From NCBI GenBank assembly GCA_030529445.1, contig JAUMWW010000003.1:62001-126000 (forward strand): DNA of 64,000 nt. Reading direction: 5' to 3'. This document shows, piece by piece, positions 1-64,000 of this stretch. The first letter of the stretch is position 1. Each line of letters begins with the position of its first letter. This DNA comes from Johnsonella sp. GTDB taxonomy: Bacteria > Bacillota > Clostridia > Lachnospirales > Lachnospiraceae. Made by a program: the position numbers and the translations under genes. The notes under the pieces are model-generated. The model was not told the DNA's origin. It searched no databases and worked only from the letters and a program-made list of their open reading frames with translations.

Positions 1-81
1 GCCTCCTTAAGAGGAGAGCAAAGCGCTCCCTGGTTTTTCTCCGATCAGGAAAAAAAGCCCTATGGCGCGCTGATAAAATAA
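1..81 (+). CDS. 3' end of an unidentified gene (partial)
   Basis: Frame 1 is open from the window edge to a TAA at 79-81 and would encode 26 residues ending in YGALIK. A terminator hairpin follows ten bases later, which fits the end of a real gene. The fragment is too short to name a family. Another frame is also open here (to a TAA in the A-rich stretch after position 81), so the reading frame is a judgement based on composition. Confidence 0.35.
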   Translation, partial: ASLRGEQSAPWFFSDQEKKPYGALIK

Positions 82-90
82 AAAAATAAG

Positions 91-131
91 AATTGCCGTC
101 TTCTATGAAGAATAGAGGGCGGCAATTTTTT
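91..131. terminator. Bidirectional terminator between an upstream gene and the DeoR regulator
   Basis: ATTGCCG (near 92-98) pairs with CGGCAAT (near 119-125) and is followed by a T-run on the plus strand. The opposite side is A-rich (81-88), which becomes a U-run for the minus-strand transcript. The hairpin therefore can end both the partial gene at 1-81 and the regulator gene that runs towards it. Confidence 0.8.
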
Positions 132-142
132 TATACATTTTT

Positions 143-907
143 TTATACGAGATGAAATTTCGGACCTTTTTCCTTCAGATAATCCAGCCATGTTTCCGGA
201 ATTTTGGAATCCGTGATCAGAAGATCCATTTCTTCCAGGGCGGAAAAATAACTCGATTTTACCACGCCGAATTTGCCGGAGTCCGTAACAAGTATTTTTT
301 CGACGGAAGATCTTATCGCCGCCCTCTTGGTGTTGACCTCATATTGGTTATAGCAGGTGAGACCGTTTTTTTCGATGCCCGAGGTTGATACGAACATTTT
401 GGCGGCGCGCAGCCTTTTGAGAAGGCTTACGTTTTCTTCCGATTCGAAGGAAGAAGATTTGCGGTGAAAATATCCCCCGGCAAGGATGATGCTTACATTT
501 TCCTTGCGTTTTAAAAGGGGGAGAATATCAAAGCTATAGCAGATTACGGTAATCGGAAGGTCGGAGGGAAGACGCTCGACAATTCTGTAGACCGTCGTGC
601 CGGTATCGAATAAAACGGTATCATAAGGCTTGATTAAAGAGACCGCATATTCCGCGATTCTTTCTTTTTCGGCGGCAAAAAGCGGCATCTGTAAATCAAA
701 TTCATAGGAATTATGAGCGCTGTGAGTTACAGAGCCGTTATGGGAATACAGATGAGAGAGCATTCCCTCTTCATATAAATATTTAATATCTCTTCTGATC
801 GTCATTTCGGATACGGAATATTTTTCTGATAAAAGCTTGATGTCAAAAGAGGGATTTTCCCGGATATCCGTCCTCAATGCATCGATTCGTATTTGTTTTT
901 TATTCAT
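143..907 (-). CDS. DeoR-family transcriptional regulator
   Basis: The 254-residue product has an N-terminal DeoR winged helix (about residues 5-60, with the recognition-helix signature SEMTIRRDI). A DeoRC sugar-phosphate sensor domain follows (about 80-245) with the usual DTGTT motif. The start is set by AAGGAG at 921-927 on the minus strand. Proteins of this family normally repress adjacent sugar genes and are released by a phosphorylated sugar. The gene is divergent from the ABC transporter, mtnK and mtnA operon, so methylthioribose-1-phosphate or a 5-deoxyribose phosphate is the likely inducer. The effector is inference; the family call is firm. Confidence 0.9.
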   Translation of the reverse strand: MNKKQIRIDALRTDIRENPSFDIKLLSEKYSVSEMTIRRDIKYLYEEGMLSHLYSHNGSVTHSAHNSYEFDLQMPLFAAEKERIAEYAVSLIKPYDTVLFDTGTTVYRIVERLPSDLPITVICYSFDILPLLKRKENVSIILAGGYFHRKSSSFESEENVSLLKRLRAAKMFVSTSGIEKNGLTCYNQYEVNTKRAAIRSSVEKILVTDSGKFGVVKSSYFSALEEMDLLITDSKIPETWLDYLKEKGPKFHLV

Positions 908-930
908 TTCACAAGAAATTCTCCTTTGCC

Positions 931-1044
931 GAGCAAGAATATATGCTCAAAATCACCCCAGCTTAAAGCTTATAAAGAAAATAGCATATTAACAAAAAAA
1001 AATCAATATTTAACATTTCAATCATTTTTTAAAGTGAAAAATGT
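931..1044. promoter_or_regulatory. Candidate operator inverted repeats between the regulator and ABC operon
   Basis: The AT-rich divergent intergenic region (908-1245) holds two inverted repeats. GAGCA (931-935) faces TGCTC (944-948) in the leader of the regulator gene. ACATTTCA (1013-1020) faces TGAAAAATGT (1035-1044) just upstream of the -35 element of the ABC operon, with two extra A bases in the right arm. Both lie where a DeoR-type repressor would be expected to bind. The match to an actual site is untested. Confidence 0.3.
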
Positions 1045-1054
1045 GATGAGAATA

Positions 1055-1083
1055 TTGACAAAAAACAAATCAATCAATATAAT
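1055..1083 (+). promoter_or_regulatory. Sigma-A promoter of the ABC-mtnK-mtnA operon
   Basis: TTGACA (1055-1060) and TATAAT (1078-1083) are both perfect consensus with a 17-base spacer. Transcription should start near 1090, giving a leader of about 155 bases before the start codon at 1246. Confidence 0.85.
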
Positions 1084-1143
1084 GAAAAAGATAGAAATAA
1101 AAATAGTAAAAATGTTAGAAAATCATTTCAGCCAAAATTCCCG

Positions 1144-1216
1144 GGCGCAGCATATATACAAGAATACAGCTATGCGCCTGCAAAAATATAAAACTTACTC
1201 ACAAAAACCTTGTGAG
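1144..1216 (+). promoter_or_regulatory. Two hairpins in the 5' leader of the binding-protein gene
   Basis: GGCGCA (1144-1149) pairs with TGCGCC (1173-1178). CTCACAA (1198-1204) pairs with TTGTGAG (1210-1216) around a five-base loop. No U-run follows either hairpin, so neither is a terminator. The second ends about 15 bases before the AGGGAGG ribosome binding site and could stabilise the mRNA or tune translation. I do not recognise a known riboswitch class. Confidence 0.4.
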
Positions 1217-1245
1217 ATGATAAAAATAAAAGGGAGGTATATCTA

Positions 1246-2439
1246 ATGAAAAAAAGAGTTTTGGCTTTATGCTTATCGATCGCTCTGGCTTCGATATCGA
1301 TAGCGGGATGTTCGTCGAAGACGACAGAGGGCGAGAGCACAAGCGCAGGTACAGAGGCTGTTACACAGCAGCAGGGAGCGGAAAGCTCGGCGGCGACGGA
1401 TGCGGCAAACCCCGTAGCAGGCAAGAAGGTTGCCTATATTATGCTTCTGCCTTCGGCAACGATTTTCCAGATGTGGAAGGACTCCTGTGCCGAACTTTGC
1501 AATAAGCTCGGTGTGCAGTTTGATTTCTTCTTCTGTGAAGGAGATTTCAATAAATGGCAGGATACGATCAGAACCTGTGCATCGGCAGGATATGACGGAC
1601 TTTTGGTAAGCCACGGAAACCAGGACGGCTCCTATGTTTTTTTAAAGGAGATTACCGAGCAGTATCCGAATCTTAAGATCGTTACCTTCGATACCCAGTT
1701 CTATGCGGACGGAGAATATAAGAAGCTCGAGGGTGTGACCCAGATGTTCCAGCAGGACAAATCTCTCGTTACGGTTCTTTTGGATCAGATGATTGCGGAA
1801 TACGGAGAGGGAGTAAGGCTGATCAAGGTTTGGAGAGGTCCGAATTATAACAGCCCCTTTGATCGCCGTGAAGTAGGCTGGCAGGAATATGAAGCTGCCG
1901 GAAAGATCAAGACGGTGGGAGAGATTCAGCCGCTTCAGGATTCCGTTGATTCGGCAAACACCGTAACCGCAGCATATCTGCAGGGCGTGAAGCGCGAGGA
2001 TGTGGACGGAATCATCGCGTATTATGATATGTACGGACAGGGCGTATATAATGCAATCATGGAAAACGACAATTTCAACGGCACATCAGGAAAGGCTCTG
2101 CCCATGGCATCCGTGGATATCGATCCGGTAGATATCACCAATATGCAGACCAAACCCGAAATCTGGACAGCAGCCGGTACAACGGACTGGACGCTTAACG
2201 GAGAACTTGCAATGCGTCTGCTGATGCTTGAACTTGCGGGAGAATATGACAAGATTTATGATCCGGCGAGCAAGCAAAAAGGAGTAGATGTGGTAGAAGT
2301 GCCGGGAAGCCCCATTCTTGCAGGCGACCTGAAAGCGGATTCAACAGTGGAGAATCTCGGAAATATAGCAGGAGACACTTACGGCAATCTGGATTATCTT
2401 TCCGAAGCGGACTGGATGCCGAAAGATCTGATTCATTAA
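1246..2439 (+). CDS. Sugar-type ABC transporter substrate-binding lipoprotein
   Basis: The 397-residue protein starts with a lipoprotein signal ending in the lipobox IAGC (Cys22). A Ser/Thr/Gly-rich linker of about 30 residues follows, then a periplasmic-binding-protein type I fold (Peripla_BP_4 class) to the C terminus. It would be anchored outside the membrane and deliver its ligand to the permease encoded downstream. The start has AGGGAGG eleven bases upstream. The family normally binds ribose, xylose, galactose or nucleoside-like sugars. Because the operon continues into mtnK and mtnA, 5-methylthioribose or 5-deoxyribose is the best guess for its ligand. That specificity is inferred from context only. 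Confidence 0.88.
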   Translation: MKKRVLALCLSIALASISIAGCSSKTTEGESTSAGTEAVTQQQGAESSAATDAANPVAGKKVAYIMLLPSATIFQMWKDSCAELCNKLGVQFDFFFCEGDFNKWQDTIRTCASAGYDGLLVSHGNQDGSYVFLKEITEQYPNLKIVTFDTQFYADGEYKKLEGVTQMFQQDKSLVTVLLDQMIAEYGEGVRLIKVWRGPNYNSPFDRREVGWQEYEAAGKIKTVGEIQPLQDSVDSANTVTAAYLQGVKREDVDGIIAYYDMYGQGVYNAIMENDNFNGTSGKALPMASVDIDPVDITNMQTKPEIWTAAGTTDWTLNGELAMRLLMLELAGEYDKIYDPASKQKGVDVVEVPGSPILAGDLKADSTVENLGNIAGDTYGNLDYLSEADWMPKDLIH

Positions 2440-2490
2440 GGGAATAAAAAAGCATAGAAGAAAAGAATAAAATATCGGTTTTCTTTGAGT

Positions 2491-2529
2491 AGGAAACGTT
2501 GTTTGCTGCGGCGTTTCCTGCTTTTTTTA
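2491..2529 (+). terminator. Intra-operon terminator/attenuator after the binding-protein gene
   Basis: AGGAAACG (2491-2498) pairs perfectly with CGTTTCCT (2512-2519) and is followed by a T-run (2522-2529). It lies between the binding-protein gene and the ATPase gene, with no promoter visible after it. Partial termination here would give more binding protein than permease, a common arrangement for ABC importers. Confidence 0.85.
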
Positions 2530-2558
2530 TAAAAAGACAAGATGAAAAGAGGACTGCA

Positions 2559-4097
2559 ATGGATAGAATATGCTTAAGCACGAAAAATATTTCCATTGAA
2601 TTTCCGGGAGTAAAGGCCTTGGAAGAGGTGAATTTTGAAGTCTGTACCGGAGAGACGAGGGCGGTGGTAGGCGCAAACGGAGCGGGAAAATCAACCCTGA
2701 TGAAGGTCTTGGCGGGAGCCAATCCCGGCTATACCGGAGAGATTTTTCTGGATGAGAAGAAGGTCGAACTCAGAGCTCCGGTAGAGTCCAAAAGACTGGG
2801 AATACAGATTGTTTATCAGGAGGTGGATACCGTTCTTTATCCTACTCTATCGGTTGCGGAAAATATCGTTCAGGACGATATGATCATGGGAAAGATAGGG
2901 CATGCACTGAATTGGAAAGAGGTATATGCGCAGGGAAGAGAAGCGCTTGACCGGCTGCATATCAAAAGAGAGCAGATAGACGAGCGCACATTGGTGCAGA
3001 ATCTCACGCTTGCGCAAAAGCAGATGGTTCTGATCAGCAAAGCGATCAGGGCAAAATGCAGCTTCCTGATCTTGGATGAACCGACCGCTCCTCTGAGCAA
3101 TACCGAGACCGAGGAACTTTTCAGGGTCGTTCGCCATCTCCATGCCACCGAGAATATCGCGATTGTATTTATTTCTCACCGGCTGAATGAGATCTTGGAA
3201 ATCTGTGATAAATATACCGTGATGAGAAACGGAAGACTCATCGAAACCAGCCCGGTAGGCAAGAGCACTAAAACTTCCGAGATCGTGGAGAAAATGCTGG
3301 GACGTTCGTTTGAGGAAAATTACCCGAAGCTTTCCTGCGAGATCGGAGAGAAATATTTTGAAATCGATCGTTTATCCGATGCGGAAGGCAGGATCAAAGA
3401 TATCTCTCTTTATGTAAGGAAGGGAGAAATCGTCGGAATCGCCGGGCTTGTCGGAGCCGGCAAATCCGAGCTTTGTAAAACCGTATTCGGTGCATATAAG
3501 AAGGGTAAGGGAGAAATTAAAATCAAGAGCAGGAAACTGGAAATCAAAAATCCCTCGGATGCCGTCAGGCAGGGGATTGCGCTTGTGCCCGAAGAAAGGC
3601 GCAAAGAGGGCGTGCTGGTACATGAAAACATTGCATTCAATCTTTCCGCGGCATGCTTATCGAAGTTTTGCACGGCATCCTTTATCCGGAGGGATAAGGT
3701 CGGTGCCAATGCGGAGGATTTTGTAAAAAGACTCGGGATTTTAACCCCCTCGATCAAGCAATATGTAAAAAATCTTTCGGGAGGCAACCAGCAGAAGGTT
3801 GCGGTAGGAAAATGGCTGGCGGCGGACTGCGAGGTTTATATCTTTGACGAGCCGACAAAAGGCGTCGATGTAGGCGCAAAGCGGGATATTTTCGCGCTGA
3901 TCAATGAAATCGCCAAAAGCGGAAAATCCGTTATTTATGCTTCCTGTGAAAACTCGGAGCTGCTTTCTCTTACGGACAGAATTTATGTGATGTACAGCGG
4001 GAAGGTGATGGCGGAACTGCAGACGAAAGATACGACGGAAGATGAGATCATGAATTATTCGGTTGGCGGCAAGGCTGACAAGAAGAATACTATTTAG
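2559..4097 (+). CDS. Sugar ABC transporter ATP-binding protein (two fused ATPase domains)
   Basis: The 512-residue protein has two ABC ATPase domains in tandem, as in RbsA, MglA and XylG. The N-terminal domain has Walker A GANGAGKS (38-45), a degenerate signature (LTLAQKQM) and Walker B ILDEPT. The C-terminal domain has a degenerate P-loop GLVGAGKSE, a canonical LSGGNQQK signature and Walker B FDEPTKG. Degenerate halves of this kind are normal for the sugar family. The start at 2559 has AGAGGA upstream; an open frame further upstream would run through the terminator and is not used. It powers the permease encoded next. Confidence 0.93.
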   Translation: MDRICLSTKNISIEFPGVKALEEVNFEVCTGETRAVVGANGAGKSTLMKVLAGANPGYTGEIFLDEKKVELRAPVESKRLGIQIVYQEVDTVLYPTLSVAENIVQDDMIMGKIGHALNWKEVYAQGREALDRLHIKREQIDERTLVQNLTLAQKQMVLISKAIRAKCSFLILDEPTAPLSNTETEELFRVVRHLHATENIAIVFISHRLNEILEICDKYTVMRNGRLIETSPVGKSTKTSEIVEKMLGRSFEENYPKLSCEIGEKYFEIDRLSDAEGRIKDISLYVRKGEIVGIAGLVGAGKSELCKTVFGAYKKGKGEIKIKSRKLEIKNPSDAVRQGIALVPEERRKEGVLVHENIAFNLSAACLSKFCTASFIRRDKVGANAEDFVKRLGILTPSIKQYVKNLSGGNQQKVAVGKWLAADCEVYIFDEPTKGVDVGAKRDIFALINEIAKSGKSVIYASCENSELLSLTDRIYVMYSGKVMAELQTKDTTEDEIMNYSVGGKADKKNTI

Positions 4098-4114
4098 GGG
4101 GGGTGGGTGTTTTC

Positions 4115-5101
4115 ATGGATAAAAAGGACAAAACAAAGCTTATCATTAAATTTCTTGTGAATTGGGCTGCCGTAATCGCTTTATTTATCTGCTTTACCGT
4201 GTTTACCGGAATTAAGGGAAACCAGTTTATGTCGCCCAATAATATGGTCAATATTTTGCGGGCGATGGCGATCAATACCGTATTCGGCATAGCGGCAACG
4301 ATTACGATGGCGCCCGACGGCTTCGATATGTCGGCGGGAACGCTGGCAAGCTGCTCTGCATATGTCTTTGTATCCAGTTATCTCTGGTTCGGGCAGTCGC
4401 TTGGCATGTCGATTTTGATCTGTATTGCGGTGACCTTGATTATGTACCAGCTTACGATGTTTTTAATCCTGGTATGCAAGATCCCCGATATGCTGGCGAC
4501 CTGTTCGCTGATGTTTGTGCATCAGGGGCTTGGACAGTGGTATATAGGCGGAGGAGCGGTTTCGACGGGAATGAAGGCTCCCTGGGGAGCGGCTCCGGCA
4601 AGAACGGCTCTTTCCGATTCCTTCTCCGCAATAGGAAGGGCTCCCTGGATCATCATTATTATGCTTGCCTGCGTGCTGATCGCATATCTTTTTTTGGATT
4701 TCACAAAGCATGGCAGATATTTATATGCAATGGGAGGAAATAAGGAAGCGGCAAGGCTTTCCGGAATCAATATTAAAAAATACAGATATGTGGCAGGGAT
4801 GATTACCGCAGTCTTTATTGCGGTAGGAGGAATCCTGGTGGCTTCCAGAGGAAGCTCGGCACAGGTAATGTGCTGCGATAATTACTTGATGCCCTCGCTG
4901 GCGGCGGTCTTTGTCGGAAGGACGGTCGGAGGAGCCGAAAAGCCCAATGCCGTAGGTACAATGATAGGCTCCATGCTGGTATCGACCTTGGAAAACGGGC
5001 TGACGATCTGTGCAGTGCCCTTCTATGTGCTTCCGGCGGTGAAGGGAGCCGTACTGGCGCTCGCATTGATTGCGGCATATGCAGGAAAGAAAGAACATTA
5101 A
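4115..5101 (+). CDS. Sugar-type ABC transporter permease (BPD_transp_2)
   Basis: The 328-residue, very hydrophobic protein has eight to ten predicted membrane segments and the branched-chain/ribose permease layout. It carries the APDGFDMSAG motif near residue 65 and the conserved LVASRG and VGRTVGG segments in the C-terminal half. The start at 4115 lies behind a G-rich ribosome binding site (4097-4107); a GTG four codons upstream sits inside that site. The ATPase gene ends 17 bases before. One permease gene is seen, so the channel is probably a homodimer, as for RbsC. Confidence 0.92.
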   Translation: MDKKDKTKLIIKFLVNWAAVIALFICFTVFTGIKGNQFMSPNNMVNILRAMAINTVFGIAATITMAPDGFDMSAGTLASCSAYVFVSSYLWFGQSLGMSILICIAVTLIMYQLTMFLILVCKIPDMLATCSLMFVHQGLGQWYIGGGAVSTGMKAPWGAAPARTALSDSFSAIGRAPWIIIIMLACVLIAYLFLDFTKHGRYLYAMGGNKEAARLSGINIKKYRYVAGMITAVFIAVGGILVASRGSSAQVMCCDNYLMPSLAAVFVGRTVGGAEKPNAVGTMIGSMLVSTLENGLTICAVPFYVLPAVKGAVLALALIAAYAGKKEH

Positions 5102-5128
5102 GAGGAAAGGAAAGCGAGGAAAACAGAT

Positions 5129-6355
5129 ATGTCCAGATTTGATACATATTTTCAGATGGATGTTAATGATATCGTAGAATATACACTGGAGAAAGCGAAA
5201 GAGATCGCATGGGATAAGGAGAGCATGAAGGCGGAGGTGCCCAAACAGCACGGAAACCTCAATTATGTATATCGGGTTTGGGATGAAAAAGGTCATTCCA
5301 TCTTTATCAAACAGGCGGGAACGGAGGCGCGGATTTCCAAGGATATGAAGCCTTCCAAGGACAGAAACAGGCTGGAAGCGGAAATTCTTTTGCTGGAGGA
5401 GAAATATGCCCCCGGAATGGTTCCTCATATTTATTTCTATGATACCGTGATGTGCGCCTGTGGAATGGAGGACTGCTCCGATTACGAGGTAATGAGAAAC
5501 GCCATGCTCAAGCATCAGACTTTCCCGCATTTTGCGGAGGATATCTCAGGCTTCATGGCGGATACCTTGCTGCTTACCAGCGATATCGTGATGGATCATA
5601 AGGAAAAGAGAGAGCTTGTAGCAAAGTTTACTTCTCCCGATCTTTGTGATATCACCGAAAAGCTCGTATTAATGGAGCCTTATCAGGATATCAATCGGAG
5701 AAATAACGTATTTGCTCCGAATGCCGAATTTGTAAAAAAAGAGCTTTATGAGGACGAAAAGCTGCATCTGGAGGTTGCAAAGCTGAAATTTGCCTTTATG
5801 ACCAATGCACAGTCTCTGATTCAGGGAGATCTGCATACCGGATCCATCTTTATCAAGGAGGATTCGACGAAGGTTTTCGATTCGGAGTTCGGAACCTATG
5901 CGCCGATGGGCTATGATATCGGCAATGTCATCGCCAATCTTATCTTTGCCTATGTAAACGGAATGGCTTACGAAAAGGAGAGTTTCTGTGCATGGATATT
6001 GGAAAGCGTAGAAAAAACGGTGGATTTATTTATTGAAAAATTCAAGAAAAAATACGATGAGGCGGTTACCGAGCCTATGGCGAAGGTGAAGGGCTTTAAG
6101 GAATACTATCTTGCGGGAATCCTCAGGGACAGCGCGGGCTTTGCGGGAACGGAGCTGCACAGGCGCACGGTAGGCATGGCAAATGTGGCGGATATGACGA
6201 GCATAGAGGATGGGAAGAAGCGCCTGGTTGCAGAAAGAACGGCGATTCTTGCCGGCAAAAATTTCATTCTGAATCAGGAGAAGTTCACCAAGGGTTCGGA
6301 ATATGTCGAGGCAATCAGGAAGGCGGCACAGGAGGCGGCGGAAAGAAGCCGCTAG
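5129..6355 (+). CDS. mtnK: S-methyl-5-thioribose kinase
   Basis: The 408-residue protein phosphorylates 5-methylthioribose (MTR) at C1 with ATP. It shows the APH-like kinase fold with the MTR kinase catalytic loop QGDLHTGS (catalytic Asp about 234) and the metal loop DSEF (Asp251, Glu253) followed by MGYDIG. In most MTR kinases the loops read HGDLH and DPEF, so Gln and Ser here are small deviations. Length matches the family. An AGGAAAGG-type ribosome binding site lies upstream and the permease gene ends 27 bases before. Placement between an importer and mtnA supports salvage of imported MTR. 5-Deoxyribose is an alternative substrate known for some family members. Confidence 0.92.
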   Translation: MSRFDTYFQMDVNDIVEYTLEKAKEIAWDKESMKAEVPKQHGNLNYVYRVWDEKGHSIFIKQAGTEARISKDMKPSKDRNRLEAEILLLEEKYAPGMVPHIYFYDTVMCACGMEDCSDYEVMRNAMLKHQTFPHFAEDISGFMADTLLLTSDIVMDHKEKRELVAKFTSPDLCDITEKLVLMEPYQDINRRNNVFAPNAEFVKKELYEDEKLHLEVAKLKFAFMTNAQSLIQGDLHTGSIFIKEDSTKVFDSEFGTYAPMGYDIGNVIANLIFAYVNGMAYEKESFCAWILESVEKTVDLFIEKFKKKYDEAVTEPMAKVKGFKEYYLAGILRDSAGFAGTELHRRTVGMANVADMTSIEDGKKRLVAERTAILAGKNFILNQEKFTKGSEYVEAIRKAAQEAAERSR

Positions 6356-6379
6356 GAAGAGAGAAGGGAGGAAAGAGGC

Positions 6380-7480
6380 ATGAATATCGATGCTTTTTTT
6401 GAGAAAATTATTTCGGTAAAACTCAGCGAAGACGGGAAATTTCTTGATATTATCGACCAGACCTTATTGCCGGGAGAGATCAGGAGAATACAGCTAAACA
6501 GCAGGGAAGCGATTTGGGAAGCGATTAAGAAGCTGAGAGTCAGAGGGGCTCCGGCGATCGGCGTAAGCGCCGCCTATGCGATGGCGATTCTTTGTGCAGC
6601 GGTGGAAAAAAGCGGGTACGAGGATTTTTACCGGGAGAGCAAAGGACTCAAAGACTACCTCGCTTCTTCAAGACCGACAGCGGTAAACCTTTTTTGGGCA
6701 TTGAACCGGATGGAGAACTGTATTTTAAAAAATAAAGAAAAGCCGGTGGAAGAAATCAAGGAACTGCTTTTTGCAGAGGCGCAGGCAATCCGGGATGAAG
6801 ATGTGGAAATCAGCAGAAGCATAGGAAGAATAGGCTTCGAGCTGCTGAAGGAGCTTAAGAAGCCGGGAAAAGAAATCGGTATATTGACGCATTGCAATGC
6901 GGGAACTCTGGCGACCGCAAAATACGGAACGGCGACTGCGCCGATGTATATTGCGCTGGAAAAGGGCTGGAAGGGCAGCGATATGCATGTGTACTGCGAT
7001 GAGACCAGACCGCTGCTGCAGGGGGCGAGGCTTACCGCCTTCGAGCTTTTCCATGCGGGAATCAAGACAACGCTGCAATGTGACAATATGGCGTCCATGC
7101 TGATGCAGCAGAAAAAAATCGATATTATTTTTGTCGGCTGCGACAGAGTCGCTAAAAACGGAGATGCCGCAAATAAGATAGGAACGAGCGCATTGGCGGT
7201 AATGGCAAAACACTATAATATTCCCTTCTATGTCTGCGCTCCCAGCTCGACGATAGATATGGAGACGACGACGGGAGAAACGATTCCGATAGAGATGAGG
7301 GATCCGGAGGAGATCAGCACGATGTGGTATAAGGAGAGGATGACGGCGGAGGGAGTCGATATCTTCAATCCCGCCTTCGATGTTTCGGAGCATGGGCTGA
7401 TCACCGGCATCATTACGGAGAAGGGGCTTTGCAGGGCGCCATATGACCGGGCTTTTGAAGAATTGGGAATAGGAAAATAA
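6380..7480 (+). CDS. mtnA: S-methyl-5-thioribose-1-phosphate isomerase
   Basis: The 366-residue protein belongs to the eIF-2B alpha/beta/delta-like aldose phosphate isomerase family. It has the substrate loop RGAPAIGVSAAYA near residue 55, the catalytic cysteine in THCNAGTLATAKYGTA (Cys172) and the catalytic aspartate in GCDRVAKNGDAANK (Asp255). It converts methylthioribose-1-phosphate to methylthioribulose-1-phosphate. The gene follows mtnK by 24 bases. The later enzymes of the aerobic methionine salvage pathway (mtnB, mtnC, mtnD) are not next to it, and neither is a class II aldolase of the DHAP shunt. What happens to the ketose phosphate is therefore open. Confidence 0.94.
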   Translation: MNIDAFFEKIISVKLSEDGKFLDIIDQTLLPGEIRRIQLNSREAIWEAIKKLRVRGAPAIGVSAAYAMAILCAAVEKSGYEDFYRESKGLKDYLASSRPTAVNLFWALNRMENCILKNKEKPVEEIKELLFAEAQAIRDEDVEISRSIGRIGFELLKELKKPGKEIGILTHCNAGTLATAKYGTATAPMYIALEKGWKGSDMHVYCDETRPLLQGARLTAFELFHAGIKTTLQCDNMASMLMQQKKIDIIFVGCDRVAKNGDAANKIGTSALAVMAKHYNIPFYVCAPSSTIDMETTTGETIPIEMRDPEEISTMWYKERMTAEGVDIFNPAFDVSEHGLITGIITEKGLCRAPYDRAFEELGIGK

Positions 7481-7523
7481 GCATAGAGCAAGAAAAACTC
7501 GAATGAAAAAGGAGGGACTCAAT

Positions 7524-7970
7524 ATGCTTAAGGGAATACCGAGCGCGATCTCACCGCAGCTTTTGAAGGTTCTTCATGAAATGGGACATGGGGATACGCT
7601 GGTAATCGGAGATTTGAATTATCCGGCAGCTTCCTGCGCCGCGGGGGGAGGAGGAATCAACATAAGATGCGACGGGATGAGGGCAACCGAAATGCTTGAC
7701 GCGATTTTGCAGCTCTTTCCCCTGGACGCTTATGTGGAAAAACCGGTGCTGATTATGGATAAGCCCGAAGAACATAAGGATCTTCCGACTCCGGTATGGG
7801 AGGAATTTCAAGAGATCGTTGCAAGACATGATGAGAGAGGGAAAAAGGCGATAGGGTTTATCGATCGATTTGATTTTTATGAGCAGTCGAAAAAAGCCTA
7901 TGCCGTTGTTTCGACGACGGAAAGAGCTTTTTATGCATGCATTATCATCAAGAAGGGATGCGTGATGTAA
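7524..7970 (+). CDS. RbsD/FucU-family sugar mutarotase
   Basis: The 148-residue protein aligns by eye with FucU (140 residues). It starts MLKGIPSAISPQLLKVL, has MGHGDTLVIGD with His22 and an Asp near residue 30, and ends with the TTERAFYACII strand holding the catalytic-type Tyr. These proteins interconvert alpha and beta anomers of fucose or ribose. The start at 7524 is chosen because GGAGGG (7511-7516) lies eight bases before it; an upstream ATG at 7503 precedes that site. It is the last gene of the operon, so it may supply the anomer of MTR or 5-deoxyribose that the kinase uses. That role is inference. Confidence 0.85.
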   Translation: MLKGIPSAISPQLLKVLHEMGHGDTLVIGDLNYPAASCAAGGGGINIRCDGMRATEMLDAILQLFPLDAYVEKPVLIMDKPEEHKDLPTPVWEEFQEIVARHDERGKKAIGFIDRFDFYEQSKKAYAVVSTTERAFYACIIIKKGCVM

Positions 7971-8040
7971 GAGGCTTGGCGAAGCAAGAGGGATAGGACT
8001 TAGGCGGCATGCGGATTTTTAATAGCTTCTCGGATAATGT

Positions 8041-8085
8041 ATGCCGATAAGACTTATCTTTTGGGGTCTTATCGGCATGTTTTGT
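8041..8085 (+). terminator. Terminator of the ABC-mtnK-mtnA-mutarotase operon
   Basis: A perfect 13-base-pair stem (8041-8053 with 8066-8078) with a 12-base loop is followed by the modest U-tract GTTTTGTTG. It closes the first operon before the allantoin genes. Confidence 0.85.
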
Positions 8086-8118
8086 TGCGGAAGATATTAA
8101 GAGAGCCTGGAAACCCTC

Positions 8119-8327
8119 TTGTACCAAACTGAGCAACATGATAAAATAAAGTGTACTAATCGCGATCATAAAAGCGGAAAGGAGAGTAAAAAGAAAACAT
8201 TAAAAGATTTTTCGATTTTTAGCATCAGTTTAGTAGGCGTTTGAGTGGGGATATGGAGAAAATGCAAAGGCGCAGAAGGAAACTGCGCGGATCTACTCTA
8301 TTTTTAAAGAAAGGTCGAGGTATGATT
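8119..8327 (+). promoter_or_regulatory. Probable promoter and leader of the allantoinase operon
   Basis: TTGTAC (8119-8124) and TAAAAT (8142-8147) are spaced by 17 bases and make a fair sigma-A promoter. The leader of about 175 bases contains one small hairpin, GCGCAG (8270-8275) with CTGCGC (8283-8288). No terminator or recognisable riboswitch core is seen in it. No regulator gene of the AllR, AllS or PucR type lies nearby. Confidence 0.5.
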
Positions 8328-9734
8328 ATGTATGATATGATCATTAGAAACGGAAAACTGGTTACGCCGGATAGAATTTTCGAGGCGGATATTGCGATTC
8401 AGGATGGGAAATTTGCTGCTTTCGGTGCTCCGGGAACGGGTTGGGAGGCAAAGGAAGTTATCGACGCGAAGGGGAACTATGTATTTCCCGGAATCATAGA
8501 CTGCCATGCCCACTTAAATGAACCCGGATTTGAGTACAGAGAAGATTTTGAGACGGGTTCAAGAGCGGCGATCGTGGGCGGTACCACTACCGTAATCGAT
8601 ATGCCGCTGAATAATAACCCTTCTTTGATGAATAAAGATATTTTTGCAATGAAGCTTGAGAAGGTCAGCAGACATTCTGCAATAGACTTTGCTTTATGGG
8701 GAGGAATCGTAGGAGATTACGATGATTCGCCGGATTCCATCAAGAACAATCTGAAGGATCTGGAAGGTCTTGAGCATTGCGGGGTAGCGGCGTTTAAGGG
8801 ATTTACCTGCCCCAACGGAGATCTTTTCCCCACGGTAAATATGGGACATGTGCGTAAGGCATTGGAGATCTTAAAGCCTTACGGCGCTCTCTGCGGTTTC
8901 CACTGCGAGGAATACGGACAGATCAAGGAAAGATCCAAAGAAGCAAGAGAAAAGACCGGAAGGAGCAGAGATGAGAAGATCTCCGATTTCCTTGAGGCAC
9001 ATGATGTATGGACCGAGTATGTGGCAACGAAAAACGTGATCGATATGTCCAGAGCGACGGGCGGAAGAGTGCATATTTGCCATGTGACTCATCCCATGGT
9101 TGCACAGGTTGTTAAGGATGCGATCGCCGAGGGCCTGCCGGTCAGCGGAGAAACCTGTCCGCATTATCTGGGCTTTACGGAGGAATTTGTGCATGAGAAG
9201 GGAGCTCCCGCAAAATGTACGCCTCCGATGCGTAAAAAAGAGGATATGGAGAAGCTTTGGGACTATGTGCTGGACGGCACGCTTTCCTGCATCGGAAGCG
9301 ACCACTCGCCCGCAGCGGATCATGAGAAGGATAACGAGACCAAGGATATTTACGAAGCATGGGGAGGATTAAATGCGATACAGTTCTTCCTGCCTCTCGT
9401 ATTTGATCTGGTAGTGCATAAAAAAGGACTTTGTCCTACCCTGATCAGCAGAGTGATGGACTATAATCCGGCAAAGCTCTTCGGACTGTACGGACGCAAG
9501 GGTGCGTTTGAGATAGGATTTGACGGAGATATCGTGATCGTAGATCCGGAAAAGGAATGGAAATGCGAACAGGAGAAGCTCTTTACCAAGGGTCATGTTT
9601 CCTGCTTTGACGGTGTGAGCGGAAAGGGCGCGGCGGTATGCACGATTATCCGAGGAAAAGTAGTGGCTCAGGACGGTATGTATAAGCAGGATGCAATCGG
9701 ATACGGGCAGTTTATCAGACCGGTAAAAAAGTAA
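8328..9734 (+). CDS. allB: Allantoinase
   Basis: The 468-residue amidohydrolase opens the hydantoin ring of allantoin to give allantoate. Metal-site features are visible: HAH (His60, His62) followed by LNEPG, the lysine to be carboxylated in AAFKGF (Lys157), FHCEEYG (His192), HICHVTH (about 249-255) and GSDHSP (Asp325). The motif TGSRAAIVGGTTT and the DMPLNN segment are typical of allantoinase rather than dihydropyrimidinase. The start at 8328 has GAGG seven bases before it; an upstream in-frame ATG at 8241 has no ribosome binding site. The neighbouring permease and all genes support the specific call. Confidence 0.93.
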   Translation: MYDMIIRNGKLVTPDRIFEADIAIQDGKFAAFGAPGTGWEAKEVIDAKGNYVFPGIIDCHAHLNEPGFEYREDFETGSRAAIVGGTTTVIDMPLNNNPSLMNKDIFAMKLEKVSRHSAIDFALWGGIVGDYDDSPDSIKNNLKDLEGLEHCGVAAFKGFTCPNGDLFPTVNMGHVRKALEILKPYGALCGFHCEEYGQIKERSKEAREKTGRSRDEKISDFLEAHDVWTEYVATKNVIDMSRATGGRVHICHVTHPMVAQVVKDAIAEGLPVSGETCPHYLGFTEEFVHEKGAPAKCTPPMRKKEDMEKLWDYVLDGTLSCIGSDHSPAADHEKDNETKDIYEAWGGLNAIQFFLPLVFDLVVHKKGLCPTLISRVMDYNPAKLFGLYGRKGAFEIGFDGDIVIVDPEKEWKCEQEKLFTKGHVSCFDGVSGKGAAVCTIIRGKVVAQDGMYKQDAIGYGQFIRPVKK

Positions 9735-9764
9735 GCACTTAAAAACATAAGGACGGGAAAAAAT

Positions 9765-11156
9765 ATGAGCGAGAAAAAGAATGTAATGGTGAATGAAGAG
9801 GTAAAAGGGGAAAAGAAAGAGGCAGGATCGCTTGCGCCGATTGCCGAAAAAGACCGTATTATGGGATGGGGCTCCTATCTGATGCTCTGGCTCGGAGGAT
9901 GTATCTCCATCGGTACGCTGACGATGGGCTCGGCACAGCTGAGCAAGGGAATGAACCTGATGCAGGTTTTCATGGCGGTGCTTCTGGGTTCGGTAATCCT
10001 GGTTATCGGTATCTGTGCAAATGATAAATTCAGCTATCATACGGGTGCGCCCTATGCGGTTCAGTTAAAGAGCGCGTACGGAACGAAGGGAAACATCGTA
10101 CCGGTTATGCTCAGGGGTCTGCCGGCGATCGTATGGTACGGATTCCAGACCTGGCTCGGAGGAAGTGCGATCAACCAGATCTCGATTGCCTTGTTTAATT
10201 TTGATAATGTATATGTGTATTTTATTTTGTTCCAGATCATTCAGATCATCCTTTCGGTAAAGGGATTCCACGGAATTAAATGGGTAGAGAACGTAGGCGG
10301 CGTGGTTATCGTATCCGCAATGCTTTACATGCTTTATATCTGCGTTACCCAGTACGGGGATGTAATCGGAACGGAACTGATCAATAAGAAGGGAACATGG
10401 GGAATGCCCTTTATTGCGGCAGTCATCGCTTTCTTCGGAAACAGTACGACGGTTATGCTGAATGCGGGAGACTATTCCCGTGAGCTTAAGGGAGGCTATT
10501 CGGTAGGAAAGAGAGGAATCGCTTACTTTATCGCAATGGTTCCGACGACGGTTCTTCTCGGACTGATCGGAGCGATGGCTTCTACGGCTACGGGGATTGC
10601 AAACCCGATTAACGCATTTTCACAGATGGTAGGAAACAAGGTTCTTTTGGTGGTAACACTTGGCTTTATTCTTTTTGCTCAGATGACAACGAACCTTGCG
10701 AGCAACGTGGTTCCTCCGTCATATGCGTTTATGGACGCGTTTAAGATCAAGCATCGCACATCGGTAATTTTGGTCGGTGTTTTGGCGGTATGTACCTGTC
10801 CTTGGATTTTGACCAATGACAGCTCCGCTGCCGGACTGGATCTTTTTGTAAAGATTTATACAGCGTTTTTCGGACCGATCTTTGCGGTGCTGATCACCGA
10901 TTTCTATGTGCTTCATAAGGGAAAATATACGAAGGAAGCATTGGAAGATCTTTATAATGAAGAAGGAAACCGCAAGGGAGTGAACTGGGCTGCAATTATC
11001 GCTACCGCAGTAGGTGCGGTGATCGGACTGATCAACGTAAATATTTCTTTCTTTACGGCGACGATTCCGACAGCGCTCATTTATTATTTCTGCATGAAGA
11101 ATATGCCTTCCTGCGAGAGATTCAGAAGGGGAACGATTCTCGAAAACAAGAAATAA
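9765..11156 (+). CDS. NCS1-family permease, probably allantoin permease
   Basis: The 463-residue protein has about twelve membrane segments and the NCS1 (cytosine/purine/hydantoin) signatures. These include an N-terminal MGWGSYLMLWLGG helix, WYGFQTWLGG near residue 125 and the GFHGIKWVE loop near 165. NCS1 carriers bring nucleobases, hydantoins or allantoin into the cell by cation symport. The gene lies 30 bases after allantoinase, in the position PucI or AllW takes in other bacteria, so allantoin is the likely substrate. A cytosine or hydantoin carrier is the alternative. It appears to be the last gene of this operon. Confidence 0.88.
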   Translation: MSEKKNVMVNEEVKGEKKEAGSLAPIAEKDRIMGWGSYLMLWLGGCISIGTLTMGSAQLSKGMNLMQVFMAVLLGSVILVIGICANDKFSYHTGAPYAVQLKSAYGTKGNIVPVMLRGLPAIVWYGFQTWLGGSAINQISIALFNFDNVYVYFILFQIIQIILSVKGFHGIKWVENVGGVVIVSAMLYMLYICVTQYGDVIGTELINKKGTWGMPFIAAVIAFFGNSTTVMLNAGDYSRELKGGYSVGKRGIAYFIAMVPTTVLLGLIGAMASTATGIANPINAFSQMVGNKVLLVVTLGFILFAQMTTNLASNVVPPSYAFMDAFKIKHRTSVILVGVLAVCTCPWILTNDSSAAGLDLFVKIYTAFFGPIFAVLITDFYVLHKGKYTKEALEDLYNEEGNRKGVNWAAIIATAVGAVIGLINVNISFFTATIPTALIYYFCMKNMPSCERFRRGTILENKK

Positions 11157-11245
11157 ACGCATCAAAGACCCCGGATGAATGAAGGGTTCAAGGTCGGCGC
11201 GCCGGGATTTGCCTCCCGGGCGGCGGACGATATGAAAAACAGAAA

Positions 11246-11289
11246 CGAAGAATCCTTGCCGTCTCAATGCCCGGCGTAAGGATTCTTCG
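11246..11289. terminator. Convergent bidirectional terminator
   Basis: A perfect 12-base-pair stem (11246-11257 with 11278-11289) is extended inwards by GCCG/CGGC. The minus-strand flank reads TTTCTGTTTTTC, a good U-tract for the esterase gene; the plus-strand flank TTCATTCGTT is weaker. A second GC-rich hairpin built on CCGGGA/TCCCGG precedes it near 11208-11225. Confidence 0.85.
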
Positions 11290-11336
11290 TTCATTCGTTG
11301 AGTCGGAAAGAAAAGATCAGGCGGAGGAGAGAGTGC

Positions 11337-12221
11337 CTAGGAAAGCTGTTCCCGGATAAAGGTCAGGGAAGCCTCCAAGAGCATTTTCTTGAGGAAGCCG
11401 CTTTCCGTGCGGTCAAAATCATGCGCCGAGGAAGCGCAGACATAGCGCTTTGCATTGTATTTATCGCAAAGAGCCAGAAATTCCTCGTAGGGAACATCGG
11501 GATCCTGTATGCTGTGGGCACAGAAAAGAGGAGAGGGAAGGCGCTCTGCAAAGCGAAGAGAATATGAGGATAAAAATGAGCCGTATTTTCCGGGATAGAG
11601 CAGCTTGCGCCAGAGCCCTTTCTGCCTTGCATAAACATAGGCATGATAATAAAGTTCCAGAGGAGCGTTTGTGCGGATGGAAGAGGGCTGCTCCAGCGCG
11701 GAGTCCGGAACCGGCGGGAGGCGAAGATAATGGGGACTCGGGATATCAAACCAATTATCGCAAAGAAAGCCGTAGCCGTAAAATGAGAGGATTCCGGAAG
11801 CTTTGCCTAAAGGAGCAAAGTGTTTTGCTTCTTCCGCTTTGGAAGGAAAGAGAGATTTTGCTGCGCCCATAAGGCATAGATAGGCGCCGGCGGATCTTCC
11901 GAAGAGGAAGAAGGGAGCCGAAGAGTCTATGCCGGGAAGAGCGTTTTTAGTATACAGGCGCACGGAATCTGCGATATCCTTCAAGATGCTTTCCAAATCG
12001 GCAGAGGGGGCGAGAGGATAATCAAAGGCGATGATCCCAAGCCCCGCCCCGGTGAAGGCTTCAAGATGAGAGGGGGGAAGGTCCTCCCTGCTTCCGTAAA
12101 GCAAGCCGCCGCCGTGAAAATATAAAATAAAAGCCTCGATTTTGTCCGCTTCGGGAAGGTAAAGGGTCGCTTCTTTAAAATACAGCCCGCAGGGCAGAGA
12201 AATAAGTTTCGTAGAATACAT
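11337..12221 (-). CDS. Alpha/beta hydrolase (acetyl-esterase type)
   Basis: The 294-residue protein has the alpha/beta-hydrolase-3 pattern. The oxyanion motif HGGG is at 36-39, the nucleophile elbow GRSAG at 108-112 (Ser110), a candidate acid in QDPDVP and the catalytic His in SAHDF near the C terminus. AGGAGG lies six bases upstream of the start on the minus strand. It splits the allantoin genes into two blocks and is read in the opposite direction. No signal peptide is seen, so it is cytoplasmic. Its substrate is unknown, and a direct role in allantoin breakdown is not supported by known pathways. Confidence 0.82.
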   Translation of the reverse strand: MYSTKLISLPCGLYFKEATLYLPEADKIEAFILYFHGGGLLYGSREDLPPSHLEAFTGAGLGIIAFDYPLAPSADLESILKDIADSVRLYTKNALPGIDSSAPFFLFGRSAGAYLCLMGAAKSLFPSKAEEAKHFAPLGKASGILSFYGYGFLCDNWFDIPSPHYLRLPPVPDSALEQPSSIRTNAPLELYYHAYVYARQKGLWRKLLYPGKYGSFLSSYSLRFAERLPSPLFCAHSIQDPDVPYEEFLALCDKYNAKRYVCASSAHDFDRTESGFLKKMLLEASLTFIREQLS

Positions 12222-12241
12222 AAAGCCTCCTGCTTGAAATT

Positions 12242-12277
12242 AAGACGGCATAAGCGCTGTCTTGCCCGATTATATCA
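12242..12277 (-). promoter_or_regulatory. Extended -10 promoter of the esterase gene with overlapping palindrome
   Basis: On the minus strand TGATATAAT (12277-12269) is a perfect extended -10 element. Just downstream, overlapping the expected start of transcription, lies a 22-base imperfect palindrome (12242-12263) with arms AAGACnGC and GCnGTCTT. The palindrome sits between the divergent esterase and allE genes and could be an operator for either. No clear plus-strand promoter for allE was found. Confidence 0.5.
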
Positions 12278-12360
12278 TATTTTTCAGAGAAATGGGGAAA
12301 GCGGGAAAGCCCAAGCGTATTTTTTATGGATAAATCAAAAAGAAAGTGAGGACGGAAGAA

Positions 12361-13149
12361 ATGAGTTATTTGAACAATCAGATCGGATATAGAGAGGATG
12401 TATTGAACACGCGCTCTATTGTAAAAAAGGAGAACTATGTGCTGCTTGAGCCGGACGGCTTGGTGAAGAATACGATTCCCGGCTTTGAACATTGTGATGT
12501 GACGATTCTGGGTTCTCCCGCGATGGGAGCGACCTTCGTCGATTATCTGGTGAGCGTGCATGAGGGAGGAAAGCATCCCGGCTTCGGAGAAGAGGGCATA
12601 GAGGTATTTCTTTATGTGATCGAAGGCGAGCTGAAGGTAAGCAATAAGGACGAGGAAGCGCATCTGACCAAGGGCGGCTATATCTTCTCCCCCGCGGGAA
12701 GCAAGGTGGCATTTTCCTATGCGGGAACGCCGGATACCAAGGTCTATCTGTATAAGCGCAGATACGATAAGATAGAGGGATACGAGGCGCATACCGTAGT
12801 CGGCAACGATAAGGATCTTCCCTGGATTTCCTATGAGGGAATGGAAAACTGCTATATTAAAAACTTCCTGCCCTCTACCGATAATTTCGGTTTTGATATG
12901 AATATGCATATCCTGAAATTCCATCTCGGCGCTTCTCACGGTTATATCGAGACGCATATTCAGCAGCACGGAATGTATTTCCTGAGCGGAAAGGCGATGT
13001 ACAGGCTGGATGGAGACTGGGTGCCGGTCAAGAAGGGCGATTATGTGTTTATGGATGCGTACTGCCCGCAGGCTTGCTACGGAGTGGGAAGAGAAGAGGA
13101 GCTGACTTATATCTATTCCAAAGACTGCAACCGGGATGTGCGTTTATAA
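12361..13149 (+). CDS. allE: (S)-ureidoglycine aminohydrolase
   Basis: The 262-residue bicupin protein removes ammonia from (S)-ureidoglycine to give (S)-ureidoglycolate. The C-terminal cupin shows the Mn-binding set with the spacing known for this enzyme: Glu197, His199, His203 and Gln237, in GYIETHIQQHG and CPQACYGVG. The C-terminal YSKDCNRDV also matches E. coli AllE (261 residues). The start at 12361 has GAGGA eight bases upstream; a GTG at 12346 lies before that site. It opens the second allantoin operon, which continues with allD. Confidence 0.95.
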   Translation: MSYLNNQIGYREDVLNTRSIVKKENYVLLEPDGLVKNTIPGFEHCDVTILGSPAMGATFVDYLVSVHEGGKHPGFGEEGIEVFLYVIEGELKVSNKDEEAHLTKGGYIFSPAGSKVAFSYAGTPDTKVYLYKRRYDKIEGYEAHTVVGNDKDLPWISYEGMENCYIKNFLPSTDNFGFDMNMHILKFHLGASHGYIETHIQQHGMYFLSGKAMYRLDGDWVPVKKGDYVFMDAYCPQACYGVGREEELTYIYSKDCNRDVRL

Positions 13150-13183
13150 GCATCGGGATTAAAATAAGAGGGAGGCTGAGAAG

Positions 13184-14236
13184 ATGAAACTGTCCAGAGA
13201 AGAATTAAAGAGTCTGATGAAGAATAAGATGATGAAAGCGGGATTATCGGATGAGCATGCCGATATGACGGCGGAAATACTGACATGGTCGGATGAAAGA
13301 GGATATCATTCTCACGGTGCGGTTCGCGTAGAGTATTATTCGGAGAGAATCGCAAAGGGAGGAATCACCGCCGATCCCAAGTTTGAATGGGAAGAGACCG
13401 GTCCCTGTTCGGCTATTTTTGAAGGAGATAACGGCTGCGGTTATGTTGCGGCAACGATCGCGATGGAAAAAGCGATAGAGATGGCGAAGAAGACGGGAAT
13501 CGCGGTAGTGGGAGTCCGCAATATCTCACATAGCGGAGCGATAGGATATTATACCGAAATGGCGGCAAAGAATGATTTGGCGGCGATTTCCTTCTGTCAG
13601 TCCGATCCTATGGCAGTGCCTTACGGCGGAACGGAGCCCTATTACGGAACCAACCCGATTTCCTTTGCGGCACCGACGGCGGACGACAGACTGGTTGTTT
13701 TTGATATGGCGACTACGGTTCAGGCATGGGGCAAGATTTTGGATAAGCGTTCCAGAGGAGAAAATATTCCGGATACCTGGGCGGTGGATGCAAAAGGAGC
13801 TCCGGTAACCAATCCGAACCTCGTCAACGCGCTTGTGCCGATTGCGGGCGCGAAGGGCTACGGATTGATGATGATGGTGGATATTTTTTCCGGCGTTCTC
13901 CTTGGAGTTCCTTTCGGAAAACATGTAAGCTCGATGTATCATGATCTCTCGGAGGGAAGAAACCTCGGTCATATGCATATCGTAATCGATCCTGCAAGAT
14001 TTGTGGGATTGGAAGCATTTAAAAAGAGCATGTCTCAGGTCTGCGACGAGCTCGGAGAGATGACCCCGGCAGAGGGGCATGATAAGGTATATTATCCGGG
14101 AGAGAGAGCGGTGCTTCGCAGGGATCAGGCATATGCGACGGGCGGAGTGGAAATCGTGGATAATATCTATGAATACCTGAAGAGCGAGGATATTCATTTC
14201 AACAGATATGATCATAAAAACAGATTTGCGGATTAA
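13184..14236 (+). CDS. allD: Ureidoglycolate dehydrogenase (NAD-dependent)
   Basis: The 350-residue protein belongs to the Ldh_2 (malate/L-lactate/ureidoglycolate dehydrogenase) family and matches AllD in length (349). Visible signatures are the catalytic-region SHGAVRVEYYSERI near residue 44, HSGAIGYYTEMA near 117 and KGYGLMMMVDIFSGVL near 225. It oxidises (S)-ureidoglycolate to oxalurate with NAD, producing reducing equivalents anaerobically. It lies 34 bases after allE with GGGAGG upstream. Its presence, with an FdrA-type protein downstream, points to the oxalurate branch rather than the glyoxylate branch. Confidence 0.93.
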   Translation: MKLSREELKSLMKNKMMKAGLSDEHADMTAEILTWSDERGYHSHGAVRVEYYSERIAKGGITADPKFEWEETGPCSAIFEGDNGCGYVAATIAMEKAIEMAKKTGIAVVGVRNISHSGAIGYYTEMAAKNDLAAISFCQSDPMAVPYGGTEPYYGTNPISFAAPTADDRLVVFDMATTVQAWGKILDKRSRGENIPDTWAVDAKGAPVTNPNLVNALVPIAGAKGYGLMMMVDIFSGVLLGVPFGKHVSSMYHDLSEGRNLGHMHIVIDPARFVGLEAFKKSMSQVCDELGEMTPAEGHDKVYYPGERAVLRRDQAYATGGVEIVDNIYEYLKSEDIHFNRYDHKNRFAD

Positions 14237-14342
14237 AATCCTGCTTTGGTAAGAGTTTTATGTTCATAAATGAAAAAATATCGAAAGAGATACCGGTGTT
14301 ATCAAACAGTTTTGCTGGAGTCGGAAAGGAAAGGGATTGGAT

Positions 14343-17300
14343 ATGTTGAAAACAATTGTAAAAAAAGGGAGCTATCATGATTCTGTCGTGCTGATGCTTT
14401 TGACCAATGAGATATCTTCATTGGAGGGAGTTCATAAGGTCTCCATCATGATGGCGACGCCTGCAAACAAGGATATTTTCAAGCAGAGCGGACTCGAGAC
14501 CCCGGAGCTGATGGCGGCTTCCGCCAATGACCTGGTCATCGTAGCCGATACGGAAGATGAGAAGGTTTTTGATCAAATCCTTGAAGGAATGGAGGCGTTT
14601 TTTGCAAGACAGCAGTCTAAGAGCAGCTCGGATAAGGCTTCGGAGAGCGTGAAATCATGGGATAAGGCTTTGGAGAAACTGCCGGAGGCGGATCTGGCGG
14701 TAATTTCCATTCCCGGAGCATATGCGGCGCTGGAAGCGGATCGGGCATTGGAAGAGGGGCTGAATGTATTTATGTTCAGCGACAATGTCAGCATAGAGGA
14801 TGAGAAAAAGCTCAAAGAAAAAGCGCATTCCAAAGGGCTTGCGGTAATGGGACCGGACTGCGGTACCGGCATTATTCAGGGCGTGCCTGTTGCATTTACG
14901 AACAGCGTAACCCCCGGTGCGATCGGAATCATCGGTGCCTCGGGAACGGGAATACAGGAATTGACGACGATCATTGACAGGCTGGGCGAGGGTGTAAAAA
15001 ATGCAATCGGAACCGGAGGAAGAGATCTTGCGGAGGAAATCGGCGGCATTACGATGCTGGATATGATCGATGCGATGGAGAGCGATGAGAGCGTAAAGGT
15101 GCTGATCGTGATTTCCAAGCCTCCGGCAAAGGCGGTAAGAGAAAAGATATCCGCCAGACTGAGCCGCTTCCAAAAGCCCGTGATCACGCTCTTTTTAGGT
15201 GAAAAGCCGGCATTCCACGAAAAGGACTTTTATCATGCCTATACCTTGGACGAGGCTGCCAGACTTGCGGTAGGTCTGGTGAGAGGGGAGAAGATCAAAG
15301 AGGGAGAATTGCTTGCAAAGGAGCAGGACTGCTTCACTCCCGGAGAGAAAAAGACGATCAAGGCATATTATTCAGGCGGAACCCTGGCGGGAGAGGCGGC
15401 AATGCTGATCAAAGAGGCGCTTTCTCTGGAAGCATCCGCAAAAAAAGCGGAGGGTTATATGTTAAAGACCGAGGGGCATGTGGTGATCGACCTCGGAGAC
15501 GATGTATATACGCAGGGCAAACCCCATCCGATGATCGACCCGGCAAAGAGGATTGAATGCATGCAGGAAGCGGCGGACGATGAGAGTACGGGAGTGGTGC
15601 TTTTTGACGTCGTGCTCGGATACGGCTCTCATGAAGATATGGCGGGAGCGCTTCTTCCGGCGATTAGGCTTTTGCAGGATAAGGCAAAGCAGAGCAGCCG
15701 CAGACTGCATTTCGTGGCTACAGTATGCGGAACGACCAGGGATTATCAAGGATATGATGCGGCGGTAAAGAAGCTTGCAGACGCGGGAATCTATGTTTGC
15801 GAGACGAATAAGCTCGCGGTGCTGACCGCTCTTAAGCTCGTCGGCATCACTCTTAGGGAGGAGGAAAAGCAGATCAGGGAAAAAGAGGTTCTTCCCTGTG
15901 AGGTATCCCCGGCTTCCGATCGCCTGCTCAAGCTCCTTTCTCAAAAGCCGAAGATCATCAATATCGGATTGAAGAGCTTTGCGAAAGTGGCTGAAGAATT
16001 CGGCTGCGAGGTGATACAGTATGACTGGACTCCTCCGGCGGGAGGCAATATCGAGATGATTCGTGTCCTCAATTATCTGAGAAGCTATGAGGGAGTGGAT
16101 ATCGATGAAGCCAATCGGGCGGTGATCGCAAAGATTGTCGCAAGCAGCCCGGTGATCAAGGATAATGTGCGCGCAAAGGAAGTTATTCCGGTTCTTAATG
16201 AGGGCAAGGTCATTCTTCATGCAGGTCCTCCAATAGAGTATAAGAATATGCCCAATACCGTGCAGGGCTCCTGTGTGGGAGCGGTACTTTTCGAGGAATG
16301 GGCGCAGGATGAGGAAGGAGCGAGAAAGCTTCTTGAATCCGGAGAGGTACGCTTCATTCCCTGCCACCACGTTGATGCGGTAGGACCGATGGGAGGAATT
16401 ACCACGGCGAATATGGCGGTCTTTGTCGTTGAAAACGAAACCGATAAGAACAGGGCGTACTGCACGATGAATGAGGGCATAGGCAAGGTGCTTCGTTTCG
16501 GCGCATATTCTCAGGAGGTTGTAGACAGGCTGCGCTGGATGAGGGATGTGCTCGGTCCCGTGCTCGGAAAAGCGATCCGCTCGATGGAAAAGGGGCTTGC
16601 AATCAATCCGATGGTGGCAAAGGCGATTGCGATGGGAGACGAATTCCATCAGAGAAATATTGCGGCATCGATGACCTTCCTCAAGGAATTGGCACCGATC
16701 ATTACCGCAATGGAATTATCGGAAAAAGACAGATACGATGTGATGAAATTCCTCTCCGATACGGATCAGTTCTTCCTCAACATCATGATGGCGGCAGCTA
16801 AGGCGGTGATGGACGGAGCGAGAATGATACAGGAGGGTACGGTTGTTACCGCAATGTGCAGAAACGGCGTCGAATTCGGTATTCGCATCGCGGGAATGGG
16901 AGACGAATGGTTTACCGGACCGGTCAACACTCCGCAGGGTCTGTATTTTACGGGCTATGACGGAGAGGATGCATGCCCGGATATAGGAGACAGCGCAATC
17001 ACGGAAACCATAGGCGTCGGCGGAATGGCGATGATTGCCGCTCCTGCCGTAACCCGTTTTGTCGGAGCAGGAGGATACGAGGATGCGCTCCGCGTCAGCG
17101 AAGAAATGACGGAAATTACGATCGACCGCAACCCGAATTTCATCATTCCGAACTGGAACTTCAGAGGAAGCTGTCTGGGAATAGATGCCCGTCTGGTGGC
17201 GGAAAAGCAGATTACCCCGGTGATCAATACAGGTATTGCGCATAAGATCGCAGGCTACGGTCAGATCGGAGCCGGTACGGTACATCCTCCGCTGGAGTGT

Positions 17301-17351
17301 TTCGAAAAAGCGGTTATGGCATATGCAAGGAAACTCGGATATCAGGCTTAA
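14343..17351 (+). CDS. FdrA-YlbE fusion, probable oxamate (oxalurate) carbamoyltransferase
   Basis: The 1002-residue protein joins two families that are separate genes in E. coli. Residues 1 to about 510 are FdrA-like, with succinyl-CoA-synthetase-type folds and motifs MGPDCGTGIIQGVP, GIIGASGTGIQE and CGTTRDYQGY. From about 530 to the end it is YlbE (DUF1116), with VDAVGPMGGITTANM, NEGIGKVLRFGA and a Gly-rich C-terminal half. The E. coli FdrA, YlbE and YlbF trio (renamed AllFGH) is reported to be the oxamate transcarbamylase that splits oxalurate with phosphate into oxamate and carbamoyl phosphate. No YlbF (DUF2877) gene is visible in this window. The start at 14343 follows AAAGGG; a TTG two codons earlier is inside the spacer. 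allD upstream and arcC 18 bases downstream fit the role. Confidence 0.9.
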   Translation: MLKTIVKKGSYHDSVVLMLLTNEISSLEGVHKVSIMMATPANKDIFKQSGLETPELMAASANDLVIVADTEDEKVFDQILEGMEAFFARQQSKSSSDKASESVKSWDKALEKLPEADLAVISIPGAYAALEADRALEEGLNVFMFSDNVSIEDEKKLKEKAHSKGLAVMGPDCGTGIIQGVPVAFTNSVTPGAIGIIGASGTGIQELTTIIDRLGEGVKNAIGTGGRDLAEEIGGITMLDMIDAMESDESVKVLIVISKPPAKAVREKISARLSRFQKPVITLFLGEKPAFHEKDFYHAYTLDEAARLAVGLVRGEKIKEGELLAKEQDCFTPGEKKTIKAYYSGGTLAGEAAMLIKEALSLEASAKKAEGYMLKTEGHVVIDLGDDVYTQGKPHPMIDPAKRIECMQEAADDESTGVVLFDVVLGYGSHEDMAGALLPAIRLLQDKAKQSSRRLHFVATVCGTTRDYQGYDAAVKKLADAGIYVCETNKLAVLTALKLVGITLREEEKQIREKEVLPCEVSPASDRLLKLLSQKPKIINIGLKSFAKVAEEFGCEVIQYDWTPPAGGNIEMIRVLNYLRSYEGVDIDEANRAVIAKIVASSPVIKDNVRAKEVIPVLNEGKVILHAGPPIEYKNMPNTVQGSCVGAVLFEEWAQDEEGARKLLESGEVRFIPCHHVDAVGPMGGITTANMAVFVVENETDKNRAYCTMNEGIGKVLRFGAYSQEVVDRLRWMRDVLGPVLGKAIRSMEKGLAINPMVAKAIAMGDEFHQRNIAASMTFLKELAPIITAMELSEKDRYDVMKFLSDTDQFFLNIMMAAAKAVMDGARMIQEGTVVTAMCRNGVEFGIRIAGMGDEWFTGPVNTPQGLYFTGYDGEDACPDIGDSAITETIGVGGMAMIAAPAVTRFVGAGGYEDALRVSEEMTEITIDRNPNFIIPNWNFRGSCLGIDARLVAEKQITPVINTGIAHKIAGYGQIGAGTVHPPLECFEKAVMAYARKLGYQA

Positions 17352-17369
17352 GATTAAAGAGGTGAATCG

Positions 17370-18302
17370 ATGAAAAAAAAGAGAGTTGTGATTGCTCTCG
17401 GCGGCAATGCCTTGGGCAAAGACATTGAAGAACAAAGAGAAGCCGTGATGCATACCGCGAAGGTCATCGTGGATCTTGTGCAGCAGGATATGGATATTAT
17501 CGTAACGCATGGAAACGGACCTCAGGTAGGTATGATACAAAAGGCAATGGATGCTTTGGTGGTGGCTGAAAATTATAAGGAAACGCCGCTTCCGACCTGC
17601 GTGGCGATGAGCCAGGGCTATATCGGCATCGATCTGCAAAATGCAATTAAATATGAGCTGTACAGCCGCAAGATAGACGGCAAAGTTTCTACGATTCTTT
17701 CACAGGTGGAGGTAGATCCGCAGGATGAGGCGTTTGCAAACCCGACCAAGCCGATCGGAAGATTCCTGACGAAAGAAGAGGCGGAGCATAATGAAAGCAA
17801 AGGGATTAAATGCATAGAGGATGCCGGCAGAGGATATCGAATCGTCGTTCCCTCGCCGATGCCAAAAAGAATACGGGAGCTGAAAACGATAGAAACTCTT
17901 GTGGATGCCGGTCATATCGTCATCACCTGCGGAGGAGGAGGCATTCCGGTTATTGATCAGGGGGGCAAACTTGTCGGAGTGAATGCGGTTATCGATAAAG
18001 ATAATGCAAGCAGCCTGCTGGCAGAGCAGCTCGGAGCGGATTATCTGGTGATTCTGACCGCCGTGGAAAAGGTCGCGATCAATTTCGGGAAGGAAAACCA
18101 GAAGTGGCTCGATGAGATCAGCGTGGAAGAGGCGCAGGAATATATCAGACAGGGGCAGTTTGCCAAAGGCTCGATGCTGCCCAAGGTAGAGGCGGCGCTT
18201 CGTTTTGCGCAGAGCGGAGAAAATCGCAAAACCCTGATCACCCTGCTGGATAAGGCGGCGGAAGGAATCAGAGGAGAGACGGGAACATTGATTCATAGAT
18301 AA
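17370..18302 (+). CDS. arcC: Carbamate kinase, catabolic
   Basis: The 310-residue amino-acid-kinase-fold protein has the N-terminal ALGGNALG, THGNGPQVG near residue 50, the long TCGGGGIPV segment and the C-terminal KGSMLPKVEAALRF. It transfers phosphate from carbamoyl phosphate to ADP, giving ATP, ammonia and CO2. It starts 18 bases after the FdrA-YlbE gene with AGAGGTG upstream. In this operon it harvests the energy of the carbamoyl phosphate made from oxalurate, as YbcF does in E. coli. There are no arginine deiminase genes nearby, so a link to arginine is unlikely. Confidence 0.95.
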   Translation: MKKKRVVIALGGNALGKDIEEQREAVMHTAKVIVDLVQQDMDIIVTHGNGPQVGMIQKAMDALVVAENYKETPLPTCVAMSQGYIGIDLQNAIKYELYSRKIDGKVSTILSQVEVDPQDEAFANPTKPIGRFLTKEEAEHNESKGIKCIEDAGRGYRIVVPSPMPKRIRELKTIETLVDAGHIVITCGGGGIPVIDQGGKLVGVNAVIDKDNASSLLAEQLGADYLVILTAVEKVAINFGKENQKWLDEISVEEAQEYIRQGQFAKGSMLPKVEAALRFAQSGENRKTLITLLDKAAEGIRGETGTLIHR

Positions 18303-18318
18303 AAAAAGAAGTAAGCAG

Positions 18319-18353
18319 CGGCATCCGAATACAAACGTGTTTTTCGGATGCCG
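18319..18353 (+). promoter_or_regulatory. Intercistronic stem-loop between arcC and the LctP-like permease
   Basis: CGGCATCCGAA (18319-18329) pairs perfectly with TTCGGATGCCG (18343-18353) around a 13-base loop. No U-run follows, so it is unlikely to terminate transcription. It may mark an RNA processing or stability boundary between the enzyme genes and the transporter part of the operon. Confidence 0.6.
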
Positions 18354-18380
18354 TGATGAAAGCAGTTTAGGAGACAAAAA

Positions 18381-19988
18381 ATGACTATACCTACAAATCT
18401 ATTTATGTGGATATTGGCTTTTCTGCCAATTATCGTATTATTGCTGCTGATGATCGGCTTTCAATGGGGAGCGACGGAAGCGGCGCCCATAGGATTGCTG
18501 ATTACCGCAATAACGGGAATCGTGTTTTATAAGGCGGATCTGAAATTGATCGCCACGGAAAGCGCAAAGGGAATGTGGAGTGCGGTATCCATCCTTCTGG
18601 TGGTTTGGACCGCCATTCTGATGTATCAGGTCGGAGAGGAGGTAAAGGCATTTTTGGTCATTCGCAACGGCATGCGCAAGCTATTGCCGAACGAGCTTCT
18701 GCTGATCATCGCAATGGGTTGGATTTTTGAGAGTTTTCTTCAGGGAATCACCGGATTCGGCGTGCCGGTAGCGGTCGGAGCACCGCTTTTGATCGGCATA
18801 GGAGTGAGTCCCTTATGGGCGGTGATTATACCGCTTTTGGGACAGGCATGGGGAAATACCTTCGGAACGCTTGCGGCGGCATGGGATGCGCTTGCGATGT
18901 CGGCAGGAATTCCGGTGGGATCGGAACATTATTTTCTGACCGCTTTTTGGACGGCATTGTTTTTGCTTTTTTGGAATATCGTTACCGGGTTTGCGATCTG
19001 CTGGTTCTACGGAAAGGGAAAGGCGATTAAAAAAGGACTTTTCGCGGTTCTGCTTATGGCGGCGGTGCAGGGAGGAGGAGAGCTGATTTTAAGTCAGGTC
19101 AATACCACTCTTGCCTGCTTTATTCCCTCCTGCATTTCCATGCTGCTGATTCTGGTAATCGGCAGGATGGGCACTTATAAAGAGGAATGGAGCATAGAGG
19201 ACAGCCCGATCATGAACAGGGATTTTTCTGAGAAAAAGGAGGAGAGCGCGCCGCAGGGAATGAGCCTGCTGCAGGCGTTTATCCCCTATATCGTGCTTTC
19301 CGCCATTACTCTGGCGGTGCTTTTGATCAAACCCGCAAATGAATTTTTGGGACAATTTTCCTTCGGTCCTTCCTTCCCCGAAACGGTGACGGGCTACGGA
19401 GTCGTGAACAAGGCGGCGCAAAAATACGCTCCGCTCGCATTATTTACGCATGCGGGACTCTTCCTCCTGATTTCTTCGATCTGGGGGATGATATACTATC
19501 ATAAAAAGGGCTGGATGAAGGAAGGTGGCTTAAAGAGGGTATTTGTCAAATCGGTTGCGATGACCGTTCCTTCGGGAATCGCCGTGATCGGTCTGATCAT
19601 TATGTCAAAGATCATGAGCGGCACCGGGCAGACCATCGTTCTAGCAAACGGTATTTCGGCGGTGCTCGGAAAAGCATATGTAATCTTTGCGCCCTTTGTC
19701 GGTCTTTTGGGAACCTTTATGACAGGAAGCAATATGAGCTCGAATATTTTATTCGGAGACTTCCAGATCACGACCTCCAATATGCTGGAGGTAAACAGCG
19801 CGGCAGTCCTGGGAGCCCAAAGCACGGGAGGAGCGATAGGAAGCGCAGTCAGCCCGAGCAAGATCATCCTGGGAACGACGACGGCGCAGATTCTCGGAAG
19901 TGAAGGAAGCGTGATGAAAAAGCTTTTGGTAGTCACGGTGCCGGTTACTCTGCTGATCGGACTTGTCGTCTTCCTTCTGGTAATATAA
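18381..19988 (+). CDS. LctP-family (lactate/glycolate) permease; candidate oxamate transporter
   Basis: The 535-residue protein has about thirteen membrane segments and the LctP hallmark ESFLQGITGFGVPVAVGAP near residue 115, followed by the GQAWGNTFGTLAAAWDAL segment. The C-terminal part has the TGSNMSSNILFG and STGGAIGSAVSPSKI motifs. LctP carriers move lactate or glycolate with protons. Here the gene sits inside an allantoin operon between arcC and allC. Oxamate, the end product of the oxalurate pathway, is a close structural analogue of lactate and pyruvate, so oxamate efflux is a reasonable inference. Glycolate or lactate transport remains possible. AGGAGA lies upstream of the start. Confidence 0.85.
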   Translation: MTIPTNLFMWILAFLPIIVLLLLMIGFQWGATEAAPIGLLITAITGIVFYKADLKLIATESAKGMWSAVSILLVVWTAILMYQVGEEVKAFLVIRNGMRKLLPNELLLIIAMGWIFESFLQGITGFGVPVAVGAPLLIGIGVSPLWAVIIPLLGQAWGNTFGTLAAAWDALAMSAGIPVGSEHYFLTAFWTALFLLFWNIVTGFAICWFYGKGKAIKKGLFAVLLMAAVQGGGELILSQVNTTLACFIPSCISMLLILVIGRMGTYKEEWSIEDSPIMNRDFSEKKEESAPQGMSLLQAFIPYIVLSAITLAVLLIKPANEFLGQFSFGPSFPETVTGYGVVNKAAQKYAPLALFTHAGLFLLISSIWGMIYYHKKGWMKEGGLKRVFVKSVAMTVPSGIAVIGLIIMSKIMSGTGQTIVLANGISAVLGKAYVIFAPFVGLLGTFMTGSNMSSNILFGDFQITTSNMLEVNSAAVLGAQSTGGAIGSAVSPSKIILGTTTAQILGSEGSVMKKLLVVTVPVTLLIGLVVFLLVI

Positions 19989-20015
19989 AGAGAACGGAAA
20001 GGCGGGAAAGCTACA

Positions 20016-20228
20016 GTGGAAAAAAACAATTTTTTTGCAAAAAAAGAAGGAAAACTGACCATTGCATTTATGGTTTTGATCCTTTCCTTTGTCCTCATGG
20101 TCTACGGGGTAAACAAAGACAGCAGTGCTTTATATACGGCGGGGTTTGGGATTGCGATGCTTGCAATGATGTATTCGCCATTTAAAACCTATGTTCTGGA
20201 TAAAATAAAAAAACAGAAAACTCATTAA
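20016..20228 (+). CDS. Small two-helix membrane protein in the allantoin operon
   Basis: The 70-residue product starts with GTG and has a Lys-rich N terminus, two membrane segments (about 14-32 and 38-56) and a Lys-rich C terminus. I do not recognise a family. It lies 27 bases after the LctP-like permease and about 25 bases before allC, in the same orientation and without a terminator between. It could be a small partner of the permease. The ribosome binding site (GGGAAAG) is weak, but composition and operon position support a real gene. Confidence 0.65.
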   Translation: MEKNNFFAKKEGKLTIAFMVLILSFVLMVYGVNKDSSALYTAGFGIAMLAMMYSPFKTYVLDKIKKQKTH

Positions 20229-20254
20229 TCAGTATTAAAGAGAGGAAAATGAAG

Positions 20255-21496
20255 ATGAATATTGGAGATATCACAGGAAGAATTGCAAGAGATTTAGAGC
20301 AGTTTAAGGTATTTACGGCAACTCCGGGAAACGGCTGCACCAGACTTCCCTTCACCAAAGAAGCCAGAGAGGCGGGGAATCACCTGAAGAAACTGATGGA
20401 AGAGATCGGTCTGAAGGCTTGGGAAGACACGGCAGGAAATATATTCGGACTCATGGAGGGAGAGGATACCGAGGCTCCTTGTGTAATGATGGGTTCTCAT
20501 TATGATTCGGTAGTGCATGGCGGAGATTTCGACGGAATTGCCGGTGTGGTTTGCGCTTTGGAAACCGCAAGGCTGATGAAGGAAGAGGGATTCAAGCCGA
20601 AGAGAAATTTCGTGGTGGCAGGCTTTTGCGACGAAGAGGGTATGCGCTTCGGAACCGGATACTTCGGATCGGGAGCAATGCTCGGAAATCGGGATGTGGA
20701 GTATTGCAAGAATTATAAGGATAAGGACGGAATTTCAATCTATGAGGCGATGAAGTCCGACGGGCTGGATCCGGAGAAAATAGGAGAGGCGAAATGGAAA
20801 GAGGGCTCGATCAGCCATTTTATCGAGCTGCATATCGAGCAGGGACCGGTACTGGATACCGAAAAGATTGAGCTCGGGCTGGTACACTGCATCGTGGGTA
20901 TGCAAAGATATATGGTAACCGTGCACGGACGTGCCGATCATGCCGGAACGACGCCGATGGATATGCGTATGGATGCCGTGGATGCCGCAACAAAGGTTAT
21001 TTCCAAGATTGCGGACTGGGCGGTAGAAAAGGCGGACGGAACGGTAGCGACGACGGGTTATATCAAGACGGTTCCGGGCGGAATGAATATTGTGGCGGAG
21101 AGAGTCGAATTCACGGTGGATATCCGTTCAAAGGACGTGAACAATATCAATGATATCGCAAACCGCATCCGTACGGCGCTCGACAGGGAAGTAAAGGCGA
21201 TGGGCGGCAGCTATGAGATCGATACCAAGCTCGTGATCAACCCCGTAAATCTTTCCGAGGAAATGCTTGAGATCATGGAAAAGGAATGTGAGGAAAGAGG
21301 ATATAGCGCAAAGCGCATGCTCAGCGGTGCGGGGCATGATTCTCTGGAGATCGGGCAGAGCATTCCTTCGGTTATGCTCTTTGTGCCGAGCAAGGACGGA
21401 AGGAGCCATACTCCGGTTGAGTTTACAAAATACAGCGATTTTGCAAAGGGAACGGTGATTATCGCCGGTCTTGCAAAGAAGCTTCTGGCAAAGTAG
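20255..21496 (+). CDS. allC: Allantoate amidohydrolase
   Basis: The 413-residue M20-family enzyme hydrolyses allantoate to (S)-ureidoglycine, ammonia and CO2. Metal and active-site motifs are present: GSHYDSVVHGGDFDG, DEEGMRFGTGYFGS, HIEQGPVLD, HGRADHAGTTPMDMR and GAGHDSLEIG near the C terminus. Length matches E. coli AllC (411). Two ATGs (20249 and 20255) follow AGAGG; the second has the better spacing of nine bases. N-carbamoyl-L-amino-acid hydrolases are close relatives, but the surrounding allantoin genes decide the call. It is the last gene of the operon. Confidence 0.93.
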   Translation: MNIGDITGRIARDLEQFKVFTATPGNGCTRLPFTKEAREAGNHLKKLMEEIGLKAWEDTAGNIFGLMEGEDTEAPCVMMGSHYDSVVHGGDFDGIAGVVCALETARLMKEEGFKPKRNFVVAGFCDEEGMRFGTGYFGSGAMLGNRDVEYCKNYKDKDGISIYEAMKSDGLDPEKIGEAKWKEGSISHFIELHIEQGPVLDTEKIELGLVHCIVGMQRYMVTVHGRADHAGTTPMDMRMDAVDAATKVISKIADWAVEKADGTVATTGYIKTVPGGMNIVAERVEFTVDIRSKDVNNINDIANRIRTALDREVKAMGGSYEIDTKLVINPVNLSEEMLEIMEKECEERGYSAKRMLSGAGHDSLEIGQSIPSVMLFVPSKDGRSHTPVEFTKYSDFAKGTVIIAGLAKKLLAK

Positions 21497-21550
21497 GAAG
21501 AGCAAGGCTCTTACCCTGCAAAGCGGCTGTGAAAAAAATAAAATATTTGC

Positions 21551-21590
21551 AACAAAAAAAGGAATTTTATATTCCTTTTTTTGTTATAAT
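21551..21590 (+). terminator. Terminator of the allantoin operon, overlapping a promoter for the next gene
   Basis: A perfect 15-base-pair stem (21551-21565 with 21571-21585) has its T-run within the right arm, so it is a strong terminator. The right arm runs straight into TTGTTATAAT, an extended -10 element (TG at 21582-21583, TATAAT at 21585-21590) that would drive the DUF3841 genes. No good -35 is seen, as is usual for extended -10 promoters. Confidence 0.8.
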
Positions 21591-21646
21591 AGGGAATAAG
21601 CCATGAGCAATCTTATGCGGTATAAAAAGCGGCAGGGGAGGACCAA

Positions 21647-22240
21647 ATGGAATTTTGGACGAGGCAGGCAAGTGAGGTCTGGGAAGAGCTGCAAAGCAGC
21701 GGGCATTACCATGTGAAGAAGGAGTACATCGAGAAGAAAAATGATACGATTGCAAAGTATTATACGGATCTTTACGAATGGTATACCGGGGCGGCAAGAA
21801 AATATATCGATATTCCTAAGGAGTATCATTATCCGATTTGGATGAGCCTCAGTGAAGATTTGATGCTCCGACCCGCAGAGGATGCGGTGATTTTGCGTTT
21901 GGAGGTCCCTGAAGGGAAATACCTGATCTGCAATTACGATAAATGGGGGTATCGGATGAATTACTGGTATGTTCCGCTGGATGAGGAGGATGAAAAAAAA
22001 CATCAGGCAGAGCTTAAGCGCTGCGGTATTGTCTCGGAGGACAGCCTGATTTCGGGAAGCCGGGGAAATTTTTATCCGCTTTTAAAAAGAAAAATTATAG
22101 AGAGCTGGGACAGAATTTTTACCATAGAGCCGAAGAGTCCCGAGCTTACAGTGGGCACCTGCTGGGAAATCGAAAAAGGATGGGTAAGGGAGGTGAGATT
22201 TTATGAAGGAGAAAATCCCCGCTCTTCCCGGGGAGAATGA
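21647..22240 (+). CDS. DUF3841 protein, first copy
   Basis: The 197-residue cytoplasmic protein begins MEFWTRQASEVWEELQ and matches what I recall of DUF3841, a family of unknown function. Its conserved blocks are VKKEYIEKK near residue 23, PIWM near 64, LRLEVPEGK near 85, and YPLLKRKIIESWDRIF near 145. GGGGAGG lies upstream of the start. It is co-transcribed with a second, diverged copy that overlaps its 3' end by 38 bases. No catalytic motif is obvious. Confidence 0.8.
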   Translation: MEFWTRQASEVWEELQSSGHYHVKKEYIEKKNDTIAKYYTDLYEWYTGAARKYIDIPKEYHYPIWMSLSEDLMLRPAEDAVILRLEVPEGKYLICNYDKWGYRMNYWYVPLDEEDEKKHQAELKRCGIVSEDSLISGSRGNFYPLLKRKIIESWDRIFTIEPKSPELTVGTCWEIEKGWVREVRFYEGENPRSSRGE

Positions 22241-22796
22241 AGAATATCTCGTGATGTATACGGCGCAGACAAAGCAGGTCTTGGAAACGCTGCAAAGAGA
22301 GGGTGTCAATTATGTGAAGAAGGCATATATTGCGGAAAAATACAAGGAATCGGCATGGATATTTCAAACTGCGTACGGATTTTTTGTATCGGAAGCGGAA
22401 AAATATCTGAAACGACCTCCCCGGGCGGAGTCTCCGATCTGGATGTTTTATGATAAGAGATATGCCGCGGTCAGTCGGGACTGTGCAAGAATCAAGCTAA
22501 GGGTTCCCAAAGAAGAAGTGATCCTCTTCGATCTGCGCACATGGACGAAGATTTTAAATATGAAGCTGATCGGGACGAAGGAGGAGGAGGAAAGCTTCGA
22601 AGAAGAATGCAGAAGGCAGGGGATCGCCAATGAGGCGGATATCCTCAGGACGGGCTTTTATCCCCTGCCCAAAAGAAAGATTCTGGAAAGCTGGAAGCGG
22701 CTCTTTACCGAAGCTCCGCCTCCGGATGACTATATACAGGGGGCGGCATGGAAGCTGGAAGCGGGCTGGATCATGGAAATAGAAAAAGCGTTTTAA
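22203..22796 (+). CDS. DUF3841 protein, second copy
   Basis: The 197-residue protein is a diverged tandem paralogue of the preceding gene. It shares VKKAYIAEK, PIWMFYD, LRVPKEE, a WTKILN segment and YPLPKRKILESWKRLF in the same order. It has an N-terminal extension of about 17 residues before the DUF3841 start. The start codon is inside the first gene and follows GGGAGG. Its stop codon overlaps the stop of the convergent reductase gene, with no terminator between them. The function is unknown. Confidence 0.8.
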   Translation: MKEKIPALPGENEEYLVMYTAQTKQVLETLQREGVNYVKKAYIAEKYKESAWIFQTAYGFFVSEAEKYLKRPPRAESPIWMFYDKRYAAVSRDCARIKLRVPKEEVILFDLRTWTKILNMKLIGTKEEEESFEEECRRQGIANEADILRTGFYPLPKRKILESWKRLFTEAPPPDDYIQGAAWKLEAGWIMEIEKAF

Positions 22797-23260
22797 TCAT
22801 AAATGCATTTTTCCAGTATCGCGCAGAATTCTTCCAGATATATCCGGTCGATTTCGGAAAATCTGTTTTTTATCGGGCTGTCTATGTCGAGCAGAGCTCT
22901 GATTTGGCGACGGCTGTCTCTGAGCGGTATCACGAGCTCGGAATTGGAGGCGCAATCGCAGGCGATATGACCGGGAAATTGGTGCACGTCCTCCACCCGG
23001 ATGCTTCGATTCTCCTTCAGGGCGGTTCCGCAGACGCCTTTGCCAAAGCCGATATGCATGCAGGCGATCTTTCCCTGGAAAGGACCGAGAATCAGATTGC
23101 CTTCCTCCGTTTTCAGATAAAACCCGACCCAGTTAATTTCGGGCAGAAATTCATTGAGCAGGGCGGAGGCATTGGCAAGAACCGCGATTTCATTGCTTTC
23201 GTTTTTCATCATGTTGCCAAGCTGCTTATTTAATAAGATATATTCTTTTTCCCTTATCAT
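22793..23260 (-). CDS. msrC: Free methionine-(R)-sulfoxide reductase, GAF-domain type
   Basis: The 155-residue protein is one GAF domain of the fRMsr (YebR/YtsP) type, which reduces free methionine-R-sulfoxide. The three cysteines used by the family are present in IACMHI, GKGVCGTA and HIACDCASNSELV, and INWVGFYL is typical of the N-terminal half. The start at 23260 has AAGGAG seven bases upstream on the minus strand; the open frame continues 47 codons further but without a start signal. An extra Cys after the third conserved one (CDC) is unusual. It fits oxidative-stress repair in an anaerobe. Confidence 0.9.
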   Translation of the reverse strand: MIREKEYILLNKQLGNMMKNESNEIAVLANASALLNEFLPEINWVGFYLKTEEGNLILGPFQGKIACMHIGFGKGVCGTALKENRSIRVEDVHQFPGHIACDCASNSELVIPLRDSRRQIRALLDIDSPIKNRFSEIDRIYLEEFCAILEKCIYD

Positions 23261-23431
23261 TTTGTGCTCCTTTTTGCTGTTGATCTTTATTTCGGAAGGG
23301 ACTGCCTCTTCTTTTCCCGGGCGCAATCGCTGCGGCGGAGAAAAGCTTAAGGATTTTTTGCACTGCCGCCAGAAGAGTTGAGGAATAGATACATCTAACA
23401 ATAAAATTTGATCTTTGTCAATAAAAGAGAG

Positions 23432-23443
23432 TTTGCCGGCAAA
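23432..23443. promoter_or_regulatory. Palindrome upstream of the cobalt transporter genes
   Basis: TTTGCCGGCAAA is a perfect 12-base palindrome about 60 bases before cbiQ, in a 243-base region between divergent genes (23261-23503). It could be an operator. No cobalamin riboswitch core was recognised in this region. Confidence 0.25.
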
Positions 23444-23503
23444 ACTTTTTGAAGCCGAAAGAAAGATGAAAAAGCGCCGGGCAATCTTTTAAGGGAGGAA
23501 AAG

Positions 23504-24257
23504 ATGGATAAAGAGCATAGAATAGAGAAGATAGACGCTTTGGCGAATCGCTCGGGGCTAAAGAAATGGAATGCCTCGGGCAAGCTTTTTTGTATCCTGA
23601 TCTGCATGCTGCTTTGCATAGGTTTTTCGGATATCTTCCTTTCTCTCTGGTTCATTTTTTCCGCCGCGCTGATCAATATATTTGTTTCGGGGGCAGGCTG
23701 GAGAAATTACGGAAAACTTTGTCTGGCTCCGCTCGGTATTCTTTTTCTAGGTTTTATTGCGATGGCGGTGGAGCTTTCGCTCTCCGGGGGGGGGGTTTCT
23801 CAGGCTGAGCAAAGCCTCCTTTATCGGAGCAATGCAGATCATGCTGAGGGCATTTGCCTGCATCAGCCTGTTTTTCCTGCTGATTCTCTCCACTCCGGTA
23901 AACGAGCTCATCCATGTGCTCAGGCGGCTTCATGTTCCCGCTCTGATCTGCAGCATGATGTTTTTGATCTACCGATATATTTTTATCTTGAGCAAAAGCT
24001 ATGATATCATGCATGCCGCGGCGCTTTCCAGATTGGGATTCATCAATTATCCCACATCTTTGCGGACATTTTCCTCTTCGATAAGCCGTATCTTTCTTAT
24101 CGGGCTGAAAAAAGCCTCGCAGTACTATGATGCTCTGCGTTCCAGAGGATATGAGGGGGAGGTATTGTTTTATTGCGAAAGAAGAAGGCTGTCCAAGATG
24201 CAGCTTTTCTCTTCCTGCCTATATATCTTATGCAGCCTTTTTATTTCATTATCGTAA
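23504..24257 (+). pseudogene. cbiQ: CbiQ, cobalt ECF transporter membrane component, frameshifted at a G10 tract
   Basis: The first 97 codons from the ATG at 23504 (AGGGAGG upstream) give the N-terminal half of CbiQ with two to three membrane segments. The frame then enters a run of ten G bases (23786-23795) and continues into non-CbiQ residues. The correct C-terminal half, including ALRSRGYEGE (the family's ATPase-coupling motif) near the end, lies one frame over and runs to 24257. With nine G bases the gene would be intact at 250 residues, the normal CbiQ length. A true mutation, a phase-variable tract or a sequencing error are all possible. Confidence 0.85.
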
Positions 24258-24288
24258 AACAAAAAAGATCGGATAAAGGAGTTTGATG

Positions 24289-24987
24289 ATGCAAGAGATC
24301 CTATTGGAGCTGGAAAAAATAAGCTATTCCTACGAAAGAGGGCTGTATGCGCTCAGAGATATCAGCATGCAAATCGGCAGGGGGGAAAGGATTGCGCTGA
24401 TCGGGGAAAACGGTTCGGGGAAATCGACCTTGTTTCTGGTCTTAAACAGGGTGCTCAGAGCGGATCGGGGAGAGATTCGCTATAGAGGAAAAAAATAGGA
24501 AAAAAAGAGCTGAATATTTTGCGCAAGCATATCGGGCTGATCTTCCAGGATGCGGATCAGCAGATGATCGCTCCGACCGTTTATGAAGAGGTATCCTTCG
24601 GCCCTATGAATATGGGGATTGAGAAAGAGGAAGTAAGAGAAAGAACCCAAAAGGCGATAGAAGAGATGAATCTTTCGCCGCTGAGCGAGAGACTTGTCCA
24701 CAGCCTGAGCGGAGGGGAAAACGCTTATGGTATCGACGCATGATATGGATTTTGCCTATCGTTTTGCGGAAAAAATTCTTGTTTTTTCAAAGGGAAGGCT
24801 GATCGCAAAAAAGGAGAGGGAGGCGCTCTTTGCGGATGAGGCGATTTTGGCGGCGGGCGGCATAGAAAAGCCGCTGATCAAAGAGATTTCGGATACATTG
24901 AAAAGAGAACATATTCTGGGTGAGGATGAGTTTCCCAGGACGATTAAGGAACTGAAAAACAGTTTAGAAAAAAAAAAAGAGGTGTGA
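24289..24987 (+). pseudogene. cbiO: CbiO, cobalt ECF transporter ATPase, frameshifted and internally deleted
   Basis: Three fragments in different frames spell a CbiO ATPase. The first has Walker A GENGSGKST and ends at a TAG (24496-24498) straight after A7. The second, one frame back, has the Q-loop FQDADQQM and the signature LSGGE. The third resumes with MVSTHDMDFAYRF and the C terminus. Between LSGGE and the H-loop about 50 codons are missing, including Walker B and the D-loop. Even if the A7 shift were bypassed the protein could not hydrolyse ATP normally. AAGGAG lies seven bases before the ATG at 24289. Confidence 0.88.
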
Positions 24988-24989
24988 GT

Positions 24990-25736
24990 ATGTTAAAAAG
25001 GAAGAAGGCGGATCTGCTGCCGATACTGGTCTCGGTTTCCGTGATTTATGCGGCGATTCCGACCTATGCAATGCATATCATGGACGGCTATTTATCCGGA
25101 GGCTTCAGCATCGCATGGGGGGCGATATGCATTCCCTTTTTGATTGCGGGCTTGAGAAGCATCAGGAAAAAGCTTGCAGAGGAGGGAAGAAACATATCGA
25201 TGCTGGCGATGTCGGGGGCATTTATTTTCCTGATTTCCTCGCTTAAGATTCCTTCCGTTACGGGAAGCTGCTCTCATATGACGGGAACGGGGCTGGGAGC
25301 CATACTTCTCGGTTCGGCTCCGGTTGCGGTGCTCGGCTTGATCGTACTGCTTTTTCAAGCTCTGCTGCTTGCGCACGGAGGAATCACGACCCTGGGAGCA
25401 AATACCTTTTCCATGGCAATTGCAGGTCCTTTTTTGACGTATTTTATTTATAAAGGATGCAAGAAAGCCGGGATGAAGAACTTTATTTCAATTTTTCTTG
25501 CGGCATCTCTGGGAGATATTTTTACATACTGCATAACGAGTATGCAGCTTGCGCTTGCCTTCCCCTCCGCCGAGGGCGGGACTTGGCTCTCCGCACTCAA
25601 ATTCCTGGGGGTTTTTGCTCCGACGCAGCTTCCTCTAGCGCTGATAGAGGGAATGCTCACGGTGATGATCATTATGGCGCTGGAAAACTATGCAAAGCCG
25701 GAATTAAAAGCATTGGGATTCATAAAGGAGGATTAG
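24990..25736 (+). CDS. cbiM: CbiM, cobalt ECF transporter substrate-binding membrane component
   Basis: The 248-residue protein has an N-terminal signal-like helix followed by MHIMDGYLSGG. The mature CbiM/NikM N terminus is expected at that Met, and its His is a metal ligand. Further motifs are KIPSVTGSCSHMTGTGLG and LLLAHGGITTLGANTFSM with the conserved histidines. AGAGG lies seven bases before the ATG; a GTG two codons earlier is inside the spacer. CbiM captures Co2+ for cobalamin synthesis together with CbiN. This gene and cbiN are intact although cbiQ and cbiO are broken. Confidence 0.93.
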   Translation: MLKRKKADLLPILVSVSVIYAAIPTYAMHIMDGYLSGGFSIAWGAICIPFLIAGLRSIRKKLAEEGRNISMLAMSGAFIFLISSLKIPSVTGSCSHMTGTGLGAILLGSAPVAVLGLIVLLFQALLLAHGGITTLGANTFSMAIAGPFLTYFIYKGCKKAGMKNFISIFLAASLGDIFTYCITSMQLALAFPSAEGGTWLSALKFLGVFAPTQLPLALIEGMLTVMIIMALENYAKPELKALGFIKED

Positions 25737-25738
25737 CG

Positions 25739-26080
25739 ATGAAGAAGAATGAAAAGAAGATCATGATGATTTTTCTGCTTATCATAGCAATGATGATTGT
25801 TTTGCCGTTTTTCACAAAAAGAGGAGCGGAATTCGGCGAAACGGATGATGCGGGAAGCGAGATGGTCGAAGAGATAAAACCGGGTTATAAGCCTTGGTTT
25901 ACGCCGGTACTGGAGTCGGCGATAGGAGGAGAGCTCCCCGGAGAGGTCGAGAGCCTTCTCTTCTGCTTGCAGACAGGTATCGGAGTGGGGATTATGGCAT
26001 TCTTTTTCGGGCGCTTTGTGGAAAGAAAGAAGTGGACGGATGAAGGAGCAAAAAAAGAATATCCGCCATATCGGGAATGA
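25739..26080 (+). CDS. cbiN: CbiN, cobalt ECF transporter accessory subunit
   Basis: The 113-residue protein has two membrane segments flanking an outside loop with the CbiN motifs FGETDD, PGYKPWF and PGEVESLLFCLQTGIG. It starts two bases after the cbiM stop with GGAGG upstream. CbiN associates with CbiM and is needed for cobalt uptake in Cbi-type systems; it also distinguishes them from nickel systems that use NikN or NikL. The C-terminal tail is short and charged. Confidence 0.92.
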   Translation: MKKNEKKIMMIFLLIIAMMIVLPFFTKRGAEFGETDDAGSEMVEEIKPGYKPWFTPVLESAIGGELPGEVESLLFCLQTGIGVGIMAFFFGRFVERKKWTDEGAKKEYPPYRE

Positions 26081-26150
26081 TGCGGCGGATACCTTGAGTG
26101 TTCTGTTTGATTAAAATGCACGGGGCTGCGGTATTCGGATTATTTTGTAC

Positions 26151-26606
26151 TTACTGCAGCCTTACATGATGTTTCAGTGAAAAGTTTTCGTCATTGGAGC
26201 AGAGATAGATAATGCCTTCGATGACGCCGATGATTGCCGGAATACCGGTCCAGGAGAAGAGCAGGTAAATAATTCCGGAGCCGATTTTTCCGAGATAAAA
26301 TTTATGAATGCCGAAGCAGCCGAGGAAAATGGCAAGAAGTCCTGCGACCAGCTTGCTCTTGAGCGGCCAGGCGGGATTGATGGCGCTATAATAAACCGGA
26401 GACTGCATATATGGCTGCTGCATCGGCACCGGATTTTGATACTGCGGAACCTGAGAAGGGGATGTATAGTTTCGGCCTTGTGCAGCGGGGCGCTGATTCG
26501 GCTGGGGAGCCGGATTGGCATTTGCCAGGGGTTCTCCGCAGAATCTGCATTCCGAAGCGCCGACCGCAGTGGGAGCTCCGCATTGAGGGCATGTATTTGC
26601 TTGCAT
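26151..26606 (-). CDS. Zinc-ribbon TM2-domain membrane protein
   Basis: The 151-residue protein starts with a zinc ribbon (Cys6, Cys9, Cys20, Cys23). A Pro/Gln/Tyr-rich disordered linker of about 55 residues follows, then a TM2 domain (about 82-148) with two membrane segments and the family motif GIHKFYLGKIGSGIIYL. AGGAGG lies upstream of the start on the minus strand. TM2 proteins are widespread with unclear function. It is 54 bases downstream of an SPFH/zinc-ribbon gene in the same direction, and the shared zinc ribbons suggest the two products act together. Confidence 0.88.
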   Translation of the reverse strand: MQANTCPQCGAPTAVGASECRFCGEPLANANPAPQPNQRPAAQGRNYTSPSQVPQYQNPVPMQQPYMQSPVYYSAINPAWPLKSKLVAGLLAIFLGCFGIHKFYLGKIGSGIIYLLFSWTGIPAIIGVIEGIIYLCSNDENFSLKHHVRLQ

Positions 26607-26660
26607 AGTTCTTACCTCCTATATATAGAAAATGATAGTTTTAATGAATATTATCCGAAC

Positions 26661-27710
26661 TTAGATTTTTTTGCCGCATTCCGGGCAGAATTTATTGCCG
26701 GGCAGCAGCTTAAAGCCGCAGGAGCATATTCTTTCCTGAGTATTGAATCCGCATTCCGGACAGAATTTCGAGGATGCGGGGATATCCGCATTGCAGGAAG
26801 GACAGAGCATATGGCTTCTTGCCGCCTGTTTCATGGGGTTCCCCACGGTGTGGTGGAGAGAGCTGCCGATATGGAGTGCCGCACCGAGACCGACGCCGCT
26901 GGCGGCAAATGCTCCTGCGACTCCGCTTTTATTGCCTGCCGCCTTATCGTATACATCGAATGCTCTCTTGGTCAGATAGCGCTGATCTCCCATGATTTCA
27001 AAAGCCGCCCGATCTTCCAACAGGCTGTTGATCTTCTGGAAATCGTCATCGGGAAAATTGATCGAATGAATATAAAAGCTCTGGACGCCGAATCCGTGCT
27101 TCTCAAATTCGGGAGAAAGCTCCGTCTTCACATTTTCCGACAGGCTGCTTAATAAGGGGCTGATTTCAAGAGCGGAGATCTGCTTGGAGATAATGGAATC
27201 CGCAATAGAAGATTTTACCTTTAATACGAGGAGCCCCCGGTAGTATTCTTTTACCTTGTCAAACTTGACAATATCCATGAGCGGCATTCCGCCGATCAGA
27301 TCCTGCATCAAAAGAACCGGGTCGAGAACCTTCACTCCCATCTGACCGAAAGCCCGAATCCTGAGCTTTACATGGTATTTGGGATCAATCAGCTGTATCG
27401 GATCGGAAGTCCCCCAGTTGATATCAAAGCGGATGGTGGTATTGATAAAGTATATTTCCGCACTGAAAGGTGTTTTTCCTCCGAAAGGAATTTTCAGCAG
27501 ATTTTTCAGTATGGGAAGATTATCGGTATCCAGACTGTAGCTTCCCGGACTGAAAACATCGCAAATCGTTCCTCCTTTTACGAATACGGCAATCTGCCCC
27601 TCCTGTACGATGAGCTGGGAAAAATAAGAAATATCGTCGGAAGGATATTTATAGATCAGCCAATCTTTGCTTGCAAGACCGTTAAAGCGGATAACATCAA
27701 ATAAAGCCAT
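26661..27710 (-). CDS. SPFH-domain protein with C-terminal double zinc ribbon (YdjI-like)
   Basis: The 349-residue protein has an N-terminal beta-rich SPFH/band-7-like region (about 25-240) of the family annotated as virion core protein or YdjI. A small Ala/Gly-rich segment follows, then two zinc ribbons at the C terminus (CPSCNADIPASSKFCPECG, then CSCGFKLLPGNKFCPECG). GAGGAGG lies upstream of the start. In Bacillus the relative YdjI is involved in envelope-stress and membrane-associated functions with other small proteins. Cognate clients are not known here. The TM2 protein downstream is the obvious partner. Confidence 0.85.
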   Translation of the reverse strand: MALFDVIRFNGLASKDWLIYKYPSDDISYFSQLIVQEGQIAVFVKGGTICDVFSPGSYSLDTDNLPILKNLLKIPFGGKTPFSAEIYFINTTIRFDINWGTSDPIQLIDPKYHVKLRIRAFGQMGVKVLDPVLLMQDLIGGMPLMDIVKFDKVKEYYRGLLVLKVKSSIADSIISKQISALEISPLLSSLSENVKTELSPEFEKHGFGVQSFYIHSINFPDDDFQKINSLLEDRAAFEIMGDQRYLTKRAFDVYDKAAGNKSGVAGAFAASGVGLGAALHIGSSLHHTVGNPMKQAARSHMLCPSCNADIPASSKFCPECGFNTQERICSCGFKLLPGNKFCPECGKKI

Positions 27711-27820
27711 GCCAATGCCTCCTCATCCTTATCATTCAATTTATTTCGAAATAAAACATTATAATTCTATCAAAATATAAAATAAAAATCAATTCTTAGA
27801 TCTTAGGAAGGGGTTTTTTC

Positions 27821-27849
27821 TTGACAAGCCATCTTCTGATCTATATAAT
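27821..27849 (+). promoter_or_regulatory. Promoter of the str operon
   Basis: TTGACA (27821-27826) and TATAAT (27844-27849) are perfect consensus with a 17-base spacer. Transcription should start around 27855, about 110 bases before rpsL. Confidence 0.92.
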
Positions 27850-27854
27850 AATAT

Positions 27855-27938
27855 GGCGTGCGAAAAAAAAACATGCTTTTTTTGTACGCCTAATGCTGAA
27901 ATACAGCAACCACAGATTGGCTGCGGAGATCCCGCAGC
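27855..27938 (+). promoter_or_regulatory. Structured leader of the rpsL mRNA
   Basis: The expected 5' end folds into a hairpin in which GGCGT (27855-27859) and an A-run pair with a T-run and ACGCC (27886-27890). A second hairpin, GCTGCGG (27920-27926) with CCGCAGC (27932-27938), ends 12 bases before the AGGAGG of rpsL. The 5'-terminal hairpin may protect the mRNA, and the second may tune rpsL translation. Confidence 0.5.
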
Positions 27939-27963
27939 AAAAATATTACAGGAGGTAAAAGGA

Positions 27964-28383
27964 ATGCCAACATTTAACCAGTTAGTTAGAAAAGGCAGAG
28001 AGACTTCGGCAAAAAAGTCTACGGCTCCGGCTCTTCAGAAGGGATTCAATTCGCTTCATAAGAAGTCGACAAACGTATCTTCTCCGCAGAAGAGAGGCGT
28101 TTGTACAGCAGTAAAGACAGCGACGCCGAAGAAGCCGAACTCGGCGCTTCGTAAGATTGCCAGAGTACGTCTCTCAAACGGTATCGAGGTTACCAGCTAT
28201 ATCCCCGGAGAGGGTCATAATCTTCAGGAGCATAGCGTGGTGCTGATCCGTGGAGGAAGGGTTAAGGACTTGCCCGGTACGAGATATCATATAGTCCGCG
28301 GTACACTTGATACGGCAGGTGTAGCAAACAGAAAACAGGCTCGCTCCAAGTACGGTGCTAAAAGACCTAAGGACAAGAAGTAA
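27964..28383 (+). CDS. rpsL: Ribosomal protein S12
   Basis: The 139-residue protein is a typical S12, starting [13 protein letters not shown]. It has the [17 protein letters not shown] segment around the streptomycin-relevant Lys and the C-terminal YGAKRPK. AGGAGG lies nine bases before the ATG. S12 sits in the decoding centre of the 30S subunit. It is the first gene of the str operon behind a consensus promoter. The open frame continues upstream of the start without initiation signals. Confidence 0.98.
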
Positions 28384-28537
28384 ATAATTAGATACAAAAG
28401 AGTGCCGGATTGTATATAAATCTGTAGGTTGCAGTTTATCATATAGACCAGCACGAAGCATATATCAGAGGATATATGAGTACCTAAGATTTAATGGGCC
28501 TGATTTTGCAGGCGAGATTATTAAGGAGGGAAGAAAC

Positions 28538-29008
28538 GTGCCACGTAAAGGACATACACAGAAGAGAGATGTATTGGCGGATCCTTTATACAACAACAAG
28601 GTGGTTACCAAGCTGGTAAACAATATTATGTTGGACGGTAAGAAGGGTGTTGCGCAGAAGATCGTATACGGTGCATTTGAGAGAGTTGCCGAGAAGACCG
28701 GCAAGGAGCCGCTTGAGATATTTGAGGCGGCGATGAACAATATCATGCCCGTATTGGAAGTAAAGGCGAAGAGGATAGGAGGAGCGACATATCAGGTTCC
28801 TATCGAGGTAAAGCCGGAGAGAAGGCAGGCGCTTGCTCTTAGATGGCTTACGCTTTTCTCTCGCAAGAGAAGCGAAAAGACACAGGAGGAAAGACTTGCC
28901 TATGAGCTTATGGATGCGGCAAATAATACCGGGGCAGCCGTAAAGCGTAAAGAAGATATGCATAAGATGGCAGAGGCTAACAAGGCATTTGCTCATTACA
29001 GATTCTAA
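28538..29008 (+). CDS. rpsG: Ribosomal protein S7
   Basis: The 156-residue protein is a standard S7, starting [11 protein letters not shown] and ending AFAHYRF, with [11 protein letters not shown] and [21 protein letters not shown]. It starts with GTG preceded by AAGGAGG. S7 initiates assembly of the 30S head. The 154-base gap after rpsL contains a short hairpin around GCCTG/CAGGC just upstream of its ribosome binding site. In E. coli the rpsL-rpsG gap is the S7 feedback site; whether this one works the same way is unknown. Confidence 0.98.
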
Positions 29009-29024
29009 TAAGGAGGAATGCAAA

Positions 29025-31148
29025 TTGGCTGGAAGAGAATATCCTTTAGAGAGAACCAGAAATATAGGCATTATGGCCCATATTGACGCCGGCAAGACAA
29101 CGCTTTCCGAGCGTATTCTGTATTATACCGGTGTCAACTATAAGATCGGTGATACTCATGAAGGAACAGCGACCATGGACTGGATGGAGCAGGAGCAGGA
29201 GAGAGGAATTACGATTACTTCTGCGGCAACCACCTGTCACTGGACGATACAGGAAAATAATAAAAACAAGCCGGGAGAGCCGGAAAATCGTATTAATATC
29301 ATAGACACGCCGGGACACGTTGACTTCACCGTAGAGGTGGAGAGATCGCTCAGAGTTTTGGACGGCGCGATCGGTGTGTTCTGCGCAAAGGGCGGAGTGG
29401 AGCCGCAGTCCGAGAACGTATGGCGTCAGGCGGATACTTATAATGTACCCCGTATGGCATTCATCAATAAGATGGACATTCTCGGCGCGAACTTCTACGG
29501 AGCCGTGGAGCAGATCCGCACGAGACTGGGTAAGAATACGATCATTCTGACGATCCCGATCGGCAAGGAAGACGAGTTTAAGGGAATTATAGATTTGTTT
29601 GAGATGCAGGCATATATCTATAATGACAATAAGGGAGAGGATATCACGATAGGCGAGATCCCCGCCGAGTATAAGGATGATGCGGAGCTTTACCGCTCCG
29701 AGCTGATCGAAAAGATCTGCGAGCTGGATGATGATCTGATGATGGAATATCTGGAGGGCAATGAGCCGAGCATGGCAGACCTCAAGAAGGCGCTGCGCAA
29801 GGCGACCTGCGAGTGCAAGGCGATCCCGGTTTGCTGCGGTTCCGCATACAGAAACAGAGGAATCCAGAAGCTTCTTAACGCGGTCATCGAGTTTATGCCC
29901 TCTCCGATAGATATTCCGGCAATTAAGGGTGTGGACATGGACGGCAACGAGGTGGAGAGACATTCTTCCGATGAGGAGCCCTTCTCCGCGCTGGCGTTTA
30001 AGATCATGACCGATCCCTATGTAGGAAAGCTTGCCTTTTTCAGGGTTTACTCCGGAACCGTAAACTCCGGTTCCTATGTACTCAATGCAACGAAGGGCAA
30101 GAAGGAGCGTCTCGGACGTGTGCTGCAGATGCATGCGAATAAGAGACAGGAGCTGGATAAGGTTTATTCCGGAGATATCGCGGCGGCGGTAGGATTTAAG
30201 CTGACCACGACCGGAGATACGCTCTGCGACGAGCAGCATCCGGTAATTCTCGAGTCGATGGAATTCCCGGAGCCGGTTATCGATATCGCGATAGAGCCCA
30301 AGACCAAAGTAGGACAGACCAAGATGATCGAAGCGCTGCAGAAGCTTGCGGAAGAGGATCCCACGTTCCGTGCAAAGACCAATGCGGAAACCGGTCAGAC
30401 CATTATCTCGGGAATGGGCGAGCTGCATCTGGAAATCATCGTGGACAGATTGCTCAGAGAGTTCAATGTGGAGGCAAATGTAGGTGCGCCTCAGGTTGCT
30501 TATAAGGAAACGATCACCAAGTCGGTGGAGGTTGACAGCAAGTATGCGAAGCAGTCCGGAGGACGCGGACAGTATGGACATTGTAAGGTCAGATTCGAGC
30601 CCATGGATGCGAATGCGGAGCAGACCTTTAAGTTTGAGTCTTCCGTAGTCGGCGGTGCGATTCCGAAGGAATACATCGCTCCGGTCGGAGAGGGTATCGA
30701 AGAGGCGGCAAAAGCCGGAATCCTCGGAGGCTTCCCCGTACTGGGTATTTATGCGAACGTATTTGACGGTTCCTACCATGAGGTTGACTCCTCGGAGATG
30801 GCATTCCATATTGCAGGTTCTCTTGCATTCAAGGATGCGATGGCAAAGGCGGGAGCAGTCCTTCTGGAGCCCATCATGAGGGTCGAGGTTACGATGCCGG
30901 AGGAATACATGGGCGATGTCATCGGTGATATCAACTCCAGAAGAGGCCGCATCGAAGGAATGGAGGATATTGCGAGCGGAAAGCAGATCAATGCTTATGT
31001 GCCGCTTTCCGAAATGTTCGGTTACGCTACGGACCTTCGTTCGAGAACACAGGGAAGAGGAAACTATTCGATGTTCTTCGACAAGTATGAGCAGGTACCC
31101 AAGTCCATTCAGGAGAAGATTATTGCCGAAAGAAAAGGCGGCAAGTAA
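29025..31148 (+). CDS. fusA: Elongation factor G
   Basis: The 707-residue GTPase drives ribosome translocation. Switch motifs are clear: AHIDAGKTT (18-26), the switch-[20 protein letters not shown] and NKMD, followed by domains II-V ending in the usual [16 protein letters not shown] region. The start is TTG at 29025, chosen because AGGAGG (29011-29016) is eight bases upstream and [15 protein letters not shown] matches the family's N terminus. An in-frame start further upstream would overlap rpsG. It is 16 bases after rpsG. Confidence 0.97.
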
Positions 31149-31154
31149 AATAGC

Positions 31155-31183
31155 TTGATAAATATATTGCTATATTATATAAT
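31155..31183 (+). promoter_or_regulatory. Promoter for tuf inside the str operon
   Basis: TTGATA (31155-31160) and TATAAT (31178-31183) have a 17-base spacer within the 97-base fusA-tuf gap. A separate promoter would allow the extra EF-Tu that cells need. Another TATAAT lies at 31217-31222 without a clear -35. Confidence 0.75.
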
Positions 31184-31245
31184 ATGATTTAATCTGAAAA
31201 ATTAAAGAGAATGCGTATAATGCAAAATTAAGGAGGATTTATAAA

Positions 31246-32445
31246 ATGGCAAAGGCAAAATTTGATAGAACAAAACCTCATGCTAACATCGGAACGATTG
31301 GTCACGTTGACCATGGTAAGACTACTCTTACCGCAGCAATTACCAAGGTTCTTGCAACAAGATTTCCCTCGGCTACAAATAAAATCGTAGACTTCGATAA
31401 GATCGATAAGGCTCCGGAAGAGAAAGAGCGTGGTATCACGATTTCTACTTCTCACGTAGAGTATGAGACCAATAAAAGACATTATGCACATGTGGACTGC
31501 CCCGGACACGCGGACTATGTAAAGAACATGATTACGGGTGCTGCACAGATGGACGGCGCTATCCTCGTTGTTGCGGCTACGGACGGCGTTATGGCTCAGA
31601 CACAGGAGCATATCCTTCTTGCTCGTCAGGTAGGTGTTCCCTATATCGTGGTATTTATGAATAAGTGCGATATGGTTGACGATGCCGAGCTTCTTGAGCT
31701 GGTTGACATGGAGATCAGAGATCGTCTTAACGAGTACGAGTTCCCGGGCGATGACACCCCGATCATTCAGGGTTCCGCTCTTAAGGGACTTGAGGATCCC
31801 ACCGGTCCCTGGGGAGATAAGATCATAGAGCTTATGGATGCGGTAGATGCGTATATTCCGGATCCGGAGCGCGATACGGATAAGCCTTTCCTTATGCCTG
31901 TTGAGGACGTGTTTACGATTACGGGACGTGGTACGGTTGCTACCGGTCGTGTGGAGAGAGGTACGCTTAACCTGAACGACGAGGTTGAGATTCTTGGTAT
32001 CCGTGAGGACAGCAGAAAGACGGTTGTTACCGGTATCGAGATGTTCAGAAAGCTTCTTGATCAGGCTCAGGCAGGTGACAATATCGGAGCGCTGCTTCGT
32101 GGTGTTCAGAGAACGGATATCGAGCGCGGACAGGTTCTGGCTAAGCCGGGTACCGTAAAGTGTCATAAGAAGTTTACCGCTCAGGTTTACGTTCTGACCA
32201 AGGACGAGGGTGGACGTCATACTCCCTTCTTCAATAACTATCGTCCCCAGTTCTACTTCAGAACAACGGATATCACCGGCGTTTGCGAGCTTCCTGCAGG
32301 AACCGAGATGTGCATGCCCGGAGATAACGTAGAGATGACCATCGAGCTGATCCATCCGATCGCTTGCGAGCAGGGTCTTCGTTTCGCTATCCGTGAGGGT
32401 GGAAGAACGGTAGGTTCGGGAAGAGTTGCAAAGATCATCGAGTAA
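31246..32445 (+). CDS. tuf: Elongation factor Tu
   Basis: The 399-residue GTPase brings aminoacyl-tRNA to the ribosome. It has GHVDHGKT (19-26), the switch-[20 protein letters not shown] and the three canonical domains ending [21 protein letters not shown] lies upstream of the start. It closes the str operon; the rpsJ ribosomal protein operon that often follows in other bacteria is not here. Strong tandem terminators follow. Confidence 0.98.
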
Positions 32446-32474
32446 TAAAAATGTAGAGCCCTCCGGGGCTTGAT

Positions 32475-32517
32475 AAAAAACCACAACTTTCGCTTAGATG
32501 CGGGGTTGTGGTTTTTT
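32475..32517 (+). terminator. Main terminator of the str operon
   Basis: A 13-base-pair stem (32475-32487 with 32505-32517) starts with A6 and ends with T6, so it terminates plus-strand transcripts well and could also work in reverse. A small AGCCC/GGGCT hairpin with a TCCG loop precedes it at 32457-32470. Confidence 0.9.
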
Positions 32518-32567
32518 GATATCCTATGAAATACAATTGCGTCATACCGATGAAAATTTTGAAATTT

Positions 32568-32606
32568 AAAAAGCTGATTTTAGAGATACCTGAAATCAAC
32601 TTTTTT
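32568..32606. terminator. Second, backup terminator after tuf
   Basis: AAAAAG (32568-32573) and TGATTT (32575-32580) pair with AAATCA (32593-32598) and CTTTTT (32600-32605), with one mismatch. The right arm ends in a T-run. Confidence 0.7.
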
Positions 32607-32631
32607 ATTATGAACAATTATATAAGAAGAT

Positions 32632-32659
32632 GTTTCAATCCACATACTGAATGTATGAC
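32632..32659. repeat. Solitary CRISPR-like repeat
   Basis: This 28-base unit begins GTTTCAATCCAC, contains the inverted arms CATAC and GTATG around TGAAT, and ends GAC. Read on the minus strand it starts GTC and ends GTGGATTGAAAC, the architecture of many type I repeats. Only one copy exists in the surrounding sequence and no cas gene is near. It may be an orphan or decayed repeat, or chance similarity. The rest of the 444-base gap (32446-32889) is AT-rich. It holds the two terminators and a TATAAT at 32816-32821 that may belong to the next operon. Confidence 0.35.
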
Positions 32660-32889
32660 AAAGATATTCTAGCAAATTCAACAAAAAAAGGAAAGTTCAT
32701 CTAGGAAGAATTCATAAATTTTTAATTATATAATAAAATAAAGATATAAATCCTTGACTTTGTTTAAAAGAAAAAAGCTCTTGATAAAGCGCTTTTATTT
32801 TTTATCTTTAAATACTATAATGGCTGCATGAGTAGCAAAGCCTAACATATTAAGCATAAAAATAATCGGTATCGGGAGGGTGAAAAAGA

Positions 32890-33294
32890 ATGAAAAAAAT
32901 CATCAATATGATATGCCTGATTCTTGCCTTTATCTCTCTCGGCATAGGATGTGCAGGGGTCTTCCTGCCTCTGCTGCCGAGTACGCCTTTTTTGGTATTT
33001 GCGCTGATGCTTTTTGCAAAGAGCTCAAAGCGATTCCATCGCTGGTTTCTGTCAACGAAGATTTATAAGAAGCATCTGGAAAACATCGTGCTGCATAAAT
33101 CGATGTATTTTGCGGACAAGATCAAGGTGCTCCTGATGATTACGATTCTCTTCACGGCGGCTATGTTTTTGGCGCCGGGGATCATCGCCAAGTCTGTGAT
33201 AGGAGCGGTCGCATTGCTGCATTATATGTTTTTTCTGTTTAGGATAAAGACCTTGAAAAAGGAGAATGTGCTGGAGAGGCAGGAGGAGATATGA
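32890..33294 (+). CDS. YbaN/DUF454 small membrane protein
   Basis: The 134-residue protein has an N-terminal hydrophobic hairpin with the DUF454 signature GIGCAGVFLPLLPSTPFLVFALMLF in pieces. A basic loop (SSKRFHRWF) and two further membrane segments follow. GGGAGGG lies upstream of the start. Its stop overlaps the start of the CydD-like gene (ATGA), so the two are translationally coupled. DUF454 proteins have no assigned function but are found next to CydDC-type exporters in related Firmicutes. That association is from general knowledge, not tested here. Confidence 0.87.
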   Translation: MKKIINMICLILAFISLGIGCAGVFLPLLPSTPFLVFALMLFAKSSKRFHRWFLSTKIYKKHLENIVLHKSMYFADKIKVLLMITILFTAAMFLAPGIIAKSVIGAVALLHYMFFLFRIKTLKKENVLERQEEI

Positions 33295-35096
33295 TTAAGA
33301 AACGTTTATTAAGCCTGATGGGGGATTCAAGAAAATATATCAAAATCAATCTGCTTTGGCAATGGCTCGGACTCCTGATATCGGCGATTCTTGCGCTTTT
33401 GGCGGCAATGATTCTGGAAAATGCACAGAGGCTCGGCAGCGAGGCTGTATTTGCCGATCCGAGCCGGCTCGTAAAAGCGGCTCTTTTAATCGGAGCTTTG
33501 CTTGCCGCAAAGAATCTCTTTGTGCGCAATGCCACGAAAGCCTCGTTTATGGCGGGAAGAGATGTGAAATGCAGGCTGAGGGCATTGCTCTATGAGAAGC
33601 TTTCTCATTTGGGAATATCCTACCATGAGCAGGTGCCTACGGCAGAGGCGGTGCAGCTTGCTTCCGAGGGAGTCGAGCAGCTGGAAACCTATTTCGGGCT
33701 CTATATTCCTCAGCTCATTTACAGCCTGCTTGCTCCGCTGACGCTTTTTATCATGATTTCCTTTATCAGCCTGAAGGCGGGGCTTCTGCTTTTGATTTGT
33801 GTACCGTTGATACCGATAAGCATTATGGCTGTGCAAAAGATCGCCAAGAGACTTTTGCGCAAATACTGGTCGATTTATACAGGGCTGGGAGACAGCTTCT
33901 TAGAAAATCTGCAGGGGATGACGACGCTTAAGATTTATATGGCGGATGAAGCCAGGGCAAGGAAAATGGATGCGGAGGCGGAGCATTTCAGGAAAATTAC
34001 GATGAAAGTGCTTTCGATGCAGCTGAATTCGATTATTATTATGGATCTGGTCGCATACGGAGGTTCCGCCCTCGGAATGATCATCGTCCTTTATGAATAT
34101 GCGGCAGGCAGGGTCCCGCTTTGGGGAGTGATCTTCATTATTTTGCTTGCAGCGGAATTTTTTATCCCGATGCGCCTACTCGGCTCTTATTTTCATATTG
34201 CGATGAACGGAGCGGCAGCTTCGGATAAGCTGTTTAAGATTTTGGATATAGAGGAATTTGAGGCGAAAAAGAGAATAGAGGAAGGAGAGAAAAAAGCAAA
34301 GAAAGCAGGGCTGGTTCTGGAGGGACTGGGTTTTTCCTATACGGGAGAAAAAGAAGTCTTAAAAGGAGTTTCGATGGAGATTCCATTTGGTAAGCTCACT
34401 TCCCTGGTCGGAGTATCCGGCTGCGGAAAGAGCAGCATAGCCGCTCTGCTCAGCGGAGGCAGGAGGGATTATCGGGGAAGCATAAGGCTTTTTACAGATG
34501 AGAATACCGGCTACGAACTCTCAGAGCTGCCCTCTTGCGATATACTTTCCCATATTACCCTGGTCAGCCATAACAGCTATATCTTTAAGGGAAGCGTGGA
34601 GGAGAATCTCAGGCTTGCCGCCCCGAAGGCTTCGGAGGAAGAGCTTTTGCAGGCGCTTAAGGAGGTTGCGCTCTATGATTTTATTATGGGGCAGGGAGGG
34701 CTCGCGACGGAGCTTCTTGAAGGGGGAGCCAATCTTTCCGGAGGACAGCGCCAGCGGCTCGCGCTCGCCAGAGCCCTGCTGCATGATACGGCGGTGTATA
34801 TTTTTGACGAGGCGGCGTCCAATATCGATGTGGAGAGCGAGAATAAGATTAATGAAGTCATCAGAAAGCTGGCAAAGAACCATGCCGTGCTCTTTATTTC
34901 CCACAGATTGGCTCCGGTTGCCTGTTCGGATTATATCTGTCTGCTTTCCGAGGGGCGCATTGCGGAGGAAGGAAGCCATGAGGAGCTGATGGAAAAGGAT
35001 GGGCATTATGCAAGGCTGTATCGGGAGCAAAGAGAGCTTGAAGAATACGGGCTTGAAGGCAGAGAGGCTGCCGAGGCAAAAGGAGGTTTGATATGA
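33291..35096 (+). CDS. CydD-like ABC exporter, fused membrane and ATPase domains
   Basis: The 601-residue half-transporter has six membrane segments (about 1-310) followed by an ABC ATPase (about 335-580). The ATPase has Walker A GVSGCGKSS, signature NLSGGQRQR and Walker B IFDEAASN. The segment GVEQLETYFGLYIPQLIYSLLAPLTLF (in part) is typical of CydD. In E. coli CydDC exports cysteine and glutathione and supports cytochrome bd assembly. No cytochrome bd genes are seen here, so thiol export or a haem-related role are both open. It overlaps cydC by four bases. Confidence 0.87.
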   Translation: MIKKRLLSLMGDSRKYIKINLLWQWLGLLISAILALLAAMILENAQRLGSEAVFADPSRLVKAALLIGALLAAKNLFVRNATKASFMAGRDVKCRLRALLYEKLSHLGISYHEQVPTAEAVQLASEGVEQLETYFGLYIPQLIYSLLAPLTLFIMISFISLKAGLLLLICVPLIPISIMAVQKIAKRLLRKYWSIYTGLGDSFLENLQGMTTLKIYMADEARARKMDAEAEHFRKITMKVLSMQLNSIIIMDLVAYGGSALGMIIVLYEYAAGRVPLWGVIFIILLAAEFFIPMRLLGSYFHIAMNGAAASDKLFKILDIEEFEAKKRIEEGEKKAKKAGLVLEGLGFSYTGEKEVLKGVSMEIPFGKLTSLVGVSGCGKSSIAALLSGGRRDYRGSIRLFTDENTGYELSELPSCDILSHITLVSHNSYIFKGSVEENLRLAAPKASEEELLQALKEVALYDFIMGQGGLATELLEGGANLSGGQRQRLALARALLHDTAVYIFDEAASNIDVESENKINEVIRKLAKNHAVLFISHRLAPVACSDYICLLSEGRIAEEGSHEELMEKDGHYARLYREQRELEEYGLEGREAAEAKGGLI

Positions 35097-36745
35097 ATCG
35101 CAGATCGGGAATAGATATTATGAGCAGGCTGATTATATTGATCAGACCTCTGCTTTTCTTTATGTGTATTGCGATAGCCGCAGGAGTTCTCGGCTATCTT
35201 TGTGCGATTTTTCTTCCCGTTGTCGCCGGGGCGGGGCTGCTGAGCTTAGTCTCTCCCATGGAGGGAATCTTCGGGAGCCTTTCCAAAATCGCATTGCTTA
35301 TGGGGCTGATGGCGGTTATGAGAGGAGTGCTCAGATATATCGAGCAGGCCTGCAATCATTATATTGCTTTTCGGCTGCTTGCCTTGATTCGCCATAAGGT
35401 TTTTTCCGCGCTTCGGGAGCTTTGCCCGGCAAAGCTTGAGGTTCGCGATAAAGGGGATCTGATTGCGTTGATCACCGGAGATATAGAGCTTTTGGAGGTT
35501 TTTTATGCACATACGATTTCTCCCATTGCGATTGCGATCATTACTTCCGGGCTGCTGCTCGGTTTTATCGGGAGCTACCATCCTCTCTATGCGTTGATTG
35601 CATTTTTCGGATATTGTTCTGTGGGGGCCTTGATTCCCATAGTCAATTCCCAAAAGGGAGCCCGGGAGGGAATGCAGTACAGGCAGCAGTTTGCACAGCT
35701 TAACAGTTATATCCTCGAGAGCCTGAGGGGATTGAAGGAGACGCTTCAATACGGGGCGCAAAAGGAACGCTTGCAGGAACTGGAGAGGCGCTGCCGGGAA
35801 CTTGCACGCAGCAGAGAAAACTTAAAAAAGCTTGAGGGAGCTTCTGCGGGATATACGGGAATATGCATTTCCGCATTTTCATTCTCCGTTCTTTTTGTGA
35901 GCATCCTGCTCGGAAGGAGCTTTGAAGAGGCGCTTTTAGTCAGCCTGGCGGTATTTTCCTCCTTCGGTCCCTTGACCGCGCTCTCTTCCCTGTCCAATAA
36001 TTTGATGCAGACTTTGGCAAGCGGAGAAAGAGTGCTTGCGCTTTTGGAGGAGGAGCCGCTGGTAAGAGAGGTGGAAGGAAAGGAAGAAATCGATTTTTCG
36101 GGAGTGGAGCTGGATCAGGTTTCCTTTGCTTACGAGGAAGAAAAGATTATTGATCGTCTCTCGCTTTCTCTGGCGCCGAAGAAAATTATCGGTATTTTGG
36201 GAAGGAGCGGAAGCGGAAAGTCTACTTTGCTCAGACTGATTATGCGCTTTTGGGATACGGATCAGGGCAGGGTTTTAATTTCAGGCAGGGATGTAAAGGA
36301 AATCAATACCAGAAATCTCAGAGGAATGGAGAGCTTTCTGACACAGGATACCGTGATTTTTCATGATACGATTGCCGAGAATATAGGGATTGCGGATGCC
36401 AATGCAAGCCGGGAAGAAATTATGGAGGCGGCGAAAAAAGCTTCCGTGCATGAGTTCATTCTTTCTCTGCCCCGGGGATATGATACCAAGGCATCGGAGC
36501 TGGGAAGCAGTCTTTCGGGGGGAGAACGCCAGAGGATAGGGCTTGCAAGAGCGTTTTTACATAATGCCGCTCTCATGCTTCTGGATGAGCCGACCAGCAA
36601 TCTGGACAGCTTAAATGAAGGCATTATATTGAGGGCATTGAAGAAGGAAAGCGAGCAGCGCAGCATCGTTCTTGTTTCTCACCGAAAGTCCACGATGAAT
36701 ATTGCGGAGGAGATTATCCGCTTGGAACCGCAAAGATCGAGCTAA
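35093..36745 (+). CDS. CydC-like ABC exporter, fused membrane and ATPase domains
   Basis: The 550-residue half-transporter pairs with the preceding CydD-like protein. It has six membrane segments (about 15-300) and an ABC ATPase with Walker A GRSGSGKST, signature SLSGGERQR and Walker B LLDEPTSNLD. Its start overlaps the stop of the upstream gene, which supports a heterodimer. Unlike CydD it has DEP rather than DEA in Walker B, so the two ATP sites are probably unequal. The operon seems to end here; no strong terminator was found after it. Confidence 0.86.
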   Translation: MNRRSGIDIMSRLIILIRPLLFFMCIAIAAGVLGYLCAIFLPVVAGAGLLSLVSPMEGIFGSLSKIALLMGLMAVMRGVLRYIEQACNHYIAFRLLALIRHKVFSALRELCPAKLEVRDKGDLIALITGDIELLEVFYAHTISPIAIAIITSGLLLGFIGSYHPLYALIAFFGYCSVGALIPIVNSQKGAREGMQYRQQFAQLNSYILESLRGLKETLQYGAQKERLQELERRCRELARSRENLKKLEGASAGYTGICISAFSFSVLFVSILLGRSFEEALLVSLAVFSSFGPLTALSSLSNNLMQTLASGERVLALLEEEPLVREVEGKEEIDFSGVELDQVSFAYEEEKIIDRLSLSLAPKKIIGILGRSGSGKSTLLRLIMRFWDTDQGRVLISGRDVKEINTRNLRGMESFLTQDTVIFHDTIAENIGIADANASREEIMEAAKKASVHEFILSLPRGYDTKASELGSSLSGGERQRIGLARAFLHNAALMLLDEPTSNLDSLNEGIILRALKKESEQRSIVLVSHRKSTMNIAEEIIRLEPQRSS

Positions 36746-37004
36746 TAAAGGCGGATATGATACAAAAAAAGATAAGGAGCGAATATGGAGAGGGGTTTTA
36801 TGCCCACCGGATTTGCTTCTTTTTCTTTTTTTAGAATACGGTCAAAAATTTAATCTTTATAAAAAATCCTGTCCGAAAAAAGAAAGGAAAAGAGAAAAAG
36901 GAAAAAGAACCCGGTGCGGGGAGTTGAGAGGAGGGCAAAAACGGAAAGAAATTCAAATATAATTTTTTCAGATTTTTTTATTGAAATTTAATCAAAAAAT
37001 CTTC
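36746..37004. other. Intergenic region after cydC
   Basis: This AT-rich, purine-biased stretch has no convincing gene. It contains ATCCGC/GCGGAT arms around the cydC stop, a long T/C-rich run near 36810-36832 and an A/G-rich run near 36875-36910 that could pair loosely. I see no clean terminator. Confidence 0.5.
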
Positions 37005-37375
37005 TTGACAAGAGAAGAGAGGAGAGCATATGATAGAGTCAGTTAAAGATTTCAAGCAGTATTTCTGATCTTAAGATTTTGTCTGAATATATTTTTTCTC
37101 ATCCCATGTTTCGGGGAAGAAAACCCGAAAAGGGAAGATCTGTTTTTCATCGGATGCCTCATCCTGATTCAATTTATTTCATTCCATATTTTATTTTAAT
37201 CCATAGTCTGTTTCAGTCTATATTTTATTTCGGTCGACGGATTCGGCTTTTATTTAGGACGATTTTTTCGGGTACGAATTTTTCGGCATAGGGGAGATTT
37301 GACCCGGAAGGAAACTGTTTTTAGGAAATTGTTACCTGTCGTTTCAGCTTTTAGGCATAGAGAAAGGAATTGCTT
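37005..37375 (+). promoter_or_regulatory. Promoter and long U-rich leader of the Tad pilus operon
   Basis: TTGACA (37005-37010) and TATGAT (37029-37034), spaced by 18 bases, form a good promoter. The leader of about 330 bases is rich in T and carries two near-repeats of the form CATATTTTATTT / CTATATTTTATTT (around 37190-37235). A possible 70-codon TTG frame here lacks a ribosome binding site. I do not recognise a c-di-GMP or other riboswitch core. The length suggests post-transcriptional control of the pilus genes. Confidence 0.6.
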
Positions 37376-38377
37376 ATGAGGCATATTTTGGCGATTGTGG
37401 ATAGAGATATAAGATATGCCGAGAGACTTGCGGATTATATTAATTTGGGGAACCGCCTCCCCTTTAAGGCGATGGCATACGGCGGAACAGAAAGATATGC
37501 AAAGAAAGACCGGGGAATCGATACGGAGATTCTGCTCATTTCCGAAGAAGAGTATCGGGAATATGAGGAAAGGCGGGCGGAGAAAAATATTATGCTATTG
37601 AGCGAGGAGGGATTTATCCGGGAGAGAGAGGGAGGAGAGCCTTATCCTCCGATGATTTTAAAATATAATTCGGCGGAGGAGATCATCAGGGATATTTTGA
37701 GGCTTTACCAACCGCAAAAAGAGCATGCGCTCCTGAAGCTTGCGGGAAAAAAATCCGCTCTCATCGGCGTATTTTCTCCGGTCAATCGCTGCGGGAAGAC
37801 GCAGAATGCCATTGCATTGAGCATGGTGATTCAGCAGAGCAAGAAAACGCTCCTGCTTTGCTTTGACGAGTATCTCGGTATTTTTTCGGGGAGGGAATAC
37901 GAAGCGGATCTTTCCGATCTGTTGTACTGCTTTAAGCAGGGGAATTACAGCTGGGATAAGCTGAGCAAGGCGGCGTACAGCGAATGCGGACTGAATTTTA
38001 TCCCTCCGGCAAGGTATGCGGAGGATCTGGCGGAGTTTTCGATTGCGGAATTATCGGAGATCATTTTAAAAATCGCTTCGGAAAGCGATTATGAAGCGGT
38101 GGTGATTGATTTCGGAGCGCTCGGAAAGCGGGGAGTGGAGATTTTTGAACTCTGTGACAGAATTTATATGCCGCAGCCCTTCGATGAAAGGAGCAGAAAG
38201 AAAGAGGAGGAGTTTTATCAGTACCTGAAGCTGAGCGGGAGAGAGGGAGCAAAAGAGAAGCTTGAAAGCTACCGGGCCCCTCTTATGAACGGGGAGGAGC
38301 CCAAAGATCTGCAGGATATTTCCTGTTCCCGGCTCACGGAATACTGGAGGCAAAGATTTGCGGGAGGTGAGAGATGA
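37376..38377 (+). CDS. TadZ/CpaE-like ATPase-fold protein of the Tad pilus
   Basis: The 333-residue protein has an N-terminal receiver-like region (about 1-110) starting MRHILAIVDRD and lacking a clear phospho-acceptor set. A MinD/ParA-type domain follows, with the P-loop GVFSPVNRCGKTQ (131-143). The usual signature lysine before the glycines of the deviant Walker A is absent, so ATP hydrolysis is uncertain. In other systems TadZ marks the site of pilus assembly at the membrane. GAAAGGA lies seven bases before the ATG at 37376; a TTG two codons earlier is inside the spacer. It overlaps the next gene by four bases. Confidence 0.8.
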   Translation: MRHILAIVDRDIRYAERLADYINLGNRLPFKAMAYGGTERYAKKDRGIDTEILLISEEEYREYEERRAEKNIMLLSEEGFIREREGGEPYPPMILKYNSAEEIIRDILRLYQPQKEHALLKLAGKKSALIGVFSPVNRCGKTQNAIALSMVIQQSKKTLLLCFDEYLGIFSGREYEADLSDLLYCFKQGNYSWDKLSKAAYSECGLNFIPPARYAEDLAEFSIAELSEIILKIASESDYEAVVIDFGALGKRGVEIFELCDRIYMPQPFDERSRKKEEEFYQYLKLSGREGAKEKLESYRAPLMNGEEPKDLQDISCSRLTEYWRQRFAGGER

Positions 38378-38883
38378 GTGCGTATGTTCAGCTGAGCACG
38401 GCGCTGATGCTGGGAGGAGCGGCATATACCGATATACGGTATAAGAAGATTTATAATATATGGATAGGATTATGGATCCTGGTCGGAATTTTGATAAGAG
38501 GAGTATTTTTTATTCCCAATGTTTTTGCTGCGGGAGCGGCGCTCTTTATCTTTCATTTGCTCCGGGTCATAGGAGCGGGGGATATTAAGCTTGCGGCATT
38601 GCTATATGCATATCTGGGATTTTATGATGCGGCATATGTGCTCGGCATAGGGATGGTGCTTGCCGCTCTGTATTCGTTTTATTATCTGTATTCAAAGGGC
38701 ATATTATGGGAACGTCTTTTATATTTCAGGCAATTTCTGGTTTTATCGCTGAAAACAAATTCCATTCACCAATACAATGAGGAGAAAAAGGGGAAGGAAG
38801 CCCCGGGTATTGCACTTGCGCCTTATTTTTTGGCGGGATTTCTTATATGGAGGTTATATGTATTATGCAGCATGAGTCTGTAA
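38374..38883 (+). CDS. A24 prepilin peptidase (TadV/CpaA type), first copy
   Basis: The 169-residue membrane protein has four to five helices and the two catalytic aspartates of A24 peptidases, in AAYTDIRYKKI near residue 20 and in IGAGDIKLA near 69. It lacks the N-methyltransferase domain of full PilD, as TadV proteins do. It would cleave the leader of the Flp1 pilin and the TadE-like proteins encoded downstream. Translational coupling with the tadZ-like gene (ATGA) supports the same operon. A second A24 gene lies at 45374. Confidence 0.9.
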   Translation: MSAYVQLSTALMLGGAAYTDIRYKKIYNIWIGLWILVGILIRGVFFIPNVFAAGAALFIFHLLRVIGAGDIKLAALLYAYLGFYDAAYVLGIGMVLAALYSFYYLYSKGILWERLLYFRQFLVLSLKTNSIHQYNEEKKGKEAPGIALAPYFLAGFLIWRLYVLCSMSL

Positions 38884-40100
38884 GTCATGAGGAGGGAATG
38901 TTTGAGCGATTGCGGGAGAGGCTTTCTCAGAATCTGATCGATCTCAGGAATATTACCGATGAAGAGCTTTTTGAACTGATCGAGGAGAGCTTAGGGGAAG
39001 AGGAGAGGGAAAGCTATCTGCCGCTTTGCAGGAAGCTTGCACTGAGAAACGCTCTTTTCGATTCTTTCCGTCGGCTGGATATCCTTCAGGAGCTTCTGGA
39101 TGCGAAGGAGATTACCGAAATCATGGTCAACGGAAAGGACTGCATTTTCGTAGAAAAAAAGGGAAGGGTGCTGCGCTGGGACAAGAGCTTTAAGAGCGAT
39201 GAACAGCTGGAGGATATGATACAGCAGATCGTGAGCCGGGTGAACCGGGTGGTCAACGTTTCTTCTCCGATAGCGGATGCAAGGCTTAAGGACGGGTCAA
39301 GAGTGCATATCGTGCTGCCTCCCGTATCCCTGGACGGTCCGGTGATTACGATCAGGAAATTTCCCGAGGTGATCAGCATGGAAAAGCTGATTGCACTGAA
39401 GGCGATCAATAGCGAAGCGGCAGGATTTTTGAAGAAGCTGGTAAGAGCGGGATATAATATTTTCATCAGCGGAGGGACGAATTCCGGAAAGACTACGTTT
39501 TTAAATGCGCTCTCCGCATTTATCCCGGAGGAGGAAAGAGTCATTACGATAGAGGATTCCGCAGAGCTGCAGCTTCGACAAATCAAAAATCTTGTCCGCC
39601 TGGAGGCGAAAATGGCGAATATTCAGGGAGAAGGGATGGTAAGCATTGCGGATTTGATTCGCGCATCGCTGAGGATGAATCCCTCGCGCATCGTAGTCGG
39701 AGAGGTGAGGGGGAAGGAGGCGCTGGATATGCTTCAGGCGATGAATACGGGGCATGACGGCTCCCTGAGCACGGGGCACGGGAACAGTCCGAAGGATATG
39801 ATTTCGAGAATAGAAACGATGGTGCTGAGTGCCGCGGAGCTGCCGCTTGCGGCAATCAGAGGACAGATTGCCAGCGCAATAGATATCATGGTGCACTTGG
39901 GGCGGCTCAGAGACAGGAGCAGAAAGGTGCTGGCGATTGTGGAGGTAGGTGATTGTGTAAATGGAACGATTGAACTTAATCCGCTCTTTGAATTTCAGGA
40001 AGATGAAAAATCGAGAAAAGAGCGTGTGGAGGGTGAACTTAAAAAAACCGGAGAGCTTAAAAAGAAAGAAAAGCTCTTCGCAGCCGGTGACGGATTATAG
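38865..40100 (+). CDS. cpaF: CpaF/TadA pilus assembly ATPase
   Basis: The 411-residue secretion ATPase has an N-terminal helical domain. Its core carries Walker A GGTNSGKTT (about 203-211), the Asp box VITIEDSAEL, Walker B-like RIVVGEVRG and the His box LSTGHGNS. It powers pilus extension and retraction in the Tad system. The first 18 residues overlap the prepilin peptidase gene; GGAGG is 11 bases upstream of the chosen ATG. An ATG at 38898 would have its own AGGAGG but too little spacing. The C-terminal tail is highly charged and its coding sequence probably overlaps the tadB start. Confidence 0.93.
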   Translation: MQHESVSHEEGMFERLRERLSQNLIDLRNITDEELFELIEESLGEEERESYLPLCRKLALRNALFDSFRRLDILQELLDAKEITEIMVNGKDCIFVEKKGRVLRWDKSFKSDEQLEDMIQQIVSRVNRVVNVSSPIADARLKDGSRVHIVLPPVSLDGPVITIRKFPEVISMEKLIALKAINSEAAGFLKKLVRAGYNIFISGGTNSGKTTFLNALSAFIPEEERVITIEDSAELQLRQIKNLVRLEAKMANIQGEGMVSIADLIRASLRMNPSRIVVGEVRGKEALDMLQAMNTGHDGSLSTGHGNSPKDMISRIETMVLSAAELPLAAIRGQIASAIDIMVHLGRLRDRSRKVLAIVEVGDCVNGTIELNPLFEFQEDEKSRKERVEGELKKTGELKKKEKLFAAGDGL

Positions 40101-40827
40101 TATTTATCATTATTCGGTGCCGGAAAGAATGAAATACATTTCTGTTGCATTTGCCGCAGAGGCGGTGATCTCTTATGTTTTTTACAGAAGCATTCTGATT
40201 TTTCTGATTCTTGCACCATTTTCTCTCCTCTATCCGGAGCTGATCAAAAAGAATTTGATACAAAAGAGAAGAAAGAGGCTGGAAGCCGAGTTTAAGGAAG
40301 GAATATGGATACTCTCTTCCCTGCTCAGTGCGGGATATTCGATCGAAAACGCGGTAGAAGAGAGCGTATCCGAGCTAAGGCTTTTATATGGGAAGAAAGT
40401 CTGCATTATATCCGAGTTTGAATATATTTCTCATCGAATCCGTATGAATATTCCGGTGGAAAAAGCATTTGAAGAATTCGGGGAAAGGAGCGGATCCGAG
40501 GATATCAGAAATTTTGCAAGAGTGATCAAGATTGCCAAAAGGAGCGGAGGAGAGCTGGTATCGGTAATTGCCCATACCGCTTCCGTCATCAGCGACAAGA
40601 TCCGCATCAAGGAGGAGATCCTGACGATGACGACGGCAAAGCGCTATGAGCAAAAGATCATGAATCTGCTGCCGGTTCTTATCGTCATCTATGTGGATGC
40701 CAGCTCGCCCGGATTTTTTGATCTGATGTATACGAGCTTTATCGGGAGGATTATGATGAGCGTCTGCCTCGGTGCGTATCTTTTTGCGCTCTATCTTTCC
40801 GGAAGAATTCTGAATATCGAAGTTTAG
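40003..40827 (+). CDS. tadB: TadB-like type II secretion F-domain protein
   Basis: The protein (about 274 residues from this start) has two N-terminal membrane segments and a cytoplasmic T2SSF domain with LLSAGYSIENAVEES and FGERSGSEDIRNFARVI. A C-terminal hydrophobic region follows. It forms the inner-membrane platform with the TadC-like protein. The start is uncertain. The region DYSIYHYSVPER (about 30-45) looks like part of the family, which favours a start at or before a GTG at 40087. The ATG at 40003 has a weak AGGA, and an ATG at 39961 is also possible. All versions except those after 40100 overlap cpaF. Confidence 0.85.
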   Translation: MKNREKSVWRVNLKKPESLKRKKSSSQPVTDYSIYHYSVPERMKYISVAFAAEAVISYVFYRSILIFLILAPFSLLYPELIKKNLIQKRRKRLEAEFKEGIWILSSLLSAGYSIENAVEESVSELRLLYGKKVCIISEFEYISHRIRMNIPVEKAFEEFGERSGSEDIRNFARVIKIAKRSGGELVSVIAHTASVISDKIRIKEEILTMTTAKRYEQKIMNLLPVLIVIYVDASSPGFFDLMYTSFIGRIMMSVCLGAYLFALYLSGRILNIEV

Positions 40828-40839
40828 AAAAGAGGAAAT

Positions 40840-42075
40840 ATGAAAAAGAGAGGATGGAGAAGAGCCGGGGAGCTGCTGCTGAGAAGAAAGGTTCAGATAA
40901 TCTGTATCCTATGCGGATTTATATTGTTTTTTCTTGCCGATAAATACATGAGAGGCGGGGAAGAAATGATAGAGGGAGATTTTGTAAAAAGAGAGGGCTA
41001 CGGCGCATATGACAGGAGCTATGAGCTATTTGTCAAAGGGCTGGAAAAAGAGGAGATCGAGATAGAGGTTCCGGTTTCTCACAGAGAATACAGCGATGAG
41101 CAAATTGAGGAGGTCTTTGAAAAATCCATGCAGTATCTGGAAAAGAATATCTTAAACTCCAACCCCTCTTTGCAGGAAATCAGCTCCGATCTGAACCTGA
41201 TCGGCTTCATCAAGGAGTACGGCATCAGAGTCATGTATTCCTCGGAAGATCCGGATCTGCTGGATGCCTTCGGCACGGTTTATAACGAGGAGCTTAAGGA
41301 GGGAGCAGATACTTCTTTAAAAGTCAGTCTGACGGATAAGAAGCATAGAGCCGATTATATTATGAATCTGAGAATCCTGCCCAAGCAATACGGTACGGAA
41401 GAACGCAGACGCAAGCTCTTCAGCGATGCTTTGAAGGAATTGGACAGGAATACGGTTTATGAAGAAGGATATTTGCTGCCGAAGAGCTGGGAGGGAAAAG
41501 ATCTCTCCTACAGGCAGAAGTCGGCAAAGGATTATAATATTTTATGGATGCTGGGAATTTTTGCGGCGGTTTTATTATACCTTAAGGAAATCATAGAAGC
41601 CAAGGACAGGAGAGAAAGCCGCAGCAGGCAGATGATGGTCGATTATCCCGACATTGTATCCAAGCTGATGGTGTTTATCGGAGCGGGGCTTTCGATAAGA
41701 TCGGCATGGGAAAACATCGTTGCCGATTATGAGAGGGAGGGAATAAAGCGATATGCTTATGAGGAAATGGCGGCGGCGCTGGGCAAGCTAAAGACCGGGA
41801 TGCATGAGTCCAGGGTATACAGGGAGTTCGGGAGGAGCTGCGGGATAAAACAGTATATGAAGCTTGCAAGCCTCCTTGAGCAGAACAGAAAGACGGGAGT
41901 CGCAAATCTTAAAACGATATTGGGAATGGAAACCGCAGGCGCATGGGAGGAAAGAATCAATATGGCAAGAAGAGCAGGAGAAGAGGCAAGCACCAAGCTT
42001 TTGCTGCCGCTTTTCATCATGCTGGGCATAGTGATGGCAATGGTGATGATCCCGGCGATGATGGCGTTCAAATAA
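40840..42075 (+). CDS. tadC: TadC-like type II secretion F-domain protein with extracytoplasmic insert
   Basis: The 411-residue protein has one membrane segment near residue 17-35 and about 190 residues of charged sequence expected outside the membrane. A second segment lies near 233-250, then a T2SSF domain (VDYPDIVSKLMVFIGAGLSIRSAWE and the GCGIK-like GRSCGIKQYMKLASLLEQN in part) and a C-terminal hydrophobic helix. The large insert is not part of classic TadC and resembles what related Lachnospiraceae carry. It lies 12 bases after tadB. Confidence 0.86.
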   Translation: MKKRGWRRAGELLLRRKVQIICILCGFILFFLADKYMRGGEEMIEGDFVKREGYGAYDRSYELFVKGLEKEEIEIEVPVSHREYSDEQIEEVFEKSMQYLEKNILNSNPSLQEISSDLNLIGFIKEYGIRVMYSSEDPDLLDAFGTVYNEELKEGADTSLKVSLTDKKHRADYIMNLRILPKQYGTEERRRKLFSDALKELDRNTVYEEGYLLPKSWEGKDLSYRQKSAKDYNILWMLGIFAAVLLYLKEIIEAKDRRESRSRQMMVDYPDIVSKLMVFIGAGLSIRSAWENIVADYEREGIKRYAYEEMAAALGKLKTGMHESRVYREFGRSCGIKQYMKLASLLEQNRKTGVANLKTILGMETAGAWEERINMARRAGEEASTKLLLPLFIMLGIVMAMVMIPAMMAFK

Positions 42076-42128
42076 ATGAAGAAAGGAGGCTCTTGCATTG
42101 AAATTTGCAAAGAAAGGAGGAGGGGAGG

Positions 42129-42311
42129 ATGAAGGAGATGATGAAAGAAATAGGGCTTTTTCTCAGGGATGAATCCGGCATCGGAGTCATTGAGGTCGTC
42201 CTGATTCTGGTCGTTTTGATCGGTCTGGTGATTATCTTTAAAAAGCAGATCAGGAAGCTTTTGGATAATATTTTTCAGGAAATTAATTCAAAATCCGGAG
42301 AGGTGTATTAG
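42129..42311 (+). CDS. Flp1-type IVb pilin
   Basis: The 60-residue prepilin begins with a short leader ending DESG. The mature part starts IGVIEVVLILVVLIGLV, with the Glu at +5 that A24 peptidases and pilin assembly need. After the single hydrophobic helix a basic and polar tail of about 25 residues follows. AGGAGG (42115-42120) lies eight bases before the ATG at 42129. It is the only major pilin candidate in the operon. It starts 54 bases after tadC. Confidence 0.93.
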   Translation: MKEMMKEIGLFLRDESGIGVIEVVLILVVLIGLVIIFKKQIRKLLDNIFQEINSKSGEVY

Positions 42312-42312
42312 T

Positions 42313-44211
42313 ATGCAGAAAAAAGGCTCGATCACAGTGTTTTTAAGTCTCGTCTTTATTATTGTGAGTGCACTGATTTGCGGTCTTTTGGAATCCGCCC
42401 GTACTGCGGGAGTCAGATTTTACCTGCAGACGGCGGCGGATTCCGCCATCGATTCCGTATTCAGTAATTATCACAGAAGGATCTGGGAGGATTACGGGCT
42501 GATTTTATGGCAGTGCAGCGGGGAAGAAAGGGCAAAAGCGCATTTGGAGCATTACCTTTTACCCTATTTGGAAAAGTCCTCATGGTATCGGCTCGGTGAA
42601 CCCGATATCGCGATTTCGGATATACAGTATGTTACGGATCAGGGAGGAGCATGGTTTGAGCAGGAAATACTGGATTTTATGAAATACAATATCGTCGATT
42701 TCGAGCATGATCCGGATACCTCGGCGACTCTCCTGAAGGGAATAGAGGAGGCGGAGGCGATGAAGGAGATCAGCGATGCATACGGAAAACATTCCAAAGA
42801 AGCGGCAAAGCTGGAAAAAGCGCTTTCCAAAATCAGCGCCAATCTGAACGAGCAGAAGCTCTTATATGAGGAAGTGCAAAGGTCGGCGGGGGAAGAAAAT
42901 ACCGGCAAAGCCTCCCGGCATATCGGCAGGATCAAAAGCAATATCCATAAGCTGGACAATCAGCTTGCGGGCTATATAAAAAGAGCGGATGAGCTCAGCC
43001 GCAATCTGGCAAGGACGGAGGAAAAATATACTGAGCAATGGGAAAAGCTTTCTCCCGAGAACAGGGAACTCTTGAAGGCAAAGACGGATTCCTATAAGGA
43101 ATATACCGAGCAGGACGGAGAAAGGAGGAGGGAGACGGAGCAAAAGGTTCGGGAGGCGAAGGAAAATATATTCGATCTGGATGAGGCTCTCGGAATATTG
43201 GAAGAGATAGAGGAATGGGAGGATGAGGAAGAAGAGGACGGAGAGATCGATATGATTTGGGGTGATTTTTCCGAGCTGTGGACGGGGATAAAGATACCGC
43301 TGATCGAGAGCGCTCACGGCATTGCAGATGAGGAAAAAGAAGAAATTCTGGAGACTGCCGGGGATATTTTAGGAGGAAGCCTGCTCGAGCTTGTACTTCC
43401 CGAAGGCAGAGAGATCTCCTATGGGGTGGTAAACAAAGAGGATCTGCCCTCGGCAGCAGCCCTGAATCCGAGAAGAGAGGAAGAAATCAGCCTTTTGGAC
43501 GGGATGATCATCGATGAGTATGCCTGTCGATATTTTGCGGATTTTACGGATCAATCGGAAAAAGAGATTCGCTATGAGCTGGAATATATTATCAACGGGG
43601 AAGAGAAGGAGCCGAATAATCTCAGTACCGTGCTGTGGAAAATATTGGCGATCAGAGAGGGGCTCAATTATATGCATATCATAACGGACAGTCAGAAAAT
43701 GAAAGAAGTCAATACACTCGCTTCCACGATTGCCGGTGCCTTCGGTGTACCGGGACTCCTTATATTATTTGTCTGTCTGATTGTCGGGATCTGGGCGCTG
43801 GGAGAATCCGTACTGGATCTGCGAAGCCTCTTGGCAGGAAAGAAAGTGCCGATATTTAAAACTGCAGAGGATTGGAAGCTGAGTCTGGACGGCTTGATGA
43901 AGATCGGAAGAAAAGAAGGGTTTCCCCAAGAAGAGGGAGAAGGCGAAGGAATAGATTATCAGGCATATTTAAGACTTCTTCTCCTTACACAGGATCAGAA
44001 AACCCAGAACTACAGAATGATGGATATCATCGAAACCAATATGAGATATACGGAGGAGAAATTTCGGATGAGGCATATGATTTATGCGATGAGCTGCAGC
44101 GTAAGCTGCAAATCGGAGAGGCTGTTCAGCAGACTGGGAGCCGTGAATCGGGAATTTTTCGGACTCAGCCCGGATTACCGCATTGCGGTAGAGACATTGA
44201 GGGCGTATTAA
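42313..44211 (+). CDS. DUF5702 protein, large TadG-like pilus component
   Basis: The 632-residue protein starts with a TadG/pseudopilin-like segment KGSITVFLSLVFIIVSALICGLLESAR, seen in shorter pieces, and the DUF5702 motif AADSAIDSVFSNYHRRIWEDYGLILW (in part). A long charged coiled-coil region (about 150-310) follows, then an acidic stretch and a second hydrophobic segment near 480-500. The bulk would be outside the cell or in the wall zone. GGAGAGG lies upstream of the start, one base after the pilin stop. Its role in Tad pili of Gram-positives is not worked out. Confidence 0.85.
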   Translation: MQKKGSITVFLSLVFIIVSALICGLLESARTAGVRFYLQTAADSAIDSVFSNYHRRIWEDYGLILWQCSGEERAKAHLEHYLLPYLEKSSWYRLGEPDIAISDIQYVTDQGGAWFEQEILDFMKYNIVDFEHDPDTSATLLKGIEEAEAMKEISDAYGKHSKEAAKLEKALSKISANLNEQKLLYEEVQRSAGEENTGKASRHIGRIKSNIHKLDNQLAGYIKRADELSRNLARTEEKYTEQWEKLSPENRELLKAKTDSYKEYTEQDGERRRETEQKVREAKENIFDLDEALGILEEIEEWEDEEEEDGEIDMIWGDFSELWTGIKIPLIESAHGIADEEKEEILETAGDILGGSLLELVLPEGREISYGVVNKEDLPSAAALNPRREEEISLLDGMIIDEYACRYFADFTDQSEKEIRYELEYIINGEEKEPNNLSTVLWKILAIREGLNYMHIITDSQKMKEVNTLASTIAGAFGVPGLLILFVCLIVGIWALGESVLDLRSLLAGKKVPIFKTAEDWKLSLDGLMKIGRKEGFPQEEGEGEGIDYQAYLRLLLLTQDQKTQNYRMMDIIETNMRYTEEKFRMRHMIYAMSCSVSCKSERLFSRLGAVNREFFGLSPDYRIAVETLRAY

Positions 44212-44226
44212 GAGGATTTGCCGAAG

Positions 44227-44270
44227 GAAAAAGCCGTGAGGAAGCTAAAAAGAAGAAGACAGGCTTTTTC
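44227..44270 (+). terminator. Weak intra-operon hairpin
   Basis: GAAAAAGCC (44227-44235) pairs with GGCTTTTTC (44262-44270) around a 26-base loop, followed by ATATTTTC. It lies between the DUF5702 gene and the next TadE-like gene and could attenuate transcription partially. Confidence 0.4.
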
Positions 44271-44303
44271 ATATTTTCAAAAAAAGGAAGGAGGTCTTGA
44301 TAC

Positions 44304-45278
44304 ATGCTCTTTTCAGGGAAGAAAAACAAATCGAAGAATATAAATCATATCAAAAGTCTAAAAATAAAAGCAGCTCTCCAAGTACGCTTATCCCATAAAT
44401 CCATTCAGAATGATTTTTTTTCTTTGAAGAGGGCAGCTATGAAGGCCTCCTTAAGCATAGAAGCGGCGCTTTCCCTGAGCCTCTTTATTTTCTTCATGGT
44501 TCTGCTCATGCTGCCTTTTAAGATGATGGACAGCGCAAGAAAAATGCAGTCCATATGCGAGGCGGTCAATAAAGAGGCATGCAAATATGCTTATCTTATG
44601 TATAAGATGGATCAGGAGAAGGGAGGGGAAAAAATAAAAGAAGAGGGGGAAAGAATCGATAAGGAAGAGGAGGAGTCTGCCGAGGATACAAAACTTTTCC
44701 GGTCTTTGCTCGGCTCCGGAGCACTCGGTATATATACGGCGAAGAAAGCCGAGGAAATGGTCGATGACGCGCATATCTTCGATGTGTCGGGATTGATGAC
44801 GGAATGCATGCAGGATGAAGAGATGATCGTGATACGGCTGCATTACCGTTATCGGCTGCCCTTTGCGGTGCTGGGCTTGGGCAGCATCAAGCAGGGGGTG
44901 ATGAGCAGCAGAAGAGCTTGGATAGGAAGCGAGGGAGAGGACGAGCAGGGCGGGAGCGAAAAGGAAGAGGAAGAGAGAGTTTATATCGGAAAGACTTCTA
45001 CGAGATATCATAGAAGTAGGCAATGTCATTACTTATATAATGATATGAAATCCGTGCCTCTGCTTGCAATATCCGATCATAGAAATCATCAGGGAGGTAA
45101 ATATAAGCCATGTGCAAGATGCGGCTCGGCGGGAGGAGAGACCGTCTATATTCTCTCTTCCGGCAGCAGCTATCATACGAGCAGATCCTGCTCGGCGATG
45201 CTTTCCTATGTAAGGTCGGTAAAGCTTTCGGAGGTAGAGCATCTCGGAGCCTGCTCCTATTGCGGGGCTTCTCACTAG
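44304..45278 (+). CDS. TadE-like protein with tandem C-terminal Cys/His repeats
   Basis: The 324-residue protein has a basic N-terminal leader of 45 residues, then ASLSIEAALSLSLFIFFMVLLML, a pilin-like segment with Glu at +5. A charged middle follows. The C-terminal 110 residues hold two copies of a motif of the form VYI..(S/T)..YH.SR.C..L (about 20 residues) ......C..C, with CARCG and CSYCG at the ends. Similar YHxxxC/CxxC units occur in many secreted Firmicutes proteins and probably bind zinc. AAGGAGG lies upstream of the start; an internal ATG at 44439 is an alternative start. Confidence 0.82.
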   Translation: MLFSGKKNKSKNINHIKSLKIKAALQVRLSHKSIQNDFFSLKRAAMKASLSIEAALSLSLFIFFMVLLMLPFKMMDSARKMQSICEAVNKEACKYAYLMYKMDQEKGGEKIKEEGERIDKEEEESAEDTKLFRSLLGSGALGIYTAKKAEEMVDDAHIFDVSGLMTECMQDEEMIVIRLHYRYRLPFAVLGLGSIKQGVMSSRRAWIGSEGEDEQGGSEKEEEERVYIGKTSTRYHRSRQCHYLYNDMKSVPLLAISDHRNHQGGKYKPCARCGSAGGETVYILSSGSSYHTSRSCSAMLSYVRSVKLSEVEHLGACSYCGASH

Positions 45279-45373
45279 GAGGGGGATGGTTCGGGGGCTT
45301 TTGGAAAATCAGGATGAGAAAAAGAAGAAAAAACAGAGCCTAGAGAATAGAGGAGAAAGAAGGGGGGCTTTTT

Positions 45374-45823
45374 ATGATGAATGAATCTGCGGCGGGGAAG
45401 GTGCTGATTCTTACCTTTGCCGCAATATGTGCATATGAGGATTTTAAACATAGGAGCATAGAACTGAGATTTTTTATTCTGATGTATTTTATGGAGCTGG
45501 TATGGTATATGAGCATGCTGGCATTCGGTGCGGAGATTGCATGGTCAAAGATTGCCGCCGGTATTTGTCTCGGTCTGTTTCTCTTGGTTTTGGCAAAAAC
45601 AAGCTCCGCATTGGGAGAAGGAGATGCGCTCTATTTTATTGCGACGGGGGCGGCGGTCGGAGGGAGGGATAATCTGAAGCTCTTTATCCTGAGCATGATA
45701 TTCATTGCCCTTGCTTCTTTATGCATCGTTGTGAAAAATTTTTTTGAGCATAGGAGCAGCAAAAAAACAACGATTGCGATGCTCGTATTTTCCCTCCCGG
45801 CGGCGCTTCTGCTGCTGGGCTGA
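45374..45823 (+). CDS. A24 prepilin peptidase, second copy
   Basis: The 149-residue membrane protein has the catalytic aspartates of A24 peptidases in CAYEDFKHRSIELR near residue 22 and in LGEGDALYFIATG near 83. It is shorter than and diverged from the copy at 38374. A G-rich ribosome binding site lies six bases upstream. Two peptidases in one operon suggest division of labour, for example between the major pilin and the pseudopilins encoded on either side. That split is inference. Confidence 0.88.
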   Translation: MMNESAAGKVLILTFAAICAYEDFKHRSIELRFFILMYFMELVWYMSMLAFGAEIAWSKIAAGICLGLFLLVLAKTSSALGEGDALYFIATGAAVGGRDNLKLFILSMIFIALASLCIVVKNFFEHRSSKKTTIAMLVFSLPAALLLLG

Positions 45824-45878
45824 GAGGAAGAAAAGAAGAATCCCGCATATAAATCGGGAAAGAGGAGGGGAGGAAAAA

Positions 45879-46334
45879 ATGAGAAAAAAGAAGGGAGAAA
45901 AGAGGCGGCACAGGATGAGGGCGAGCTTTACCATAGAGATTTCGTATATTATGGCAATCACGATGTTTTGCATAGCGAACCTAATTCTCATGGCATACCG
46001 GGAAAATGCGAGAGTGCTTGCGGGTTTTGTCAATCATACGGCAGTCGAGGAGGCTTCGCATATCGAGGAAAAATATAAAAAGGACGAGTTTGCCGTCGGT
46101 ACGATAGAGGCTTATGCATTGCAGGGGCTAAGAAGGGTCTCGGCGCTCGAGGGGGGAAGCTTTGAAATAGGCAGGGATAAGAAAAGGGCGTGGTCAAGAT
46201 TTTCGGCGGGGGAGCTCGATTCGGATATAGAATACAGGATCAGCAATCCGGAAAGATTCATGAGAATAATTACCGTATTGGAGGCGATTTATGAAAAAAA
46301 TAAAGACGGAATACAGGAGGAGCCTGAGGAATAA
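45879..46334 (+). CDS. Small TadE-like pseudopilin
   Basis: The 151-residue protein has a very basic leader (KKKGEKRRHRMR), then ASFTIEISYIMAITMFCIANLILMAYR in overlapping pieces, a pilin-like helix with Glu at +5. A charged globular part of about 105 residues follows. The start at 45879 has GGGGAGG upstream; the longer open frame upstream overlaps the peptidase gene in another phase. Its 3' end overlaps the FHA gene by 44 bases. It is probably a minor pilus subunit or a pilus priming factor. Confidence 0.8.
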   Translation: MRKKKGEKRRHRMRASFTIEISYIMAITMFCIANLILMAYRENARVLAGFVNHTAVEEASHIEEKYKKDEFAVGTIEAYALQGLRRVSALEGGSFEIGRDKKRAWSRFSAGELDSDIEYRISNPERFMRIITVLEAIYEKNKDGIQEEPEE

Positions 46335-47544
46335 CCGTATGATCCTAAGTTTTGATGAGGAATTTGACGAGGTGAGGAAGGAATATCGCTCTGAATTTAA
46401 AATGCTGGAATCCAATGATATCCCGGGTCTGCTCAAACTCAGGGTCAGCGCCGGGCAAGAAGAAAGAATGCTGGAGTATGATATTACTTCAAAGCAGTCT
46501 TTGAGCAGGATCTTGGAGCTGAGGCAGATCGGAGCCGGGGAAATCAAAACAATCCTGATCAGGCTTGCAAAAATCATAGGTGAGATAGAAAAATATCTTT
46601 TGAGCGACAGGGGAATTTGTCTGGAACCGGAGTATGTTTACGCGGATCCCGAGACTTTGGAGATGGGGCTATGCTATATTCCGGGATGGGAAAGGGATTT
46701 TTGCACGGAGCTGACCAAGCTTCTTTCGATGCTGCTTTCCAAGATAGACCACCGGGACAGGGAGGGCGTGGTTTTTGCTTATACTCTGTACCAGGAAAGC
46801 CTTAAAGAAAATTATATTATCGATGATTTGATCCGGCTGATTCATCGGGACGGACTTGAAAAAGAAGAAATAAAAAGGCAGAGGGAGGAGGAAGAGGAGG
46901 AAAAGGAGTGCGGTAAAGAAGCCGAGGAGATTTCGGCATTAAAAAAAGAGGGATTCAGCATTAAGAAACTATTTGCCAAGAGAAGCAGGGAGGAAAGTGA
47001 AAAAAGCGAAGCGGCAAAAAAAGAGAGTGGAGAAAAGGCGCTTTGGGAGAAAGCAGCTCGAGAAAAGGACCGTGAAGAGTTTTTTTATTTTAACGGGATG
47101 GAAGCGGCGGCGCTCAGAGAGGAAAACGAGTGGAAAGATTATTTTTCTTTGTCGAAAGCCGGGGAGGAAACAAAAGAAGAGGCTGAGGATAAAGAGGGAA
47201 AGGTACTGCATACGCATACGGTACTCTTGTCGGAGCAAGGGAAAGAAAAGGAGGCGGAGCATAGGCTAAGAAGTCTGGAAAAAAATATGGAGGATATCGA
47301 ACTTGGATATTTTCCTTTCGTGATAGGAAAGCAGGAAAGAGTCTGTGATTATGTCCTTCATCTGGAGGAGGTCAGCAGGCTGCATCTGAGGCTGGACAGG
47401 GATGGAGAAGATTTCGTTGCGACGGATTTAAATTCTTTGAACGGAACAAAGATAGGGGGCAGGCTCTTGGAAAATGAGGAGAGCGCCGTGATCCGGAAGG
47501 GGGATATCATAGAAATTGCCGGATTAAAGTATTTATTCAGCTAA
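46291..47544 (+). CDS. DUF6382 and FHA-domain protein
   Basis: The 417-residue soluble protein has an N-terminal DUF6382 domain (about 15-185). A very charged Glu/Lys-rich linker follows (about 190-330) and then a C-terminal FHA domain (about 340-417) with the binding loops VIGKQERVCDYVL, VSRLHLRL and LNSLNGTKIGG. FHA domains bind phosphothreonine, so this protein may couple pilus activity to a Ser/Thr kinase encoded elsewhere. GGAGG lies six bases before the start. It is the last gene of the Tad operon by orientation and spacing. Confidence 0.88.
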   Translation: MKKIKTEYRRSLRNNRMILSFDEEFDEVRKEYRSEFKMLESNDIPGLLKLRVSAGQEERMLEYDITSKQSLSRILELRQIGAGEIKTILIRLAKIIGEIEKYLLSDRGICLEPEYVYADPETLEMGLCYIPGWERDFCTELTKLLSMLLSKIDHRDREGVVFAYTLYQESLKENYIIDDLIRLIHRDGLEKEEIKRQREEEEEEKECGKEAEEISALKKEGFSIKKLFAKRSREESEKSEAAKKESGEKALWEKAAREKDREEFFYFNGMEAAALREENEWKDYFSLSKAGEETKEEAEDKEGKVLHTHTVLLSEQGKEKEAEHRLRSLEKNMEDIELGYFPFVIGKQERVCDYVLHLEEVSRLHLRLDRDGEDFVATDLNSLNGTKIGGRLLENEESAVIRKGDIIEIAGLKYLFS

Positions 47545-47582
47545 AAAGCCTCGGAGAGAAAACATGCTGTTTTGAAATTCTC

Positions 47583-47612
47583 TTGCATCTTAAAAACATG
47601 CTGTGATAAAAT
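47583..47612 (+). promoter_or_regulatory. Promoter of the sortase gene
   Basis: TTGCAT (47583-47588) and TAAAAT (47607-47612) are spaced by 18 bases, with a TG extended -10 at 47604-47605. It gives the sortase its own transcript apart from the Tad operon. Confidence 0.7.
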
Positions 47613-47661
47613 CCCTTTGATTAAAAAGGAGATTGACAAAGCGGAAAAGAGAGGCAGGAAA

Positions 47662-48474
47662 ATGAAGAAGAATATCTATCGGGGAATGGCAGTCTTATGC
47701 CTTCTGCTTGCGTTATTTTCGGGGTATAAGCTCTATGGCATTTTTTCCGAATATCGGAAGGGCGCGCAGGAGTATGAAAGTTTGCAGCGCTTCGTACAAA
47801 AAGAAAGCCCGTCGGGAGGGGAGGCTGCCGATACCTTAAAGCCCGGGGAAGAAAATTCCTCCAAAGGGAAAGCGGATGAAAAAAATGCGCAAATGCATAC
47901 AGAGGAGGCTGCGTTTCAGGTCGATTTTTCCTCTCTTCGCAAGATTAATGAGGATGTGGTGGGCTGGATTCTGATGGAGGAGAGCGCGCTCAATTACCCC
48001 ATCGTACAGGCGGAGGATAACTCCTATTACCTGCATCGCCTTTTTGATAAAAGGGGAAATTCCTGCGGGAGCATTTTTTTGGATAAAAATAATGCAGGGA
48101 ATTTTTCGGATAGGCACAGCATTATTTACGGTCACCATATGAAGGACGGGTCGATGTTTGCCTGCCTAAGCGATTTTAAAAATGAGGAGTATTATAAAAC
48201 GCATAAATCGGCATATCTGCTGACCGAAGAAAAGAAGTATAAAATAGAATTCTTTGCGGGCTATGTATCGGATGTCTATACGGATGCATGGAGGATGGAT
48301 TTTGCCTCCGATGAAGAGCTGCTGGAATGGACAAAGGCTCTGATCGAAAAATCGGATTTTAAGCCCGAGACTCTTCCTCAGCTCGGAGATCGGATTATCA
48401 CGCTTTCGACCTGCAGCTATGAGTTTGCGGATGCAAGATATGTACTTTCCGGAATACTCAAAGAAGCAAAATAG
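47662..48474 (+). CDS. srtB: Class B sortase
   Basis: The 270-residue transpeptidase has an N-terminal membrane anchor (about 8-28) and a linker. The sortase barrel carries the catalytic residues His158 (YGHHM), Cys251 (TLSTC) and Arg259 (ADARYV). The motif GWILMEESALNYPIVQAEDNSYYL in pieces and IFLDKNN are typical of class B. The start at 47662 has GAGAGG upstream; an open frame begins 90 bases earlier across the promoter. Class B sortases in Clostridia attach surface proteins or build pili. No substrate with a sorting signal was seen in this window. Confidence 0.92.
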   Translation: MKKNIYRGMAVLCLLLALFSGYKLYGIFSEYRKGAQEYESLQRFVQKESPSGGEAADTLKPGEENSSKGKADEKNAQMHTEEAAFQVDFSSLRKINEDVVGWILMEESALNYPIVQAEDNSYYLHRLFDKRGNSCGSIFLDKNNAGNFSDRHSIIYGHHMKDGSMFACLSDFKNEEYYKTHKSAYLLTEEKKYKIEFFAGYVSDVYTDAWRMDFASDEELLEWTKALIEKSDFKPETLPQLGDRIITLSTCSYEFADARYVLSGILKEAK

Positions 48475-48579
48475 AAAGCGGAGAGGGATCGGAAGGCTTC
48501 GCTCGGATTTCCTTTTTTGAGGAGGCAAAGAAGAGATGGGGATTTATAAATTATTTTGATAGGAAAAAAAGAGAGAAAA

Positions 48580-48588
48580 TGCTATACT
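48580..48588 (+). promoter_or_regulatory. Extended -10 promoter of the HIT-rhomboid unit
   Basis: TGCTATACT is an extended -10 element about 48 bases before the HIT gene. A TTGATA at 48556-48561 is too far for a regular -35 (21-base spacer). Confidence 0.55.
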
Positions 48589-48635
48589 GTAAAAGATAAG
48601 CAATTCAATCATGTATGAGAAAGAGAGGAAGAATC

Positions 48636-49046
48636 ATGAGGGATGATCATTGTATTTTTTGCAAGATAGCAAACGGAGATATCCCCTCGTCGACGGTCTT
48701 TGAAGATGAGGAGTTCAGAGCGATACTCGATATCAGTCCTGCGACCAAGGGGCATACGCTGATATTGCCGAAGGAGCATTTTAAGGATATCAGCGAGCTG
48801 CCGAAAGATCTCTCTTCAAAGATTCCGGCACTTGCTTCCCGGATAGGAGAAGCAGCGAAGCGCTCTCTGGGAGCGAGCGGATACAATATCCTGATGAATA
48901 CGGGAGAGAGTGCGGGACAGACGGTTTTTCACTGTCATATACATATTATTCCGAGATATGAAAACGGAGAAAAAATCGTGGCATGGGAGCCTAAGAATAT
49001 GGGAGAGCAGGAGGGAGCTCTGGAGGCGATGAGAGATGCCTTATAG
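48636..49046 (+). CDS. HIT-family nucleotide hydrolase (Hint type)
   Basis: The 136-residue protein has the CIFCKIANGDIP start with a CxxC pair (Cys6, Cys9) and the histidine triad HCHIHI (His99, His101, His103), followed by IIPR. Hint-type HIT proteins hydrolyse nucleoside phosphoramidates. AGGAAG lies upstream of the ATG at 48636; an ATG at 48615 lacks one. The start of the rhomboid gene overlaps its end by 11 bases. Confidence 0.94.
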   Translation: MRDDHCIFCKIANGDIPSSTVFEDEEFRAILDISPATKGHTLILPKEHFKDISELPKDLSSKIPALASRIGEAAKRSLGASGYNILMNTGESAGQTVFHCHIHIIPRYENGEKIVAWEPKNMGEQEGALEAMRDAL

Positions 49047-49701
49047 GAGCGGTGAAGGCGGCAGGAGAAAGCCTGCTCTCGTCAATTGGATGATCATTAT
49101 TTTAAACATCCTGATCTTCCTCTTCATCGAGGCGGTGGATTCTACCGAGTCGGCGCATACCATGCTCAGGTACGGTGCAGGAAACATGTTTTACATCGTA
49201 GAGCAAAAGGAGTATTGGAGACTGCTCACCTCGGTATTTCTGCATTTCGGAATTTCGCATATCAGCAATAATATGCTCGTTCTTTTTATGCTTGGAGATA
49301 ATATGGAAAGAGCTCTCGGGCATCTGAAGTATGCGATTTTTTATCTCTGCTGCGGAGTCGGTGCGAATATCGCTTCTCTATTCTTTCATATCGATCGTTA
49401 TCCCATGACGGTAAATGCCGGGGCGAGCGGAGCGATCTTCGGCGTTGTGGGAGGGCTCTTATGGGCGGTGATGAGAAACAGGGGGAGATTGGAAGATCTT
49501 ACGACGAAAAGGCTGATCATCCTTCTGGTATTAACCCTGTATTTCGGATTTACCTCTTCGGGGGTGGATAATGCGGCGCATATCAGCGGAGCGATAATCG
49601 GTTTTCTGCTCTCTATGATTTTATACAGGAAGCCGCGCAGGCGAATGCTCTATCCGGAGGGTATTGAGTTCTATTCGGATCAGTTTTCGCAGTTTCGTTG
49701 A
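49036..49701 (+). CDS. Rhomboid-family intramembrane serine protease
   Basis: The 221-residue protein has six membrane segments and the rhomboid signatures. HISNNMLVL is near residue 75, the catalytic GASGAIFG has Ser131, and AAHISGA has the catalytic His182 in the last helix. It would cleave membrane-protein segments within the bilayer. The start overlaps the HIT gene, and the pair ends at a hairpin shared with murG. Substrates cannot be inferred. Confidence 0.93.
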   Translation: MPYRSGEGGRRKPALVNWMIIILNILIFLFIEAVDSTESAHTMLRYGAGNMFYIVEQKEYWRLLTSVFLHFGISHISNNMLVLFMLGDNMERALGHLKYAIFYLCCGVGANIASLFFHIDRYPMTVNAGASGAIFGVVGGLLWAVMRNRGRLEDLTTKRLIILLVLTLYFGFTSSGVDNAAHISGAIIGFLLSMILYRKPRRRMLYPEGIEFYSDQFSQFR

Positions 49702-49740
49702 TCGAGGAGATAAAGAAGAGAGAAATAATTGAGAATGCAG

Positions 49741-49781
49741 TGCATAAAAAAGGGAAGCTTCCTGCTTCCTCTTTTTATGCA
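49741..49781. terminator. Convergent terminator between rhomboid and murG
   Basis: TGCATAAAAA (49741-49750) pairs with TTTTTATGCA (49772-49781) and GGAAGC (49753-49758) with GCTTCC (49764-49769), leaving a small interior mismatch and a five-base loop. The T-run in the right arm serves the plus strand and the A-run in the left arm serves the minus strand. Confidence 0.85.
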
Positions 49782-49804
49782 GACTCGGAGGTTTTATTTT
49801 GAGC

Positions 49805-50866
49805 TCAGGAGAGCTCTTTAATCAGGGAAATAATTTTTTCCACCGCATCTTCACCTGAGAATCTCTTCATGTTTTCGATGTATTCTTCCTTATTGGACTG
49901 CACAAAGGAGATGGCTGCGAGCAGGCTTTCGTCAGAGAGCATTTCTTCTTCAAGCACATAGGAAAAGCCCTGCTTTTTATAGGAGTCGGCATTGAGGATC
50001 TGGTCCCCCCGGCTTGCCGAAGCGGAAAGAGGAATTAAAATATTTGGCTTTTTCAGTGCGAGGATCTCTGAAATGACATTGGCGCCCGCCCTGCTGATCA
50101 TAAGATCGGCGAGTGCCAGAAGATCCTTGAGGGCGGAGTCCACGTATTCGTACTGAATATAGCTCGGAACGGAAAGAAGGGAATCATCCGTATTTCCTTT
50201 GCCGCAGATATGAATGATCTGAAATCTCGGCAGGAGCTCGGGCAGGAGGGAGCGCAGTGCATGATTGATTTTTATGGAGCCGAGGCTTCCTCCGATCACC
50301 AGAATCACGGGCTTTTCTTTGGAAAATCCCGTGATTTTTCGCGCTTCTTCGCGATTGCCCGAAAAAAGCTCTTTGCGGATCGGGGATCCGGTCAGGATTG
50401 CTTTATTCTTCGGAAGATAATTCAAGGTTTCCGGAAAATTGCAGCAAATCTTATCGGCAAAGCGGAGGGCGATTTTATTGGCAAGCCCCGGGCTGAGGTC
50501 GGATTCATGCAGAATGATAGGAATGTTTAAGGAATGCGCAGCCAGCACGACGGGTACGGAAACAAAACCTCCCTTGGAAAATACAAGGTCGGGTCTGTAT
50601 TGCTTTAAGAGGGATTTTGCTTCGAAGACTCCTTTAATGACCTTAAAAGGATCGATGAAGTTTTTGAGGTCGAAATACCTCCTGAGCTTTCCGGAGGAAA
50701 TGCCCCTGTATTCGATATTCTCATTTTCGATAAGATTTTTTTCTATGCCCTCGTAAGAGCCGATATAAAGGATCCCGTAGTTTTCTTCTCTGAGACGGGG
50801 AATCAATGCGATATTGGGGGTGACATGACCTGCCGTTCCCCCGCCGGTCAATACGATTTTTTTCAT
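49805..50866 (-). CDS. murG: UDP-N-acetylglucosamine-LPS N-acetylglucosamine transferase (MurG)
   Basis: The 353-residue GT-B glycosyltransferase has the N-terminal GGGTAGHVTPNIAL, KGGFVSVP near residue 100, HESDLSPGLANK and the C-terminal SRAGANVISEI and GDQILNA motifs. It adds GlcNAc to lipid I to give lipid II in peptidoglycan synthesis at the inner face of the membrane. AAAGGT lies upstream of the start on the minus strand. Unlike in many bacteria it stands alone, away from the dcw cluster. It runs convergent to the rhomboid gene. Confidence 0.96.
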   Translation of the reverse strand: MKKIVLTGGGTAGHVTPNIALIPRLREENYGILYIGSYEGIEKNLIENENIEYRGISSGKLRRYFDLKNFIDPFKVIKGVFEAKSLLKQYRPDLVFSKGGFVSVPVVLAAHSLNIPIILHESDLSPGLANKIALRFADKICCNFPETLNYLPKNKAILTGSPIRKELFSGNREEARKITGFSKEKPVILVIGGSLGSIKINHALRSLLPELLPRFQIIHICGKGNTDDSLLSVPSYIQYEYVDSALKDLLALADLMISRAGANVISEILALKKPNILIPLSASASRGDQILNADSYKKQGFSYVLEEEMLSDESLLAAISFVQSNKEEYIENMKRFSGEDAVEKIISLIKELS

Positions 50867-51023
50867 CTTAATCTTACCTTTCTGCTAGATTTGTCGGCTT
50901 GCGGTTTTGGTCATATTATATTATAAGTATATAAGATATTTTAGCAAAGAAGAAAAACAAATACAATCCAATTTAAGCGCATGCCCGCAGAGGCAGGGAG
51001 AGCCGGAGAAAGGAGAATGGGAA

Positions 51024-51722
51024 ATGACGGGGATTATAGGAGCGATGGAAGAGGAAGTTACTCTGCTCAGAGAGAAAATGGAAGAAGCAGAGATCAGAAA
51101 TATCGCAGGAATGTGCTTTTATAAAGGAAAGATCGAAGGAAGAGAGGTTGTGCTTGTCAGAAGCGGAGTGGGCAAGGTCAATGCCGCAGTCTGCACGCAA
51201 ATACTGATTTCCGTTTTCGGCGTTGACAGGGTGATTAATTCGGGAATAGCCGGCTCTTTGGATGAGAGAATCGAAATCGGAGATATCGTGATCTCATCCG
51301 ATGCGGTAGAACATGATATGGATGCGAGCGGTTTCGGATATGCGCTCGGAGAAATTCCCAGAATGGACAGAATCGCATTTGAGGCGGATCAGGCGCTGGG
51401 AGAGCTGGCAAAGCGCTGCTGCTTGGCGGCAAATCCCGGGATATCCTGCTTTATCGGCAGAATTGCGAGCGGAGATATTTTTGTATCCGATATGCTCATG
51501 AAAAAAAAGATAAAAAAAGAATTTAAAGCGCTCTGTACCGAGATGGAGGGAGCTGCAATCGCGCATACCGCGTTTTTGAATCAGGTGCCCTTTCTCATTA
51601 TCAGGGCGATATCGGATAAGGCGGACGGTTCGGCATCCGTCGATTATTGCGAGTTCGAAGCCGCCGCAATAGGCAATTGCAGCAGACTGACCCTGGAACT
51701 GCTTCGGAGCGCGGAGTTTTAA
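51024..51722 (+). CDS. mtnN: 5'-methylthioadenosine/S-adenosylhomocysteine nucleosidase
   Basis: The 232-residue enzyme has exactly the length of E. coli MtnN and the motifs GIIGAMEEEV (catalytic Glu), GSAGSLD-like GIAGSLDERI, TEMEGAAIAH and RAISDKAD (catalytic Asp). It cleaves MTA, SAH and 5'-deoxyadenosine to adenine and the corresponding thioribose, S-ribosylhomocysteine or 5-deoxyribose. AGGAG lies eight bases before the ATG at 51024. Its products include the substrate of the mtnK gene near the start of this window, though the two are 45 kb apart. Confidence 0.96.
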   Translation: MTGIIGAMEEEVTLLREKMEEAEIRNIAGMCFYKGKIEGREVVLVRSGVGKVNAAVCTQILISVFGVDRVINSGIAGSLDERIEIGDIVISSDAVEHDMDASGFGYALGEIPRMDRIAFEADQALGELAKRCCLAANPGISCFIGRIASGDIFVSDMLMKKKIKKEFKALCTEMEGAAIAHTAFLNQVPFLIIRAISDKADGSASVDYCEFEAAAIGNCSRLTLELLRSAEF

Positions 51723-51759
51723 GCAAAAAGAAAGAAGTCTTTAATCAAACTTCTTCCTA

Positions 51760-51768
51760 TGTTATAAT
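51760..51768 (+). promoter_or_regulatory. Extended -10 promoter of pgi
   Basis: TGTTATAAT is a perfect extended -10 element (TATAAT at 51763-51768), about 75 bases before the pgi start. The -35 region is poor. Confidence 0.65.
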
Positions 51769-51843
51769 GATAAGCACGAAAAAATATATTTTACCGGAGA
51801 CTGTTTACCGGGATAAATTTTTAAGAATACACAGGAGAAAAAG

Positions 51844-53193
51844 ATGAAGAAAGAATTGATATTTGACTATTCCAAGGCAAGAGAGTTTATTTCGGAGGAA
51901 GAGATCAGGAATTTTCGGATCATCGCAGAAAATGCAAAGGAAAGCCTGGTGGAGAAAAAAGGAGCGGGAAATGATTTTCTGGGCTGGCTGGATCTTCCGG
52001 AAAACTATGACAGAGAAGAGTTTGCAAGAATTAAAGTCGCCGCAAAGAAGATCGAATCGGATTCCGATATTCTTCTGGTAATCGGAATCGGAGGCTCCTA
52101 TCTCGGAGCGAGGGCGGCGATAGAATTTCTGACGCATAGCTTTTATAATGTTTTGGATAAAGCTAAGAGAAAGCATCCCCAGATATTTTTCTGCGGCAAT
52201 TCGATCTCCTCAAAATACCTTGCCGATTTAAAAGACCTCCTGGAGGGCAGGGATTTTTCGATCAATATTATTTCAAAATCGGGAACGACGACGGAGCCTG
52301 CGATTGCTTTTCGCGTGTTTAAAGAGCTGCTGATAAAAAAATACGGAAAAGAGGAAGCCAACAGAAGGATTTATGCGACGACGGATAAATCGAGGGGAGC
52401 GCTTAAGAGCCTTGCCAATGAAGAAGGTTATGAGAGCTTTGTCGTTCCGGACGATGTAGGCGGGCGCTTCTCGGTGCTGACCGCGGTAGGGCTTCTTCCC
52501 ATTGCCGTGAGCGGAATCGATATCGATTCGCTGATGGAGGGAGCAAGAGCGGCAAGAAAGTCCGCGCTCAAAAGAAAATTCGAGGAAAATCCCGCGCTTT
52601 TGTATGCGGCGATCCGCAATATTTTGCTTCGTAAGGGAAAAACGGTCGAGGTAATGGCAAATTACGAGCCGAGCCTGCATTATGTAGCGGAATGGTGGAA
52701 GCAGCTTTACGGAGAGAGCGAGGGAAAGGATCAGAAAGGAATTTTTCCGGCTTCCGTAGATTTGACGACGGATCTGCACTCGATGGGTCAGTATATTCAG
52801 GACGGAGCGAGGATCCTCTTTGAAACCGTGCTTTCGATTGAGGAGAATTCCGCTTCGATTCTGCTGGGCAAAGAGGAGAAGGATACCGACGGAATGAATT
52901 ATCTTGCGGGAAAAGATATCGATTTTGTCAATCGTTCGGCGATGAACGGAACGATACTCGCCCATACCGACGGAAAGGTTCCCAATCTTCTGATCAAGCT
53001 TCCGGATCAGAGCGCATACAGCCTCGGAGAGCTTTTCTACTTTTTTGAATTTGCCTGCGGCGTGAGCGGCTATATTCTGGGAGTGAATCCCTTCGATCAG
53101 CCGGGAGTGGAGAGCTATAAAAAGAATATGTTTGCTCTTTTAGGCAAACCGGGATTTGAAAAGGAAAGAGAAGAACTTTTAAAGCGTCTGTAG
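51844..53193 (+). CDS. pgi: Glucose-6-phosphate isomerase
   Basis: The 449-residue enzyme interconverts glucose-6-phosphate and fructose-6-phosphate in glycolysis. It shows the two SIS folds, with [39 protein letters not shown] and the C-terminal [24 protein letters not shown] in part. Length is that of the Firmicutes form. AGGAG lies upstream of the ATG. It is a single-gene unit, with a convergent small gene beginning five bases after its stop. Confidence 0.97.
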
Positions 53194-53198
53194 AGAGA

Positions 53199-53465
53199 TT
53201 ATTCTTCGAGAACCTGGATTTCCAAAAAATCAAAATCCTGTTCCTCAATAAAGCTGTCATTTGTAAAGCGAGTTTTGGCATAGCGCTGAAAATCTCGTAT
53301 GTTTGAATTGAGCCAAATTGGTCTTAGCAGATCGAATTCCTCGCAGATTTTATCCAAGCAGCTAAGCACCCGTTCGGTTCTGGATGTTTCATAATTATCG
53401 CAGCACTCCACATGATCCTTGATCAGCTTTGTGTCTTTGAATATTTTGCCCCATAGCTTAAACAT
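53199..53465 (-). CDS. Conserved small protein of unknown function
   Basis: The 88-residue soluble protein starts MFKLWGKIFKDTKLIKDHV and ends EEQDFDFLEIQVLEE. I recall this as a small uncharacterised family common in Lachnospiraceae, but no function is known. The mix of conserved Trp, Asp and Glu residues suggests a compact fold. The start at 53465 follows a G-rich ribosome binding site on the minus strand, and a longer open frame upstream has no start signal. It is divergent from the next gene. Confidence 0.75.
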   Translation of the reverse strand: MFKLWGKIFKDTKLIKDHVECCDNYETSRTERVLSCLDKICEEFDLLRPIWLNSNIRDFQRYAKTRFTNDSFIEEQDFDFLEIQVLEE

Positions 53466-53548
53466 AGATACATACCCCCCTGTGTTCAATTGCTGATTTT
53501 TAGTATAAACCAAATAGGAGTGGATAGCAACTGAAAGGAGAACTTGCA

Positions 53549-54643
53549 ATGACTAAGCCCATAACCGACTATCAGAGCTTTTTTGCCGAAGCGAAGGAGG
53601 CAATAGCAGAGGCGAGAGAGTTGCAGTGGGAAGAGATGAGGCTTTCGGACGAGGAAGCCCATATAGCGGAGGATATAGAGAATGAAAGCAGGGCGCTCAG
53701 CGAGAGGATCGCTTCCACGATCAAGCTCAGGCGTGATGAGGTAAGCCAGACCTATGACGATGAGATCGCCAAGGCAAAAGATAACTTGAAAAAAGTGAAA
53801 ACAAAAAGAGAGAAGGCAAAGAATCAGGGGATTAAGGACAGAATCAAGGAAGAGACGATGGATCTTCGCTATGAGAACAGAGACTTGAAAAACCATATCA
53901 AGGATATCTTTAACCGTAATAATGTGCCCGGATTCTGCAATTCAAAGCTCTATTATACCCTCTACTTTCCCCATAGGGTAGGCGAGTTTTTTACGATATT
54001 TATCATCTTTCTGATCTGTTTTGCCCTGCTTCCGATCCTGAGTTTCTATCTGATTCCGCAGAGGCAGACTTATCATCTGATCATTATTTATCTCTCTGCC
54101 GTGATCCTCTTCGGAGGGCTCTATATGCTGATCGGAAATATCACGAAAATCAGCCATCTTGAGATTTTAAAAGAAGGCAGAAGGTTTCGGGACGATATAG
54201 AGAGCAATAAGAAAAAAATCATGGTGATCACCAAGAGCATCAATAATGATAAGGATGAGAAGAAGTATGATCTGGCGGGATTTGATGACGAGATAGCCCA
54301 TATCGAGCAGGATCTTGCCGATATCAGCATGAAGAAGCAGGAGGCGCTCAATACTTTTGAGAGCGTGACAAAGAATATCATCATAGACGAGATCAACGAA
54401 AGCGTCAGACCGAGGATGGATATCATCCATGAGGATTATAAGCTGGTCAGTGAAGCGCTTCGGGAGGTCAGAATGCAGCTGAAGGAAAAAAATATTTATA
54501 TCTCCGATCATTTTGAGGTATATCTGGGGAAGGAATTTTTAGATGAGGAAAAAATCGATGCCTTATCCGAAATCATGGAAAGATCGATTGTAACCAATTT
54601 AAGCGAAGCAATCGAAGAGTATAATAATCAGACGGAAGAATAA
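53549..54643 (+). CDS. Coiled-coil membrane protein of unknown function
   Basis: The 364-residue protein has a long N-terminal coiled coil (about 10-120), two membrane segments (about 150-170 and 177-197) and a second coiled coil (about 205-350), so both ends are probably cytoplasmic. AAAGGAG lies upstream of the ATG. I do not recognise a family. It stands divergent to the small protein gene and is followed after three bases by the DUF5711 gene, with which it may form an operon. Confidence 0.75.
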   Translation: MTKPITDYQSFFAEAKEAIAEARELQWEEMRLSDEEAHIAEDIENESRALSERIASTIKLRRDEVSQTYDDEIAKAKDNLKKVKTKREKAKNQGIKDRIKEETMDLRYENRDLKNHIKDIFNRNNVPGFCNSKLYYTLYFPHRVGEFFTIFIIFLICFALLPILSFYLIPQRQTYHLIIIYLSAVILFGGLYMLIGNITKISHLEILKEGRRFRDDIESNKKKIMVITKSINNDKDEKKYDLAGFDDEIAHIEQDLADISMKKQEALNTFESVTKNIIIDEINESVRPRMDIIHEDYKLVSEALREVRMQLKEKNIYISDHFEVYLGKEFLDEEKIDALSEIMERSIVTNLSEAIEEYNNQTEE

Positions 54644-54646
54644 TTG

Positions 54647-55912
54647 ATGGAAAGATTTGAAAACAGGCAAAGTAAAAAAGAAGAGCTCAAGAGCAGGATG
54701 ATCAGCAGTACGGGAGCGACCGAGCAGAGCGAGGAATCCGGGCGCAGAGAGGAGGCGCTTAAGAAAAGCAGGAAGCCCGCTCCGGGACTGGGAGAGAGGC
54801 TTAGACCGCTTTTTGTCGTTCTTGCCGTATTTCTCGTTCTTGCCGCAATCTGGCAGCTTTATATAAGGTTTTACAGGTATAAAGACTATACGGTGACCCA
54901 GGTCAGGGATATCAGCGTGGGAAGTACCGTCGGTTTTGCCGGCTTCGGAGGAGGAATACTGAAATATTCCAAGGACGGAGTGATCATGCTTGACAGAAAC
55001 GGGAAAGAGATTTGGGTCGAAAGCTACGGGATGAAGGATCCCATCATATCGGTAAACGGCGACTATGCCGTGATAGCGGATCGGGACGGAAACGATATAT
55101 GTATTTTTGATAAAAATAAAAAAATCAGCAGTCTTAAAACCGTGCTTCCGATCACCAGGCTGACTTCGGCTGCAAACGGAGTCTGTGCCGTGATCTCGGA
55201 GAGCGCAAGAGCCGCCTATGTATATATTTATGATAAGAACGGAACGAAGATTGCGGATTTGGAGTTTTTGATGAACGGAAGCGGATATCCGACCGACATT
55301 GCGCTTTCTCCGGACGGGAGCAGGCTGATGACCTCTCTCCAATATATTGACGGGGATGATTTGAGAGGAAGAGTGGCATTTTATGATTTCTCGGATAAGG
55401 GAGAAAGCATACTTAACCGTCTGGTCGGCGGATTTGACGATCCTTTCGGAGAGAGCCTGATCGGGAGAGTGCATTATCTGAGTTCGATTTATTCCTGTGC
55501 GGTTGCGGATACGGGGCTGTATTTCTTCTCATCGAAAAACCTGCTTTCGCCCGAAATTATCAAGGAACATCAATTTGAAGAGGAGATCCGCAGCGTTTGC
55601 AAGAGCGGAGAGAATATCGCCGTGGTCTTAAATAACGATTCGCCGGAGCACCCCTATCGACTGATCGTATATAATGCGACGGGAGAAAAGGTGCTTTCCA
55701 AGGAATTTTCTTATGAGTACCAATACCTGGATATGGACGGGGGTTATGTATTCCTCTACAATAGCGATTCCGCTCTTTTTTATAATAAGTCGGGTACGGC
55801 GAAATACCGGGGAAATACGGATTTCCAGGTCTTGAAGTTTTTTAAGGCAAACCTGCCCAATGAGTTTATTTTTGTGGGGGGAACGCAGATTAAAACCGTG
55901 AAATTAAAATAA
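54647..55912 (+). CDS. DUF5711 membrane-anchored beta-propeller-like protein
   Basis: The 421-residue protein has a charged cytoplasmic N terminus, one membrane segment (about 55-75) and a large outside region. That region is made of repeated blades with VGFAGFGGGILKYSKDGV, ALSPDGSRLMTSL and DMDGGYVFLYN, as expected for a propeller. It fits what I recall of DUF5711, whose function is unknown. The ATG at 54647 is preceded by a weak GGAAGA and lies three bases after the coiled-coil gene. Confidence 0.8.
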   Translation: MERFENRQSKKEELKSRMISSTGATEQSEESGRREEALKKSRKPAPGLGERLRPLFVVLAVFLVLAAIWQLYIRFYRYKDYTVTQVRDISVGSTVGFAGFGGGILKYSKDGVIMLDRNGKEIWVESYGMKDPIISVNGDYAVIADRDGNDICIFDKNKKISSLKTVLPITRLTSAANGVCAVISESARAAYVYIYDKNGTKIADLEFLMNGSGYPTDIALSPDGSRLMTSLQYIDGDDLRGRVAFYDFSDKGESILNRLVGGFDDPFGESLIGRVHYLSSIYSCAVADTGLYFFSSKNLLSPEIIKEHQFEEEIRSVCKSGENIAVVLNNDSPEHPYRLIVYNATGEKVLSKEFSYEYQYLDMDGGYVFLYNSDSALFYNKSGTAKYRGNTDFQVLKFFKANLPNEFIFVGGTQIKTVKLK

Positions 55913-55937
55913 ATACTTAAGCAAAGAGGTCAGAGAA

Positions 55938-56882
55938 ATGAGTACGATTTGTATCGGTGCGGATGTGGGAGGAACGAGCATAAAGCTTGGGATATTTAGC
56001 TTAGACGGAAGCATGATAAAAAAATGGGAAATCAAAACGAGAAGGGAAGATAACTGCAAAGCGGTGATCGGGGATATTGCCGCTTCCATCAGAGAGGAGT
56101 TGGAAAAGGCAGGCTATCGCCTGAGAGACTGCGTGGGGATAGGAATGGGCGTTCCCGGTCCGGTAATGCCAAACGGCTATGTCGAGGTATGTGTCAATCT
56201 GGGCTGGAGAGACAGATATCCTGCGAGAGAGCTTTCCGATATTTTAGAAGGTATTCCGGTCAGAATAGGCAATGATGCGAATATCGCCGCTCTCGGGGAA
56301 ACATGGCAGGGAGGAGCGAAGGGCTTTCGTGATGTGGTAATGGTTACTCTCGGAACGGGAGTCGGAGGAGGAATCATCATCGACAATAAAATCGTCGAGG
56401 GCAGGCACGGGCTTGCGGGCGAGATCGGTCATATCCATATCAGAGAGGGAGAGAAGGAGTTTTGCAATTGTGGAGGCAGGGGCTGCCTGGAACAGGTGGC
56501 AAGCGCAACGGGAATTGCAAGGGAGGCAAAAAGACTGCTTACTTCAAGACCCTCGGAGGAATCTCGGATGAGAAAGCACGGAGAGCATCTGAGCGCAAAA
56601 AATGTTCTGGATGCGGCAAAAGCAGGAGATAAGCTTGCCGGAGAGGTTATGGATACGGTTGCCGACTTTCTCGGGCTTGCGCTTTCCTATCTGACCTTGA
56701 CGATAGATCCGGATGTATTCGTAATCGGAGGAGGAGTTTCTAAGGCGGGCAGTTTTCTGAGCGAGAAGATTGAAGAGGCGCATGCAAAATATCTGGCGAT
56801 TTCAAAGAAACATCCGAAGATAGTGCTCGCCACTCTGGGAAATGATGCGGGAATTTACGGGGGAGCGAGACTGGTGCTCTGA
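55938..56882 (+). CDS. ROK-family glucokinase
   Basis: The 314-residue sugar kinase has the ATP-site GADVGGTSIKLGIF, the catalytic NDANIAALGE, TLGTGVGGGII and the zinc motif CNCGGRGCLE with GHIHI just before it. These are ROK glucokinase features. It phosphorylates glucose for glycolysis, consistent with pgi and the phosphofructokinase nearby. AGAGG lies upstream of the ATG. It ends 11 bases before the convergent tadA stop. A ROK kinase for another hexose is possible, but glucose is most likely. Confidence 0.92.
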   Translation: MSTICIGADVGGTSIKLGIFSLDGSMIKKWEIKTRREDNCKAVIGDIAASIREELEKAGYRLRDCVGIGMGVPGPVMPNGYVEVCVNLGWRDRYPARELSDILEGIPVRIGNDANIAALGETWQGGAKGFRDVVMVTLGTGVGGGIIIDNKIVEGRHGLAGEIGHIHIREGEKEFCNCGGRGCLEQVASATGIAREAKRLLTSRPSEESRMRKHGEHLSAKNVLDAAKAGDKLAGEVMDTVADFLGLALSYLTLTIDPDVFVIGGGVSKAGSFLSEKIEEAHAKYLAISKKHPKIVLATLGNDAGIYGGARLVL

Positions 56883-56892
56883 TTTTCGGGAC

Positions 56893-57354
56893 TCAGGAAA
56901 GGCGGCGCAGTTTTTTAAAAAAGGATTTCATCAGCAGGGAGCATTCCTCTTGGATGTCTCCCTCGCATATTTTTAAATCCACCTGATGATTCAGGCGCTC
57001 CACGTGAAAAAGATCCAAAACGGAGCCGGCACAGCCCGCCTTGGGATTCATGCAGCCGATGACGACTCTCGGAATCCTCGCCTGAACGATGGCGCCGGCG
57101 CACATAGGGCAGGGCTCGAGAGTGATATACATCGTACAGCCTTCCAGCCTCCAGTCACCGAGCTTTTTGCAGGCTTTTTTGATGGCGAGTATTTCCGCAT
57201 GGGAGAGCGTGGATTTATCTTTAATTCTTTTATTATATGCACGGGCAATGATCTTATCCTGATAGACGATGACGCAGCCGATCGGGACCTCATTGATTTC
57301 ATATGCTTTTTTTGCCTGCTTGATCGCAGCCTTCATAAACTGCTTGTCTTTCAT
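56893..57354 (-). CDS. tadA: tRNA-specific adenosine deaminase
   Basis: The 153-residue enzyme has the zinc and catalytic residues of TadA, HAE (His52, Glu54) and PCPMC (Cys82, Cys85). It converts the wobble adenosine of tRNA-Arg(ACG) to inosine. The start at 57354 has AGGGGA about nine bases upstream on the minus strand; the longer open frame upstream lacks signals and crosses the divergent promoters. The name is shared with, but unrelated to, the pilus ATPase TadA. Confidence 0.95.
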   Translation of the reverse strand: MKDKQFMKAAIKQAKKAYEINEVPIGCVIVYQDKIIARAYNKRIKDKSTLSHAEILAIKKACKKLGDWRLEGCTMYITLEPCPMCAGAIVQARIPRVVIGCMNPKAGCAGSVLDLFHVERLNHQVDLKICEGDIQEECSLLMKSFFKKLRRLS

Positions 57355-57404
57355 TATTTTTCCCCTATTTCTTATGGATTTTGTTATACTTAAAACTAAA
57401 AAAG

Positions 57405-57434
57405 TGCTATACTGTAGTAAGTATAGCTTATAAT
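57405..57434 (+). promoter_or_regulatory. Promoter region of the two-component system
   Basis: TGCTATACT (57405-57413) is an extended -10 element, and a further TATAAT lies at 57429-57434. Either could start the response regulator transcript. The region is shared with the divergent tadA gene. Confidence 0.5.
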
Positions 57435-57463
57435 ATCTAAAAATAAAACAGGAGTATATCGGT

Positions 57464-58159
57464 ATGCAGAAAATATTAGTTTGCGATGATGATAAGGAAA
57501 TTGTAGAGGCGATCAATATTTATCTTTCCGGAGAAGGCTTTGAAGTCATCGGAGTTTATGACGGCTATGACGCGCTCAAGGTGATTGAAGAGGAAAAGGT
57601 TGATCTGATGATTATTGACGTAATGATGCCCGGACTCGACGGAATCAGGACTACGCTGAAGGTAAGGGAGAGCAGCTCCATACCGATTATTATTCTTTCC
57701 GCAAAATCAGAAGATACGGATAAGATACTGGGTCTGAATATAGGGGCGGATGATTACCTGACCAAGCCATTTAATCCGCTTGAACTGGTGGCGAGAGTAA
57801 AGAGCCATATCAGGCGTTATACGAAGCTCGGCAATCTCAACGTGCAGCCGGATTCGCAGATTTTCAAATGCGGAGATCTGGAGATCAATGATGATACGAA
57901 GGAGGTTCTCGTAAGCGGCGAGCTGATCAAGCTTACGCCGATAGAGTATAATATTCTTCTGCTTTTAACCAAAAATGCGGGAAAGGTATATTCGATAGAC
58001 GAGATCTATGAACAGATCTGGAATGAGGAGGCAATCGGAGCGGATAATACCGTGGCGGTGCATATCCGTCATATCAGGGAAAAGATAGAAATCAATCCGA
58101 GGGAGCCCAGATATCTGAAGGTCGTATGGGGAGTCGGCTATAAAGTGGAGAAGCAATAA
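57464..58159 (+). CDS. OmpR/PhoB-family response regulator
   Basis: The 231-residue protein has a receiver domain with the acidic pair DDD (8-10), the phospho-acceptor Asp52 in IIDVMMPG and the conserved Lys101 in TKPF. A winged-helix DNA-binding domain (about 130-230) follows, with TPIEYNILLLLTKNAGKV and VWGVGYKVE. AGGAG lies upstream of the start. It is followed by the sensor kinase gene after 24 bases. The target genes and signal are unknown; the VanR/PhoP-like architecture suggests envelope or nutrient signals. Confidence 0.95.
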   Translation: MQKILVCDDDKEIVEAINIYLSGEGFEVIGVYDGYDALKVIEEEKVDLMIIDVMMPGLDGIRTTLKVRESSSIPIIILSAKSEDTDKILGLNIGADDYLTKPFNPLELVARVKSHIRRYTKLGNLNVQPDSQIFKCGDLEINDDTKEVLVSGELIKLTPIEYNILLLLTKNAGKVYSIDEIYEQIWNEEAIGADNTVAVHIRHIREKIEINPREPRYLKVVWGVGYKVEKQ

Positions 58160-58183
58160 GACGGAGATAAAAATCAAGTTGAG

Positions 58184-60496
58184 ATGAAAAAATATACGAA
58201 ATTTATGATGGGAAAAGCGGTGCTGATTCTGCTGCATTTTATTGCATTTGCATGTTTTGTCGCCGGGGTTTCCCTTCTTTATACCAACGATAATTTCAAA
58301 AAGGGAATCGGCTGGGTAAACTCCGAGGTTTATGAAGATTCTCTTGCCTTTTCAAATCAGATGGAGCAGGATATAGAGGATATTTTTCATTATATTCAGC
58401 TCAGGGATGTATTTGAATCGGAGGGAAGCTTGAATATCCATTCCGATATGTTCAATATCAATATAGGTCCCGGGGATGACAGAAGCTATACGATGCAGGA
58501 TGTGATGAATATCGCTTCGCAGACCGGATACTATATCGATCAGGATTATACGATCAGAAAGTCGAAGGAGAAGGGAGGGGGAAAAGCATCCGACAAGACG
58601 CAGGAGGATGAAAAATCCCTGCCGGAGGCCTCCTATCTGGTCAACTGGAAAAGCTATGCGATGAATGAGAAGCTTAAGGAGCCCGGAGATAAGTATATGA
58701 CGCTCAGCAGTCTCATTATAGAGAGCATAGAGAAGTTCAATCTTTATAATAAGGCTTATCGGAGGCTTTTTCTGACACCCTCCAATCTTAAATTTAAGAT
58801 TATCTATGAGGATGCGCTTTTTACCAATGAGAAGAAGCTCAACGAAGAGAGCATCAGAGCCTACGGAAAATATCTGAAGCTGAGTTCCGAAATCATTACG
58901 GCGGAAAGCAATCTGAAGATGGTGCCCCCGAATCTCGTCTACCTTGCTTCCGAAAGCGAAGGATATATGAATTCGGATTATACCATATATATCGCCGTGG
59001 ATACCCGGTTTACGGAGGATGATCCTTACCGATTCGGCAATAAGAACTACCTCAAGGAAAGAGATATTTATTTTTACGGAATGATTATCGCGGCATCGGC
59101 TCTGCTTCTGATGCTGCTGACCTTCATCCTGATGCTTGCGGTGGCGGGAAAGCAGTACAGAAAGTCGAAAGATTATAAGCTTTTAAGCATAGACAGGCTT
59201 TCCGTGGAAAGCAATATCCTTATTTGCATCTTTGCCATAATTGTGCTCTTGTTTATTGCGGAAAAGGCGGGAGCGAAAGTCCTGCATATTTATCTTGCGG
59301 AAAAAGACTGGAGATTCGGAGAGGCGATGATGCAGTATGTGGCGGTGTACTGCTGTGTGCTCTTTACCCTGCTTTCGATTGTCAGGGGAGCAAAGGCGGG
59401 GATTCTCTGGAAGAACAGCCTGATGAGGAAAGCCCTGAAGGAGACGAAGCTGTATACGGTGAAGCATTCGTATTCCAAGGTGCTGATTTATTCTTTCGGT
59501 TTTTATTTCCTGGTCAATATTCTGATCGGTTTCGGAATCAGCATCCTCTTTTTCAAAGAAACGATGCTGGTACAGAGATTTGTTACCTCCGCATTGATTC
59601 TGTTCTTTTTGCTCTTTAATATATTCGCATTTCATATGCTGTATAAAAAAGCCGCGCAAAACGATAAGCTCGATATGGCGGTCAGATCGATATCGGGCGG
59701 AGATATCGCTTATAAACTCAAGCTTGAAGATTTTACCGGCAGATCGGTCGAAGTTGCGCAAAACATCAATAATATCAGCTGCGGGCTGGAAAATGCCATC
59801 AGCGAGCAGGTCAAGAGCGAGAGGATGAAAGCCGATCTGATCACCAATGTATCCCATGATATCAAAACACCGCTGACTTCGATTATCAATTATGTGGATC
59901 TGATTAAGAGGGAAAATTCCCAGAATCCGAAGATCAGAGAGTATATCGATATTCTGGAAAAAAAATCTCACCATTTGAAGACTCTGACGGAGGATTTAGT
60001 GGAGGCGAGCAAGGTATCGAGCGGGAATATTTCCGTAGATCTGAGGGAGCTGGATCTGATTGAGATGATACAGCAGACCAACGGGGAGTTTGAAGAAAAA
60101 TACAAATCCAAGGGCTTAAGCATTATTTCGGATTTTTCGGATCAGCCGGCGCTGATCCGGGCGGATGGAAGGCATTTATGGAGAGTGCTGGAGAATATCT
60201 ACAATAATGCATATAAATATGCGATCGCCTCATCCAGGGTTTATATTTCCGTGGTCATAAAAGAAGGGGAAGCGGTTTTTACGATGAAGAATGTTTCGGA
60301 AAGACCGCTGAATATCAGCCCGGAGGAATTGACGGAGAGATTTGTGCGCGGAGATGTGAGCAGGACGACGGAAGGCAGCGGCTTAGGGCTCTCGATTGCA
60401 AAATCCCTGACTCTGCTGCAAGGAGGGAAATTTGAAATAAAAATAGACGGCGATCTCTTCAAGGTCATTTTGAAATTTTCCTTAGCGGAGGCTTAG
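58184..60496 (+). CDS. Membrane sensor histidine kinase
   Basis: The 770-residue kinase has one N-terminal membrane helix (about 9-32) and an extracytoplasmic region of about 260 residues with no recognised sensor fold. Five more helices follow (about 300-500). The HisKA domain has NVSHDIKTP (His558), and the HATPase domain has NNAYKYA and GSGLGLSIAKSL. The large outer loop and the extra helices are unlike a simple two-helix sensor. The ribosome binding site is weak, suggesting lower output than the regulator gene. It partners the regulator encoded upstream. Confidence 0.93.
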   Translation: MKKYTKFMMGKAVLILLHFIAFACFVAGVSLLYTNDNFKKGIGWVNSEVYEDSLAFSNQMEQDIEDIFHYIQLRDVFESEGSLNIHSDMFNINIGPGDDRSYTMQDVMNIASQTGYYIDQDYTIRKSKEKGGGKASDKTQEDEKSLPEASYLVNWKSYAMNEKLKEPGDKYMTLSSLIIESIEKFNLYNKAYRRLFLTPSNLKFKIIYEDALFTNEKKLNEESIRAYGKYLKLSSEIITAESNLKMVPPNLVYLASESEGYMNSDYTIYIAVDTRFTEDDPYRFGNKNYLKERDIYFYGMIIAASALLLMLLTFILMLAVAGKQYRKSKDYKLLSIDRLSVESNILICIFAIIVLLFIAEKAGAKVLHIYLAEKDWRFGEAMMQYVAVYCCVLFTLLSIVRGAKAGILWKNSLMRKALKETKLYTVKHSYSKVLIYSFGFYFLVNILIGFGISILFFKETMLVQRFVTSALILFFLLFNIFAFHMLYKKAAQNDKLDMAVRSISGGDIAYKLKLEDFTGRSVEVAQNINNISCGLENAISEQVKSERMKADLITNVSHDIKTPLTSIINYVDLIKRENSQNPKIREYIDILEKKSHHLKTLTEDLVEASKVSSGNISVDLRELDLIEMIQQTNGEFEEKYKSKGLSIISDFSDQPALIRADGRHLWRVLENIYNNAYKYAIASSRVYISVVIKEGEAVFTMKNVSERPLNISPEELTERFVRGDVSRTTEGSGLGLSIAKSLTLLQGGKFEIKIDGDLFKVILKFSLAEA

Positions 60497-60576
60497 GAGT
60501 AAAAAAGGAGATCCTCCTCGGGAAAAACAGCGCAAAAGGGCGGAGGCATTCCCGCTGCGGGAGGATATTTCCGCAC

Positions 60577-60606
60577 TTGACAAAGAAGGCGGATAGAGAT
60601 TATACT
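60577..60606 (+). promoter_or_regulatory. Promoter of the SRP RNA
   Basis: TTGACA (60577-60582) is perfect and TATACT (60601-60606) is one base from consensus, spaced by 18 bases. The mapped 5' end of the RNA would fall about six bases after the -10. Confidence 0.88.
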
Positions 60607-60611
60607 TAAGA

Positions 60612-60876
60612 TCCGCACAGCCGGGGAGATGGCGGTGCCCTGTATCTGCAATCCGCCTTAGCAGAGGTGATATCCCGCCCCGGATGAGAGGCTGTAAGGC
60701 TGCCCACGGTAAGTGGTGCTGACACGAGGGTCCTTGCGCAACAGAGACTTGTGAACCTTGTCAGGGCAGGAATGCAGCAGCAATAAGCAGGAACTTCTGT
60801 GTGCCGTAAGATTGCCGTCGTCGAGCTAACTGCCGTGGTAACGTTTATGGCCAGCATTCAAAGCGGGATGTGCGGA
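60612..60876 (+). ncRNA. ffs: Signal recognition particle RNA, large (Bacillus-like) type
   Basis: The 5' TCCGCACA (60612-60619) pairs with the 3' TGTGCGGA (60869-60876), closing a 265-base RNA. The helix-8 core with the conserved GTCAGG, GGAA, AGCAG and TAAG bulge elements is present (about 60750-60790). The Alu-domain GGTGCCCTGTA and the GAGCTAACTGC segment match the B. subtilis scRNA closely. The length and Alu domain show the large form, not the 4.5S form. It binds Ffh and targets nascent membrane proteins. It has its own promoter and terminator. Confidence 0.95.
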
Positions 60877-60890
60877 AAAAAGAATGCAGA

Positions 60891-60917
60891 GACACTCTTA
60901 AGGGTGTCTTTTTCTTT
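60891..60917 (+). terminator. Terminator of the SRP RNA
   Basis: GACACTC (60891-60897) pairs with GGGTGTC (60902-60908) around TTAA, followed by TTTTTCTTTT. Confidence 0.9.
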
Positions 60918-60942
60918 TCCCGATCTTTCGTCAATATTCCTA

Positions 60943-60971
60943 TTGTCAGTGTTTTTATTTGCGATTATACT
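60943..60971 (+). promoter_or_regulatory. Promoter of the phosphofructokinase gene
   Basis: TTGTCA (60943-60948) and TATACT (60966-60971) are spaced by 17 bases, about 80 bases before the start codon. Confidence 0.75.
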
Positions 60972-61049
60972 TATATTCGGAGCATTATGTTTTAGAGAAG
61001 AAATGCGAAGCCGTTTTATTGTTTTGATCGAAGAGGAAGAGGTGCTTAA

Positions 61050-62129
61050 ATGCTTAGAGTAGGAATGTTGACGAGCGGAGGAGATTGTCAGGCGCTGAAT
61101 GCAACGATGCGTGGAGCGGCGAAGGCATTATACAAGATGGAGAAAGATGTCGAGATCATAGGATTTAAAGACGGATATAAGGGCTTGATCTACTCCGATT
61201 ATGAGGTGATGAAGCCGGAGCAGTTTTCCGGACTGCTGACCAGAGGGGGGACGATACTCGGCACGAGCCGCCAGCCCTTTAAGCAGATGCAGGTAATCGG
61301 AGAGGACGGCTTAGATAAGGTCGCGGCGATGAAGAATACCTATAAGAAGCTGAAACTGGACTGCCTGGTCGTGCTCGGAGGAAACGGAAGCCAGAAAACG
61401 GCAAATCTGCTTTCCAAGGAGGGGCTCAATATCATAGGGCTCCCGAAGACGATAGATAACGATCTTTATCAGACGGATATCACCTTCGGTTTTTACAGTG
61501 CGGTCAGGGTGGCGACCAACGCAATCGATGATATTCATACAACAGCCGCTTCGCATGGAAGGATTTTCATCGTGGAGGTTATGGGGCATAAGGTGGGATG
61601 GCTCACGCTATATGCGGGAATCGCAGGCGGGGCGGATCTTATTTTGATTCCCGAGATACCGTATGATATCGGGGTGGTATCCGAAGCCATCATGGAGAGG
61701 ACGAGACAGGGAAAGAAATTTTCGATTATTGCGATTGCGGAAGGGGCGATATCGAAAGAGGATGCCAAGCTGGGCAAAAAAGAGCTGAAAGAGAAGATCA
61801 AGAGCAGGAAATACCCCTCCGTTGCCTACGAATTGGCTGCAAAGATAGAAGAAATGACGGGGCAGGAGGTCAGGGTGACGGTTCCCGGTCATATGCAAAG
61901 AGGGGGCATACCAAGCTCGACCGACAGGGTTATCTCAACCAGAATAGGAGCAAAATGCGCAGAAATGATCGGGGAAAAGGATTTCGGAAAGATGGTCGCG
62001 GTGCGGGGAGAGGAGCTGGTAGGCGTTCCGCTCTCGGAGATTGCCGGAAAGCTTAAGACCGTAGATCCGAAGGCTTCCATCATCAGAGAGGCGAGGCTGG
62101 TCGGAATCAATTTCGGAGATGTATTATAG
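61050..62129 (+). CDS. 6-phosphofructokinase with mixed ATP/PPi signature
   Basis: The 359-residue enzyme phosphorylates fructose-6-phosphate. The nucleotide-site motif is GGNGS (110-114), where Gly113 aligns with E. coli Gly104 as in ATP-dependent enzymes, but Asn112 replaces the usual Asp103. The catalytic loop is PKTIDND (132-138), with Lys133 where ATP enzymes have Gly124, a feature of PPi-dependent enzymes. SGGDCQALN at the N terminus also leans to the PPi/clade X side. The donor is therefore uncertain. GAGG lies upstream of the start. Confidence 0.9.
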   Translation: MLRVGMLTSGGDCQALNATMRGAAKALYKMEKDVEIIGFKDGYKGLIYSDYEVMKPEQFSGLLTRGGTILGTSRQPFKQMQVIGEDGLDKVAAMKNTYKKLKLDCLVVLGGNGSQKTANLLSKEGLNIIGLPKTIDNDLYQTDITFGFYSAVRVATNAIDDIHTTAASHGRIFIVEVMGHKVGWLTLYAGIAGGADLILIPEIPYDIGVVSEAIMERTRQGKKFSIIAIAEGAISKEDAKLGKKELKEKIKSRKYPSVAYELAAKIEEMTGQEVRVTVPGHMQRGGIPSSTDRVISTRIGAKCAEMIGEKDFGKMVAVRGEELVGVPLSEIAGKLKTVDPKASIIREARLVGINFGDVL

Positions 62130-62183
62130 CGGCAAGGCAGAGCGCCGGAAAGCCGGAAAACGAAAAAGAAAGGAAAGCCCATT

Positions 62184-63755
62184 ATGTCATACACCGCATT
62201 ATATCGGAAATGGCGCCCCCGGACTTTTGATGAGGTAATCGGACAGGAGGCGGTATGCAGGACGCTGAAAAACCAGATAAAATCCGGAAGAATAGGGCAT
62301 GCGTATCTGTTTTGCGGTACCAGAGGAACCGGGAAGACAAGCCTGGCAAAGATACTCGCAAGAGCGGTAAACTGTGAAGCGCAGGAAGAAGGAAATCCCT
62401 GCAATTGCTGTGAAACCTGCAAGTCCGTTCTAAGCGGAAGCCTGATGAATATCATCGAGCTGGATGCCGCTTCAAACAACGGCGTCGAAGATATCCGCAG
62501 CATAAGAGAGCAGGTGATCTATCCTCCGGCACAGGGAAAATATAAGGTCTTTATCATAGACGAGGTTCATATGCTTTCTCCCGGCGCATTCAACGCCTTA
62601 TTAAAGACTTTGGAGGAGCCGCCGGAATATGTGATCTTTATCCTCGCCACGACGGAGGTTCATAAAATACCGGTAACCGTGCTTTCCCGCTGTCAGAGGT
62701 ATGATCTGAGAAGGATAGGAGTGAGGGAAATCGCAAAGCGGCTCGAGCTCTTATGCGAGGCGGAAGGCATTGAGATAGAAGAAAAGGCGCTGGAATATAT
62801 TGCCAAAAGAGCGGACGGGGCGATGAGAGATGCGCTGAGCCTTTTGGATGAGGCGGCCGCATTTCACGAGCATCAAAAAATCGGATATGAGGAGGTTCTT
62901 GAAATACTGGGAACCGCCGATATCGGAGTTTTTGCCGATTTTTTTGCGGCGCTTGCGGCGGCGGATACCACCGCCCTGCTGGAGCTTGTCGATGAGATTT
63001 TCATACAGGGCAGGGAGCCGGGGCAGTTTATTATCGACTTTTTATGGTATATGAGAAATATTTTGATCATCAAGTCCTCGGAGCACGCCGAGGCGCTGAT
63101 CGATTTATCGGAAGAGAATATAAGCCTGCTCAAAAAGGCATCCTCTGCGGTATCCAAAGAGAGCCTGATGCGCTATATCAGAATCTTTGCCGAGCTTTCA
63201 AATCGCCTGCGCTATGCGACGGGCAAGAGGGTGCTGATCGAACTGACCCTGATCAGAATCTGTATGCCGCAGATGGACGCGGACGGCGATGCGCTCAAAG
63301 AGAGGCTTGCGGGGCTGGAAAGAAAACTTGACGAACTCGCAAATGCTGATATAATGAGTATTCAAAAAAAACAAAAAACTTCAATTGAGAAGCAGGAAGA
63401 GAAAAAAACAGAAAAAATAAGATTGCCAAAGGCTGAATTTGATGATTTAATAAGGCTTAGAAAAAGCTGGAAGAATGCCGTGGAAAGTCTGAGCGGTGCC
63501 GGGAAAATCGTGTTCAGGGAAACCTATATAGAACCGCTGAGAGAGGGAGAGGTCGAGGTGATCTTTACCGATGCGGGCAATTTTAAGCTTGCGGACAATA
63601 AAAGCTATGCGCAGGAGTTGAGCAGCTATGTGGATTTGCATTTCAAAAAGGAGATGGTATTTCATTACAGGCTGAAAGAAGAAAGAGAAGAAAGGCAATA
63701 TATTTCCGAAGAGGATTTTTCTGAAATTATAGATATGAATATCGAATACGAATAA
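62184..63755 (+). CDS. dnaX: DNA polymerase III subunit gamma/tau
   Basis: The 523-residue clamp-loader ATPase has Walker A GTRGTGKTS (45-53), the zinc cysteines Cys64, Cys73, Cys76 and Cys79, Walker B IDEVHML and the sensor LSRCQRYDLRR. Domains I-III end near residue 360; a charged linker rich in Lys and Gln and a C-terminal tau-type domain follow. An A8 run at codons 394-396 may cause frameshifting to a short form. The ATG follows GAAAGGAAA. YbaB follows after 15 bases, the usual dnaX-ybaB-recR order. Confidence 0.96.
   Translation: MSYTALYRKWRPRTFDEVIGQEAVCRTLKNQIKSGRIGHAYLFCGTRGTGKTSLAKILARAVNCEAQEEGNPCNCCETCKSVLSGSLMNIIELDAASNNGVEDIRSIREQVIYPPAQGKYKVFIIDEVHMLSPGAFNALLKTLEEPPEYVIFILATTEVHKIPVTVLSRCQRYDLRRIGVREIAKRLELLCEAEGIEIEEKALEYIAKRADGAMRDALSLLDEAAAFHEHQKIGYEEVLEILGTADIGVFADFFAALAAADTTALLELVDEIFIQGREPGQFIIDFLWYMRNILIIKSSEHAEALIDLSEENISLLKKASSAVSKESLMRYIRIFAELSNRLRYATGKRVLIELTLIRICMPQMDADGDALKERLAGLERKLDELANADIMSIQKKQKTSIEKQEEKKTEKIRLPKAEFDDLIRLRKSWKNAVESLSGAGKIVFRETYIEPLREGEVEVIFTDAGNFKLADNKSYAQELSSYVDLHFKKEMVFHYRLKEEREERQYISEEDFSEIIDMNIEYE
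63363..63388 (+). other. Possible frameshift site in dnaX
   Basis: The codons CAA AAA AAA contain the slippery heptamer A AAA AAA (63365-63371) within an A8 run. A -1 shift would read ACA AAA AAC TTC AAT TGA and stop at 63386-63388, giving a protein of 401 residues like the E. coli gamma form. No strong internal Shine-Dalgarno or downstream hairpin was recognised. Confidence 0.45.
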
Positions 63756-63770
63756 AAAAGGAGACGAAAG

Positions 63771-64000
63771 ATGGCAAGGCGCGGAGGTTTTCCCGGGGGA
63801 ATGATGCCGGGAAATATGAATAATTTGATGAAACAGGCACAGAAGCTCCAAAAGCAGATGGAGGAGCAGGCAAAAGAGTTTGAGGGCAAGGAGTTTGCAG
63901 CGGCTTCGGGCGGAGGTGCGGTGGAAATCACCGTATCGGGAAAGGGAGAGATCACGAAGGTAAAGATCGATAAGGATGTTGTGGATCCGGAGGATGTGGA
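63771..64000 (+). CDS. YbaB/EbfC-family nucleoid-associated protein (partial)
   Basis: The gene runs off the end of the window after about 76 codons. The start [18 protein letters not shown] has the Gly/Met-rich N terminus of clostridial YbaB, followed by [32 protein letters not shown] and the beginning of the conserved DPEDVE. GGAGA lies upstream of the ATG. YbaB proteins bind DNA and are commonly encoded between dnaX and recR. The remainder and recR should follow beyond position 64000. Confidence 0.95.

Follow-up and report, generated by a model that had tools for sequence, protein, structure and literature searches.

The carriers ArcD and AguD exchange substrate for product in the arginine and agmatine deiminase pathways. 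They offer a functional analogy to the carrier described here, which would likewise clear the carbamoyl-acceptor product, and as in those operons its gene lies beside those of a transcarbamylase and a carbamate kinase. ArcD and AguD belong to a family unrelated to LctP, and for the present carrier an exchange mode would be hypothetical. Oxamate, of which pyruvate is an isostere, inhibits lactate dehydrogenase. In Escherichia coli, 16.6-17.7 mM oxamate was released from ~20 mM allantoin and was not consumed (PMC8550087, PMC11326118). Since oxamate appears in the medium, some oxamate carrier must exist. No published bacterial oxamate transporter was found in the literature searched; oxamate is listed as a dead-end metabolite of E. 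coli with neither a consuming nor a transport reaction (PMC3781023), and it was not until 2024 that the producing enzyme could be matched to its genes (PMC11326118). Proteins of the LctP/LldP/GlcA family (PF02652), among them E. coli LldP and GlcA, have monocarboxylate substrates, and LctP and LldP of Staphylococcus aureus carry pyruvate (PMC12632267).

The carrier gene and its surroundings

The window, a 64,000-nucleotide stretch of DNA from Johnsonella sp., was analyzed with profile searches, trees, structure prediction and genome comparisons. A previous, sequence-only reading had assigned the gene at 18381-19988 to an LctP-family permease within an allantoin operon, and both the full-length match to PF02652 Lactate_perm (223.8 bits, cut-off 27) and the neighboring genes (Table 1) agree with this assignment. 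The intact open reading frame encodes 535 amino acids, begins 78 bp 3' of the carbamate kinase gene and is the sole PF02652 gene in the 2.06-Mb genome. Scores for the more specific models stayed below the curated cut-offs: 214.7 bits for TIGR00795 'lctP' (cut-off 341) and, far below, 91.8 for the LldP equivalog (cut-off 918) and 62.5 for the GlcA equivalog (cut-off 1121). The predicted location between carbamate kinase and allC proved correct, but the gene for a 70-aa protein that separates LctP from allC had been overlooked; likewise, the fdrA gene named in that reading is present, but as a fusion with AllG.

Table 1. Features of the allantoin operon in the window
Coordinates	Strand	Feature	Basis
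8241..9734	+	Amidohydrolase, likely allantoinase AllB	PF01979, neighborhood
9765..11156	+	NCS1-family permease (PF02133), likely allantoin importer	Profile match
11337..12221	-	Alpha/beta hydrolase, divergent	Pfam; near 55/59 clade loci
12346..13149	+	AllE, (S)-ureidoglycine aminohydrolase	TIGR03214 331.2 bits, above cut-off
13184..14236	+	AllD, ureidoglycolate dehydrogenase (makes oxalurate)	TIGR03175 573.7 bits, above cut-off
14337..17351	+	FdrA-AllG fusion (AllF+AllG), oxamate carbamoyltransferase core	FdrA 712 bits; PF06545 AllG 324.9 bits
17370..18302	+	Carbamate kinase (ArcC type), ATP from carbamoyl phosphate	TIGR00746 363.7 bits, above cut-off 358
18381..19988	+	LctP-family (PF02652) carrier, proposed oxamate transporter, large component	Profile matches, tree, AlphaFold model
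20016..20228	+	Small membrane protein, 70 aa, two hydrophobic stretches, proposed carrier accessory subunit	GTG start; clade conservation
20249..21496	+	AllC-type allantoate amidohydrolase	NF006771 442.7 bits, above cut-off 399

The operon holds AllD, FdrA/AllG and carbamate kinase together and is thus of the oxamate-forming type. AllH, the third subunit of the E. coli oxamate carbamoyltransferase (OXTCase), is absent from it; the only homologue in the genome was found on another contig (C36, L157, 804-1766), apart from both FdrA-AllG clusters of this genome. An allH deletion mutant of E. coli still made some oxamate (PMC11326118).

Further features were noted in the window and elsewhere in this genome. 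The gap between the carbamate kinase gene and LctP contains an inverted repeat (18320-18352, GGCATCCGAA...TTCGGATGCC) without a T-run, a possible site of mRNA processing or attenuation. Two neighboring, overlapping genes at 21647-22796 both encode DUF3841 proteins (PF12952), and a 408-aa protein encoded at 5129-6352, with no Pfam match above cut-off, belongs to an operon for a sugar-type ABC transporter that also includes genes of the MtnA-like and RbsD/FucU kinds. A second oxamate-type cluster (L154, contig C28) comprises FdrA-AllG (57%), a transporter of the SDF family (PF00375) and a second AllD (85%), at 7822-10836, 11988-13316 and 13320-14387, and is adjoined by a PucR-type regulator.

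Phylogeny, predicted structure and a proposed small partner gene

All carriers of the window type formed one group in the tree, with a support of 100/100, apart from E. coli LldP and GlcA and from every ordinary LctP sampled. The group also includes distant members, namely those of genomes G252 (37%) and G451 (32%) and three plasmid-borne copies (36-45%). Carriers of Pasteurellaceae nest within the Bacillota clade; the operon therefore probably crossed phyla as a unit. With the remainder of the LctP/LldP/GlcA family, the window carrier shares 30 conserved positions, for example the GFG of the first hairpin. It differs from ordinary members in its low identity to them (≤31%), its tie to oxamate-forming genes and its small partner gene.

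An exchange was found at the position of LldP E130, which is occupied by Q121 in the window carrier. Glutamine is present here in every clade member, and glutamate in 69/69 ordinary LctPs (39/39, then 30/30 further ones). The window carrier thus lacks the invariant first-hairpin Glu expected of lactate/glycolate:H+ symporters, in which this residue may act as the proton carrier. Near Q121, Asp is changed to Asn, Arg to Leu, Ala to Thr and Pro to Ala, some of these changes being missing in the most distant members. Replacement of a membrane Glu by Gln suggests an altered coupling or an amide-binding site.

No solved structure in the PDB was matched by sequence in a phmmer search. An AlphaFold model was obtained with a pLDDT of 86.6 and a pTM of 0.86, in which the residue changes map to the tip of a hairpin, at the break between helix 105-124 and helix 129-139; an S450-N451 motif occupies the corresponding break in the second repeat. 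The model aligns over ~400 residues with solved carriers of the ion-transporter superfamily (the DASS proteins VcINDY, NaDC3 and NaS1; ArsB; the AbgT proteins YdaH and MtrF; TRAP-QM), with Z mostly 13-21, at a sequence identity of 9-13%, and has in common with them two helix-break-helix hairpins. By this model, the window LctP is predicted to have the fold of the superfamily. In VcINDY, the hairpin tips form the substrate site.

The gap of 260 bp between LctP and allC contains the 70-aa open reading frame, the GTG start codon of which lies 27 nt past the LctP stop codon with GGCGGG upstream. The gap was also considered as an RNA element, but its folding is not unusual (z -0.25) and it encodes the small protein. 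No family in Pfam or NCBIfam scored above cut-off for this protein. A profile built from its relatives detected it 3' of LctP in 71/80 clade loci and in most clade loci of the whole genomes, Pasteurellaceae included; beside ordinary LctPs, this profile detected none. Several of the nine clade loci without it end at the LctP gene, and L075, L093, L099, L101 and L102 truly lack it. The early-branching members L099, L101, G533 and G252 are among those without a small protein. In L092, L096 and L111, where the downstream allC is absent, the small gene still follows LctP. A median dN/dS of 0.084 (219 pairs) was determined at a mean pairwise identity of 51%. On the basis of this linkage, we propose the 70-aa protein as an accessory subunit of the carrier.

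Association with oxamate-forming and probable oxamate-consuming enzymes

The sequence-only reading had suggested examining whether this LctP clade co-occurs with allantoin genes. In a panel of 397 Lachnospiraceae-level genomes, with clade membership set at ≥55% identity, clade carriers were present in 17 genomes, and AllG was found in 16/17 of these as compared to 7/380 others (p 3e-22). Ordinary LctPs, present in 26 genomes of this panel, showed no association with AllG (p 0.66); only 2/26 have AllG, and both also hold a clade copy. In a Clostridia panel, AllG is present in each of the clade genomes G000, G511, G741 and G533. Among 121 Pasteurellaceae, most of which contain ordinary LctPs, the clade is represented in nine, with AllG in 9/9 as compared to 8/112 others (p 2e-9); all nine AllG frames have the fused length. 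Genome counts do not equal independent events, as much of them goes back to vertical descent or to the operon having been transferred as a unit, and they were therefore not accepted as sole evidence.

Conservation of the gene context around LctP is far beyond chance. Among the 59 loci whose upstream flank is complete, FdrA-AllG was found in 57, carbamate kinase in 56 and AllD in 53, and the gap between carbamate kinase and LctP has a median of 51 bp across clade loci. The clade is separate from the lactate and glycolate importers and linked to AllG, which runs counter to the grouping with importers and the independence from allantoin genes that the sequence-only reading had named as arguments against its proposal. 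Divergence of LctP tracks that of FdrA-AllG (r=0.83) and carbamate kinase (r=0.89). The correlation with the entry genes is low for the NCS1 permease (r=0.31), partly owing to mixed NCS1 paralogues, and for AllB (r=0.22); NCS1 and AllB correlate with each other at 0.92. The alpha/beta hydrolase encoded at 11337-12221 also co-diverges with LctP (r 0.84).

The steps leading to oxalurate vary. Genomes of Butyricicoccus and Anaerostipes without AllD, and G533, contain a class-V aminotransferase and retain the carrier. Such a gene near operons without AllD, at 4142-5401 of L072, is a candidate for a ureidoglycine-to-oxalurate transaminase; a ureidoglycine aminotransferase is given for Bacillus subtilis as an alternative route to oxalurate (PMC5270733). 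Loci L072, L074, L075 and L092 have an SDF transporter and lack NCS1 and AllB. As both the entry system and the route to oxalurate vary and the carrier is constant, the common element is the step yielding oxamate and carbamoyl phosphate. For the SDF-family (PF00375) transporters found next to OXTCase genes, a role as replacements of LctP was considered; they also accompany LctP where NCS1 and AllB are missing, and for those, import of allantoate is the likelier role. FdrA/AllG clusters without LctP (L149 11460-12683; L151 5814-7106; L264-L270) often contain another transporter (SDF, MFS, NCS1-like or Nramp-like), as if each OXTCase-type module had its own carrier.

A search of plasmid records yielded only three matches above 27% identity, from Paracoccus alcaliphilus, Rubrobacter radiotolerans and Qingshengfaniella alkalisoli, aerobes belonging to Alphaproteobacteria and Actinomycetota. 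All three carriers have Gln at the position of Q121, are followed by a membrane protein of 64-67 aa, and lie beside a gene annotated as gamma-glutamyltransferase (GGT). The small proteins of plasmids and clade matched with a probability of 94% and an E value of 1.7e-7 in a single profile comparison; the Rubrobacter protein by itself gave a weak match.

By summed chain scores, the closest solved relative of the three GGT-like enzymes is PDB entry 5HFT, which we take to be the Klebsiella protein HpxW, reportedly described by Hicks and Ealick in 2016 as an oxamate amidohydrolase. This activity of HpxW is cited in PMC5270733. Summed over both chains of 5HFT, the enzymes scored 402/363/382 bits, above any other solved entry, as compared to 356/330/333 bits for 2nlz and 274/229/259 bits for the E. 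coli GGT 2e0w; in the catalytic chain, about half of the residues are identical to those of 5HFT. These enzymes also score above the cut-off of the curated GGT model. A homologue from Caballeronia is nearer to 5HFT (649 bits) than the LctP-linked enzymes (363-402 bits) and does not have an LctP as its neighbor; hence, the plasmid enzymes are probably HpxW-like, but not certain orthologues. A fourth close homologue, from the archaeon Salinigranum, adjoins a gene of the oxalate/formate-antiporter family. The distant Q-type LctP of G451 (L230 8983-11912, 32%) has an acetamidase/formamidase-family gene and an SSF symporter as neighbors. Considering operon and plasmid contexts together, this type of carrier accompanies oxamate-making and probable, HpxW-like, oxamate-consuming enzymes. 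The plasmid link, as judged from sequence comparison, would add independent support for oxamate as the substrate.

Proposed function and alternative explanations

We consider it likely that the protein encoded at 18381-19988 is an oxamate carrier on a separate branch of LctP, probably together with the 70-aa protein, and that it functions as an oxamate exporter in allantoin fermentation. Oxamate export, put forward as a possibility in the sequence-only reading, is supported by the co-occurrence, the separate clade and the amidohydrolase-like association; substrate, direction and the two-protein partnership are inferences. Allantoin would be taken in by the NCS1 permease and broken down to oxalurate, which FdrA-AllG would convert with phosphate to oxamate and carbamoyl phosphate; carbamate kinase would then form ATP, CO2 and ammonia from the latter. 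Oxamate would remain as the sole organic end product and, being an inhibitor of lactate dehydrogenase, must exit the cell, presumably via the LctP carrier. As the window operon contains no oxamate consumer, export is the likely direction, and import in the plasmid-bearing aerobes. Loss of the invariant Glu may have uncoupled transport from protons, in which case the membrane potential could push the anion out. Possible, although less probable than the general proposal, is a two-component oxamate transporter consisting of a Glu-less LctP and a two-helix subunit, acting as an electrogenic exporter in allantoin fermenters and as an importer in oxamate-hydrolyzing aerobes.

The strongest rival to oxamate export is precursor exchange, in which allantoate or ureidoglycolate would be brought in as oxamate leaves. 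Such an antiporter, which we regard as unlikely, fits the presence of allC downstream of LctP in 68/71 testable loci, and loss of the Glu is compatible with an exchanger as well. Furthermore, the complete genome G035 retains a clade LctP adjoining allC, with AllG, AllD and the small protein all absent; the long branch that this LctP forms within the clade suggests that its use has changed secondarily. However, in the three loci without allC after LctP (L092, L096 and L111), LctP is still found next to FdrA-AllG and carbamate kinase, allantoate could be imported by the SDF transporter in the four loci devoid of NCS1 and AllB, and the HpxW-like plasmid loci have no annotated allC.

Alternatively, the carrier might import a precursor (allantoate, ureidoglycolate or oxalurate) with oxamate exiting another way. 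The characterized LctP proteins are importers, and G035 has LctP and allC without an oxamate-forming enzyme; but LctP is constant where the entry modules differ (NCS1/AllB or SDF), and its divergence tracks that of FdrA-AllG and carbamate kinase rather than that of the entry genes, which makes this explanation quite improbable. An ordinary lactate, pyruvate or glycolate permease present in the operon by chance would agree with the PF02652 membership and the substrates of its relatives, but was rejected as the least probable explanation of all on the basis of the separate clade, the scores below the LldP, GlcA and TIGR00795 cut-offs, the fact that several Pasteurellaceae and G191/G243 hold both a clade LctP and ordinary ones, the lack of glyoxylate-branch genes (AllA, Gcl, GlxK-type) in all 59 loci whose upstream flank is complete, and the Glu-to-Gln change.

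Some genomes do not conform to the association. One is G035, with a clade LctP and allC but neither AllG nor AllD; another is Clostridium thailandense (L101), in which the 10 kb around the clade LctP hold no allantoin gene and AllD is absent from the genome. In the family panel, six AllG genomes are without any clade member, as is the oxamate-excreting E. coli; apparently, the carrier is not the sole solution.

What is new here is a branch of the known LctP family that probably carries oxamate, with a small partner. If true, a named oxamate carrier would close the pathway, show how fermenters escape poisoning of their own lactate dehydrogenase, and tie oxamate release by gut bacteria to its use by others. 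The small partner would make this a two-part carrier, at present annotated as a lactate permease and a hypothetical protein, or missed. The natural Glu-to-Gln change provides a simple test of proton coupling in the LctP family.
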